Positions 1 to 64,000 of a DNA stretch of 64,000 nt are shown in pieces (the first letter of the stretch is position 1; each line of letters opens with the position of its first letter). The stretch lies in contig NC_088297.1 in the NCBI RefSeq assembly GCF_032854445.1, positions 3,285,991 to 3,349,990 on the forward strand, read 5' to 3'. The translations under genes were made by a program, and so were the position numbers. The notes under the pieces were generated by a model. The model was not told the DNA's origin, did no database searches, and worked only from the letters and a program-made list of their open reading frames with translations. The DNA comes from Liolophura sinensis. Taxonomy: Eukaryota; Mollusca; Polyplacophora; Chitonida; Chitonidae.

Positions 1-1496
1 AGGTCATAGCCAGTCGACTAGACAACCCAGACTGATACATTGGGGTAGGATCCTCTTTCTTACGTATAAATATCTGCATGAAAAAAGCCACAGAAAAATT
101 AAGTTTTTGGTTATTAAAGTTAATAAGATTCTTATTGTAAGTCTGGTGCATTTTATTTTTCAGAAATATTTTAATAAGCTAAAATAAGTATATCAGAATG
201 TGTATAGATATATATACATTTGTATCTTAACTAACCCCTTTAGCTATGAATATAAGCATAAATATTAATTGGGAAAATCAATTCTATAATACTTTAGACA
301 ACAAATATATTTCCCAGAGGTTCATACAATTGTTGAGAAAAGTGGTTTTCTTGGGGGAAAGAAAAAAGGCTGTTTAATTTTCTCTGTTTTTTAAGTTTTG
401 ATACCCCAACAATATGTGCAAGTTTAAAGTAGCTTTAACAGAAATATTGAAATTTTTTTATCTAGACTTTGTTCATTCCTGTTCAGTAAATATGAAGAAG
501 TTTAAATTTCTGATATTGCGATGTCTGAAATGGCCCATTCAAAAATTTAAACTTATTGACATTTCTTGATTTTGGACATATTCATCTCTATCAGTCTCAG
601 CAGGGTGTGATCTACGGCCTTCCTGTGTCCCTAAACTAGACGCTTTAAAAACTCAACTTTTTAAAAAAAAAAAACCATAGCAACTTGATTCAAACAATCA
701 AAGAAAATTATTAAAACTTGAACTTGGGCGTTTTCTTTCATATTTATCCATCTCTGAGTTCATCATTTCTCACCCATGGCGGGGAGTTAACTCCATAATA
801 ACAGGAAGGTTTGCTCTCCTACTGACACTGCTAAATTCTACGCACAGAGGTTAAAATAAGAAATAATGTGTAAAAACTGCTTTGACCAAATGGCGCGATA
901 ATGGTGGGACAGAAAACATGGCAAGGCTGCAACATGCCGACATGAAAAAAACGCCGAAAGAAGACAATAATCAGATGCTAGATTCCTTGTTTGACAAAAA
1001 TTCAGTCTACAAGACCAGATGAAACACCTGATACCAGTCCAGAAGCAACTCTGCTCAGCAGAAGTGAAGACTTCTTCAGTGAGAATCTTAAAGAACTACC
1101 AGGGTGGACACAGATGCGCCTATTAGTTGTGTTGTGAATATGTGCTTATGAACGCCTATCACAGGCATTTATAACAGACTGCGGTTTTGTTCCTGTCTTT
1201 GGGGCTGTGCCACCAAAACTAGGAAAAACCACTCAAATTCATCCAAAAAATAAAGGCACAGAAAAACAGTGGATTTTATCTCATTAAGAGGCGCTAACTT
1301 ACAGTCTGATGGTCAAGGCGAATTTTGCAGCCCGCCCTTTTCTGTGCTCAGTCATTTAATTTTTGTAAATAAGAACACAACTTTAAAATCTCGGATATAA
1401 TCCTGCTCACAATGTCTCACTTTCTCCAGTTCTGCACACACACAACCCCCCGCACCCACCCCCCCCCACAAACTTAGCAGCAGAGTCTGCACTTAC
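1..1496. other. Intronic sequence of the EBAG9-like gene, no firm feature
   Basis: This stretch lies downstream (minus strand) of the second coding exon of the EBAG9-like gene and should be intron, because the conserved C-terminal half of that protein is not found here. It is AT-rich with short poly-A and poly-C runs. A weakly coding-looking block at about 862-1135 on the plus strand is described in the findings; nothing else can be supported. Confidence 0.5.
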
Positions 1497-2522
1497 TTTT
1501 TTGGTTTTCCGAACTTCTGGTTTCATATCGCGAAAGAAATCCACTTCTGTCTCCTCCTCTTGATGGGAGGGGTTACTGTCAATGTACTGGTGATTGGCTG
1601 AATTGTCTCCCCCTCCCCAGCTGTCCCAAGGTTCAAGCTCAGTCTGCAAAGGGAAAAACAACCTTTTTAGCACTTCTTCCAGGCATCTTTAAATGATGTT
1701 CTGTGTACCCAGGAAATTCTTAGCAAGTGAAACTACTGTATTTTTACCTAAGGTTTGGTACCCGTATGTAAAGATGCATTTTCAAAAGCACTCAAGGCCT
1801 TAAAATGATACTCTTGATGCAAACAGTTAATTTTTTTCTTGTATGAAATTAAACAAACTTCATATAGAGAAAAAAATTAAGGAGTCCTAGTTAAGGTCGA
1901 TGAATCCTTCAGAATGTATCACTTGTGAATTGCTAAACTACAGGTGAAGTACAGTAATTAATTCCCCATGAAAAAGATACCAGCATTCATAGGACAATGC
2001 AAATGTATACCTGCACTGATAAAATATCCCGCAGGAAGTTTACAGAACAAACTTTTTGTTTTATTATGTAGCACAACGACGATATCGCAGTTTAAAGGAA
2101 GTCAAATCCACTACATTCAGACAACTGAAATGTTACCAATTATAACCAATCAAGTTTCCAGTTGCTTGAACATGGCCTATCCCTTGGCTTCATACGGATT
2201 TCTGATTAAACAATGATTTACTGAGTTGCAAAGCAGCTCAGAAAAAAATGTCCATAGCCATTTAGGTCTGTTTTCACATTTCTTTCTAAATAACTCAGGA
2301 TATACTATTTGCTGTCTTTACTTTTAACGGATATCAAAAGTTTCTTACCTCATTGCTGGGTACACTCTGAGATATATCAGGAGGAGGATAGTGATTGGCT
2401 AAAGGCAGAATTGTCCCTGAATTCTTTCGCCGTCGTCCCATCCAACACATAAGTCGTTTCAGGGGAGATAGCAACACCATCAGGAAACTGAACAGTTTTC
2501 TCACCAGCCCTCCCACTGCCAT
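1497..2522 (-). CDS. EBAG9: EBAG9/RCAS1-like protein, first two coding exons (partial)
   Basis: Two minus-strand exons encode the N-terminal part of an EBAG9 (RCAS1) orthologue, in vertebrates a small Golgi and secretory-pathway membrane protein. Exon 1 of the CDS (2522-2349, 58 codons, starting MAVGGLVRKL) has a hydrophobic stretch at about residues 10-21 followed by the basic segment LKRLMCWMGRRRKNSG, which matches the family's FSFLKRLxCRxGRxRKxSG region. It ends at a GTAAG donor. Exon 2 (1643-1497, 49 codons) follows a TTTGCAG acceptor, contains EPWDSW and DFFRDMKPEVRKTKK (family: EEWTSW and DYFKDMTPTIRKTQK), and ends at GTAAGT. Both introns are phase 0. The C-terminal coiled coil and stop codon must lie beyond the left edge. 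The ATG at 2522 is chosen because it gives the family's usual N-terminal length; 5' UTR exons were not located. Confidence 0.86.
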
Positions 2523-3719
2523 GTTTGCATTAATAAATACAACAAACCTGCAAACAAGATTATAGTAGATGCAGAAGCTCTCACAATACTGAGACAGTAA
2601 CTTATGAAGGGATTTATCAAATTTATTCCCTTTTCTTTTTTTTTTCAAATGATGCTCAATGTGAGTCTGCCTTCCCATTGGTCAGAGGAGAATGGTTTAA
2701 ATGGCCAAAATTTTGTTGCACATTGGCAACAAAGCTGAAACTGGATGTGCAATCTGTCGTGGTAAATTAGCCACATACCCGTTTTCAAAAATGGCCATAA
2801 TTTTATCAAACACAGAAACTTAACGTGTTTAATGAAACTGTCATGGTCAAGTCACATAACGTGTACCAATTCAGCTTGATCTGACGATCTCATGTATTGA
2901 TGGGCAAACTTGCAAAAGGTCAGTGCCAGGGAAGAGAATCTTATCCAGCAAAATCAGCTGAAATTTCTTGTAGTATCTAACCTCCCATTGGTAAATCGAT
3001 TGGCTTCGTCCAATTAGGCGAAAGATTAGACACTTAAACAAACAGATTTCTCCTCAAATCCGCTGAAATCGGTTATTTCTATTAAGTTATTTCGAACACG
3101 CATATCACGAATTCACGATGTCTAGTACAGGCAGTTACAGATACACAGTAGCGCAGTCTAAAAGCCAGTCTGAGCGACGGTATGCCCGGTCTCAGATCCA
3201 ATGTTTTGTGTTCAACACTCCATGTGTTTAAGCATTTTTTTCTGTTGAATAATACACAAGTGCAACAACAACAACGACATGCATGAAACGATTATTTACT
3301 GGAAAGCAGCAATTTTGGCAATCAGTCATGATGCATTGGCATGTGTGCTAAAGGGCAAAATGAAAATATCCGCAATGAACGTGCACCATATGGAACGCAC
3401 ATTGAATCACAAACCTAGTGTTTCTTCACATATTTCCGCAAAGTTCCAACAAGACAGGTTCGCCCACTCTCGCGAGAACTCGGGGGTTCAGTAAAACTAT
3501 AACCAATAAAGTTCATTACAACACTTTAAAATCGACGTATTTAAAATAAAACACAGAAAATATCTCAACAAACTGTCAAATTTAGTCAATTAAAAGCAAT
3601 TTTTTTAGTTCGTGCAACGAAACTCGTTTTTGCTAGAAATTACATTGCAATAGCATCATGTCAAATATAGTTTTATCGGATCTATAAAGACGTTACGTTT
3701 TTTGATGTATCCGCTCACT
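2523..3719. promoter_or_regulatory. Shared 5' region between divergent EBAG9-like gene and plus-strand gene
   Basis: About 1.2 kb separates the two divergent coding starts. It holds the 5' UTR and promoter of the EBAG9-like gene on one side and the promoter of the plus-strand gene on the other. Several CCAAT-type motifs are visible in both orientations around 2677 and 2985-3015. No coding exon is recognised here. Whether the promoter is truly bidirectional is inference from the head-to-head layout. Confidence 0.4.
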
Positions 3720-3732
3720 GTTGCTTGGCAAC
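3720..3732. promoter_or_regulatory. RFX X-box motif
   Basis: The 13-mer GTTGCTTGGCAAC fits the X-box consensus RYYNYY-N(1-3)-RRNRAC with a one-base spacer, and its two arms are near-perfect inverted half-sites. RFX factors bind such sites in promoters of cilium genes, usually within about 150 bases of the start. It lies 154 bases before the proposed ATG of the plus-strand gene. The match is seen directly; function is inferred. Confidence 0.6.
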
Positions 3733-3743
3733 TGACGATTGCA

Positions 3744-3862
3744 ATGGCGGACAAATTGCTAAACGTGAGGCGTTGAAAAGACATCTTCTAATGTCGCTGG
3801 GAACGGCGAAGGATTTACGGAATCCGAGTCGGTCCATCTATTTAACCTACACCGAAAAGTAG
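3744..3862 (+). other. Two short upstream open frames in the 5' exon
   Basis: Before the proposed start codon the first exon contains two small ORFs: 3744-3776 (10 codons, MADKLLNVRR) and 3791-3862 (23 codons, beginning MSLGTAKDL). Both end before the ATG at 3874. If the exon is transcribed from near the X-box, these would be upstream ORFs that could lower translation. Alternatively transcription starts downstream of them. Confidence 0.3.
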
Positions 3863-3873
3863 AAAGGGGCGTA

Positions 3874-6800
3874 ATGGGGGTGAGTCTTGTTATTTTGTTT
3901 TGATCAGGCTGATTTTCTCAATGAGTCCACTGCCATTTTATTCAGTTCACTCATCATTGATGTTTTGATACAGATGCTATCATGCAACACTCAGCAGTCC
4001 AAGAATGAACTCATAAATGAAACTATAGTAACTCATAAAGTCAATTTTCCTCGACATGTGTCCTATTTATAGAACATTAAATACTATACCACGCATATTA
4101 TTATGTATGGGAGCTGAGCTAAGAAAAATTATACTTTGATTTTTTTTTTTTTAAAGTATTGTAAAATCCTGTAAGAAGCTAGAGACCATGTGATCTCCTC
4201 AGTAACAAATGCTGTGGGTGACGAAAATGTTCCTGTCAACATTATTGCATAGGAAAAGACCTATTATTGAATCTCTGTCAGCGATCTTGTATCCGTTGGA
4301 TGTGTATAATTTTCAGCTTTCCAGATATAGCATTTCTGCAGAGCTTTCGTGACATTATTTTGTACAACTAGGCCTTACTGGTCACTAACGAAGGGGCAAA
4401 GAGTGAACTTTTCCCCAGTGCTTTAACATTGGCCGGCCATTTTGTTTTTGACACAAAAGGGTGGTCACGTGACCTCCAACTTCCGAATGGTAAAGTGTAC
4501 ATTCGATCGAAAGACACCAACTTATGTTCTTGTAGTGGCCGATAACCCCTGAAAGTCTCCCTCCTCAATTTTCTTTTTCTGGCCTAGCATCACTGGAGTC
4601 TCCATGCTAACAATCTTATTTCCATACTCAACGAACATTTAGGCTGATTGTCATCATATGCCCCTGCTCACTTTAGAGTAGATTTATTATAGTCATGAAG
4701 GCTTTCATGGCATACACTCCTTGGCCTCTTCCACAGTACACACTCCTTTTGACCAGCCATGCGCATGTCCTGATTCATCGTGGAACAATGGGAAGATGGC
4801 GGTAGTGGCCAAGGGGTGTGTGCTGTGGAAGATTTCATGGCTATAATAAATTCATTGTAAAGTGAATAGGGGCATATGGTGGAGGTGTGGTGGTGTGGAA
4901 AACAAGTCTTTAGGTTGGTGTCTTTTATTTGCACGAGACTTGTTCGATAGCAGAGGCACTCGGCCTAGACATTCGCTGAAAACGAAATTATCACTCTTAG
5001 CACCAAGACTTCAAAGACGCTAGGCCAGTATAAGAAAAGGAGTGGTTCAAAGTCTTTCGGGGCTAGTAGTGGTCTATACCATTGTTAATGCATACCCGGT
5101 ACTCACTGAGGGTTTAGGCTAATTGTGTTTGTTAGCAAGTAGTCCTGCGCATAATGGTGTCTTCGCTCCAATATTATTTTGAAGGTACTTCACTGCTGTC
5201 ATGCATCCTCATATTTACTTTCCTTGGAGTAGTGCCAGAGTTTTTCCTCTTTGCACCTTGGACACATATAGTGTGTCACCTGTGAAAGTACAGATCAACA
5301 TCCACAGTTAAAAGGAAACCTAGCCATCACAATGGACGTGGGTGCAAACAATGTCGCGTCCTGTGTATGGAGTGTGTGGGTAGGCCTATCAGCAACCTGC
5401 GGATGGTTGTGGGTTTCCCACGAGTCCGGTTTCCTCCTGCCATAATGCTGGCTGCCGTCATGCAAGTGAGATATTATTGAGTGCGGGGTAAAACACCAAT
5501 CAAACAAACAAATAAATAAAGCCTTAAAAAATAAACTGGGTCAAATGCTACGAAAGTCACCTGTCATGGCTCAAATACAGGACACAGTCGCTGTCTATGG
5601 GTTGGTTTCATTTTACATGAGGTTTTTTCTTCTAGACCAGCAGGCTGCTAAGGAATAAAGGTGCCAATATTGTAGCAAGCATCTTTGTGGAGGTCAGTAC
5701 TTTCACAGGAGACACACTATACGTGCCAAAGGTGCTATGTGGCAGAACTCTGGCACTACTCCAAGAACAGTTAATATAAGGATAAGCCTTCGTGGCTGTA
5801 AAACATTTATACTAAAGTCAGTATGGGCATTTTATAACAGACAGTTAGTTATCTTTGATTGGCATGACTTAAAAGGCTATAGGGATAACGATAATGATTA
5901 TTCACAGGTAGATGTGGGCCGAAGTATGTGCTTAAGAGGGTCAAAGAAAATACAAGTTGGACGCATATTAATGATGATCGTTATGTATAGGTGTAGACAT
6001 TCATGTGCAATGCGTGCAGATGTGACAAAAGCAAATTAAGCCTCGTGTCATCCCATCAGCTTAGGGACAGGCAGCATGGTTCATGCAGATGGTTTACAGT
6101 TACCTGTTGACACCATTTACTATATATTACATGTATGTGATTTTACTAGGACACTCTACCCCCCATAAACAAGGGACACGGGGCAGGGGAGGTGCAAGGG
6201 TCGAGGGGTAAATTCCACCCCAGGAACTGGAAGAAGCTGGGACCATCTGAGCTGAAGAAACTGACACCACTGCAGAGGAGCAGATACCTGGCTGTAAGAA
6301 CATCATATAATAGTTTTATTAAGAATGTCCATGGCATATTGGTTAGCGTTCTAGTACAGCAAAATGACATGCATGTAGGAGCCTCCCATTACTGTGGTCG
6401 CTCAGAATTCAAGTTCAGACCTCTCCGGTCCTGCATGGGAATGTCAACGTGCAGATGGTTAAGGGTTTCCCCAGAGCCTGGTTTTCTCCCCATCAGAATG
6501 CTAGCTGCCGTTGTGTTTGTGAAATTTTTTTGCCCCAATCAAATAACTAAATAAATGAATACTAACATGACTATAAAGTGTCTCCTTTAATTATGATGAG
6601 TGATAGCTTTTGAGCATGGGAAGATGGACCTTAGTTGACATGCAGGATGGCGGCTCTGTCGCTGATGCTTCAGGCATGATGTCACTGGTTTGTGTGCTCC
6701 TAAATTGCATAGACACCTTATCAGAGTCAGATCTGTTTGCCACATAAAGGTAGATCTTTGCTTAACTCATGGATTAGTGATGTCATACGCACCTATATAG

Positions 6801-9800
6801 CCACTGGAAAACAACTCCCTTGTACACAATGTATGACTGTGGATGTTCATGTGTGTAACTGTGTACATGCACCGGTCCTGATATCTCAGTTAGTAGAGTG
6901 TCTGCTTTGGGAGCAGGAGATCCAAGGTCAGTCCTGAGTCAGGTCGCACCTAACACATTAAAGGAGGAAGTTCTTCTTCTCTCCATGTACAGTACACTCT
7001 TTATGTTTTTGGATTTGACACACTTTCTCTTCTCTCCATGTACAGTACAATATTTATTTTTTTGGAATTGACACACTTTCTCTTCTTTCCATGTAGATTA
7101 CAATATTTGTTTTTTTGGATTTGACACAATTTCTCCCCTCTTCATATACAGTACAATATTTGTGCATTTGGATTTGACATAGTTCCTCCTCTCTCCATGT
7201 AGAGTACAATATTTGTGTGTTTGGATTTGAGACAATTTCTCCTCTCTCTCCATACAGTACAGTATTTGTGTGTTTGGCTGTGACACAATTTCTCTTCTCT
7301 CCGTGTTCAGTGCAATATTTATGTTTTTGGCTGTGACAGAATTCTCGTCTCTCCATGTACAATACAGTATTTATGTTTTTGGCTGTGACACAATTCTCTT
7401 CTCTCCATGTACAATACAGTATTTTATGTTTTTGGCTGTGGCACAATTTCTCTTCTCTCCATGTACAGTACAGTATTTATATTTTTGGATTTAACACAAC
7501 TTCTCAATGTAGCTTTCTCATTATGATATTAATAGCTTTACATTCAACACAATTTCTTTGCTCTCCACAGTATGAAGACCCAGACAAGGTAGCTGCTGAG
7601 GCTCAGGGGAACAGTCAAAAGAGACTGATAGATAAAAAAAAATCAACAACGGTACTGACACTTTTGCTCTTCTAAATTTGTGGATTTATTTCTGTCAGCA
7701 GTTACTAAAAGCCCTTGTTACGACAGCTAGTACAAAACTTAGGCGACATATTAAAACATATACGCTACCTAACAAAAGCTACATGTACGCCATACATGGA
7801 CATTTTGTTAACTGATTACTGTTATTCTTCAACCGTTTCGCATGTTTGCAAGGTGATTATTCAAGCATGTTCCGAATGCTCTATTCTGTGTAGGCTGATA
7901 AAATTATACCTTTTTGGTGAAGCCCTTGAAATTGGCCAATCCAACCAATGTGATTTTTTCTCCAAAATCTATACGCATAAATGCGCATAAATTGCGCTGA
8001 AAGTTGCTCTATCACGTTGAAGAATCAGGATAAAGCAAGTTTAGGATAATGACATGTATGTGAGACATACTAGAAGTTTAAAAAAAAAGCAGTTTAGCTT
8101 TAAGATCGGTCGGCCATGTCCCCGGCTTATCTCTGATAATGGCTACATGACGTGACTTGGAACTCGATCCCATAATAGTGAAGTAATTCTGATTTCATAT
8201 TGTTTTTTAATTGAATTCTATTGCTGTCATGCTCGTATTTACCTTGGCTGCAGAATGCCAAATACAAGGAAGACGTTTTAAATACTGGTTGACAACAATA
8301 TTGTTAAATTACTGTTTTAGAACCCGTAGTCGACTCGTATCTGGGTTCAGTGATACTAATGATTGAAATCAAGGCATCACCAATTCTGTGCAGGGTGTCA
8401 AAAGCTTGTGAAATATTTTACATCTTTGTGATAATGCCGTCATTTCTTCGTTATTACTATTGTTACCCTAATATTCCTGACTAATTTTCACTCCAATTTA
8501 TGCAAATTTTTTGAAGTTAATTTTGAAGACAATAAAAGGATTGGTCGGTTTCAGAGCTTTGCATAAAGTTTAATTTTGTCAGTCTACACAAAACAAGTGC
8601 CATCAGAATGTGCTTGAATAAACACCTTGCAAACATGGTAAAAGGTTGAAGAATTACCGTAAATGTTTTCAATTTTGTTTTATTAACTTTGCGGGTTTTT
8701 TTTTGGTTTTTTTTGCAGAAATAGAGACGAGATTACAGAAGAAGATTTACAGGAACGAGATAAAAATGCAAAGTTAATTGGACAGCTCAAGTAGGTTGAT
8801 TTGCATAATTGACGAACCTGTTGATGAACCAACAAATAACGTGTGGAAATGTTTTGAAAATATTGATCCTGGCTCAGATGTAATGTTTTATCATGTTTAT
8901 TTGACTGTCAGACATTAATACATTAATGCTGATCAAATTGTTAAGTGGAAATATGTGACTTGATTTAATTTTGAAACGATAACATGTAGGAAAAACTCCT
9001 GTTTTATGCCAATGCAAAAGTTGATTATTTGAGTTGCTGTTAATAATGCACTTATATTTTGAGAAATAAGTTGGTGTTTACCTGTGTTTACCTGTGTTTA
9101 CCTGTCCTCCAGGGCTGCAGAAGCTAGGAACCGACTACGTATTATGAGATTACGCTACCAGGCAAATCGGGTGAGCGCATGCAAGTGCAGGCTGCTGTCT
9201 TTGCACCATATGCATTCTCATGTTCACTTTATAATTAAGAGCACAAAACATAAATCAGCTTTCAGTTTTTCAGTTTGAGCCAGATTACATTTTGTATTTA
9301 CTTGTACCTGATGTCTTAAGGTATACATGCTGTCTTCCTCTCCGTCCATACGTGGGAAGGTCTGCCAGCAACTTGCGGATGGTTGTGGATTTCCCTGGGT
9401 TCTGCCCGGTTTCCTCCCACCATAATGCTGGCCGCCGTCGTATAAGTGAAATATTTTTGAGTATGGCATAAAACACTAATCAAATAAATCTTAAGGCATG
9501 TACCTATACATATACTTACATATAAAGGTGTGAATATTGTAAATGTCATGATATTTTGAAAAAGCAATATGCAAATTTGTCATACTGAACTTTATGACTT
9601 CCATGCAGTCAGTTTTGCTCAGTGTTTGCAGTGGGAAGAATGTTATATGTTATACATATGTTGTATCTGGGATTAATCTGTCTCCCCTAATCCGTCTCTC
9701 CTAATCCGTCTATCCTAATCCGTCTATCCTAATCCCAGGTTGTATGTAAATGTAACTGTAATCCAGGGGCTGATTCCACAAAGAAATCCCTGACATAAGT

Positions 9801-12638
9801 CAGAATTTAAAATTCCTTCATAATACCTACTTTTTGGTACTGGAAGGTGAAATTTTGACACATTTGTCTGAAGATAACATTAATGAGGTGGACGAAATTT
9901 TAATTTCTAAGGCCGAAAAATGAGCTTTAATGTCGTATTTCACATTTTGACCTATATTAAAGTCAGAAATGGCTTGGTGGAGTGAGCCCCTGGTGAATTA
10001 ATTAAGTTCTATTTTTTCCTTTTTGTTAAGTTGCTTCCTTTAAAATCACTAACTGAGCCGCAATGTGGCTTCAGCCCCATTTTTTGAACAACGATCTTTC
10101 GAGATTTTCCTTCTTTCATTGCTCTCTGGGCCTTGGTAGCAATACATGTAAGCGATTGACTATCTCGTTCGTGTAGTGTTACATGAAGTTCACTTGAGAC
10201 AGATTACCTTCAGTCAGTATTCTATGTGGCAGGTGTAAAAGTTTGTCATGTAGTTACCAAAGGTTTTTGTTTTTATCCTGGATCTCGGGTTTCCTCCACC
10301 CATGGTATTTATACTGCCTGCTATTGTGAAGTGAATTTTAAATATTCTTGAAGTAAACAATGTTATTAAGATTCCCTGGACAGAAAAGACTTCACATCTT
10401 GTCAGTCTTATTCTCCACATAACATGAATAAGGACACAGCTGCAAATCCCTGGATGAAACCGTGACAGGATTTATAGGCCCCAGTCAAATAAGTAAATAA
10501 TATATATAGAAAATTCTAGGAATATAAACCTTTACAAAATGTATGTATTACTCGGCTTGTGTGTATTATTATAAGCTGATATATTAGCTGTTAACCTCCT
10601 CAGAAACTGTGAATGTAGAAGGTAAAATTATTGGACATGTGAATGCATGGAGCACTATAAGGCAGGGAATGTGGGTGAAAAGCTTGGAAAAGCTGGGATC
10701 TCAACAACTCAATTCATTTGCATTCACTCTTCCAGGATCAGGAGATCTGCCATCTGATAGCTTGTCAACCAACAGCTCTTAAGGCCGTCCGCTTGCAGGC
10801 TCTTGTACCCTCCAGCCTTACCCGGAAGGATGTTGGAGACCCCCTGGACAAGCTCAATGTAAGTGATCTACATAAACAGTAGATCTGGAGTTCAATCCTG
10901 AATGTAAAAGAAAAGCTAACATATAAAGTACATAAGGTGCATCATATGGACAATGGAGCACTGTTCGCAGAAATACTTTTGTTTATTTTTTCAAATTTTC
11001 TGAAGAGTGATGGAAGGCATTCAAATACTTGAATACTGTGGTGGGCTTTATGAGCCATATTGAAGGTATCTAGGAACTCTGACATCACACCACCTTTTTT
11101 CCTGATGTTCACCAGAAGGAAGGCATTTTTGAAAACATTGTTTCAGTGTCGTGTTTAGAGTTGGAAAACCTTCCTGTGGTGTGAGAGTCCCTTAACTCTG
11201 ATAGTGTGGTCCATAAAACCCACCATAGCATTCAAATGTTTGAACGCCTTTCACTCTTTTCACAATAATCTAAAAGAATGAATAAAAGTATATTTATGCA
11301 AAGTTTTTAGTGGTCTATTTATTGATACCTACTTTGATACCTATTTTTTTTACCTACTTTGAGTCTTTTCCTTTAACTAAAGGTCGTTTCGCTTGGTACT
11401 ACATAAACCTTGCTAGGCACTCAGAGTACCGATAAGAGGATTCAAGTAAGGTGTTTAAGGTGAATGTGTTTGAAAACTGAAGTGGGCTCTTAAAGAGCTT
11501 CTCAAGCCATACGGGGGAAGGTCTGCCAGCAACCTGCGGATGGTCATGGGTTTCCCCCAGGCTTTGCCCAGTTTCCTCCCACCATAATGCTGGCCGCCGT
11601 CTTCTAAGTGAAATATTCTTGAGTACGCTGTAAAACACCATTCAAATATAAAGAGCTACTTCAGTGTCAAGGCCTGTATGTCTGAAAGCAGGGTTAAATG
11701 ATACAGATCAAGATGGTATAAATTGCTTTACTAAATCTTCAAAAAATCGCATGTATTAAAACCACTGTTTCGGAGTTACGGAGAATAATATGAAAACAAA
11801 AGTTTTCTGTCAATTCAAAGTTTGTCTCGGTGTGACAGCATGCAGGAACACGTCGTACAAACGACGTCGCACCTTCACACGCGCATTAAGTTATTCCAGC
11901 TAACTCCCTTACTTGACGTCACATCTGCCTACTTCGTCGTCACATAAGGAATATTATCAGGTTACAAAAGGAAACTTTTAAGAAAACTGACGAAGATATT
12001 GTTTTTTCAGGACTTCTCATTTATAGGGGTTAAAATGAATTATTCGCCTTAAATATTTTTGAACTGTAGCTTTAGGTCGGTTCTCTAGCGTATCCTACGT
12101 TTAAGTCACATAAAGGCCTTAAACTGATTTTTTTTTATTCAAGTGCCTTTCATCATTTCAAGTTTTTCTAAGAGATTAATCAAACTTCACAGAAAACTCT
12201 TTCAATTGGCCTTTTAAGTTTTGCCTGTAAAAATGCACTTTCAAACGAACGTAAAGGCTTTAAAATGAGGATTTTAATTCCAATGCATTTCATCGTGTCA
12301 AGTTTTTTTACGAGATGAATCAAACTTCACAGAAAACTCTTCAGTGGCCATATAAGGTGGAAGGCTCAATGAGAATCGAGCAAAATGTGTCACTTGAAAA
12401 CAACCCAAAGTTAGGTAAAATATCATAATGTAGGGAAGTGGATAATCATTTTAGGAACATGAAAACCTGAAAGTTCTGTCTATAAAATTGTCTTAAGAAA
12501 TCACAAATTTCAATTGATGGGATTATTTTAAAATCAAAAGGAACTTAGTTGTAACATGTACAGTATATTTTGCAGAGGCACCGTATTGAATCCCTGCTGG
12601 AAGACGAGCGGGGTTTACTGACAAACAGAATAGCATGA
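3874..12638 (+). CDS. Unrecognised small charged protein, seven exons, putative ciliary gene
   Basis: Exons are 3874-3879 (ATG GGG, then GTGAGT), 6150-6293, 7571-7651, 8719-8790, 9113-9170, 10736-10858 and 12576-12638 (stop TGA), all with AG/GT borders. Exon 2 reads DTLPPINKGH to TPLQRSRYLA; exon 3 starts YEDPDKVAAE; exon 4 holds NRDEITEEDLQERDKN; exon 5 AAEARNRLRIMRLRYQANR; exon 6 starts DQEICHLIACQPTALKAVRL; exon 7 ends DERGLLTNRIA. The product of about 181 residues is highly charged, probably helical, with no signal peptide or membrane segment. I do not recognise the family. The start has G at -3 and +4. Summed exon length is 547 bases, one more than a whole number of codons: exon 3 ends in phase 0 while exon 4 needs phase 2. 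Either the A9 run at 7634-7642 has one base too many, or a small exon was missed. The upstream X-box suggests a cilium role. Confidence 0.72.
4651..4883. mobile_element. MITE-like element with about 60-bp terminal inverted repeats
   Basis: The left end (ATCATATGCCCCTGCTCACT...) and the reverse complement of the right end (ACCATATGCCCCTATTCACT...) match over roughly 60 bases including TTTATTATAGYCATGAA. The 230-bp size with long inverted ends and no ORF is typical of a non-autonomous DNA transposon. It lies in intron 1 of the plus-strand gene. No target-site duplication was identified. Confidence 0.6.
5340..5519 (+). mobile_element. SINE-A copy, 5' part degenerate
   Basis: The 3' portion of the SINE-A family is clear: a segment like CAACCTGCGGATGGTTGTGG, then CATAATGCTGGCTGCCGTC, then a tail resembling AAAACACCAATCAAACAAA. 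The tRNA-like head is eroded. Confidence 0.6.
6327..6556 (+). mobile_element. SINE-A copy, old and diverged
   Basis: Starts 34 bases after exon 2 of the plus-strand gene. A tRNA-like head (TTGGTTAGCGTTCTAGTACA; GAATTCAAGTTCAGA as B box) is followed by GCAGATGGTTAAGGG, AGAATGCTAGCTGCCGT and an AATCAAATAACTAAATAAA tail. Many substitutions mark it as old. Confidence 0.55.
6876..6975 (+). mobile_element. SINE-B 5' fragment (tRNA-like head)
   Basis: The segment carries an A box (ATCTCAGTTAGTAGAG), a loop TTTGGGA and a B-box-like stretch, followed by GTCGCACCTAACACATTAAA, closely paralleling the start of the complete SINE-B at 34186. It ends where the 53-bp minisatellite begins. It is not a tRNA gene: there is no acceptor-stem pairing. 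Confidence 0.5.
6972..7500. repeat. Minisatellite, 53-bp unit, about ten copies
   Basis: The word CAATATTT recurs at 7048, 7101, 7154 and 7207 and onward at 53-base steps; each unit contains TTCTCTTCTCTCCATGTACA and TTTGGATTTGACACAA or a variant. The array occupies most of intron 2 of the plus-strand gene and starts at the end of a SINE-B head. The open frames inside it are by-products of periodicity. Confidence 0.85.
7824..8030 (+). mobile_element. Dispersed ~200-bp repeat R, copy 1
   Basis: Shares with copies at 8480, 53700 and 62550 the words GTGTAGRCTGATAAAATTA, AAATTGGCCAATCCA and TGCATAAATTGCGCTGAAAG. It begins with ATTCTTCAAC and ends with its inverse GTTGAAGAAT, so it looks like a MITE with short terminal inverted repeats. 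Lies in intron 3 of the plus-strand gene. Confidence 0.55.
8480..8660 (-). mobile_element. Dispersed repeat R, copy 2 (inverted relative to copy 1)
   Basis: The reverse complement matches the repeat at 7824-8030 (CTTCAACCTTTTACCATG, GTGTAGACTGACAAAATT). With copy 1 it forms an inverted pair about 450 bases apart just upstream of exon 4 of the plus-strand gene. Its far end is eroded. Confidence 0.5.
9075..9106 (+). repeat. Three 10-bp repeats at the exon 5 acceptor
   Basis: GTTTACCTGT occurs three times in tandem directly before the CCTCCAG acceptor of exon 5 of the plus-strand gene, so the repeat makes up most of the upstream tract of this splice site. Confidence 0.6.
9335..9488 (+). mobile_element. 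SINE-A copy, 5'-truncated
   Basis: Contains CGTGGGAAGGTCTGCCAGCA, CCCACCATAATGCTGGCCGC and the CACTAATCAAATAAA tail. The tRNA-like head is missing. Intron 5 of the plus-strand gene. Confidence 0.7.
9672..9738 (+). repeat. Short tandem repeat, 14-bp unit, about five copies
   Basis: CTAATCCGTCTCTC and close variants repeat from 9672 to 9738, framed by ATTAATCTGTC and AATCCCAGG. Confidence 0.75.
9763..9993. mobile_element. MITE with about 38-bp terminal inverted repeats
   Basis: The left end CCAGGGGCTGATTCCACAAA and the reverse complement of the right end CCAGGGGCTCACTCCACCAA match closely and continue for about 38 bases to TCTGACTTTA or ATAAGTCAG. It is 231 bp with no coding capacity, in intron 5 of the plus-strand gene. 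Confidence 0.65.
11503..11650 (+). mobile_element. SINE-A copy, 5'-truncated
   Basis: Shows GGGAAGGTCTGCCAGCAACC, CCACCATAATGCTGGCCGCC and a tail ATTCAAATA. Located in intron 6 of the plus-strand gene. Confidence 0.65.
12103..12355 (+). repeat. Diverged tandem pair, about 120-bp unit
   Basis: Two adjacent blocks share AAAGGCYTTAAAMTGA, GCMTTTCATC and AATCAAACTTCACAGAAAAC in the same order and spacing. They lie in intron 6 of the plus-strand gene, about 220 bases before its last exon. Confidence 0.6.
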
Positions 12639-14985
12639 TCCTGTGAGGCTGGAAGCTGGAGCTGGAGCTGGAGCTGGAAACTGGAAACATGTAGCTGGAG
12701 AGTCCATTGGTGTTTTTTTACTCACAATTTACATGTAGTCAATCTTTATTATGTTGTATCCATACACTAGGTAATCAAACCGATCTCCAGTTTAGGAGGT
12801 AGAATGCTACGTTTTCTGTTACATAATAGAGAATCGTGTTGAAGATCTTACTAAGTAAGCCAAAGAGCTATTTGTATATTTTGTTTAATTATTTATGTTT
12901 TCACAAGATCGTTTGTATTGTTGCTCAATGGTTTTTTCTACAGCTAGTTTTTCAGCACAATTTTTTACATCAGACCTCTAACTCTTTCTTACAAATGCTT
13001 ACAACGTATGTGTTTTGATTCTGTGAATATTTATTAATGTCAGGTGAAATACAAGTTCCAGTAAACTTCATCATTATCAAACTGTTTCAATCCTGTGATT
13101 TGTGAGTTTCTTAACTTTGTTTACTAACTGAAGGCTTCTTTAAGTATTAGATATTCCTCCAGACAAACAGTGTATGTAATGTACTTTTTCACATGCACAG
13201 ATTACTGCATATTTTTTTATCTTGTCATACAACTTAATTTAAAAGAAAAATAAGAAGTGTCAAAATTTTGTGTATGCTGGTATACATGGAATTGTAAGCT
13301 ATTGTAAAAAAAAAAAACAAAAAAAAAACATTCTTGACATTGTAAGTCAAGAAACAGTACTTGTTATGAGTAAAGCTATTGTATAAAACGGATTGTTTTG
13401 CTTAATACATCAAATTTAATAATCATGGCAAATTTGTGATTTAAATAATTTTTGTCACCAGAAATACATTGTGGTATTCTCATGTTAAAATTCCTTGTCT
13501 GTTTCTTATATCCATTTTGTTCCCTATTTTTTGTTCGCTTCATTGTTATTTTGATGGGGGTTTTTGATGCTAATTTTATTCATTCGCCAAGAAAATTCCT
13601 TTCGTTTTTTGGACCAGGTTAAAAACTGTTGACTGCTTCTCTTTGTAGTCCGCCAGACAAAAATCGAAATAGAAGAAAACAAAAATTCAAAACGCATAAG
13701 ATAAGATTCACGAAAATTTTGTTGCCAAATTTTAAACAGCTACGATTTGTAGTTTTCTTGAAAACGGACAAAGCACTGCACGACAAGAATAATTTTAATA
13801 TTACCAGCAAGGTGTCAGCTAAGATGCATCATAAATGGAAGCTCTTGGCGAGTTGACTGGCACCGACTCTGTCCGGTTGTTATGTTCACTTTAAAGATGG
13901 TCCTGTCCCGAGAGTCTTTTTTTGTACATGTATTAGTGGATTGACTTCATGGCCTCTGAAATGTCATAACTTCCTGATGTAAATGTGACTATGACTGAAA
14001 AGCAAAAAAAAAAAAAAAAAAACTCTTACATGAACAAAACGTCCTATAAAAAACCATTAAATATTGTCCGGGAAAATAGTTTGATTTACTTTTTGAGAAT
14101 ATCTTTCGACCCAGTAAAAAGCATTTGAAACTGTCTCCTTTTTCTGAAAATGTTGAGCCCATTGATGTCACTTCATCTTTTTGCCGTCTGACACACATAG
14201 CTTGCTATATTTCACCATTAAAAATGTAGCTACATTTAGAACTATAAACGCATTCAACAAATGGACATTGGAATGAATTATTCCAAGCCAAAAGTAATTC
14301 TGAGACGTCACTGATACCCTCTGGGATCCCAGCATTCCATCATTGAATCCTATGTTTTAAATGCATTTTACTCGTTTAGAAAAAAAAATCTAAAGAAATA
14401 AATCAAGCTATTTTCCAGGACAGCGTTTAATGGTCGTTCATCTGATAAGTACTTTATTTCACTGTTTTCGGTGCCTTTACCAAAGGTAACCCGTAAACAC
14501 TGACGTTTTACGATGAACTGTTTATGCCATGTTGTGAAACACTGCACATGACGTTCGAGATTCTGGTGTGATGGTAACAGACTGTAAATGACGTATTTCC
14601 ACACAAAATGCAGATATAGATTTAGTAGGATTCAACGTGTATATTCATCGTAGACATATTATTAGAGCTGGCACGTTCAGCATCTAAAACAATCCGTGGT
14701 GTCACTGTGCTTCTGCTTGCACAATGTGGCCCCAAAGGTCCACCATTGTCGTGTGCATTCACTGTAAAGGATGGTGCTGCGTGTTCTTTGAAGCTTGAAA
14801 GGATCGAAGCTAGAGTGTCTAATATGTAATTCATGCGTGTCCTTTCAAGAAGGAAGACAAGCATCCCTCGAGCGTCCTTTTCGCTGACCTAATTCTACTC
14901 TACCATGGTGTTAAGGGGACATATGAGCTGCATATAGGTATTAGTTATAGTTACATCTAACAGACCTTCCTAATATTACATCTAA

Positions 14986-14989
<4 letters not shown>

Positions 14990-15052
<63 letters not shown>
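14990..15052. repeat. (AT)n microsatellite, copy 1
   Basis: Uninterrupted AT repeat. The counterpart in copy 2 (22055-22147) is longer and broken by a GTAT. Confidence 0.95.
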
Positions 15053-15058
<6 letters not shown>

Positions 15059-15099
15059 TTATTATATATCTATTAGGCCGATGGGGTTCGTACGTACGT

Positions 15100-15482
15100 C
15101 ATCGTACGTCGTACGCACGGCGGCTAGCATTATGGTGGGAGGAAACTGGGCAGACCCCGGGGTGAAACTCACGACCACCCGCAGGTTGCTGAAAGACCTT
15201 CCTACGTACGGTTGGAGAGGAAGCCAGCATGAGCTGGACTTGCACTCACAGCGTCTGCATTGTTGAGAGGCTTCTGGGAAATTACGTTGCAATAGTGCGC
15301 TAACCAGCTGAGCCACGGAGGCCATTCCAACCGTACGTGTCCAGGTCTGTCAACAACATGCGGATGATCGTGAGATTCCCCCGTGCTCTGCCCGGTTTTC
15401 TCCCACCATGCTGCTGGCCGACGTTGTATAAGTGATTTATTCTTGAGTATATCGTAAAACACTAATCAAATAAATAAATAAA
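15100..15482. mobile_element. Head-to-head pair of SINE-A copies (copy 1)
   Basis: A minus-strand SINE-A (15100-15322, from GGCGGCTAGCATTATGGTGG to CTGAGCCACGGAGGCC) is directly followed by a 5'-truncated plus-strand SINE-A (15323-15482, ending AACACTAATCAAATAAATAA). The minus copy keeps both pol III boxes (reverse complement TGGCTCAGCTGG; GAGTGCAAGTCCAGC). The same pair is at 22193-22569. Confidence 0.75.
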
Positions 15483-15588
15483 ATATAATAGGAGAGTTAA
15501 CGTGTAAATTTATATTAAGAATTAAAATAATTTACATTCGTGATTTGCTCAGTTCCCGTACGTCCCATACATAGTGCAATTAGCGTAG

Positions 15589-16000
15589 ACTTAGTGATTC
15601 AGCAGAGCGTCCGCTTCGGGAGCGGTAAATCCAGCGTCATTCCTGGGTCGGGTCACACTTAAGACCCTACAAGAGGGAGTTGTAACTTCCTCGCTTGGCT
15701 TTCAGCATGAGGGGGATAGTGCAACGACTGGTTGACCCGTATCAGTATAATGGATCGGGGGGGGGGGGGGGGGGGGGGGCGCTTGCCTTCGGTAAGGCGT
15801 CTCAGTGAAGCAGCACTGGATAAAAGAGCGGTGGAAATCCGTCACTTAGTGAGTAAGTGCTTGGGGTTTAACGCCGTACTTAACAATTTTTTTCAGTCAA
15901 ATGACGATGAAGGAATCCTTAGAGTGCATGCAATGTGCCTCCTCGTTGCAGGACGGATTTCTACCGCTCCTGAAACAGCACTCTCTTAGTGATTCACGGA
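15589..16000. mobile_element. Tail-to-tail SINE-B hybrid with poly-G run (copy 1)
   Basis: A plus-strand SINE-B (15589-15848: GCAGAGCGTCCGCTTCGGGA, then CCTGGGTCGGGTCACACTTA, interrupted by a G run at 15757-15779) breaks off after GGTGGAAATCCGTC. It continues as an inverted SINE-B 3' half (15849-16000: GTGCTTGGGGTTTAACGCCG, GACGATGAAGGAATCCTTAG). The counterpart is 22677-23075 in copy 2. Confidence 0.7.
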
Positions 16001-16539
16001 TGTCCGTTACTTTATTATTAATACAAGTGATGTTTACAGTGTGTGTTCATGCGCATAGGCCTACACACAGACATACATATATATATATATGGGTGATTTG
16101 TAGATTCCTGCGTTACAGGTATCTTCAGCTATCATTCTATGCAGACCGACCAGAGACAGGTATGTTACAAATTAAGGCTTTTTGACAAACAATCCATATT
16201 GGATATAATCAAATCAAATTTTCAGTCTTTACCTATATAGGATAGCTCAAATTATCGCTATTCAGAAAGTGTCAGACATCCACTTCTACTGTTTTATGTA
16301 TGGTTTTAAAATGATTTTAAAGACTGACAATGTTATAATGCGACCAGCTTTAAAATAAAATTTGGAACTTTATAGGAACACGAGATTGTGAAAAGTAAAT
16401 TTTTTTTGCTATTGTAACAGCAATATATTGTAATAGTTTTTGTAAGACTATCAGATCTATCACTTTGTGTAATTATTATTATTTTTTTAAATTTATTTAT
16501 TTAATTAATTGACGTTTTCCACCGCACTCACTTATATTT

Positions 16540-16700
16540 CAGTATTTCACTTATATACGACGACGGCTAGCATTATAATGATACGAAATCAGTCAGAGCC
16601 CGTGGGAATCCACGACTGTCCTCTAGCTGCTGTCATGCCTTCTCACGTACGACACGAGAGGAAGCCAGCATGAGATAGACTTGAGCTCACAGTTATCGCA
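16540..16700 (-). mobile_element. SINE-A copy, old (copy 1)
   Basis: TATTTCACTTATATACGACG, GGCTAGCATTATAATG and GAGAGGAAGCCAGCATGAGA identify a diverged SINE-A on the minus strand. Same position in copy 2 at about 23622-23782. Confidence 0.5.
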
Positions 16701-16985
16701 TTGGTTCTGAATCTTTGTGCCGTTCTTGCACGCTATAACATCTGGGCCCCTCAAACTATATTTATAGTGTGGCAAGCCATCGCACCTGCAATAACACATC
16801 CTTCTCTTTAATTGTCGGTATAAATATTCTATCTGACATTTATATAAGATTTTGTCACTAAATTTATTACCCGTACCCACTTCGATGTTGTTTTTATAAC
16901 GCGCTCACTTTAGCCATGTACAACTTGTTCTCATTCGGAGTTGTGTTTATATAACAGATACTTGAACTTTGCAGGCCTATATATA

Positions 16986-16987
<2 letters not shown>

Positions 16988-17019
<32 letters not shown>
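16988..17019. repeat. (TTA)n microsatellite, about 10 units (copy 1)
   Basis: The counterpart at 24076-24143 has more than twice as many units, one of the clearest length differences between the two duplicon copies. Confidence 0.95.
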
Positions 17020-17170
17020 CGTTCTGATATTGTTTGGCACGCGCATGGTGATAGCCACATGGTGCGTCACTGTTTGTTTAGTCGGTACTGAAACCACAGT
17101 GTTGTGTTTCAATGGATACGCTATTACATTTAGAGTATAACTTTGAAAATGATTTTTGAAAGCATTTACT

Positions 17171-17554
17171 TCAAAGTGCATGGTCATGGTAGGATATACG
17201 CATCCCGAATGTTACGAAACATTCTTTATCAAAATTATATCTGTAGTCATCAGTATTGCTCGAAACATACTTATAGTTGAAATTTATCGCTTCCCTATCT
17301 TTAAGCAAGTTTGATGTGTTTTCATAAAGCCTTGACGGCAAAGAGCTTATACTCGGTAATCTTCCTTGAATGACATCACTTTCAGGAGAACCCTTCCCGC
17401 CTGTCCTTGTCACGTAATGCCTAGACAGGCCCTGCTTCTCGTCGATAAAACAGACTTTTATATTTAGACTGAGGGAAACTGCATTCCGCTCATAAACTCT
17501 CACTCGTTCAAAAAAAATCTTCTTTAAATCCGGTTGCGTGAGTGATGACGAATC
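17171..17554 (-). other. Unexplained 127-codon open frame (copy 1)
   Basis: Open from the stop at 17555-17557 down to a TGA at 17171. The product looks protein-like in composition (contains SLNIKVCFIDEKQ, RHYVTRTGGKGSPESD, FVTFGMRISYHDHAL) and is not repeat-derived. I do not recognise it and no good start or acceptor is visible. In copy 2 (24295-24678) it stays open with several amino-acid changes. It could be a terminal exon, a gene relic or chance. Confidence 0.25.
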
Positions 17555-17704
17555 TCATTTTCATCAATACAACGAAATAAATCCGTTGTCATTTACAAGA
17601 AAAGCCATTTCTATTAAAAAGAAATAAATGCGCAATCATGAAGATGGTGATTTGTTATATATAGATCGATGAAAATGCAATTGATCATCAGCCTGAAAAT
17701 GGAT

Positions 17705-17896
17705 TTAACGGCCGATTTTAATCCAGGCGAGTGTATCTAATATAACACCTCCTATTGCTGATGAAAACAAGCTATATTTTGGCAGATTGAATTTCTCTAT
17801 ATCGCGAGCTTCTCTTGATGAAATTTTAACTGTATTTGGGTCGAATGCATCTTTGTATATAGCTAAACTGAAGGGTAAAAAAATATAAGGATACAT
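17705..17896 (-). other. Unexplained 63-codon open frame (copy 1)
   Basis: Encodes MYPYIFLPFSLAIYKDAF... ending in LDTLAWIKIGR; open a further 11 codons upstream. It lies about 150 bases upstream (minus strand) of the 127-codon frame, so the two may be pieces of one decayed gene. The equivalent in copy 2 is 24829-25020. Not recognised. Confidence 0.22.
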
Positions 17897-18039
17897 TGTC
17901 TTTGTTAGTTCGATTATTTGGAGTCATTTGGTTATTTTGATCTCATCAGTTTCTAGCAACTTGTGTTACTGATGCCCTATCGATAACTCTGCCTGACCTG
18001 ATCGGTAAAAAAGCAGGCAAAATGTACTGACATTTTCTT

Positions 18040-18710
<671 letters not shown>

Positions 18711-18935
18711 GATCTCGTCTTCTCAATGTGTGGTTACAAATTTCAAGCCTTGTATTTCATCTGCTGTATTTTTAATCAGACATCAGTGGGAATAGGGCGT
18801 GTTTTTTAATCCCGTAAGGTGGCGCTAGTGTGAAGCAGGACCTCGACCTATTGTTACGTCAAGAATTATTGTTGTGCAACGTCTACAATGTTGCAATGTA
18901 TCAGTTTCTACTGCAACGTCGTTCTATCTCTATTG

Positions 18936-18977
18936 TGACGTCATAGTGATGCGTCATAGAACGAATATTTGACGTCA
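18936..18977. promoter_or_regulatory. Two TGACGTCA (CRE) palindromes (copy 1)
   Basis: Perfect TGACGTCA octamers at 18936-18943 and 18970-18977 with an additional TGCGTCA between them and a GGCGCC after them. Repeated in copy 2 at 25994-26001 and 26028-26035. They could be a CREB/ATF site cluster of an unidentified promoter or chance. Confidence 0.3.
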
Positions 18978-21900
18978 TTAAAATGGCGCCAAGGACTTAT
19001 TGCCCCATTACCACACACTCTCGTCTGCTTATATGTCCTTAACTCATCTGGGCCTTGATGAAACCACTCAGTTATATAGCTTTTTCAAGTTGCAGTTATC
19101 GTTAGATATTACCTGACTTCTAACTCTGGGATTGCTAGACTCGTTCTAACAACTTAAGTACGACTGTGCTACTCGTATAGATCGCTGAGTCTTAAGAACG
19201 TAATGTACAGTGGACCTTCACTTCACAGATTCACGTCATTCAAAGATCGATTAGAAATTAAGATTTTTTTCTTAATATGCATTTTAGGGTGTGCCATAAC
19301 AAGTACAAACAAAAAAAGTTTCTCAGCTTTCTTTTGGGGGCGCAAAAATGGATTTAAATTACATTTTCTTAAGGCGCCTGCATCTATGGTGACATAGATG
19401 TCGCCGTTTTCAAACGATGGGTGTGTACATATTGTTACACATTCAATGTTACATAAACCATATCCAAAAAGATAATTTATAACATAAAAATCCACTACAC
19501 AATGACCTATGTGTGGTCAAAAGCTAGGACACATGCGCATTTGAGTCTCTCTTAGTTCAAGCTCACCTAATGCTCGCTTCCTCTGCTCTGCTTCCTTTGT
19601 CTTGCAACAAACCAGCGGATGGTCGTGAGTTTCCACCGTATACCTTAAGTCTTCCGATTCTCTGGGACTCCTGGTTCTGCTTTTATTTTATCCATTATAC
19701 ATGTAATTGTAGCAGGGATATTTAGTTTCACCTGGCTAGTCTAAAAAGCTGGAGCTGGAGCTGGAGCTGGAAACTGGAAACATGTAGCTGGAGAGTCCAT
19801 TGGTGTTTTTTACTCACAATTTACATGTAGTCAATCTTTATTATGTTGTAGCCATACACTAGGTAGTCAAACCGATCTCCAGTTTAGGAGGTAGAATGCT
19901 ACGTTTTCCGTTACATAATAGAGAATCGTGTTGAAGATCTTACTAAGTAAGCCAAAGAGCTATTTGTATATTTTGTTTAATTATTTATGTTTTCACAAGA
20001 TCGTTTGTATTGTTGCTCAATGGTTTTTTCTACAGCTAGTTTTTCAGCACAATTTTTTACATCAGACCTCTAACTCTTTCTTACAAATTCTTACAACGTA
20101 TGTGTTTTGATTCTGTGAATATTTATTAATGTCAGGTGAAATACAAGTTCCAGTAAACTTCATCATTATCAAACTGTTTCAATCCTGTGATTTGTGAGTT
20201 TCTTAACTTTGTTTACTAACTGAAGCCTTCTTTAAGTATTAGATATTTCTCCAGACAAACATTGTATGTAATGTACTTTTTCACATGCACAGATTATTGC
20301 ATATCTTTTTATCTTGTAATACAACGTAATTTAAAAGTAAAGTAAGAAGTGTCAAAATTTTGTGTATGCTGGTATACATGGAATTGTAAGCTATTGTAAA
20401 AAAAAAACATTCTTCACATTGTAAGTCAAGAAACAGTATTTGTTATGAGTAAAGCTATTGTATAAAACGGATTGTTTTGCTTAATACATCAAATTTAATA
20501 ATCATGGCAAATTTGTGATTTAAATAATTTTTGTCACCAGAAATACTTTGTTGTATTCTCATGTTAAAATTCCTTGTCTGGTTTCTTATATCCATTTTGT
20601 TCCCTATTTTTTGTTCGCTTCATTGTTATTTTGATGGGGGGGTGGGGGGTGATACTAATTTTATTCATTCGCCAAGAAAATTCCTTTCGTTTTTCGGACC
20701 AGGTTAAAAACTGTTGACAAAAATCGAAATAGAAGAAAACAAAAATTCAAAACGCATAAGATAAGATTCACGATAATTTTGTTGCCAAATTTTAAACAGC
20801 TACGATTTGTAATTTTCTTGAAAACGGACAAAGCACTGCACGACAAGAATAATTTTAATATTACAAGCAAGGTGTCATCTTAGATGCATCATAAATGAAA
20901 GCTCTTGGCGAGTTGACCGGCACCGACTCTGTCCGGTTGTTATGTTCACTTTAAAGATGGTCCTGTCCCGAGAGTCTTTCTTGTACATGTATTAGTGGAT
21001 TGACTTCATGGCCTCTGAAATGTCATAACTTCCTGATGTAAATGTGACTATGACTGAAAAGCAAAAAAAAAAAAAAAAACTCTTACATGAACAACACATC
21101 CTATAAAAACCATTAAATATTGTCCGGGAAAATAGTTTGATTTACTTTTTGAGAATGTCTTTCGACCCAGTAAAAAGCATTTGAAACTGTCTCCTTTTTC
21201 TGAAAATGTTGAGCCCATTGATGTCACTTCATCTTTTTGCCGTCTGACACACATAGCTTGCTGTATTTCACCATTAAAAATGTAGCTACATTTAGAACTA
21301 TAAGCGCATTCAACAAATGGACATTGGAATGAATTATTCCAAGCCAAAAGTAATTCTGAGACGTCACTGATACCCTCTGGGATCCCAGCATTCCATCATT
21401 GAATCCTATGTTTTAAATGCATTTTACTCGTTTAGAAAAAAAAAATCTAAAGAAATAAATCAAGCTATTTTCCAGGACAGCGTTTAATGGTCGTTCATCT
21501 GATAAGTACTTTATTTCACTGTTTTCGGTGCCTTTACCAAAGGTAACCCGTAAACACTAACGTTTTACGATGAACTGTTTATGCCATGTTGTGAAACACT
21601 GCATGTGACTTTCGAGATTCTCGTGTGATGGTAACAGACTGTAAGTGACGTATTTCCACACAAAATGCAGATATAGATTTAGTAGGATTCAAGGTGTATA
21701 TTCATCGTAGACATATTATTAGAGCTGGCACGTTCAGCATCTAAAACAATCCGTACGGACACCACGTGGTGTCACTGTGCTTCTGCTTGCACAATGTGGC
21801 CCCAAAGGTCCACCATTGTCGTGTGCATTCACTGTAAAGGATGGTGCTGCGTGTTCTTTGAAGCTTGAAAGGATCGAAGCTAGAGTGTCTAATATGTAAT

Positions 21901-22050
21901 TCATGCGTGTCCTTTTAAGAAGGAAGACAAGCATCCCTCGAGCGTCCTTTTCGCTGACCTAATTCTACTCTACCATGGTGTTAAGGGGACATATGAGCTG
22001 CATATAGGTATTAGTTATAGTTACATCTAACAGACCTTCCTAATATTACA

Positions 22051-22054
<4 letters not shown>

Positions 22055-22147
<93 letters not shown>
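22055..22147. repeat. (AT)n microsatellite, copy 2
   Basis: AT repeat with one GT interruption near its end; counterpart of 14990-15052. Confidence 0.95.
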
Positions 22148-22148
<1 letters not shown>

Positions 22149-22192
22149 TTATTTATTATATATCTATTAGGCCGATGGGGTTCGTACGTACG

Positions 22193-22569
22193 TCATCGTA
22201 CGCACGGCGGCTAGCATTATGGTGGGAGGAAACTGGGCAGACCCCGGGGGGAAACTCACGACCACCCGCAGGTTGCTGAAAGACCTTCCTACGTACGGTT
22301 GGAGAGGAAGCCAGCATGAGCTGGACTTGCACTCACAGCGTCTGCATTGTTGAGAGGCTTCTGGGAAATTACGTTGCAATAGTGCGCTAACCAGCTGAGC
22401 CACGGAGGCCATTCCAACCGTATGTGGCCAGGTCTGTCAACAACATGCGGATGATCGTGAGATTCCCCCGTGCTCTGCCCGGTTTTTTCCCACCATGTTG
22501 CTGGCCGACGTTGTATAAGTGATTTATTCTTGAGTATATCGTAAAACACTAATCAAATAAATAAATAAA
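22193..22569. mobile_element. Head-to-head pair of SINE-A copies (copy 2)
   Basis: Duplicate of the pair at 15100-15482 with a few substitutions; the minus-strand member spans about 22193-22410 and the plus-strand member 22411-22569. Confidence 0.75.
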
Positions 22570-22676
22570 ATATAATAGGAGAGTTAACGTGTAAATTTAT
22601 ATTAAGAATTAAAATAATTTACATTCGTGATTTGCTCAGTTCCCGTACGTCCCATACATAGTGCAATTAGCGTAGA

Positions 22677-23075
22677 CTTAGTGATTCAGCAGAGCGTCCG
22701 CTTCGGGAGCGGTAGATCCAGCGTCATTCCTGGGTCGGGTCACACTTAAGACCCTACAAGAGGGAGTTGTAACTTCCTCGCTTGGCTTTCAGCATGAGGG
22801 GGATAGTGCAACGACTGGTTGACCCGTATCAGTATAATGGATCGGGGGGGGGGGGGGGGGGGCGCTTTACTTGCCTTCGGTAAGGCGTCTCAGTGAAGCA
22901 GCACTGGATAAAAGAGCGGTGGAAATCCGTCACTTAGTGAGTAAGTGCTTGGGGTTTAACGTCGTACTTAACAATTTTTTTCAGTCATATGACGACGAAG
23001 GAATCCTTAGAGCGCATGCAATGTGCCTCATCGTTGCAGGACGGATTTCTACCGCTCCTGAAACGGCACTCTCTG
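22677..23075. mobile_element. Tail-to-tail SINE-B hybrid (copy 2)
   Basis: Duplicate of 15589-16000; its poly-G run is slightly shorter and a CTTTA is present after GCG that copy 1 lacks. Confidence 0.7.
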
Positions 23076-23621
23076 AGTGATTCACGGATGTCCGTTACTT
23101 TATTATTAATACAAGTGATGTTTACAGTGTGTGTTCATGCGCATAGGCCTACACACAGACATATATATATATATATGGGTGATTTGTAGATTCCTGCGTT
23201 ACAGGTATCTTCAGCTATCATTCTATGCAGACCGACCAGAGACAGGTATGTTACAAATTAAGGCTTTTTGACAAACAATCCATATTGGCTATAATCAAAT
23301 CAAATTTTCAGTCTTTACCTATATAGGATAGCTCAAATTATCGCTATTCAGAAAGTGTCAGACATCCACTTCTACTGTTTTATGTATGGTTTTAAAATGA
23401 TTTTAAAGACTGACAATGTTATAATGCGACCAGCTTTAAAATAAAATTTGGAACTTTATAGGAACACGAGATTGTGAAAAGTAAATTTTTTTTGCTATTG
23501 TAACAGCAATATATTGTAATAGTTTTTGTAAGACTATCAGATCTATCACTTTGTGTAATTATTATTATTTTTTTAAATTTATTTATTTAATTAATTGACG
23601 TTTTCCACCGCACTCACTTAT

Positions 23622-23782
23622 ATTTCAGTATTTCACTTATATACGACGACGGCTAGCATTATAATGATACGAAATCAGTCAGAGCCCGTGGGAATCCACG
23701 ACTGTCCTCTAGTTGCTGTCATGCCTTCTCACGTACGACACGAGAGGAAGCCAGCATGAGATAGACTTGAGCTCACAGTTAT
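23622..23782 (-). mobile_element. SINE-A copy, old (copy 2)
   Basis: Duplicate of the degenerate SINE-A at 16540-16700. Confidence 0.5.
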
Positions 23783-24073
23783 CGCATTGGTTCTGAATCT
23801 TTGTGCCGTTCTTGCACACCATAACATCTGGGCCCCTCAAACTATATTTATAGTGTGGCAAGCCATCGCACCTGCAATAACACATCCTTCTCTTTAATTG
23901 TCGGTATAAATATTCTATCTGACATTTATATAAGATTTTGTCACTAAATTTATTACCCGTACCCACTTCGATGTTGTTTTTATAACGCGCTCACTTTAGC
24001 CATGTACAACTTGTTCTCATTCGGAGTTGTGTTTATATAACAGATACTTGAACTTTGCAGGCCTATATATATA

Positions 24074-24075
<2 letters not shown>

Positions 24076-24143
<68 letters not shown>
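24076..24143. repeat. (TTA)n microsatellite, about 22 units (copy 2)
   Basis: Expanded relative to copy 1. The poly-Ile, poly-Tyr and similar open frames across it are artefacts of the repeat. Confidence 0.95.
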
Positions 24144-24294
24144 CGTTCTGATATTGTTTGGCACGCGCATGGTGATAGCCACATGGTACGTCACTGTTTG
24201 TTTAGTCGGTACTGAAACCACAGTGTTGTGTTTCAATGGATACGCTATTACATTTAGAGTATAACTTTGAAAATGATTTTTGAAAGCATTTACT

Positions 24295-24678
24295 TCAAAG
24301 TGCATGGTCATGGTAGGATATACGCATCCCGAATGTTACGAAACATTCTTTATCAAAATTATATCTGTAGTCATCAGTATTGCTCGAAACATACTTATAG
24401 TTGAAATTTATCGCTTCCCTGTCTTTAAGCAAGTTTGATGTGTTTTCATAAAGCCTTGACGGCAAAGAGCTTATACTCAGTAATCTCCATTGAATGACAT
24501 CACTTTCAGGAGAACCCTTCCCGCCTGTCCTTGTCACGTAATGCCTAGACAGGTCCTGCTTCTCGTCGATAAAACAGACTTTTATATTTAGACTGAGGGA
24601 AACTGCATTCCGCTCATAAACTCTCACTCGTTCAAAAAAAATCTTCTTTAAATCCGGTTCCGTGAGTGATGACGAATC
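24295..24678 (-). other. Unexplained 127-codon open frame (copy 2)
   Basis: Duplicate of 17171-17554, still open. It differs at several codons (for example EKQDLSRH against EKQGLSRH and IQWRLLS against IQGRLPS). Most of the visible changes alter amino acids, which argues against strong purifying selection. Confidence 0.22.
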
Positions 24679-24828
24679 TCATTTTCATCAATACAACGAA
24701 ATAAATCCGTTGTCATTTACAAGAAAAGCCATTTCTATTAAAAAGAAATAAATGCGCAATCATGAAGATGGTGATTTGTTATATATAGATCGATGAAAAT
24801 GCAATTGATCATCAGCCTGAAAATGGAT

Positions 24829-25020
24829 TTAACGGCCGATTTTAATCCAGGCGAGTGTATCTAATATAACACCTCCTATTGCTGATGAAAACAAGCTATA
24901 TTTTGGCAGATAAAATTTCTCTATATCGCGAGCTTCTCTTGATGAAATTTTAACTGTATTTGGGTCGAATGCATCTTTGTATATAGCTAAACTGAAGGGT
25001 GAAAAAATATAAGGATACAT
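24829..25020 (-). other. Unexplained 63-codon open frame (copy 2)
   Basis: Duplicate of 17705-17896 with two amino-acid changes (FSPFS, KFYLPKY). Not recognised. Confidence 0.2.
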
Positions 25021-25164
25021 TGTCTTTGTTAGTTCGATTATGTGGAGTCATTTGGTTATTTTGATCTCATCAGTTTGTAGCAACTTGTGTTACTGATGCC
25101 CTATCGATAACTCTGCCTGACCTGATCGGTAAAAAAGCAGGCAAAATGTACTGACATTTTCTTC

Positions 25165-25760
25165 GATCACCTTACAGCTGTATTTTGACCGGATCAATCA
25201 ATGTATATATTTCTATACCTTGTGTCCATGAAATAATACCTATATTTTGACTACATGAATTTCAGTATAGATCGCTACTTCTGGTTATTAAGGTAAAAGC
25301 TGTACTTGGGCCGAGGGAATCAGTATATATATACAGTTACACGCATATTCATGTAGCTTCCGTTAAATCACATAACAGCTGTATTTTGACCGGATCAATC
25401 TCAAGATATATCTATGCTTTTTGTTGATGAAATGATAACTATATATTCCGACCCCGTGGTTTTTGGTATAGACCGCTACTTTCTGATGTTAAAGTGAAAG
25501 CTGTATTTCGGGTTAGTGGATTCGAATCAGTATACAGCTACATGTATACCTCCGTTTGATGCAGTAAAAGCTGTATTTCAGGTTATTGGTTTCGAATCTT
25601 AGTATAGAGCTACATGCATGCCTTCCGTTCGATACAGTAAAACCTGTCTTTGTCCGCATGAATATCAGTACGCAGATCTGTACTCTCTTTTGATGAAGTT
25701 CAAATTATATATGGACATAGTGAATTTCTGTTGATAGCCACCTTCTCATGATGAAAGACA
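25165..25760 (+). repeat. Degenerate tandem repeat, about 70-bp unit (copy 2)
   Basis: Counterpart of 18040-18710, without the long AT tract and with 24 bases (ending GTTGATGAA) that copy 1 lacks. Confidence 0.6.
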
Positions 25761-27202
25761 GACAAGATGATCTCGTCTTCTCAATGTGTGGTTACAAATT
25801 TCAAGCCTTGTATTTCATCTGCTGTATTTTTAATCAGACATCAGTGGGAACAGGGCGTGTTTTTTAATCCCGTAAGGTGGCGCTAGTGTGAAGCAGGACC
25901 TCGACCTATTGTTACGTCAAGAATTATTGTTGTGCAACGTCTACAATGTTGCAATGTATCAGTTTCTACTGCAACGTCGTTCTATCTCTATTGTGACGTC
26001 ATAGTGATGCGTCATAGAACGAATATTTGACGTCATTAAAATGGCGCCAAGGACTTATTGCCCCATTACCACACACTCTCGTCTGCTTATATGTCCTTAA
26101 CTCATCTGGGCCTTGATGAAACCACTCAGTTATATAGCTTTTTCAAGTTGCAGTTATCGTTAGATATTACCTGACTTCTAACTCTGGGATTGCTAGACTC
26201 GTTCTAACAACTTAAGTACGACTGTGCTACTCGTATAGATCGCTGAGTCTTAAGAACGTAATGTACAGTGGACCTTCACTTCACAGATTCACGTCATTCA
26301 AAGATCGATTAGAAATTAAGATTTTTTTCTTAATATGCATTTTAGGGTGTGCCATAACATGTAAAAGTACAAACAAAAAAAGTTTCTCAGCTTTCTTTTG
26401 GGGGCGCAAAAATGGATTTAAATTACATTTTCTTAAGGCGCCTGCATCTATGATGACATAGATGTCGCCGTTTTCAAACGATGGGTGTGTACATATTGTT
26501 ACACATTCAATGTTACATAAACCATATCCAAAAAGATAATTTATAACATAAAAATCCACTACACAATGATCTATGTGTGGTCAAAAGCTAGGACACATGC
26601 GCATTTGAGTCTCTCTTAGTTCAAGCTCACCTAATGCTCGCTTCCTCTGCTCTGCTTCCTTTGTCTTGCAACAAACCAGCGGATGGTCGTGAGTTTCCAC
26701 CGTATACCTTAAGTCTTCCGATTCTCTGGGACTCCTGGTTCTGCTTTTATTTTATCCATTATACATGTAATTGTAGCAGGGATATTTAGTTTCACCTGGC
26801 TAGTCTAAAAAACAGCATATTCCGATCTTCAATTTTTCCCTAAACTTGGAAAGAAATGTAATTCTTTGCTTTCAGCAGTGCTAATATCTGTCCAAAAATT
26901 AGGACAATTAGAATTATGCAGTCAGCCGTCGTATTTATCAGTGAAATATTGTTCAGTGCGTCGTAAAACATCTATCAGATAAGAAAATATATCAACTGAA
27001 GCTGGCTTTCGCACATGTGACATACATATAATTCACGCATGCGCAGGTTTTGGATGTTGACCGAAATATGAATTAAGTCAGGGCAATTAATAATGTATAT
27101 ATACCGGTTAATCAATATACGGGATTTCGCTTAACTAATGATGTGTATACATTCGTAATACTTGTATAGAGAATTTGTGTCATGGTCAGTGTAAGACGTA
27201 AG

Positions 27203-30200
27203 CAGGCAAAACTGCAATTTATGTGAATCACATGTGGGAATATGTGACACGTGCCTGAGCTGTCAACGTACGTTAATGGTATGTGATTCACGTATGTGTC
27301 ACTTACGTGATTCGCGCAAGGTGTGTTGTTACCTACGTAACACGTGTGAAAATAACCACGTGTGTGATAAACATGTATTTCGCATATGTAAAACGCATAC
27401 ATGTTCATGACTGTACGCATGTGTCATTCACACACATAACACATGTAGGCCTTTAGGGATTTCATCACAAGAAATACATCCGTAGATGTAAGAAAGAAAT
27501 TTTAAGAAATGTGCAGTTTGATTTCGTGAATTGTCCAATGATGAAAAGCTCTGACAGGTTTTACGTTTAGAAACTGAGAACCGTCTGTTCTATAGAAGGC
27601 CTGTTAAAAAAGCTCAGGCCTACATACATTGTGCACTTGTAGCTAAAACGCTTGTTCATCAGCTGCATGCACGAGCATGTTAATTTAGATCATTAAAGTA
27701 ATGTATTTATTCGGCATTTCTTTTGTACTTCAATATACTGGTACACAAGAAAACCTTTAAGTGCAAGTGCACAACGACGGCCTAGAAACAGCAAAAACAA
27801 GCCGCTTTTCAATACTCTTTCACAATTCACGTTTTCTGCGCGTTCTTCTATGAGATTTCACGCGCTGCTGTGACGTAGACCTACATCGCGAAGAGAATCG
27901 TAAGGTCACAAAACCGTTCCGAGAGTTTGTGGTAAGTAGAGCTCTTCTTTTAATCCAATGATATCAAGAAATCTGATTTGTCTGCTTGAAAAATAATTGG
28001 AATTCTGTATAAGATCATCTATGGCTTTAAACTTACTTAATGTGCATTTGGGGTTTAAATGTCTGGTTTCGGAATCGGTCCCATTAATTACGGTACACCA
28101 AGAGGTGAACTAGAAACGCGGAATTCGGTGAGCTGAGTTATTTACTTCGGGTAAGAAAACTGCTCTTTAATCCTATAAAACTAAAGTTTATCATTGTTTT
28201 TTACTCCTGGTTAAGAATATTTTCCACGCTTTAGCCCTATATTTTCCAGTATGAGGATTATTGACACCATATATTTGCGTATCCTATCAGTGAGTCATCA
28301 TGCAACGAATTCATCCTGCAAAGACCCGTCAGTTCAGTGCAAAAGACCTTTGTATAGGTGAATAGCTTCAGCGATGTAACCATCGAATGAGGATTATCCA
28401 GCATCAGACAAAATACTCCGCTTCTCACTGGATATCATCGGTCACGTGGGGTACAGATATATTCTCGAATCCTGCAGACGACGTCCAATAAGTCTGCTGA
28501 GTGGGTTATCTCCCTTTGTTGGAGTCCAACAATGGTCACATCGCTGAAGCGCTTCAACTATACATGGGTCTCCTGCACAGAGTTGATGGCTTTTTTTTTT
28601 ACAGGATAAATCCGTTCGGCTAACGCCGGCATGCAGTGTAAACATTTGACTGAGAAATATGATTATGATTCTGAATATAGACTCTAAATGTACAACCAGG
28701 CATACAGGCTATATAGACTCATTTTGAGTTAAAATTTATATTCTTGAATGTAGAAATGTATGCCTAGTATACCGAGTTGTAAATTATATACTGAATTAAG
28801 TGTGACGCATTATTAGCTAACGGCGATGCATGTAGGGTAACCTGAGGGTAACTTTATCCGAAATATTATAAATGTTTGAGAAAAATTATTACATATGTAA
28901 ATGTGTAAATACCACTGAATGGTATGTCTGTTCATCTTTTATCAACAGGGGACTTCATCTGAGGGCAGTCGGCCAAACCTGGCGCTAAGACCTTTAACTT
29001 GAGGGACATGTTACCACCACAAATACATGTTTTCAGAAGGATATGACAGCTAAACACCATTCAACTGGTGAGTGTATGTACACAAGCTATCTAACATGAC
29101 GTGAGGACAGATTTGTCCCTTGCCCATAATGTCCTACATACTAACGAGACATAAATATATAGGTCTATTTTACAATTTACGCTCTAACAGAGTTTAAATT
29201 ATGCATCGGAAACAATAACTTATCTGATCACCCATGATCTACAATAGGCCTAATATGAGTTTTTAAAAAGACGAAAGAAAAAAAAAGAATTACATCAAAT
29301 ATATTCGAAGGTCTTTGGTACTTTCCAAGATTACTTCCAAGTAGGATCATTCCACTGAGTTATTATTAAATATAGCTTTGATTTTCAATCATAAAGAGCA
29401 CTGCTCTACCCAGAAATAAAATAGATAACATTTGGGATTGATGCAATTCCAAATACGTCATACTCTCCATGCTGCAACTCATCGTGCAAGAGAACTCGAT
29501 CATTTATTTTTATTATTTTCAGAAAAGGGCATTTTCATTTGAAAATAAATTGACAAGAGACTTTTCTTAATTTTTCAGAGAGCCCCCAACCATAGATTAC
29601 TATATGAACAAGAAGGCTATCCCGATACTGTTTCATTTCTCACGGGATTTTAGGAGATTTGTGGAGTTCGGACTGCTTTTAACCCCTGAGAAATGGAAAC
29701 TGTCTACATCACATTTCATCATTTTGGGTTCTAAAATTTCATATATCATACATAGATGTTTCTATTTCTATCTTCTATTTGGGTGTATTTTTTTAATGTT
29801 ACTCTTGTCTCATGTTCTTTTCACATAATTCATCTTACAGTATCTACAAAGACGAAAACCATTTTCACTTTCACTTTACATACTTCGGGTAATAAATTGT
29901 TGTTTTCAGCACTCATAAACCTTGTTTTTCTGTCTACTTTATCATCTGATGATTGAGGCGTTCCGGCCCATATGTTATCGAGCTGAAATATCTAGTATGT
30001 AAGGACTTTGTCATGTTACGTGAAATACCTGTTGTGGTCAGGTTGGTGATATAAAACTACGTTACTTGGATAATTTCGAATGACTCACTGCCTTACTGAA
30101 TTTTTCTTTTGAATAATGAAAAGATATAGTCCAAATAATGATATGTACAAACAATAGTGTACTATCAAAAGCGTGAAAGAGTGAATATAAATATATGGGG

Positions 30201-30441
30201 TGTGAATGGAAAGTGTGCGAACCTCACATACAGTTCACATACATTATAAATATGTGCCACATACGTAATACATACCGTGCACGTGTGTATGTTACATGTG
30301 ATTCACATAAAACAAGCTCCACGTATGTGACATCACATATGTATATGACCATAGGTTAGAAATTCATGTGACACATATGTGAACTCACATACGTGTACTT
30401 CATGTGGTACGCATGATTCACAGGCTTGCAGTTTTTGCCTG
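27203..30441. mobile_element. Putative 3.2-kb non-autonomous DNA element with palindrome-rich ends
   Basis: The left end starts CAGGCAAAACTGCAA and the reverse complement of the right end starts CAGGCAAAAACTGCAA, followed on both sides by TGTGAATCA. About 230 bases inside each end are packed with short palindromic words such as CACGTG, ACATGT, TACGTA and CACATATGTG, and with ATGTGAATCACATGT-type motifs. The interior encodes no recognisable transposase. Flanking TAAG and TAAT give at best a three-base TAA target duplication. Class unknown. Confidence 0.45.
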
Positions 30442-31011
30442 TAATATGTCACCGACATATAGGACACATATCAATGTACATGTATATCAACTTGTAAGGA
30501 ACAAAAGGGGACTCCGTGGTCGAGCGGGTTGGTATGCCAGCGCGGTACAATGATCCAATATCTCAGTTAGTTTTCTCTCCGACCGTAGGTGGGAAGGTCT
30601 GACTGCAACTTTCGGATGGCCGTGAGTTTCCCTCGGGTTCTGTCCAGTTTACTCCCACCATAATGTTGGCCGCCGTCGAATAAGTGAAATATTCTTGAGT
30701 ATCGCGTAAAACCTCACCTTCACATTACACCACACTACATCAACGGACAAATCTTCTTTAGTTCAAAGGAGGATAATTAGTTTAATATGATATCATTTTA
30801 TAGTCAGACGATTTATATTTATATGCAGCCACACTTTCGCTCTCACCTCCACTCGCATTTTTATACGTTTATTTGTTCTTTAAATACATTATAGTTGTTA
30901 CACTATTTGTTTGTTTGTTTTTTAACAGATAAGATATTGTGGGACATATCCGGAGCCAAGTTTTAAATTGAGAATATCTCAATTTTATATCTCCAATACT
31001 TTCGAAGAGAG
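27840..31011 (+). ncRNA. Possible spliced transcript, four candidate exons, no coding capacity seen
   Basis: Well-formed splice borders outline exons ending at 27931 (GTTTGTG|GTAAGTAG), 28949-29067 (TATCAACAG to CAACTG|GTGAGTG), one starting at 29579 (after TAATTTTTCAG), and 30929-31011 (TTTTTTAACAG to GAGAG|GTAAGAA). No long frame runs through them. They could be exons of a non-coding RNA, 5' UTR exons of the EndoU gene that starts at 33184, or chance matches. Low confidence. Confidence 0.22.
30508..30715 (+). mobile_element. SINE-A copy
   Basis: Begins GGGGACTCCGTGGTCGAGCG, lacks part of the head-to-body junction (an internal segment with ATCTCAGTTAG replaces it), then GGGAAGGTCTGACTGCAAC and CCACCATAATGTTGGCCGCC, ending AAAACC without the usual tail. 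Confidence 0.65.
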
Positions 31012-31130
31012 GTAAGAAACCACTTTTACATTAATATCATTTAGCTGTAAGATATGCTCCTATTTATTTAGTATTTGTATAAAAACAAATAAAACGCTTT
31101 TATTAATCATCACCAATATTAATCATCCGT

Positions 31131-31613
31131 AGCCCCCCCCCCCCCCCCCCCCCCCGTAACAATTTACATAACGTCCATGTTATAACCATAACGTCCATAA
31201 CTGCCACCGTCCTACGTGCTACCGTCCTACGTGCTACCGTCCTACGTGCTACCGTCCTACGTGCTACCGTCCAACCTGCTACCACCCTATGTGCTACCGT
31301 CCCATCTGCTACCGTTCTACCAGCTACCACCCTATGTGCTACCGTCCCATCTGCTACCGTTCTACCAGCTACCGTCCTATGTGCTACCGTCCCACCTGCT
31401 ACCGTTCTACCTGCTACCGTCCTACATGCTACCGTCCTACCTGCTACCATCCTATGTGCTACCGTTCTACCTGCTACCGTCCTACGTGCTACCGTCCTAA
31501 GTGCTATCGTCCTACGTGCTACCATCCTATGTGCTACCGTCCTATGTGCTACCGTCCTACGTGCTACCACCCTATCTGCTACCGTCCTATGTGCTACCGT
31601 CCCCTATGCTGTT
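31131..31613. repeat. Poly-C tract followed by 15-bp minisatellite, about 27 copies
   Basis: A C run at 31131-31155 is followed by ACCGTCCTACGTGCT and variants from 31203 to 31613. Because 15 is a multiple of three, several frames stay open (five-residue repeats such as RRTVA on the minus strand, or LPSYV on the plus strand); these are not credible genes. Confidence 0.9.
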
Positions 31614-32861
31614 TTTCATTTGATGTCCTGTTTCCATTCGACGGGTCAACTTGTATCGGGTGAGCACGCGTTTACGCGAAGTGTGGTTTCAACCTCTGCC
31701 CTGGACAAGAAATTTGCCCCTCCCTCTGTCTCTCTGTCCACCTGTGTATTTCTTGAACAGTTCAACCAAAATTTACCACCCTTACATCTTCTCACAGGGA
31801 AGAACGAAATCAATTTTGAGTGACTTTGGCCTGTTTTGGACCTAATTATTTAGGAACAGTCATTCATGCTGAAATAAACCACAAAGTTGTTACTCGTTGA
31901 TAAAGTGTTTTCGTGCCAAATTATTTTCAACTTCTAAATTCCCTTACACAAAATCTAGACATACCTGTATGTATTTGTTAAATGACGACGGGTTTTAAGT
32001 GCCTTACACTGAATCCTTTCCTTCAACACGAGGATTCGCCCTTTCGATCGACACGTTCACGCCAACTCTCACAGTTTGAAAGTAAAGAGCCCACAGAACC
32101 TTTGTTTAAATCGCATGAAATTTCACCCCCTTCGTTCAATAACTGATTTTCCTGTACTCCTATTGTGCCTAACCATTTTCATCACCCATAACTAAACCCT
32201 GTAAATTTCCACTCGATATTTGAAACGGTTCAAAACATTCATCATCACATAACTAGACATTCTATACACTAAACGGCCATTTCATAGAACAAATCTCTCT
32301 TTCTTTTCCCTGTGCACCAAAGTTCCTCACCAATGGAATAAATTTCCTCAAAGTCTTCCCGTCCATATCTGCTTAAAAAAGGAACCTTAAACTATACTAA
32401 CTTGAAATGGTGGTTTAGTCTAAAAATATTTTTTCTTATACTCTACAGACAGTAGTATTTGTATAGGCATAACATTATTACTGATTTTCACCTTTATCTC
32501 ATTTCCATTAAAACAAATTTTATTAAAATTTTAACCGGGACAGAACAAGTCTCCAGGGGTTTTATTCAAGCCTTTCCAACTGTGATCTAACGTAAATCTG
32601 CTGTAAATATCTGGTGAAATAAAAAAAAATTAAAAAAAAAATTAAAAAATGATCGTATGAGTTTCATCTGATCTCAGGCACAATACCACAAAGTCTAAGA
32701 CAGCTTTATGATGCTGAGGCAAGGAATCCCGCTTATGGCCGATGTCAGCTACCAAGATAATCTTTGAATCAATGATATAAATATATGTTTACTTAATATA
32801 TTTTAAACTGTAACAAAGTTAAAATTTTGAAAAAAAAATGTCATTCCATCGATATTAAAAG
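31614..32861. other. Unique AT-rich sequence upstream of the EndoU gene, no feature seen
   Basis: No exon, SINE or tandem repeat is recognised. Short poly-A and AAAATT runs occur around 32620-32650. It probably belongs to the upstream region of the EndoU gene. Confidence 0.4.
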
Positions 32862-32935
32862 TGGGTCATTACACGTGAAGAAAGAACGCGACGTCACGAG
32901 TGATCGTGATCGCATGTCACGTGATCACGACTACC
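32862..32935 (+). promoter_or_regulatory. Candidate upstream element of the EndoU gene (E-box and CRE-like)
   Basis: Contains ACACGTGA, GACGTCAC at 32890-32897 and the E-box CACGTG at 32918-32923 within a partly palindromic stretch of GTGATC and GATCAC words, 250-320 bases before the start codon. The motifs are seen directly; promoter activity is inferred from position only. Confidence 0.3.
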
Positions 32936-33183
32936 TATCTGGAAGAAATTCAAGACGAACCCTCAGTTCGCAAGGACTTGTTTTATGATTTAATTATGCC
33001 TCGAAGTGTAGGCTAATGGGGAATAAAATTCAATCTTTTTGAACTTTATAGCTGTAGGGCGAAAAAAAAACGGCACGTGCAGGTGATAAAATTCTCAAAG
33101 GATTGGCTTATATCTGGAGACTTCGTCAGCTCTGCTCACTTCCCCCCGGAGTGGTTTGATCGCATACGACGAACAACCAAGTC

Positions 33184-36100
33184 ATGTGGCTTCTGACTCT
33201 GACGGTGATACTCAGTGGCCTGCTCTGGACTGCTCATGCAGGTAAACAACTAGTTTGTGACAACTAATTACAAGACAGATTTAATATGAATTTAAATGAT
33301 GAACCGCCATGAGGTTTGAGCACCCCCCCCCCCCCCCAAAAAAAAAAAAACCTGAGTCAATTTCTGAAACCGGACGTGTAAAAAGACTTGGTTCTACTTT
33401 CTTGGCGCTCAGGATGATGGGGATACACGTAACGCTATTACTGGTTAGCTCGGGGTTGGTGTGATCTGATTAAATGTTTAGTGTCATGTCCGGTGTCAGT
33501 ATTGGGTGGAGTTTCACGTTTGGTGTCAGTTTATTTTGTCAGATGTTTTACCGTACCGGTTAGATAGCGTTATAAATATAGTAACAAATTCCCTATGTCC
33601 AGTTCCTACAAAAAGATGAAATCGATACAATCCAATGAATCCACATAATCGAACTAACAAAGATAATGTATCCCAATTTTTTTTTACTTTTCATTTATTA
33701 CCAACGAATCCGGACAAGATATGTCCCATATTTTAGATTCCAGTGGAATACAGTTTATACAGCGTGAAATCCTGCTTTTCAACGTGATTTTTCTTCAAAC
33801 TGAGCCTCCCTGATAACATGCAATAACTTGCTCTAACGCCTTCGTCATATGTAAGTCAATTACTGGCCAATTGGTCACTTGGAAAATTTCAATTCCCCTA
33901 GAGAGAAAAATTACAACGAGATTCAGGTCGCTTTATCCTTGTATATTTCTTCACTGTTCTTCTTTCGTTCTTTTTTTTAACACCGTGATAGATTTTTCTA
34001 TATGAGATCCGAGAGCAATGAAAATATGAATAATGATTAACATTTTTAGCCCAAGAAGGAAACTTGAGCGACGTCTTAGGTTAGGTAGAGCGCGGTCACC
34101 ACCATCTCCCCATCCTCTTGTTGTCAGAGCTGAGAATGGAAGCTGATTATCAACATACATATGATAATGGCGTTCAACGGCTTCCAGACCAGCCCCGATG
34201 GCTGAGTTGGTAGAGCGTCCGCTTCGGGAGGCGGTAGATCCTGGGTCAATCCTGGGTCGGGTCACACCTAAGACCTTAAAAGAGGAAGTTGTAGTTTCCT
34301 CGCTTGGCGTTCAGCATTAAAAGATTAGTGCGACGTTGAGCCGTATCACTATAATGGCTTGGGCGGGGCGCCTTACTTGCCTTTGGAAATCCGTCCTGTA
34401 ACAAGGCGGCACATCACATGCACTCTAAGGACTCCTTCGCCGTCATAAGACTGAAAGATTTTAAGTATGACCTTAAACCCTAAGTACTCAGTCACTTAAA
34501 CGGCTTCCATAGATGAGCGATATATCCCCATAAAAATCTCCACGTTCTGGTTCGAATGTAGCCCTAATCCCGTTAGTTAGGATGTAACTTTATGTCATGA
34601 GGTTTGATCAGTTAGGAGACAATATTGGAGATTTTTGTCAAAACATCGATCAACACAAATCCACACCACTTTGTACGATCAATTTATAGTAGCCCAATTT
34701 ATTACTTATCAAAAAAAAAAAATCTGCCTTGTCTGTGTTAAGCCTACCGTTTAAAATCGGAAATAAATTTGTCGCATTCTAACTTTTTCAAAATTTAGAA
34801 TCATTTAAACAGTATTATTTTTATGATATTTACTGAAAAACAATTATTTCTTGGTATGTGCAGAAAACAGAAAATATGGATTATTGGTCTAAAACCTTGG
34901 GTATAGCTTCTTTCATACGCCATAGCCGTCAATTGGTAAACTTAGGTGGTTCCGATGTCGATTAACGCACTGCATTTTGAGAACAAATAGTTTCCTTTTT
35001 AAGATATATGTGGTAGGGTCAGCTCTTTGCGATCTATGCCAAAGAAAGACTGAACCTTTATTCAATGCAGCAACAATAAAGAATTCTGGGATGACATAAA
35101 TGAGTGGTTCAAAATTGCCTCGCATGGCTCAGTGAATGTAACAAAACGTGTACAGGTAGTTCTTCAGGAACTGGGAAGTAATGGCACAGGCAAGGCCTTT
35201 GGTACTATGATAATCCTGACTAAATTGTTTATTTATCGATGTAAATTTAGAAAACAAATACCAAAAACTTCAGCTTTTAAATATATTCTTAGATAATACT
35301 GGGAAATTGAAAGGGTGTCCCTTTCATGCATAAGGAAAGAACTAGCCCTTGACAGACGATAGTCCAAAACTTTAGATACCCCTTAGGGGGTAATATTGGT
35401 GGAATATCGCACTGTATTGCATTGTAATCTACCTTATGTATGCCTGTACATGTAATACGGCAGCTATAAACACAGACCGTAGTTAATAAAAAACAGCGAT
35501 ATTCGTCAAAAGTTTGGACGGGATCGACACTGTGCGGAGTATGGAAGTATGTCCGAAAACAGTTGTTGTTGAAATGTGGACATAAAGAAATCGAAACTGC
35601 TGAATAATAATAATAATACAATCCTTAAGTCCTTAATTTTTCTTTCTTCCGGGTCCACTGCGCATGCGACAGTATGCTAAAACAACCCTTGGGTTCTATA
35701 CATATAAAGTCGAGAGTACTCCATTATACCCCATTTTGCATAGACCTTTTTGGAAGACCTGGGCCCAAAACCACATTACAAATGTGTATAATGATGCTTT
35801 AGCTGAGGAATCAGGGTACACCTGTATCGACAGGTGCGCGCTAGTGTGAGCCTATATATACGTAAAGTACAACAGATATATTTGTAGGTTCACAGCACAG
35901 CGATCCCAAGAGCACCGTTTCTTTTCTGTCATTTGGGCCTTAAGCTTTCTTAAGAAAATATTGCCAAAAATTAAACTTGTTGCCATAAAGAAGATCTATG
36001 GTCATATTGTCCAGTATAAGTGTGTGTATACTTGGGATTTTATGTCGTACTTAGCAATACTTCAATCATATCAAGACGAGGAGACATTTAGCGAATGGAT

Positions 36101-39100
36101 ATTATGTATCATGTCGTGGCAGGGCGAGCCTTTTCAAAGGCTTTGATATGACCCGACCCGGAGCATATTACCCAGTAATTATTGATCTGGGCCCGGTAAA
36201 TCAAAACTGGTATAAGATTTAATGCCAGATTTAACTTTAAGCCAAGTCCTCAATTTTGTACCTAGCCTAAAGCAAACTGTGTACCAGTATATTAAATTTG
36301 AACTAAAACTGCTGCTGTTATGCTTTGGCTTTGGAGAACTGCATTTGCTGCTGAGTAGGATTGAATTTGTAAATATTAAATATGACGTAATACTACTATT
36401 AGCTAATACAATTTTGAACAACTGAGCCATGAGAGTTATCTTTCCTTTTAATGTAACTAACCTTTATTCCGGATTTCTGTATTACTGCGTATGGGTCAAT
36501 ATATCATTCACTAACTTGGATTCTAACAGCAGATCTAAGACATAAATAGGTCAAGCAAAATTAGAACTTGTTGTTCACCTTCAAGCACATGCGACCTCTG
36601 GTTACATTTCAGATTCTTGCGCGGGGCGCTGTGGATCGGGCGTGGATTCGTCCAAAAACTGCCAGTGTAACTCTCACTGTGAAAGGTTTGGCGATTGCTG
36701 CTCTGACTACGACAGTCTCTGTAATGGAGGTAAGCTATACCAGAGGTGTTCGTTTATAATGTGAACGGTGTCACGACTGAGGGATATGGAATTAGGTCCG
36801 ACATTTACAATCGTTAAAAGTGTGAAATTGCAAACAAATGGTATGGAAGCCAGTTAACTCATGGTACCATCTTGGCTTCGCCCACCGTTGGCACGAAACG
36901 ATGGGAGGATGGTACGAAGCGATGGGAGGATAGTACAAAGCGATAGGAGTATTGCACGAAGCGAGCCAGTTAAGTTGAATGTGCCTATAACAATGCGTCA
37001 TACACGTGTATTTATCACATAACACAGAGCAAAGGTGTGCATTAGCCCTAAAATGATGGCGGACATTAGATACATATTTATTTATTTATTTGATTGGTGT
37101 TTTACGCCTTATTCACGAATATTTCACTTATACGACGGCAGCCAACATTATGGTGGAAGGAAACGGGTCAGAACCCGGGGGAAACCAACGACCATCCGCT
37201 GTCTGCTGACAGATCTAATTTCACGTACGGTCGGAGCGGAAGCCAGCATGAGCTGGACTTGAACTCACAGCGACCGATTGGTGGGAAGCTCCCGGGTTAG
37301 TTCCCGGCCTAACCACCTGGGCGTACGAGGCCCTAATTAGTTATATAGCAATAGTGTGCATGTTATATACATGTATATAACAACTGTGTGTTAGCTGTGT
37401 TACAGTGGTGTGCATTGGTCAATTAACAATGTTGTACATCAGCCGTATTACAAAGGTGTGCAATAACCATAAAACAAAAGTCATGTTACAATGCTGTGCA
37501 ATGGCCATGTAACAATGTTGTACAGTGGTCATATAACAATGGTGTGCGATATCTATATAACAATGGTGTGCAATGGCCATACAACAATGTTGTGCAATGG
37601 CCAATTAACAATGTTGTTCAGTAGCCATGTAACAATGTTGTACAGTGGTCATATAACAATGGTGTGCGATATCTATATAACAATGGTGTGCAATGGCCAT
37701 ACAACAATGTTGTGCAATGGCCAAGTAACAATGTTGTTCAGTAGCCATGTAAAAGTGTTGTGCTATGCCCATGTAACAATGGTGTGCAATGGCGATATAA
37801 CATTGGTGTGTAATGGCCATATAACAATCGTGTGCAAGGGCCATATAACAATAGTGTGCGAGGGGAATATAGCAAAGTTGTTCATCAGTCACATAACAAT
37901 GGTGTGCCATGTCCAGATAGCAAGGCTCTTCACCAGTCACTTGCAATGTACAAGAGTGAGTGAGTGCTTGGGGTTTATCGTCTAATACACAAAGAGTGCA
38001 GCTCTTGTGAACAACGGGCTCTACACATCTACACTTCACTAATCTCTCAGTGTGCATTGCTGCTGATGTATATATCTTACATTCTAGCCTTGTGTTTGGT
38101 TCATATCTCTTTCAGTATATACGCAACAAACCAAGGTATACTATCTTTGAACAATTGCTCTTCATTGTTGCTACCTTTGAACAATTGCCCTTCATTGTTG
38201 CTATTCTTGAACAATTGCTCTTCATTGTTGCTATCCTTGAACAATTGCTTTTCATTGTAGCTATCCTTGAACAATAGCTCTTCTATGTTGCTATCCTTGA
38301 ACAATTGCTTTTCATTGTAGCTATCCTTGAACAATAGCTCTTCTATGTTGCTATCCTTGAACAATTGCTCTTTATTGTTGCTATCCTTGAGCAATTGCTC
38401 TTTATTGTTGCTATCCTTGAGCAATTGCTCTTTATTGTTGCTATCCTTGAGCAATTGCTCTTTATTGTTGCTATCCTTGAACAATAGCTCTTCTATGTTG
38501 CTATCCTTGAGCAATTGCTCTTTATTGTTGCAATCCTTGAGCAATTGCTCTTTATTGTTGCTATCCTTGAGCAATTGCTCTTTATTGTTGCTATCCTTGA
38601 GCAATTGCTTTTCATTGTAGCTATCCTTGAACAATAGCTCTTCCTTGTTGCTACCCTTGAGCAATTGCTCTTTATTGTTGCTATCCGTGAGCAATTGCTC
38701 TTCATTGTTGCTATCCTTGAACAATTGCTCTTCATTGTTGCTATCCGTGAGCAATTGCTCTTTATTGTTGAGATCCTTGAACAATTGCTCTTCATTGTTG
38801 CTATCCTTGAGCAATTGCTCTTTATTGTTGCTATCTTTGAACAATTGCTCTTCATTGTTGCTATCTTTCAGCATGGCCGTATTGGTACATCTCCCTCTTG
38901 TATCTAATATGTTCTAGTAATCTACATGTACACGTATCAGACTGGTGTCTCTTCCAATCAAATGAACCGCTGCTATTTGTATACCGGCTGTTCACAGTTC
39001 CTGTTCATTACTGCTATTTGCCACCATGTGGACCGGTATATTTATGGTATGCTTCCCTTATGCTAAGACGGTGTGTCCAATGATTATACCTCTTTGGCAC

Positions 39101-42100
39101 TGTAACAAATCTACTGCTGTTCTCTTTAAATGTTGGTTGATCATGAGTATTTATGAGAATTGGCATAGCACAGGGATTTCTCAACCTGCATCTCTTGTGA
39201 GTTTTTATTTATAACTGTACTTATTTCTTTGTAACTGTACTGCATAAAAGTCAATACTCTCTTTGAGTACTGGTTGGCCGTTACTCCATGCCCCAATATT
39301 TCTCCATGCCCTTTACCAATATTTATCCATGCCAGTTACCAATATTTCACCTTGCCTGTTACCAATATTTCTCCATGCACCAATATTTCTCCATGCCTGT
39401 TACCAATATTTATCCATGCACCAATATTTCACCATGCACCAAAACTTCTCCATGCCCTTAACCAATATTTCACCATGCCCATTACCATTATTTCTCCATG
39501 CCCGTTACCAATATTTATCCATGCCCGTTACCAGTATTTTTCCATGCCAGTTGCCAATATTTCTCCATGCCTGTTACCAATATTTCTCCATGCCCATTAC
39601 CAATATTTATTCATGCCCATTACCAAATACTTTTCCATGCCAGTTACCAATATTTCTCCATGCCTGTTGCCAACATTTCTCCATGCCCGTTACCAATATT
39701 TCTCCATGCACCAATATTTCTCCATGCCCGTTACCAATATTTCACCATGCCCATTACCATTATTTCTCCATGCCTGTTACAAATATTTTTCCATAGCAGT
39801 TACCAATATTTCTTCATGCCAGTTACCAATATTTCACCATGCCCGTTACCAATATTTCTTCATGCCCGTTACCAATATTTCTCCATGGCAGTTACCAATA
39901 TTTCTCCATGCCTGTTACTAATATTTCTCCATGCCCAAATATTTCTCTATGAGAGCTACCAGTATTTCTCCATGCCTGTTACCAATATTTCTCCATGCCT
40001 GTTACCAATATTTATCCATGGCAGTTACCAATATTTCCCCATGCCTGTTACCAATATTTTTCCATGCCCGTTACCAATATTTCTCCATGCACCAGTATTT
40101 CTCATGCACCAATATTTTTCCATGCCAGTTACCAATATTTCCCCATGCCCCAATATTTCTCCATACCCGTTACCAATATTTCCTCATGCCCGTTAACAAT
40201 ATTTCCCCATGCCCCAATATTTCTCCATGCCCGTTAACAATATTTCCTCATGCCCGTTACCAATATTTCTTCATGCCCCAATATTTCTCCATGCCCGTTA
40301 CCAATATTTCTCCATGCCAGTTACCAATATTTTTCCATGCGCATTACCATTATTTCTCCATGCCCATTACCTATATTTCTCCATGCTCCATGGCAGTTAC
40401 CAATATTTCTTCATGCCCGTTACCAATATTTCCCCATGCTCCAATATTTCTCCATGCCAGTTACCAATATTTCTCCATATTGTTACCAGTATTTCTCATT
40501 GTCGTTGTATGGTGCCTCTCTGTCGTATGCTACATGTGTATATGTCTGGGTCATATCTCCAGGTACTGCTAACCCCGCTCCCCCCGTTCACTGATTCAAG
40601 TTCTACCTAGCCGAAGACCTGTGGTAGCGTTTTGGACGCCGTCAGTGTGTAGTGCAAAGTAAACAAAAACATAAAAGACACTTTTAATTTCCAGTGAGCC
40701 CATTGTGTTTTCAGCTACCTGTTCAGGGCGGTGTGGCAGCGCGTTAGATACCTCTCAGTCCTGTCAGTGTAACAGTCACTGCTTACAGTATAACGACTGT
40801 TGTACGGACTACACACAGCTGTGTACCACGGTCACCAGTAAGTCGGACAACTCACACAACAGTCACTTTCCATACACTTCTGATCTTTTGGGGGCTCAAG
40901 GTGTTTCTGTCTCTTGATATGGCTGGTCTCGTGGATGTCTGCACTGACCGTGACGACCGTCACAACTGTCTCTCTTCATAGACTTCTGATCCTTTCTGGG
41001 CTCAAGGTGTTTCTGTCTCTTGATATGGTTGGACTCGTGGGTATCTCATTGGCCCTAATAAAACAAGCACTGCCCTTTCTGAACAGTCGGTTCTCTTCGG
41101 AGGGTACTTTATCTCTTAGATTTGGCTTGTGTATCTCGCTCAAACTTCGTCGACTTGATTATTATCCAAGCTCAGGTTGGTTCTTTATTGTTGCTATTTC
41201 TCAATAAGGGTTGCATGTTGAAGGGATATGTATCCACTAGGTTCTGCTTGTGCATCTCGCTCAAATCTTTTTGACAACAAACCAAGCTCGGTTACTGTAT
41301 CTCGGTTAACAAAATGGTTGTTTGTTGTTGCTATCTCTCAAATAAATACTCTTTTCATACTGTTGGTATCTCATATGTTCTAGCTTTGTATATATCCGGT
41401 TCTTATTTCTTCGTCTTCATAACAATAATAATATGAAAGCTGGTGTCTTTAAACAAAGGCGGCCCATTGTTGCCATTAAGTATTTAATTGATGTTTTACG
41501 CCGTACTCAAGAATAGTTCACTTATACGACGGCGGCATCATATGGTAGAAGGAAAGCGAGCAGAGCCGGGGGAAACACACGACCATCGGCAAGTTTCTGA
41601 CAGACCTTCCCACGTACGTGTTGCTATTATGGTCATATATTGCTACCACCTCTTAAGCTATGACTTCAAATCCGATATATACCTCTTTGGTACTTGGACA
41701 AATCTAACGCTGCTCTGGTTGTCTGTTACTTATTTTTTAAAATGTTTTGTATTATTTTTCAGTCTCTATATCCTTGCCTTTAGTTCATATTTGTGTGGCA
41801 CTGCGTTAAAGTAATGCTGTCTTTTAAAGGTTTTTTTATGTTCTTTACTTGTCATATTATATATTCATATCTCGATCGATTCGGTTCTCTTATTTCTGCA
41901 GCAAACCAACGTTGCGTGTATTTTTATCGGCGTGGGACTTTATACCGTTACACCGTTAACAAGTAGTTGTAAACCTGTACAAAGAAGCTCATGTATTCTA
42001 CGTCTCCAGTTTTCCATCCCAGGCTATGTAATTAAAAACGCCTTATTTTAACATGTGTTGCTATCGTGTTTCACGAAGATAAATCGTAAGTACACGACGT

Positions 42101-45100
42101 TAATTTCACAGTTGGAGTGCTGATTGCAGGCTAAAGACATATTCTTCGAGGCCATGGCCCAGGATCACGAAGATCACAAAAATGTGACTTAACTGGAGAT
42201 ATTATTCGTGAACTTTAAGCGTTAATTTTCATTTGTGTGATGAAGATCCAAGGTAACCAGCAGCTCAGTTCACACCTCGCCCAAAGGCCGCTGTGCACGC
42301 GTGGTACCCGAGGCATACCGTACCTTGAAGCCGGTAAAGAAAACTTAGAAAATATATTGAGCGACAGACTGTTCTCGTCACTGCAACTCACAATCAGCAG
42401 GCCCGACTGCATGGATCATTGTGTCCAATTTTACTACAAAACATGATATTCTGTGGACTGCGAAATGGCGCCAAATTCTCCACAGGTATTACCATAATAC
42501 CATGGGTGTCCAATTGGTATCAGACAAAGCAGACGGGACGCTTTTGCATCATCTATGGCGGCGGGTATGCGAGAGATGAGAGCTTTTCCAGGATCTAATA
42601 CAACTCCGGTATCTTTCAAAATGTTTGTTGTAAAACTGTTTTACTTGTATGATTTTCAGGCTGCTAACTAAGAGGTGTAGATGTAGGGGTAATTATAGAT
42701 TTAGTCATACGATAGCTTCAGGAAAAGCACTGTGAGTAGGCCTAATGGATTCACCGATGCTTTGCATGGCTTTTCAAGACATAATCCAGGCAGGTCTTCA
42801 CAGCATGATGTCACCCGGCCAGGGCTCCTCGGCCGACAAGATAGGCAGAAGGTCTCACTTTAATAGGGTTTTTAGGTGAAACTAGTTAAAATAATATTTT
42901 TTAAAATGCAGTTTACATACTAACATAGCTAAAATATTGTGTCTAGGGAACATTTAGTGTGAAAATAAAGGCGTTAGGGTTCTCCTTTAAGTCTACGACA
43001 GCTTCAGCACTTTGGAGCCCATACCATGATCATTTTGCTGTGATCCTTACAGCAAAGATGTGACACTGGGTACGTGGGGTGCTCAATTCACACATCCGTG
43101 TATATCTTTAACTAATGTCAGAATAACTCTAATTAAGTCTCGTGGGTTTAACAAGTTACCCGAGAACCCGCGTGGGTTTAATGCGCGAATTCCCATGTTT
43201 AAGAGCAAGCCACGCAGATACATTATCATGATCTTACGTTTTAAGGGCCTATTCCCCTTTTTTTTTAGGCTTTTGGGTTTTTAAGAAAGGACGTGCTGTT
43301 CACTTTAAGGGCTGTGATTCTGAGCTAAGAACGACCATGAGCTTCGGTTCCATGGGTGTCTTACTGTGTGCTTTTGAAATCGCTTTCCCGCGTTTTAGGC
43401 CTGTTAGTTACATCGATGTCCTCTTGGACTATAGGAGGGCGTTCCTGGATTTTAAAAGCGTGGCTCTTTATTATACATCGATGTGCTCTTGGATTATAGG
43501 AGGGCGTTCCTGGATTTTAAAAGCGTGGCTCTTCATTAAACATTGATGTCCTCTTGGATTATAGGAGGGCATTCCTGGATTTTAAAAGCTTGGCTCTTCA
43601 TTATAAATCGATGTGCTCTTGGATTTTAAGCACGCGTTCCCAAGCTTTAGAACTATGCCTCTCATTTCAGTCGGTGTGCTTTTGGGTTTTAGGAATGCGT
43701 TCCTGAGTTTCAAGAACGTGCGTCTCAGTTACAACGGCATGCTCTTTCGTTTTAGGCACATGTACCTCGGTTCTAGGAATATGTCTCTCAGTTCAATCGA
43801 TGTGCTCTTGCGTTTTAAGCACGCGTTTTTTAGTTTTAGAAATGTGTCTCTCAGTTCAGTCGGTGTGCTCTTGGGTTTCAGGTACACGTTTCTAAAGTTC
43901 AAGTATGTTGATCTTATATGACCTTGAGTTTCCGATGGGCGTCCTTCATCTTTTATGTCATGCACCTCGTAATAGCTGTATGACCTTGAACTCGGAAATA
44001 TATGAACGTAGTTCAGAGTTTTATGGGTATTCCTCTCGATTTCACCGGCGAAATGTTGGAGTATTATGGACGCTCGTGACATTCGGAGTTACGCACCGTG
44101 GTTACATAGTGAACATATGGACATGACTCAGAGCTTTGCGGGCGTTTTCCTTTCCTCATAACACCGCCTATTGCGCTTATCTTTCAGCCTCTTCGTCGTC
44201 GGTATCCGATTTACGTGACGCTGCAAGTTGATTTCGACATGTTTCGTTAGCTTTGTATTGTTTGGATGTTATTGTATGTTACATATGAAGACAGCGCAGC
44301 AGTTTTAGTAATTGTAGACCAGTAACGTCTTATAAATTGGAATTAACATCACTGCATTGTTTTATCTAATTCTGTTAAATCATAGTGCAAGGGGTGTGTT
44401 CTTTGTTACAACATGTACTTAAGCATTTACAAGAACAGTTAGAAAACAGTCCTAACTGAGGTTTATTGACAAGAGATCGTATTTCATCGTTTGTCAATTA
44501 TCACAAAGTCGTTGCTGCTGTAAGTCTTTTATGACACTGTTTACTGCTCAGTCTCTTCGACATCGTGCTATAAGTCAAGTGACCCGGTGCCTGAATTTCA
44601 GTGACGTGTTCCTGCATCTTTACAGAACTGAGTGCTGTCTATTGCTATTATTTTCACACCTCACCATCGAGCTCTGGGTTACATGACCTTGCATTTAATT
44701 GCATTTGTGGGCTGTTGGGGTTTAGGCAGGCATTCGTGAGTTTAAGAATGTGTCTCTCAGTTTCATCGGCATTTTCACATCTCACTTTCGGGCTCTGAGT
44801 TTACACGACCCTGAATTTAATTGGATTTTTATCAACATGATTCAGAGCTTTACGAGCGTTTTCCTACAATAACACCAGTGCCCTTTTTCCCACGCCTTTC
44901 AGCCCCCTCACCGCCGGGATCCACGCCTACTGACCTCCATGGCATCGCCAGTCTGATCTGGGAGAAAGACGTAAACCGTGCGTCGTCGTCCCACATCACG
45001 GTGAATTACCAGGGGCATACCTCCACGTCCTCGGGCGGAGTAGACAAGGCCACCCACCCGTGAGTCGACACAGGGGACCTTCCCACAAATCCATTTCTGA

Positions 45101-48100
45101 TTGGAATCAAAATATATATTAGGCGTCACTGATCTAGAATTCTTGAAAATACCGTGTTATCATGGTATGTACTGTATACACAAACGCATTCACGTCATAA
45201 ACACTCAAAAAATAATCTTAATTTTTAACATAAAGTTTGTTGTATGATTGATGCTAGAATGTGTTCTGTTATTATAACATAATACTGTGTCGTAATGAAC
45301 ATAATGGTCTGTTTTTTTTTTCACTTTATTTTCATACTGAATTGATAGAATATGAGTTATATTTAACGGGAAAATCTGCTGCAGTAGGAGAATTTTTCTT
45401 GCATCACTCTGACAACAGACTTTCTGTTAAAATTAACAGATTAATTTTTTGAGTGTACTCTCTATTAATACAATTACCGCCCCATTTGTAATGACGTCAC
45501 GGCGGTTGCACGTGTAAAGAGGTGTACTCTTTCGTTCTTTTCTTCAATTCGTCCCTCTTTCTGTAGAGCTGTGCCCGTGACGTAGCAATGACGTAGCAAT
45601 GACGTTGTCACAACCACGCATTACATATTTGTATACATCGGGGATCTCTTTAAATACAACATTAATGACAACATGTCCTGTAATAAATGTAACCATATAT
45701 GTGAAAATACATATTATTTCCTCTGATTGCCCTGCATATGCCACTCATAGAAATAACACGCTTAACAGTATGCTCAGAATTCTCCTGGAAGTCATCCTTC
45801 TGCATTTTGCAAATTTATGCTAAACATATCTGCACTGTATTCCTATTTGGATCACCTGAAGTCAGAACGTATGAAACTAAAGTGAATTAAAAATCTGTAC
45901 ATAATTTTTTAACTATGTCCGATGTATCCACTAACCAAACCCGGCAGTAATATGATTTGATCTTACTTTTTTGGTTGCCCTTACTTTTTTGGTTGCCCTT
46001 ACTTTTTGGTTGCCCTTACTTTTTTGGTTGCCCTTACTTTTTGGTTGCCCTTACTTTATTCTGTAAACTCACCTACATGTCATTTGTTCTCTGCGTTAAT
46101 GTATGTATACACTGATTTTATTGTTGAGAAGATCCTCTCGTGGCTATTAGCCCGTGGGAAATCCTCGTTAAACAAGGATTAAATTATATTAAATTAAATC
46201 GTCCGCTGCAGGTATTTCACCCACGTCAACGAGGCTGTCCTGTTTAGCAGACCGACGTACAGTCACTTTATTTCTCTCCTGGATAATTATGACCACAGCG
46301 TGGACGCCACAGAGTATCTGTCCGAGCATCAATGGCACGAGACTGACAGGTTTCTGGACGTAGCACTGGACACGGATGTCATGCGAGAAACCGAGAAGTT
46401 CCTCCGAAGTAAAGGTAATGTAGTCCATTTTCGCAATCAGCTCTCTTCTACTAAGATCTCTCGAGATCCACGAGGTTTTGCGAGATAAATGTAACAGACT
46501 GCGCGGGAAAAATTGTCACTATTCATAGTTCGATTATCCGGGCTCGCAAGAAGCACGATGTGGTAAATAACATGGAGGTATATGGGCGAAATGTTGATTT
46601 TTGCCGATTCCTAAAGTTTAAAGTAATACAGAACATAGAAACTATCATATATGAAGGCTAGATACATTCCGATTACTTCCCAGAAAGAATTTCTTATCTT
46701 AACGCTATATTTTTTTTTCTTTTTTTTTAATGCTAAAATCGTCTTCGATGCCTCTACCTCCTGGATTAAATTCGCTTTCGCTTTCACTTCCAGTCCTCTT
46801 GTCACGTGACCAAAGAGTAAGCTGATAATTGGCTAAGAGTAGTTATGACGTCACTAGAATAGTATGAATATGCAAAGGTCGCCAATTCCTGTCGGAAGAT
46901 AAATCACCCACTTCCTTTCGAATGTGTCTGTAAAATACTCGATGAATTTGTATGTTGGGTGGCATTTCTATATAAGCATGAAAGTATATAAAAGTTAAGA
47001 GGTAAATGTATGGTATAGAGGGTATTGCACAGTGAAGGTTGAATACGATAAATATTGTTCGAGTGAGAGGTGAAAATGGTAACCCACGAGATTAAAACTT
47101 AGTTGTAAAAAAACTCAGGCTGTTCAATTTTCCCAAATATCCCCAAAACAAACTTCAAACAGTAAAGGGGCCTCCGTGGCTCAGTTGGTTAACGCGCTAG
47201 CGCAGCGTAATGACCCAGGAATCTTTCACCAATGCGGTCGCTGTGAGTTCAAGTCCAGCTCATGCTGGCTTTCTCTCCGGCCGTATGTGGGAAGGTCTGT
47301 CAGCTACCTGCGGATGGTCTTGGGTTTTCCCCTGGCCGTGCCCGGTTTCCACCCACCATAATGCTGGCCGCCGTCGTATAAGTGAAATATTCTTGAGTAC
47401 GGCGTAAAACATCAATCAAAAAAAAAAAAAAAAATCAAACAATAAATTTTAGTTTTACATGAATTTTCTTCTCTCACGTCACACCGTTTGATTGACAGGT
47501 CTTGTGAGCGGCGGTAGCTCCGCCTTTCGCAGTAAGTTGCACTCTCTGTGGTTCGAACTGTACAAGCGCTCGTCGAACGGAAAAATCAGCAGCAGCGGTT
47601 TTGAGCACGTGTTCGTAGGCGAGACCAAGTCGAATTCCGTGACGGGATTTCACAACTGGATTCAATTCTATCTAGAGGAGAAAAGAGGTCGTCTGGATTA
47701 CAAAGGTTACGTTTCCCGCTCTCAGGTACGTACAACCCAGTAAGACGGTTAACCCTACCCCTATCTCCTAACCTAAAAACATATTTCCAGCGATGACATG
47801 TTTCATAAATATTCACGAATAGGCCACGCCTACCTGGAGGAAGGATTGGAATCTTACCGCTACCGTCTCACATAGGCCCTATACAGTGTATGAGTTGATT
47901 TCGCCACAGTCAATGGAGCTCTTGGGCTCTAATCCAGCACTGACTACTACTTCAGCTGTGGTTTTTGGCCACGCGAATGCACGGCATTTGGGACACGAGT
48001 TTTCGGCAGTTCCGCTTGGTCATACACCGGAAGTTGGGGTGAGAACCCTGGCGGTACAAGGACTTCGCCTATGAGCGTTGAGCGAATGGAGCTTTCCTAA

Positions 48101-49362
48101 CCCCAACGTCCGGTATATGTGCTAGTGCCCACACGCGGAACTCCCATGCACTGGTGTATCACATAGGGTCAGTTGGTTTTTTTATTTATTTATTTGACTG
48201 GTGTTTTACGCCGTACTTAAGAATATTTCACTTATGCGACGGCGGCCAGCATTAGGGTGGGAGGAAACCGGGCACAGCCCGGGTGAAAACTCACGACCAT
48301 CCACAGGTTACTGGTAGACCTTCTCACGCACGACCGGAGAGCAAGCAGGCATGAGCTGGACTTGAACTCACAGCGACCGCATTGGCGAGAGGCTGCTGGG
48401 TCGTTACGCTTCGCTAGCGCACCAACCAACTGAGCCGCAGAGGCGCCGTCAATTGCTTATTAGAGCAGTGCATTTTTGTGATTCATCATTGTCTAATCTT
48501 GGTTAGTATTTTAGTTACTCTAGTTAATTTTTCAAACATTCGACACTTCGCTTCCTAGAGTTTTTAGTAACACACCCACAACAGGTGTAATTTCGATTGG
48601 ATCAATTCTTGGGAGAAATTCAGACATCGCAGACATCCCGTACAAAGAAACCGTCTCTTATAGTTATTGATGACTTATTGTTTATTACATGCATCTAACC
48701 GGTGTACAGAATCTGTCAAACTTTGAAAGAACTCTTTGCTTATATATCTACAAGTATGTAATTGATAAAGCACAAGTTCCAACTCGCGATCTCGTTCTTG
48801 TGCATCTGCCCTACCATTACAAGGCTAGAAAAATACATACCCGTTTCTTTTTTTCCCCCAAATGTGGCTTTTACAAATACATTCGGGCTTTTCTAATCGT
48901 GACTTTTCCAAATGCACCCTCGCTTTTTTAGATATACTCAGGCTTTTCCAAATGTGTCTTTTCGAAATACACTAACACTTTCAAAACGTTGAGTGTCCTT
49001 CATGAACCTGCGAAAATAGCTTGGGAATCTATCAGGATTTTACGTTGTCTCTTTGTTTGACTGTTTCATGTACTGTGGACCATTCCATCAGCTTATACCT
49101 TCTGTACAGCAGACCTTTACTTTACTTTCAGCCTGACCTCATCGGCTCCCAGTTCTCCTGGCACCAAGGACTCCTGAAGAGTAAGGGGACGTTTTTCGTC
49201 GGGACGAGTCCCGAATTCGAGATGGCCATCTATACCATCTGCTTCCTCATGAAGCCAAATGACAGTTGCCACATCCGGTTGAATGGTCACAGTGTCAGCA
49301 TTAAGACGTACGACAACTCCAATTGGTCCGGAAAACAAATAGCAACGGCCTATCCCATGTAG
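33184..49362 (+). CDS. ENDOU: Secreted poly(U)-specific endoribonuclease (EndoU) with two somatomedin-B domains
   Basis: Seven exons: 33184-33241, 36613-36729, 40715-40837, 44903-45059, 46212-46414, 47499-47725 and 49132-49362 (stop TAG). All have AG/GT borders, and intron phases 1,1,1,2,1,0 join without a break into 371 residues. Residues 1-19 ([19 protein letters not shown]) are a signal peptide. Two somatomedin-B domains (about 22-56 and 61-95) each show C-x3-C-x9-C-x-C-x3-C-x5-CC-x6-C, one per exon. The EndoU domain (about 110-371) includes [24 protein letters not shown] (E255, H256, E261), [12 protein letters not shown] (H271) and [20 protein letters not shown] (K311/K313). These fit the two catalytic histidines, the glutamates and the lysine of XendoU. 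The family cleaves RNA at uridines; the architecture is that of vertebrate placental protein 11, and the product should be secreted. The first exon encodes only the signal peptide. A possible poly(A) signal is at 49649. Confidence 0.95.
34186..34500 (+). mobile_element. SINE-B, near full length
   Basis: Best copy of the second SINE family. The tRNA-like head has A box TGGCTGAGTTGGTAGAGCG, an anticodon-loop-like TTCGGGA (CGG, proline-like) and B box GGGTCAATCC. A body follows with GGGTCGGGTCACACCTAAG, GGCGCCTTACTTGCC, AATCCGTCCTGTAACAAGG and GACTCCTTCGCCGTCATAAG, ending near CCCTAAGTACTCAGTCACTT. It lies in intron 1 of the EndoU gene. Confidence 0.75.
36187..36428. mobile_element. MITE of the GGGCC...TTGTTCAAAA type
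   Basis: The left end TGGGCCCGGTAAATCAAAAC and the reverse complement of the right end TGGCTCAGTTGTTCAAAATT are similar inverted termini, and the interior has TTTAACTTTAAGCC as in the element at 54643. It ends about 185 bases upstream of the first somatomedin-B exon. Confidence 0.5.
36891..36962 (+). repeat. Short tandem repeat, about 22-bp unit, three to four copies
   Basis: CACGAARCGATGGGAGGATGG and variants, in intron 2 of the EndoU gene. Confidence 0.65.
37082..37335 (-). mobile_element. SINE-A, near full length
   Basis: Reverse-oriented: starts with the 3' tail TTATTTGATTGGTGTTTTAC, then AATATTTCACTTATACGACG, AACATTATGGTGGAAGGAAA, GGAAGCCAGCATGAGCTGGA, and ends at the tRNA-like head (AACCACCTGGGCGTACGAGG). 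Intron 2 of the EndoU gene. Confidence 0.75.
37390..37935 (+). repeat. Minisatellite, 24-bp unit, about 23 copies
   Basis: AACAATGGTGTGCAATGGCC plus a four-base link repeats across the block. Five-unit blocks of 120 bp are themselves repeated (37511 onward and 37631 onward are nearly identical). First of three minisatellites in EndoU intron 2. It is followed by a short SINE-B tail fragment (GTGAGTGCTTGGGGTTTATC at 37959). Confidence 0.9.
38148..38868 (+). repeat. Minisatellite, 30-bp unit, about 24 copies
   Basis: Unit words GCTCTTCATTGTTGCTATCC and TTGAACAATT or TTGAGCAATT alternate. The length of 30 keeps frames open on both strands: a 257-codon minus-strand frame with a 10-residue period ([10 protein letters not shown]) spans it. 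No splice context or start supports a protein. Related single units occur in intron 3 near 41180 and 41325. Confidence 0.9.
39280..40490 (+). repeat. Minisatellite, 23-bp unit, about 50 copies
   Basis: CCATGCCCGTTACCAATATT plus TCT repeats with variants lacking the GTTAC segment. The array ends about 225 bases before the second somatomedin-B exon. The long overlapping plus-strand open frames reflect a repeat unit without stop codons. Confidence 0.9.
40875..41045 (+). repeat. Tandem duplication, about 104-bp unit, two copies
   Basis: CTTCTGATC followed by GGGCTCAAGGTGTTTCTGTC and TCTTGATATGG occurs at 40878 and 40982. It starts about 40 bases after the second somatomedin-B exon. Confidence 0.75.
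41090..41740 (+). repeat. Intron 3 segment paralogous to intron 2
   Basis: Holds words also found in intron 2: TCTTTATTGTTGCTATTTCT (as the 30-bp minisatellite unit), CTCATATGTTCTAG (38905 region), and TATACCTCTTTGG followed by GACAAATCTAACGCTGCTCT (39086-39123 has TATACCTCTTTGG, CAAATCTACTGCTGTTCTC). A SINE-A is inserted in the middle. The order is kept, which suggests duplication of the exon together with its intron. Confidence 0.6.
41480..41622 (-). mobile_element. SINE-A, head missing
   Basis: TTGATGTTTTACGCCGTACT, TTCACTTATACGACGGCGGC and GACAGACCTTCCCACGTACG identify the 3' part of a minus-strand SINE-A. It interrupts the intron-3 segment that is paralogous to intron 2, so it inserted after the duplication or was lost from the other copy. 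Confidence 0.7.
43340..43915 (+). repeat. Minisatellite, 65-bp then 63-bp units, about nine copies
   Basis: Units start at 43415, 43480, 43545 and 43610 (65 bp, nearly identical, containing GATGTSCTCTTGGATTATAGG and TTCCTGGATTTTAAAAGC). They then start at about 43673, 43736, 43799 and 43862 (63 bp, diverged). The 63-bp units are in frame with each other and read as a 21-residue repeat ([15 protein letters not shown]...). A lone unit is at about 44700-44765. Located in EndoU intron 3. Confidence 0.8.
44188..44230 (+). pseudogene. Decayed duplicate of the start of EndoU exon 4
   Basis: Sequence around 44120-44230 parallels 44838-44945: CAGAGCTTTRCGRGCGTTTTCC, AACACC, then a CTTTCAG acceptor. 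After the acceptor, the proper phase reads [13 protein letters not shown] and then a stop, against [16 protein letters not shown] in true exon 4. It has no donor and an early stop, so use of this acceptor would end the protein before the catalytic domain. Confidence 0.5.
45578..45611. repeat. Three direct repeats TGACGTAGCAA
   Basis: TGACGTAGCAA, TGACGTAGCAA and TGACGTTGTCA in tandem, about 85 bases after a TGACGTCA-like site at 45492. Each is a CRE half-site. Found in EndoU intron 4; function unknown. Confidence 0.5.
45961..46060 (+). repeat. Short tandem repeat, 17-18-bp unit, about five copies
   Basis: CTTACTTTTTTGGTTGCC and a version one T shorter, in EndoU intron 4, about 150 bases before exon 5. 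Confidence 0.85.
47167..47435 (+). mobile_element. SINE-A, full length, reference copy
   Basis: Complete tRNA-derived SINE: A box TGGCTCAGTTGGTTAACGCG, B box GAGTTCAAGTCC, then GCTCATGCTGGCTTTCTCTC, CACCATAATGCTGGCCGCCG, TATAAGTGAAATATTCTTGA and GTAAAACATCAATC with an A tail to 47435. It ends about 60 bases before EndoU exon 6. Confidence 0.85.
47870..48172. mobile_element. Fold-back or MITE-like inverted repeat
   Basis: The outer ends CACATAGGCCCTATACAGTG and the reverse complement of CACTGGTGTATCACATAGGG are similar. Near the centre ACCGGAAGTTGGGG is mirrored by CCCCAACGTCCGGT. Lies in EndoU intron 6. Confidence 0.4.
48181..48446 (-). mobile_element. SINE-A, near full length
   Basis: TTATTTGACTGGTGTTTTAC at the 3' end through AGGAAACCGGGCACAGCCCG to CCAACTGAGCCGCAGAGGCG at the tRNA-like head. 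EndoU intron 6. Confidence 0.8.
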
Positions 49363-49648
49363 ACGCTGATACCGCGGTCTGAAGTCGACGGTACGGAAAT
49401 CAGGCCATCAGACTGAGCGATGTCTGGAATCTGGGAGTTGCTTAATATTAAAACATCCCTGGTAGAGTCAGGAATTTGAAATCTCGTGTTAATCTTGTAG
49501 ATTCAGTAGTTTTATTGACTGAGTTTGTGAGCCTCTATTGGCTTTGTTCAAACCGGACAATACGCCGCTTGCTAAATGATGTCATCTCTTAATCCAGCGC
49601 GTAATGCGTCTTGGTATGCCGACAGGAAGTGTGGATGGAAAGCTACAG

Positions 49649-49654
49649 AATAAA
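49649..49654 (+). terminator. Candidate poly(A) signal of the EndoU gene
   Basis: AATAAA about 287 bases after the stop codon, the first canonical hexamer noticed downstream on the plus strand. Use is inferred. Confidence 0.45.
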
Positions 49655-49789
49655 AGGTAGCTGAACTGGGCCAGTAAAATAGGTGTTCAGTCATCGACTG
49701 AAAAATAGCGAACAAAAAATACAGACTTGTCCCCAGGATCAAGAAGCAATATTAGATTTGCCCTCCAATGAAAAGGCTGAGTTTAAATG

Positions 49790-50055
49790 TTTATTTATTT
49801 AATTCATTGGTGTTTTTTTTTCGCCGCTCTCCAGAAAATTTCACTTATACGACGGCCAGCATTATGGTGGGAGGCAAGCGAGCAGGGCCCGGGGGAAGTC
49901 CACGACCATTTGCACATTGCTGGCAGACCATCCTATATACTACCGGAGAGGAAGCCAGCATGAGCTGGACTTGAACTCACAGCGACCGCATTGGTGAGAG
50001 GCTCCTGGGTCATTGCGCAGCGTTGGCGTGCTAACCTCTTCAGTCACAAAGACCC
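49790..50055 (-). mobile_element. SINE-A
   Basis: ATTGGTGTTTTTTTTTCGCC, CACTTATACGACGGCCAGCA, GAGGAAGCCAGCATGAGCTG and GAGAGGCTCCTGGGTCATTG, with the head eroded after GCTAACC. Confidence 0.75.
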
Positions 50056-51304
50056 CCTTGGTTTCCATAAAGCTATGCCTTGTGTTGCCTTTAAAGCTAT
50101 ATAGTTCCAATCGAAAACTCATCTCCATATTTTTTTTATATCACTAATCAGGATATCAATATGGCCGTCTAACTGTGCAGTAGATATACCACACCATATT
50201 TGTGTGTAGGAAGTGGCGTCATTATGGTACGTGATGGAAAAATTGCATTGATTTATTTACTGTTTTACGCTAAAGTTGACCATTTTTTTCACGGACACGG
50301 TGCGTCAGGCGGTCTGCAGGTAAACGGTAGTCCGGCAGAACCACAAAGACAACTTGGCTAGCCCTCCAAGCAGTTGTATCGTCTTTTTTTTTCTTGTGAA
50401 CATTTCAGTGACTGCAGTCTTCGGACCCACTTCCGTACTTTCCGGGTTTTCATCCTTTCTCGGTTAATGTTTCAAAACTAGAATTTTCAGCCGCGCCTTT
50501 ATACCTCTGACAGTACTCATTCCAACGACAGATTTCAAATTTCAGACCCATTTCCATACTCCTCACAGTGGGGAGTAAATGTACTCATCATCGTACAATT
50601 TCAAGAAAAATACACATCAAAATTAGTAGGACTACGTGAAGTTACACATGGAGCGATGGACAATTTCTTGTACATGTAACCCCTTCAAGAAAGTCATCTT
50701 TTTGCCGGCATTCGTCTGCCCGTCTGTCTTTCTGTAAGCAACTTTACCTGAAAAGTTATGGAAGAAACGGGTGACTTTTTTTTCGCACAGGTTAGCTTTG
50801 AATTAAGGCTGCGTACATTTTTTATCGTACATTGTCCGTAAGATATTTTATACGTCACTGTTAACGTACAATTGTCCTATACGTACGATATCGCACAAGT
50901 ACGACATCTTTAGGAAACTGGGCCCAGGCTATTAACTTTCGTGGTGATCCGGAATCAGGAATTGTTCAAACAATTCTTCACCAATGACATATGTGTCTCT
51001 AACTGAGGCTATTCGTATATATTTATCTGTGGCGGAGAGTTGCGCTCTCGGGTTGTGGCAGACGCGGATGTAACTTTTCATTGAAAGAATTTTATGGAGT
51101 ACTTCTAACTTTGGGTTTTTTTTGACATAAAAATTGACATAAATGAGTCCACCCCATCCTTTGACACGCCGTTGGCCAACTCTCCCTAGCGTGGACGTGC
51201 CCATAGAATGCAAACGATGCTCAGTGGACTTCATGCAAGACGACACGAGAGCAAAGGAAGCATAGAAAACCTGAAACCTCTCTGGGCGAGAATGGGATTG
51301 GACT

Positions 51305-51580
51305 GATTTATTTATTTGATTGGTGTTTTACGCCGTACTCAAGGATATTTCACTTATACGTGGGCCGCCAGCATTATGCTGGGAGGAGACCGGACATAGC
51401 TCGGAGGGCTCGGGCGCTCATCCACGACCATCCGCAGACTGCTGACAAACCTTTCCACGTGCGGGTCGATAGGAAGCCAGCATTGAGCTGGACTTGGGGA
51501 CTCATAGCGCCGCATTGGTGAAAGGCTCCTGTGTCATTCCGCCGTGCTGGCGCGCTAATTTTTTCGGCCACAGAGGACCC
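51305..51580 (-). mobile_element. SINE-A
   Basis: TTATTTGATTGGTGTTTTAC, GATATTTCACTTATACGTGG, CCATCCGCAGACTGCTGACA and GGAAGCCAGCATTGAGCTGG, with the tRNA-like head reduced to GGCCACAGAGGACCCC. Confidence 0.75.
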
Positions 51581-52232
51581 CAGTGTGGAACTGGACCCAT
51601 GTTTCCCTTGATCCGTAGCTATTGAAAGGCAAGCCAATATAACCACTGGGTCATGATCCGCTTTATGGCGCTTTAATGAACAATTATACTGAAAATAACT
51701 ATCCAACTTTTCAGTATCTTCAACAGAGGGATTGGCAATAATCAATTCTGTTAAAGGCTTGCAAAGATTAATTGATTTGGAAAAAGTGAATAATATTTAG
51801 TTTTCCTCCACAAATTTTATAATTCATCTATTAAGCCATTTCAAAATACTAAAAAGAAAATTATGACGAAGACGTTTTGGTACAGGATTTCCCTGAAGCT
51901 GCCAAATTTAAGAAAGTGTCACTGTTTTTCTGATTGCTTAAGAAACGAGACAATTTATTTGGAGCATGTATCTACTTGGTTTGGTCAACCCTGATCACAG
52001 AGATTCTATGAAAATCAAGACGCTATTACTGGGACAGTAATGTGTTAATAAACATTCCTTAAATCTTTGAAGTGAATATACCTAAATATTTAATGATAAT
52101 ATTATACATATGGGCAGATTTTTAATTAAATGTTCTCATCTAACCTAATTGCAGTTCTCTGAAAGACAGGATGCACATCTATACGGGATCAAAGTTTAGG
52201 TTGGACAACAATCAGTTGCATTTAGTAATCTA

Positions 52233-53263
52233 GTCGGTTTTTGCAAATAAATTTCAACCTCATCTTATTAAACCACATTATAGTTGGTTTTTGCTAATAA
52301 ATTTCAACCTCATCTTATTAAATCACATTATAGTTGGTTTTTGCTAATAAATTTCAACCTCATCTTATTAAATCACATTATAGTTGGTTTTTGCTAAAAA
52401 ATTTCAACCTCATCTTATTAAACCACATTATAGTTGGTTTTTGCTAATAAATTCAACCTCATCTTATTAAATCACATTATAGTTGGTTTTTGCAAATAAA
52501 TTTCTACCTCATCTTATTAAATCACATTATAGTTGGTTTTTGCAAATAAATTTCAACCTCATCTTATTAAACCACATTATAGTTGGGTTTTGCAAATAAA
52601 TTTCAACCTCATCTTATTAAACCACATTATAGTTGGGTTTTGCTAATAAATTTCAACCTCATCTTATTAAATCACATTATAGTTGGTTTTTGCAAATAAA
52701 TTTCAACCTCATCTTATTAAATCACATTATAGTTGGTTTTTGCTAATAAATTTCAACCTCATCTTATTAAATCACATTATAGTTGGTTTTTGCAAATAAA
52801 TTTCAACCTCATCTTATTAAACCACATTATAGTTGGTTTTTGCAAATAAATTTCAACCTCATCTTATTAAACCACATTATAGTTGGTTTTTGCTAATAAA
52901 TTTCAACCTCATCTTATTAACCCACATTATAGTTGGTTTTTGCAAATTAATTTCAACCTCATCTTATTAAATCACATTATAGTTGGTTTTTGCAAATAAA
53001 TTTCAACATTATAGTTGGTTTTTGCAAATAAATTTCAACCTCATCTTATTAAATCACATTATAGTTGGTTTTTGCTAATAAATTTCAACCTCATCTTATT
53101 AAATCACATTATAGTTGGTTTTTGCTAATAAATTTCAACCTCATCTTATTAAATCACATTATAGTTGGTTTTTGCTAATAAATTTCAACCTCATCTTATT
53201 AAATCACATTATAGTTGGTTTTTGCTAATAAATTTCAACCTCATCTTATTAAATCACATTAAA
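52233..53263 (+). repeat. AT-rich satellite, 50-bp unit, about 20 copies
   Basis: AGTTGGTTTTTGCTAATAAA then TTTCAACCTCATCTTATTAA then ATCACATTAT repeats with a period of exactly 50 (for example 52331 and 52381). One unit near 52981-53009 is cut to about 28 bp. Variant positions (GCTAAT or GCAAAT, AAATC or AAACC) are mixed along the array. Confidence 0.95.
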
Positions 53264-53699
53264 TTAGGATAATGGTGTTGTATATAACCAAACAAATGAA
53301 TGCTCACCATCTTTATAATATCTTACAGAGTAAATACTTGGGTATTCAATAACAACATTGTGTATTCAAAATCGGAATTTAGAACAAGAGGCATTTTGAA
53401 AAAAATGCGTTGTTTATATCCCACGCTTTATACATTTCTCATTTTCAAAAACTTTTTCAAGATTGAAACAAAAAATTGCCTTTTCAAAAATTAAGTCTTA
53501 TTTAATTCAAATCTGAAATGACTGAGGCGGGTTTTCCATTCAACTTCATTATATATGACACTACGAGCCATAAGGAATTTGTCATAAAAACTGAATTAGA
53601 TATTGGCCTCGAAGATCGAATAATCTCCATTGCCAGATATTAAAATGTGTAGTGATCTGCTGCCAACAAAACAATTTCCCACTTGTCTTCAAAATGGAA

Positions 53700-53885
53700 C
53701 CTACCCTAAGTCCTCAACCTTTTCGTATATGAAAGATCAATTTTCAGTGCAATATATGCATATTTTTAATTTGATTTTGGAGACAAAACTACATTCATTG
53801 GGTTGGCCAAATCTAGGGCTTCAAAAAAGTATAATTGTATCAGTGCATTCAGAATATGAAGGATTACAGCATATGTACATTGCAT
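53700..53885 (-). mobile_element. Dispersed repeat R, copy 3
   Basis: CCTCAACCTTTTCGTATATG, TTTTTAATTTGATTTTGGAG, GGTTGGCCAAATC and AGGGCTTC match the reverse complement of the copy at 62550. A minus-strand SINE-A follows within 50 bases. Confidence 0.6.
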
Positions 53886-53929
53886 TCTATCCTGCATGCA
53901 AAGCCCACAAGTAAGCACCAATATTTTAT

Positions 53930-54190
53930 TATTTCATTGTTTGGCGTTTTACGCCATACTCAAGAATATTTCACTTATACGATGGCGGCCAGCGTTATGC
54001 TGTGAGAAAAATGGGCAGAGCCAGGGGGAAACCCACGACCATCCACGGGTTGCTGACAGACCTTCCCATGTACAGGCGCAGAGGAAGCCAGCATGAGCTG
54101 GACTTGAACTTGCAGCGACCACATCTGTTAGAGGCTCCTGGGTCATAACGCTGCGCTAGTGCGCTAACAAAACTGAGCCATGGAGGCCCC
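53930..54190 (-). mobile_element. SINE-A, near full length
   Basis: TGTTTGGCGTTTTACGCCAT, ATATTTCACTTATACGATGG, GAGGAAGCCAGCATGAGCTG and AAAACTGAGCCATGGAGGCC. Confidence 0.8.
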
Positions 54191-54642
54191 CCGTAAGCAC
54201 CAATAACTCCCTTCAAGGGTGAAGAAAATACTAACATAAAGTATATATCAGATGAAAGACCATTAAACACTCTTAAATTATGGTTCAATTTATTTTCTTA
54301 TCATTTTCTTAAAATGCTGTGAAAACATTGGATACTAGGGTGGTCTGTTGATACCCAATGTGTATCAAAGATACAAAAAATTCGTATTTTTTGCCTTAAA
54401 TAATCCGTTTTGACATGATTCAGGTTAAATACATTCATAGCTCTGTACATATATGTATCATATAAGCAGAAATCTAGCAGTGCAGCTTTGTTAAGTGGCT
54501 AAAAACTCGTTATTTTTTTTCTTTTAGAAAAGGCCACCAATGTTTCAAATTTGGCTTACTCGGACTTTTCAATTCTTACAAGAATGCCAGCGTGTAGGAT
54601 TAAATGGGAAGTATCAGTAAAATTGTAGAATGCTAAATAACC

Positions 54643-54794
54643 TTGGGTCGGTTGTTCAAAAGTGTATCAACACTTAAGCCAGGCTTTAATCTTAATACCA
54701 ATTTTGGCCTAATACAAAACTAATGCTACTTTAGTCCAGACTCAAGTTAATACGGGGCTTACCTGCTAATACACTTTTGAAGAATTTGGCCCAT
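54643..54794. mobile_element. MITE of the GGGCC...TTGTTCAAAA type
   Basis: The left end TTGGGTCGGTTGTTCAAAAG and the reverse complement of the right end ATGGGCCAAATTCTTCAAAA, both followed by GTGTAT, form inverted termini of about 28 bases around a 150-bp element. Confidence 0.6.
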
Positions 54795-55023
54795 GTGTTT
54801 AAATAGCATGGCAGATACATCAAGTTCTTTTCAATAACGTCAGATAACATTAAATATCAAAACATGCTGAAGTTCTTCACAAAATGCAATGCCATAGAAG
54901 CAGGATGAAAATGAACAATTTTAACAAAAAAGGAAGCAGAATAATTATCTAAAATACACTCTTCATATATTCATCCAAAAATCTGCAATAAACATAGATA
55001 AAACTACAAAACAGTTACACACA

Positions 55024-55028
<5 letters not shown>

Positions 55029-55070
<42 letters not shown>

Positions 55071-55075
55071 ATATA
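55029..55075. repeat. (AT)n microsatellite
   Basis: AT repeat with one TCTATAT interruption near its right end. Confidence 0.9.
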
Positions 55076-55360
55076 TAACCAAAAATAAATATTGTTGTTA
55101 ATTCCCAGTGTAATAAAATAATACAGTCTTGTTACTATTCTATGAGTGACCAGGTCGATTTAAAATTTTATTTCATTATCAAACATTTTCAAGAATGTTA
55201 AAATGACCCAAAATATCAAATATGAATACAATGTAACAGTAATGATTTGAGCTCTAACAATACTCTGCATCAATATATCTCACGTCAGGATAATACAATC
55301 AAAAAAATTATATATATCCATCATTCATAGAATACCAGTACATAGTATTTAATAGAATAC

Positions 55361-58300
55361 CTAATTTTTCAGTTTGAAAAATAATATCACAGCTACTGTG
55401 GAGCTCATGACAAAGCCCAGAGTGCCGAAGGAAGGAAAGCCGTAGTTCTTGAGCATGAGACCTCCTACGGTCGGCGAGACGGAGCGAATCAGTGAATTGG
55501 TAGCCATGTTCAAACCTAGCATAGCTCCTGCAAATACAGACCAAGACAAACAATAATGATTTGTACCTTTTTTTTTTTTAGTAGGGGTGGGGGAATTGTT
55601 ACTTAAGTCCTTAAGGAGTATTATTTTAGTCATATGAATATCATTTAGAAAACAGAAATGTGCCTGTGTTAAACCTGTGACCTTGGGCATGTTACTTATA
55701 AACTTTTTCACAAGATGGACTATGGAAGCCGCTAAATGGCTTTGGAAACTAGGCCGGTGGAACCCAATCGTGCTAAACAAGAGAGTTATCAACCAAATAC
55801 TCTCGCCAAGGTATCACAAGCAGTGACAGAGAGTAAATCTATAGACTTCCTGTCCAAGGATGGGTTTGGAGTTGCCATGGTAACGGAAGAATCTGTGGAA
55901 GTAACTGACCTGTATCAGTGCCTCACAAGGTGTGTGTGAGAGCAGTAACTCACCTGTATCAGCATCTGACACAGTGTGTGTGAGAGCAGTAACTCACCTG
56001 TATCAGCATCTGACACGGTGTGTGTGAGAGCAGTAACTCACCTGTATCAGCACCTGACACGGCGTGTGTGAGAGCAGTAACTCACCTGTATCAGCATCTG
56101 ACAGGGTGTGTGTGAGCAGTAACTCACCTGTATCAGCATCTGACAGGGTGTGTGTGAGAGCAGTAACTCACCTGTATCAGCATCTGACAGGGTGTGTGTG
56201 AGAGCAGTAACTCACCTGTATCAGCATCTGACACGACGTGTGTGAGAGCAGTAACTCACCTGTATCAGCATCTGACAGGGTGTGTGTGAGAGCAGTAACT
56301 CACCTGTATCAGCATCTGACACGACGTGTGTGAGAGCAGTAACTCACCTGTATCAGCACCTGACACGGTGTGTGTGAGAGCAGTAACTCGCCTGTATCAG
56401 CATCTGACACGGTGTGTGTGAGAGCAGTAACTCACCTGTATCAGCATCTGACACGGCGTGTGCGAGAGGGGTAACTCACCTGTATCAGCATCTGACACGG
56501 TGTGTGTGAGAGCAGTAACTCACCTGTATCAGCATCTGACACGGTGTGTGTGAGAGCAGTAACTCACCTGTATCAGCATCTGACACGGCGTGTGTGAGAG
56601 CAGTAACTCACCTGTATCAGCATCTGACACGGTGTGTGTGAGAGCAGTAACTCACCTGTATCAGCATCTGACAGGGTGTGTGTGAGAGCAGTAACTCACC
56701 TGTATCAGCATCTGACACGGCGTGTGCGAGAGGGGTAACTCACCTGTATCAGCATCTGACACGGTGTGTGTGAGAGCAGTAACTCACCTGTATCAGCATC
56801 TGACACGGTGTGTGTGAGAGCAGTAACTCACCTGTATCAGCATCTGACACGGTGTGTGTGAGAGCAGTAACTCACCTGTATCAGCATCTGACACGGTGTG
56901 TGTGAGAGCAGTAACTCACCTGTATCAGCACCTGACACGGTGTGTGTGAGAGCAGTAACTCACCTGTATCAGCACCTGACACGGTGTGTGAGAGGGGTAA
57001 CTCACCTGTATCAGCATCTGACACGGTGTGTGTGAGAGCAGTAACTCACCTGTATCAGCATCTGACAGGGTGTGTGTGAGAGCAGTAACTCACCTGTATC
57101 AGCATCTGACACGGCGTGTGCGAGAGGGGTAACTCACCTGTATCAGCATCTGACACGGTGTGTGTGAGAGCAGTAACTCACCTGTATCAGCATCTGACAC
57201 GGTGTGTGTGAGAGCAGTAACTCACCTGTATCAGCATCTGACACGGTGTGTGTGAGAGCAGTAACTCACCTGTATCAGCACCTGACACGGCGTGTGTGAG
57301 AGCAGTAACTCACCTGTATCAGCATCTGACACGGTGTGTGTGAGAGCAGTAACTCACCTGTATCAGCACCTGACACGGCGTGTGTGAGAGCAGTAACTCA
57401 CCTGTATCAGCATCTGACACGGTGTGTGTGAGAGCAGTAACTCACCTGTATCAGCATCTAACACGGTGTGTGTGAGAGCAGTAACTCACCTGTATCAGCA
57501 TCTGACACGGTGTGTGTGAGAGCAGTAACTCACCTGTATCAGCATCTGACACGGCGTGTGTTAGAGCAGTAACTCACCTGTATCAGCATCTGACACGGTG
57601 TGTGAGAGGGGTAACTCACCTGTATCAGCACCTGACACGGCGTGTGTGAGAGCAGTAACTCACCTGTATCAGCATCTGACACGGTGTGTGTGAGAGCAGT
57701 AACTCACCTGTATCAGCATCTGACACGGTGTGTGTGAGAGCAGTAACTCACCTGTATCAGCACCTGACACGGCGTGTGTGAGAGCAGTAACTCACCTGTA
57801 TCAGCATCTGACACGGTGTGTGTGAGAGCAGTAACTCACCTGTATCAGCATCTGACAGGGTGTGTGTGAGAGCAGTAACTCACCTGTATCAGCATCTGAC
57901 ACGGCGTGTGCGAGAGGGGTAACTCACCTGTATCAGCATCTGACACGGTGTGTGTGAGAGCAGTAACTCACCTGTATCAGCATCTGACACGGTGTGTGTG
58001 AGAGCAGTAACTCACCTGTATCAGCATCTGACACGGTGTGTGTGAGAGCAGTAACTCACCTGTATCAGCATCTGACACGGTGTGTGTGAGAGCAGTAACT
58101 CACCTGTATCAGCACCTGACACGGCGTGTGTGAGAGCAGTAACTCACCTGTATCAGCACCTGACACGGCGTGTGTGAGAGCAGTAACTCACCTGTATCAG
58201 CATCTGACAGGGTGTGTGTGAGCAGTAACTCACCTGTATCAGCATCTGACAGGGTGTGTGTGAGAGCAGTAACTCACCTGTATCAGCATCTGACAGGGTG

Positions 58301-61300
58301 TGTGTGAGAGCAGTAACTCACCTGTATCAGCATCTGACACGACGTGTGTGAGAGCAGTAACTCACCTGTATCAGCATCTGACAGGGTGTGTGTGAGAGCA
58401 GTAACTCACCTGTATCAGCATCTGACACGACGTGTGTGAGAGCAGTAACTCACCTGTATCAGCACCTGACACGGTGTGTGTGAGAGCAGTAACTCGCCTG
58501 TATCAGCATCTGACACGGTGTGTGTGAGAGCAGTAACTCACCTGTATCAGCATCTGACACGGCGTGTGCGAGAGGGGTAACTCACCTGTATCAGCATCTG
58601 ACACGGTGTGTGTGAGAGCAGTAACTCACCTGTATCAGCATCTGACACGGTGTGTGTGAGAGCAGTAACTCACCTGTATCAGCATCTGACACGGCGTGTG
58701 TGAGAGCAGTAACTCACCTGTATCAGCATCTGACACGGTGTGTGTGAGAGCAGTAACTCACCTGTATCAGCATCTGACAGGGTGTGTGTGAGAGCAGTAA
58801 CTCACCTGTATCAGCATCTGACACGGCGTGTGCGAGAGGGGTAACTCACCTGTATCAGCATCTGACACGGTGTGTGTGAGAGCAGTAACTCACCTGTATC
58901 AGCATCTGACACGGTGTGTGTGAGAGCAGTAACTCACCTGTATCAGCATCTGACACGGTGTGTGTGAGAGCAGTAACTCACCTGTATCAGCATCTGACAC
59001 GGTGTGTGTGAGAGCAGTAACTCACCTGTATCAGCACCTGACACGGTGTGTGTGAGAGCAGTAACTCACCTGTATCAGCACCTGACACGGTGTGTGAGAG
59101 GGGTAACTCACCTGTATCAGCATCTGACACGGTGTGTGTGAGAGCAGTAACTCACCTGTATCAGCATCTGACAGGGTGTGTGTGAGAGCAGTAACTCACC
59201 TGTATCAGCATCTGACACGGCGTGTGCGAGAGGGGTAACTCACCTGTATCAGCATCTGACACGGTGTGTGTGAGAGCAGTAACTCACCTGTATCAGCATC
59301 TGACACGGTGTGTGTGAGAGCAGTAACTCACCTGTATCAGCATCTGACACGGTGTGTGTGAGAGCAGTAACTCACCTGTATCAGCACCTGACACGGCGTG
59401 TGTGAGAGCAGTAACTCACCTGTATCAGCATCTGACACGGTGTGTGTGAGAGCAGTAACTCACCTGTATCAGCACCTGACACGGCGTGTGTGAGAGCAGT
59501 AACTCACCTGTATCAGCATCTGACACGGTGTGTGTGAGAGCAGTAACTCACCTGTATCAGCATCTAACACGGTGTGTGTGAGAGCAGTAACTCACCTGTA
59601 TCAGCATCTGACACGGTGTGTGTGAGAGCAGTAACTCACCTGTATCAGCATCTGACACGGCGTGTGTTAGAGCAGTAACTCACCTGTATCAGCATCTGAC
59701 ACGGTGTGTGAGAGGGGTAACTCACCTGTATCAGCACCTGACACGGCGTGTGTGAGAGCAGTAACTCACCTGTATCAGCATCTGACACGGTGTGTGTGAG
59801 AGCAGTAACTCACCTGTATCAGCATCTGACACGGTGTGTGTGAGAGCAGTAACTCACCTGTATCAGCACCTGACACGGCGTGTGTGAGAGCAGTAACTCA
59901 CCTGTATCAGCATCTGACACGGTGTGTGTGAGAGCAGTAACTCACCTGTATCAGCATCTGACAGGGTGTGTGTGAGAGCAGTAACTCACCTGTATCAGCA
60001 TCTGACACGGCGTGTGCGAGAGGGGTAACTCACCTGTATCAGCATCTGACACGGTGTGTGTGAGAGCAGTAACTCACCTGTATCAGCATCTGACACGGTG
60101 TGTGTGAGAGCAGTAACTCACCTGTATCAGCATCTGACACGGTGTGTGTGAGAGCAGTAACTCACCTGTATCAGCATCTGACACGGTGTGTGTGAGAGCA
60201 GTAACTCACCTGTATCAGCACCTGACACGGCGTGTGTGAGAGCAGTAACTCACCTGTATCAGCATCTGACACGGTGTGTGTGAGAGCAGTAACTCACCTG
60301 TATCAGCATCTGACACGGCGTGTGTTAGAGCAGTAACTCACCTGTATCAGCATCTGACACGGTGTGTTAGAGCAGTAACTCACCTGTATCAGCATCTGAC
60401 ACGGTGTGTGTGAGAGCAGTAACTCACCTGTATCACCATCTGACACGGCGTATGTGAGAGCAGTAACTCACCTGTATCAGCATCTGACACGGTGTGTTAG
60501 AGCAGTAACTCACCTGTATCAGCATCTGACACGGTGTGTGTGAGAGCAGTAACTCACCTGTATCAGCACCTGACACGGTGTGTGTGAGAGCAGTAACTCA
60601 CCTGTATCAGCATCTGACACGGTGTGTGTGAGAGGGGTAACTCACCTGTATCAGCATCTGACACGGTGTGTGTGAGAGCAGTAACTCACCTGTATCAGCA
60701 TCTGACACGGTGTGTGTGAGAGGGGTAACTCACCTGTATCACCATCTGACACGGTGTGTGTGAGAGGGATAACTCACCTGTATCAGCATCTGACACGGTG
60801 TGTGTCAGAGCAGTAACTCACCTGTATCAGCATCTGACACGGCGTGTGTGAGAGGGGTAACTCACCTGTATCAGCATCTGACACGGTGTGTGTGAGAGCA
60901 GTAACTCACCTGTATCAGCACCTGACACGGTGTGTGTGAGAGGGATAACTCACCTGTATCAGCACCTGACACGGTGTGTGTGAGAGGGGTAACTCACCTG
61001 TATCAGCATCTGACACGGTGTGTGTGAGAGCAGTAACTCACCTGTATCAGCATCTGACACGGTGTGTGTGAGAGCAGTAACTCACCTGCATCAGCATCTG
61101 ACACGGTGTGTGTGAGAGCAGTAACTCACCTGTATCAGCATCTGACACGGTGTGTGTGAGAGCACTCGTAATCACAACATTCTTCAAACTGAGTCCGATC
61201 ACAAGCGGGAATACGGCTACCAGTAACATGGGGATGTTAGTCACGAATGCCTGTAAGGGTAGAAAGGCTCCTATCGTTTAAGAATTCTACGTAAATAGAA

Positions 61301-63211
61301 CTTCAACAGCAGAATCCAACCATAATGCTGGCTTCCATCATATAAGTGAAATATTTTAGAGAATAGAGCAAAACTTCAATAAAATAAATAAATTAAGCAA
61401 CAGTAGTCACAAAAATAATGACAGCTACCATTCCTTGTAAATTAGACTTTAATCCCTAAAACGATCAAAAATAAAGATCACTTACAATAATACGAGTGGA
61501 GAAAACTGAAATATCTTGCCTTTGGCGAGCAACAAACAATAACATTCTTCACATGTGCTTTATGGTAAAAATGCCTTAGAGGAATGCAAATGATTGCCTA
61601 TGAACTTCATGAAAGACTACCTAAACAGTCACCATGTTAGCAATTTTAACCAATCAGACGCGACTTATTTCTGTAGTGCTAGAACGCAGGTGTTTCCGCA
61701 GGTGCCATTCAAAACCTTGTTTGCGTTTTAGCCACATGAGCGTGGGGTACAGGTGACGTGACACTGTGTTGCCTGTTTCTCTGAAATGGTGTATCCCAGG
61801 GCCTCACAAGAATTCCATATTGAAAGCAGACTTACCAAGGCCATCAAACAAAATGTTCTGGCCTTTTAGATCTGTTTTTACCCCTCTTCTGAAATACCTA
61901 AGGTTAAATTATTTGTTGTCTTGTCTTTGTAGGCAAAATGTGGTTTTTCCCAGAGCCGGTCTGACGTACATGTACATATAGTCTGATAAATTCCAAATTG
62001 ACAGCAGTGTGAATATTATTTTTCATCGCTGGAAACAATTTATCCAGAATAAAGTACAATTTAATGAGAAAACTGAACAGTACATGCCGAGTGGACATCT
62101 TGTATCAACCATGTTGACATACACGTTACCCTTAAAAACAATTTTGACTTAAATCAGCCTTCAGATTACTTAATGTACACTTACACCCTTTGATTTCTCA
62201 TTTAATTATTGTTTTATGCCATAATCAAGAATATTTCACTTATACAATGGAGGCCAACATTACTGTGCAGGGAAATCGGGCCATCAGCAGGATCTTTCCA
62301 CATACAACCGGAAATAAAGCCAGCGTTAGCTTGATTTGAACTCACAACCATCACATTGCTGAGAGGATCTTGAGTCACTGTGCTGTGCTAGTGGGTTATA
62401 AACTCCTCCTGGGGCCCTCTGTTAGCATGTTTGGTATCGGCTTCTACATTACAACATGTCAATAATAACCCGCACAACAATACACGTACAATTACAGTAT
62501 TGACATATACTTCACCCAGATCTCATCAAAAACTTTGTGTTTTACTTTCGTGTTCTAGTCTAGTTTGTGCAAGGTTTTTATTTAGGTTTTTATATTCCAA
62601 AGGCAGTTTTTGTGTAGACTGATAAAAATTAAATTTCTTGTGAAGCCCTGAAATTGGCAAATCCAGCCAATGTAATTTAGTCTCTAAACTCAAATTAAAA
62701 ACGTGCATAAATTGCGCTGAAAGTTGATGTTTCATATGTGAAAAGGTTGAGTGCTTGAGTGCTTGGGGTTTTATCGGCGTACTCAACAATTTTTTTATGA
62801 CGATGAAGGAATCCTTCGAGCGCATGTAATGTGCCTCCTTGTCGCAGGAGGGATTTCCGCCGCTCTTTTATCTAGTGCTGCTTCACTGAGACGTCTTACC
62901 GAAGGCAAGTAAGGTGCCCCGCCACAGCCATTACACTGATACGGGTCAACCAGTCGTTGGAAAAGGTTGAGGGGTCAACCAGTCGTTGGAAAAGGTTGAG
63001 GAATTAGGGTCGTGTTTAATACAAATAGGTATAAGAAAAACTCACTTTAATTAAAAAACTGTTTCTAAAGCACTATATATGTTACCACGACTACAGAGAG
63101 ATTACATACTCACCAGAAAGAGGTAGGCTGCAGCTAATATGCAAGTGGACAGTTTCAGAATGGAGTTCTCCCCAAAACGACTCACCATTAAGCTTGTACC
63201 AAACCCCTGCA
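55361..63211 (-). CDS. SLC22A18: SLC22A18-like major facilitator transporter, last three coding exons (partial)
   Basis: Minus-strand exons: 63211-63114 (QGFGTSLMVSRFGE... to AAAYLFL, GTGAGT donor), 61250-61130 (AFVTNIPMLLVAVFPLVIGL... to THTVSDADT plus one base) and 55527-55361 (AMLGLNMATNSL... to AVILFFKLKN, stop TAG). Phases join without a break (phase 0, then 1). The C-terminus has SDADTGAMLGL, RSVSPTVGGL and a GFPSFG turn, which match the DTG-MLGL, GPTVGGL and FG pattern of SLC22A18 (ORCTL2), a 10-TM organic-cation-transporter-like member of the MFS. Hydrophobic segments IPMLLVAVFPLVIGLSL and FGTLGFVMSSTVAVILFF are the last membrane helices. The rest of the gene lies beyond the right edge. 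The intron between the last two exons is 5.6 kb and almost entirely filled by a minisatellite made from the exon end and its splice donor. Another MFS family is possible but less likely. Confidence 0.78.
55899..61164 (-). repeat. Minisatellite of exon-intron junctions, 44-bp unit, about 120 copies
   Basis: On the minus strand each unit reads CTCTCACACACACCGTGTCA, GATGCTGATACAG, then GTGAGTTACTG. The first 33 bases are the last 33 coding bases of the upstream transporter exon and the last 11 are the start of the intron, including the CAG|GTGAGT donor. The right end of the array (61130-61164) is the exon itself. Variants include CGTGTG for TGTGTG, ACAGGG for ACACGG, units short by two bases, and units with GAGAGGGGTAA. 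Because 44 is not a multiple of three, read-through reaches a stop within about three units. Confidence 0.95.
56041..60250. repeat. Higher-order 2106-bp duplication inside the 44-bp array
   Basis: Rare variants recur exactly 2106 bases apart: the two-base-short unit at 56101 and 58207, ACACGACG at 56231 and 58337, TGCGAGAGGGG at 56461 and 58567, ACGGTGTGTGAGAGG at 56981 and 59087, and CATCTAACAC at 57458 and 59564. Copies are about 56041-58146 and 58147-60250. Confidence 0.9.
61318..61398 (+). mobile_element. SINE-A 3' fragment
   Basis: CCAACCATAATGCTGGCTTC, ATATAAGTGAAATATTTTAG and CTTCAATAAAATAAATA, just upstream (minus-strand sense) of the transporter exon at 61130-61250. Confidence 0.55.
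62205..62420 (-). mobile_element. SINE-A, degenerate
   Basis: TTGTTTTATGCCATAATCAA, AATATTTCACTTATACAATG and a head reduced to CTCCTCCTGGGGCCCTC. Many substitutions. Confidence 0.55.
62550..62751 (+). mobile_element. Dispersed repeat R, copy 4, interrupted by SINE-B
   Basis: GTGTAGACTGATAAAAATTA, GAAGCCCTGAAATTGGCAAA, GCATAAATTGCGCTGAAAGT and the terminal TTCATATGTGAAAAGGTTGAG. The terminal AAAAGGTTGAG is repeated on the far side of the SINE-B at 62961. Confidence 0.6.
62752..62960 (-). mobile_element. SINE-B flanked by an 11-bp target-site duplication
   Basis: Reverse-oriented SINE-B body: TGCTTGGGGTTTTATCGGCG, GACGATGAAGGAATCCTTCG, GCAGGAGGGATTTCCGCC, AGACGTCTTACCGAAGGCAA, ending CGGGTCAACCAGTCGTTGG. 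It lacks the tRNA head. AAAAGGTTGAG lies on both sides (62741-62751 and 62961-62971), and a third copy with GGGTCAACCAGTCGTTGG follows at 62972-63000. Confidence 0.65.
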
Positions 63212-63349
63212 CTATCTACAACAATATTCAAAAAAAATCTTAACAAGCGTTAACTGTTCTTGTATTTAGTCACTCATTATTTTCTAACCGAAATTCATCT
63301 AAAACATCGGTAATATCACCACTAACTCACAGAACTATTTAACCGATTT

Positions 63350-63512
63350 ATTTATTTATTTATTTTATTGATGTTTTACGCCGTACTCAAGAATATTTCA
63401 CTTATACGACGGCGGCCAGCATTATGGTGGGAGGAAACCGGCCAGAGCCCGGGGGAAACCCACAACCATCCACAGGTTGCTGACAGACCCTCTCACATAC
63501 GGCCAGAGATTT
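63350..63512 (-). mobile_element. SINE-A, head missing
   Basis: TTTTATTGATGTTTTACGCC, CACTTATACGACGGCGGCCA, ATGGTGGGAGGAAACCGGCC and GACCCTCTCACATACGGCCA. A second, much older fragment (GGGGGAAGGAAATG, ACAAACTTTTACATGTGTGA) lies at about 63700-63800. Confidence 0.7.
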
Positions 63513-64000
63513 AACCGATTACGGACATGTGGCAACCCTTCAATCGCGGACGCGCATTACGGCGGTGATTAGGCTGTCAGGAAGTGACCACAGCGCTACA
63601 AAGCAGCGCCAGTGCACAGCCTGGACACGTATACGGTACTCACAAAGCGTGACCAGACCACGTGAAGTAGTGCATTCAATTTGCTGTTGGCCCTTGGCGG
63701 TGGAGTATGACTGCTGTCAGTTTTATGGGGGAAGGAAATGTAAGTGTCTGTTCGCGGTAAATTATGACCATTGGCAAATTACTGACAAACTTTTACATGT
63801 GTGACATACAGACATCTACATAATATATGTGGGAGGCAAACGATCTTCAACAAACAATAAACTGCAAAAACAACCTTTCAACTGACAAACAATTAGTGAT
63901 ACCCCGTCCCACAACCAGTGATAGTGGAAGAGTCCACAAATTCCCAGTGTAAGACAGATAAGGGGTTAAAACCGCATTTGTTCGCGCAATATGCCTGCTC

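Follow-up and report, generated by a model that had tools for sequence, protein, structure and literature searches.

Minisatellites placed at exon-intron boundaries have been described in amphioxus and in human genes. In amphioxus, the so-called 'mirage' minisatellites are reported from the globin, Adh3, and TnC genes, with related repeats in PGBD5 (PMC3087553, PMC3902484). They are described as minisatellite-like arrays in which an exon-intron boundary is repeated in tandem, AG/GT signals being present in many of the repeats (PMC3087553, PMC3902484), and the units at their edges are said to escape homogenisation (PMC3087553). The splicing of the genes concerned was reported to be regular (PMC3087553, PMC3902484). 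In human ABCA7, a VNTR in intron 18 is built of units of 25 bp that each open with the exon 18 donor GT, and about 12 to 427 units are reported (PMC5954066). The retention of one unit, which shifts the frame, is given as approximately 2% and as unchanged with array length, while with array length expression goes down and skipping of the next exon goes up (PMC5954066). Tandem repeats at exon-intron boundaries are also reported from human segmental-duplication genes (PMC2812944). The chiton locus analysed here is of a kind already in print, as represented by the amphioxus mirages and the ABCA7 donor VNTR, and it extends this kind to a mollusc.

A tandem-donor array in a transporter gene

The window, i.e., the whole 64-kb stretch of DNA that was analysed, contains the last exons of a gene whose features are collected in Table 1. 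Six more coding exons lie past the end of the window, at positions 65056-69783 on the same scale. Judged by its predicted product of 451 residues, the host gene is an open MFS transporter gene: the product matches Pfam MFS_1 with 138.4 bits against a curated cut-off of 33.4 (E 3.6e-40). The name SLC22A18-like is an assumption, and the profile evidence is that of an MFS_1 transporter. Against NCBIfam, the last two exons scored far below cut-off, and a PDB sequence search gave no match. The search for a close array-free paralogue found none; two matches on C1 had 25% and 29% identity (E ~0.01).

Table 1. Positions of the array and of the surrounding gene features in the window
Feature	Position	Strand	Details	Basis
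Last coding exon	55361..55527	minus	ends with stop codon	sequence, joined translation
Last intron	55528..61129	minus	5602 bp, acceptor GGTCTGTATTTGCAG, nearly all taken up by the array	joined translation
Donor-bearing minisatellite	55900..61164	minus	120 units	TRF and splitting into units
Exact tandem duplication	56020..60264	minus	2106-bp block, 60264-58126 = 58158-56020	lag scan
Real donor (donor 0)	61121..61132	minus	CAG/GTGAGTTAC	sequence, unit split
Penultimate coding exon	61130..61250	minus	121 nt, ends in phase 1	sequence, translation joined to next exon
Next exon upstream	63114..63215	minus	102 nt, IVQGFG...AYLFL	exon end counted by hand from sequence

TRF gave the array a period of 44, 120.0 copies, 94% matches, and a score of 9473. 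Cut at the donor, it falls into 120 units of 25 sequence types; most of them (112) are 44 bp long, and the other 8 are 42 bp long. The donor reads CAGGTGAGT in 117 units, CAGGCGAGT in two, and CAGGTCAGT in the last one; with CAG/GTGAGT in 117 of the 120, the splice signal is retained in most units. The motif [AC]AGGTRAGT occurs 117 times inside the array, on the minus strand only, and is absent from both strands in the rest of the window. The array coordinates, the phase, and the donor in each copy had been claimed in a preliminary description; they agree with TRF and the unit split, and the tandem-donor array is confirmed as real.

Unit 1 is the true exon end, its exonic part being the last 35 nt of the penultimate exon, and the 119 additional units lie inside the last intron. 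Homology between exon and unit starts at TGCTC (61164), and the repeated segment (61164-61121) is best divided into 35 exonic and 9 intronic bases. The array has grown from an exon-intron junction, as first proposed, each unit joining an exon end to an intron start. The earlier division into 33 coding and 11 intronic bases describes the same cycle, with two bases counted on the other side. All ten unit types that occur only once are found within units 1-17 or 119-120. The middle is homogenised and the edges have diverged, which is the pattern of a homogenised array.

The array also contains an exact match of 2139 bp at a lag of 2106. The duplicated block, of about 48 units without mismatch, had been missed in the earlier work.

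Two other classes of repeat were considered and rejected. A coding repeat is ruled out, as the longest open stretch in six frames has 67 codons and each frame holds 81 to 121 stops. As for mobile or dispersed copies, probing with two units yielded at least 56 matches, all within the array on C3; this search skips simple repeats, and the number is a lower bound.

Donor choice and its coding outcome

Donor 0 is the first of 120 near-identical donors, in line with the earlier view that the real donor is one among about 120. The chiton U1 gene starts ATACTTACCTG, so U1 can pair with donor 0 and with its copies in the same way. When 116 further donors were each joined to the last exon, no open in-frame product resulted, which bears out the expectation that later donors lead to a frameshift or a stop. 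An in-array stop had been expected within about three units. Such stops are present and come slightly sooner, before the second added donor and almost every later one.

The unit also holds a candidate acceptor tract. By a simple pyrimidine measure it is 65% pyrimidine, equal to two of the three real acceptors of the transporter gene (71% in the third). Judged by this share, splicing inside the array may occur.

Tandem-donor arrays at other exon ends

At least 16 other tandem-donor arrays were found among the places listed in C1:1-18.84 Mb, which were grouped by hand. Six of them, with about 10 to 95 units each, begin where an exon with a match to a known protein ends; OGDH and RNA polymerase III RPC1 are among these proteins. 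Array loci also include BTAF1-like, ABCC, CIAO3-like, and fucosidase ones. One further array probably has an exon end at its start, and none was seen for eight of the 16 in this region. In all four exon-end arrays with the next exon in the examined DNA, joining the first donor to that exon gives a contiguous conserved protein. If the RPC1 and OGDH genes work, accurate splicing must be common at their arrays. The presence of arrays at such exon ends argues against ambiguous donor choice as the default.

Donor conservation was measured in 13 arrays; two (L057, L059) were dropped as they were anchored on another AGGT, and four (L048, L051, L053, L058) were left out of the comparison. In eight of the 11 arrays counted, the donor 9-mer was better conserved than the remaining unit sequence; in three, including a BTAF1-like one, it was less so. 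These sequences give no consistent sign that selection keeps up the donors, in a comparison that homogenisation limits.

Splice donors might also be preferred seeds for such arrays. Among the listed places in C1:1-18.84 Mb, arrays numbered at least 16 for the donor motif and at least 4 for the reversed motif. Scaling to every copy of the two motifs (19,904 and 7,580) gives P 0.32, and scaling to singletons gives P 0.04. Clusters of at least three against singletons were 7:48 for the donor and 3:75 for the reversed motif in 100 listed places each (Fisher P 0.09). Extrapolated roughly from the listed places, the whole genome would hold about 175 tandem-donor arrays, versus about 53 for the reversed motif. 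The proposal that minisatellites of the chiton arise preferentially at 5' splice junctions, several of them at exon ends in genes expected to be essential, is tentative and rather doubtful on these counts. If true, the chiton would be a naturally occurring test case for how the spliceosome keeps selecting the leading donor in a row of near-identical ones, and also a source of length-variable leakage.

Origin, alternatives, and known systems

The array is probably a minisatellite of the mirage kind that was seeded at the junction and is tolerated, and we infer that donor 0 is mostly used at the RNA level. A tandem duplication across the junction that closes the penultimate exon would have captured the ~35 bases of exon before it and the ~9 bases of intron after it. 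Unequal exchange or slippage would then have expanded and homogenised the array to 120 units, and one recent 2106-bp block duplication (or assembly expansion) may have been part of this growth. Since every added copy stands on the intron side of the original junction, exon length and coding sequence would be unchanged, and the array would be removed as intron. Donor 0 would be favoured over its copies because it is the only donor that closes the 121-nt exon and because it is transcribed first. Leakage, chiefly to donor +1, is presumably a few per cent at most, and leaked transcripts would carry a frameshift or an early stop. Such an array would be nearly neutral; by analogy with ABCA7, where both expression and exon skipping change with the size of the array, arrays of this kind need not be.

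It is unlikely that the donors compete and that the number of copies determines how much of the transcript is productive, as a heritable length-dependent dimmer acting via frameshift and nonsense-mediated decay. The strong consensus in 117 of 120 units, alike in U1 pairing potential, and the failure of every further donor tested to give a product would suit such competition, as would the lower expression and increased next-exon skipping reported for longer ABCA7 arrays (PMC5954066). In the same report, however, one-unit retention is the same at all lengths, and nonsense-mediated decay does not explain the length effect (PMC5954066). Moreover, no further coding exon follows the one after the chiton array, so that skipping of the ABCA7 form would not be open. 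The arrays in RPC1 and OGDH also speak against competition, and so does the regular splicing reported for the amphioxus precedents (PMC3087553, PMC3902484).

There is also a small chance that the array is shorter in reality and owes most of its length to expansion in the assembly, for instance by the 2106-bp block. The duplication is free of mismatches, and the HiFi data have 14x coverage and reads averaging 8,347 bp (PMC11068029); as a rough estimate, about five reads would span the array. Nevertheless, accurate reads exceeding the array length are expected in HiFi data, about 72 units would remain without the second block, and like arrays are present at other loci. Finally, it is very improbable that the array is a functional splicing element, be it by storing U1 sites that guard the intron against early polyadenylation or by supplying exons made of array sequence. 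Each unit has a U1-complementary site, and its candidate acceptor tract equals two of the gene's real acceptors in pyrimidine share, but the donor is the better conserved part of the unit in 8 of 11 arrays and the less conserved part in 3.

How one of several identical 5' splice sites is chosen is usually studied in reporters that carry a few of them. In the chiton, a single natural gene offers about 120 donors, and six other exon-end arrays are at hand; first-donor preference and exon definition thus become testable on public data. For the chiton, these comprise five RNA-seq tissues under SAMN35319765-69 and HiFi reads under SRX20411988 (PMC11068029).

Compared with the known systems, RNA and length variation have been studied for the amphioxus mirages, and length polymorphism and splicing effects are known for ABCA7, whereas the chiton array is read from the sequence of one assembled haplotype. 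Like the mirages, its units span the exon-intron boundary and keep the donor, with a homogenised middle and diverged edges. The mirage BflGb6 is described with 3 or 6 repeats of 150-160 bp, against about 120 units of 44 bp at the chiton donor; mirages may involve both boundaries, whereas the chiton array, in a mollusc, stands at a donor. As in ABCA7, the array starts at the exon's own donor, in unit 1, and repeats it. The ABCA7 array is reported as similar in size or greater, its unit is described as starting at GT while the chiton unit includes ~35 exonic bases, and, unlike in ABCA7, the exon after the chiton array is the last coding one. The human segmental-duplication genes share minisatellite growth at an exon-intron boundary (PMC2812944); there, new introns are reported to form possibly via cryptic splice sites, whereas in the chiton an existing intron was lengthened. 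A phenomenon described for amphioxus and human genes now extends to a mollusc.

Structure of the array and its host gene

The array described in the preliminary account, with some 120 tandem donors grown from an exon-intron junction, is confirmed. On the minus strand (61164-55900), it has a period of 44 bp and 120.0 copies with 94% matches. Cut at the donor, it yields 120 units, 112 of 44 bp and eight of 42 bp; 117 carry CAG/GTGAGT, two CAG/GCGAGT, and the last CAG/GTCAGT. Outside the array, the motif [AC]AGGTRAGT is absent from both strands of the whole 64 kb. The units fall into 25 sequence types, the commonest comprising 52 units. The ten types seen only once all lie within units 1-17 or 119-120, as expected of an array with a homogenised middle. 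Two tandem copies of a 2106-bp block show no mismatch, with an exact match over 2139 bp between 60264-58126 and 58158-56020. The L. japonica assembly was built from HiFi reads with a mean of 8,347 bp and 14x coverage (PMC11068029); by a rough estimate, about five such reads are expected to span the whole array. The window is also rich in other minisatellites (see table).

The host gene encodes a predicted transporter, possibly SLC22A18-like. Its coding sequence was traced through nine exons, of which six lie past the window end, and joining them at GT/AG borders gives an open predicted protein of 451 residues (MFS_1, E 3.6e-40). The 61130-61250 exon has a phase-1 end, and the final coding exon starts at 55527; joined at the real donor (donor 0), the two read SALTHTVSDADTGAMLGLNMATNS. 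Because the exon copy codes for part of a domain-bearing protein, it is the natural ancestor of the units, which correspond to the final 35 bases of the exon and the 9 intron bases that follow.

Predicted outcome of donor choice

The first donor is followed by 119 others, of which the 116 with a perfect motif were tested, leaving aside the two GC donors and the GTCAGT donor. None of the 116 gave an open in-frame product. For 115, an in-frame stop comes before the donor, and the first extra donor (+44) shifts the frame and meets a stop once four codons of the last exon have been read. Stops in a last exon usually escape nonsense-mediated decay, and this one would probably do so too. When the gene was pooled with those of the CIAO3-like protein, OGDH, ABCC and fucosidase (with a slightly wider donor pattern for the window gene than for the other four), 242 of 245 tested extra donors lay behind a stop, two were frame-shifted, and one, fucosidase +75, was frame-open.

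In these four other genes, the ones with an available next exon, joining at donor 0 restores a contiguous conserved protein in every case (for instance, MACPS-GCNNGGGQ and GMPHR-GRLNVLANV). The next exon was not seen in the 2,051 bases available for the BTAF1-like gene or the 1,902 for RPC1. Judging from these reading frames, donor 0 would have to serve enough transcripts if the genes work. One U1 gene of the genome has the 5' end ATACTTACCTG, with which CAGGUGAGU can form nine base pairs, eight Watson-Crick and one G-U. First-donor preference is expected from exon definition and co-transcriptional splicing; donor 0 should be favoured as the sole donor closing the 121-nt exon and as the one transcribed first. 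The earlier suggestion that array copy number tunes productive splicing is possible but not favoured.

The U1 genes themselves are arranged in tandem at a spacing of about 2 kb, with 34 of 41 U1 matches in C10:30.03-30.14 Mb; contig C627 holds four more. COX1 matches occur seven times on contig C99, at intervals of about 15.5 kb, as if the assembly had joined mitochondrial genomes in tandem, and once more on C632. The mitochondrial stretch carrying COX1 shows the order nad3, nad2, cox1, cox2, atp6 (code 5; names except COX1 assigned by eye), presumably a mollusc-type order, unlike that of amphioxus.

Donor arrays elsewhere in the genome

The genome (609,464,459 bases, 632 contigs) was searched for three CAGGTRAGT motifs with gaps of 20-50, and 1093 places were found vs 251 for the reversed motif. 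The 100 donor places listed were grouped by hand into at least 16 arrays, all in C1:1-18.84 Mb, where the places listed for the reversed motif gave four. Genome-wide, the donor motif totals 19,904 and the reversed motif 7,580. As a gauge of whether donors are preferred seeds of arrays, and with a control unmatched for genic location, the 16:4 ratio is unremarkable when scaled by motif totals (P 0.32) and borderline when scaled by singletons (P 0.04). Among the first 100 places listed for each motif, 50 donor and 15 control places were in clusters of three or more, and the comparison of clusters with singletons gave P 0.09.

The DNA ahead of the first unit was read at all 16 loci. In six, the array starts where an exon ends, and the translated exon matches a protein of solved structure (see table); a seventh, L057, probably begins at an exon. 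No exon end was found at the array start in eight (L046, L047, L048, L050, L051, L052, L053 and L058), of which L053 has an apparent exon about 100 bp upstream. The array of L061 extends past the end of the DNA stretch read. The units of L054 and L057 correspond mostly to the intronic part of the junction, and the real donor of L060 is CAG/GTTAGT; real donors are thus not all strong.

Minisatellites of the window other than the donor array, and C1 loci with a donor array at an exon end
Position or locus	Feature	Protein matched	E value
6975-7505	minisatellite, 53-bp unit		
31202-31602	minisatellite, 15-bp unit		
37488-37907	minisatellite, 24/120-bp unit		
38141-38865	minisatellite, 30-bp unit		
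39293-40497	minisatellite, 23-bp unit		
52231-53261	minisatellite, 50-bp unit		
L049	array at exon end	helicase-like protein (presumably Mot1/BTAF1)	2.6e-18
L054	array at exon end	alpha-L-fucosidase	6e-10
L055	array at exon end	[FeFe]-hydrogenase-like (presumably CIAO3/NARF)	4e-7
L056	array at exon end	2-oxoglutarate dehydrogenase (OGDH)	6e-21
L059	array at exon end	RNA polymerase III RPC1	5.9e-9
L060	array at exon end	ABCC	2.4e-11

Per-position identity in 13 arrays did not point consistently to either retention or loss of donors. In the 11 arrays compared after two mis-anchored ones were left out, the donor 9-mer had higher identity than the rest of the unit in eight and lower in three, a test limited by homogenisation. 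In the window array, the 9-mer ranks second of 44 positions.

Other repeats accompany these loci. A donor array (L062/L061) is interrupted by a SINE-like element that has a T/A-rich tail, and similar sequence stands beside other loci, e.g., before the L048 array. Downstream of the BTAF1-like array, further repeats occur at minus-strand offsets of about 4950-5300 and 5520-7000; one stretch is open for 493 codons with a recurring DLSCGVMSCP-like motif.

Relation to known boundary repeats

In human ABCA7, a 25-bp VNTR of about 12 to 427 units starts at the exon 18 donor. One-unit retention was 2 +/- 1%, constant across VNTR length, with more skipping of the next exon and lower expression for longer VNTRs (PMC5954066). 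In contrast, the chiton exon following the array is the last coding one, and therefore skipping as in ABCA7 would not be available in quite that way. The analogous risks in the chiton would be retention of the intron or premature polyadenylation. No report of such arrays in a mollusc was recognised in the open-licence papers searched. In amphioxus, tandem repeats across exon-intron boundaries, termed "mirages", are described in the globin, Adh3 and TnC genes, and PGBD5 has imperfect repeats of a similar sort; regular splicing is apparently undisturbed (PMC3087553, PMC3902484). The window array is a large further case of a kind already in print.
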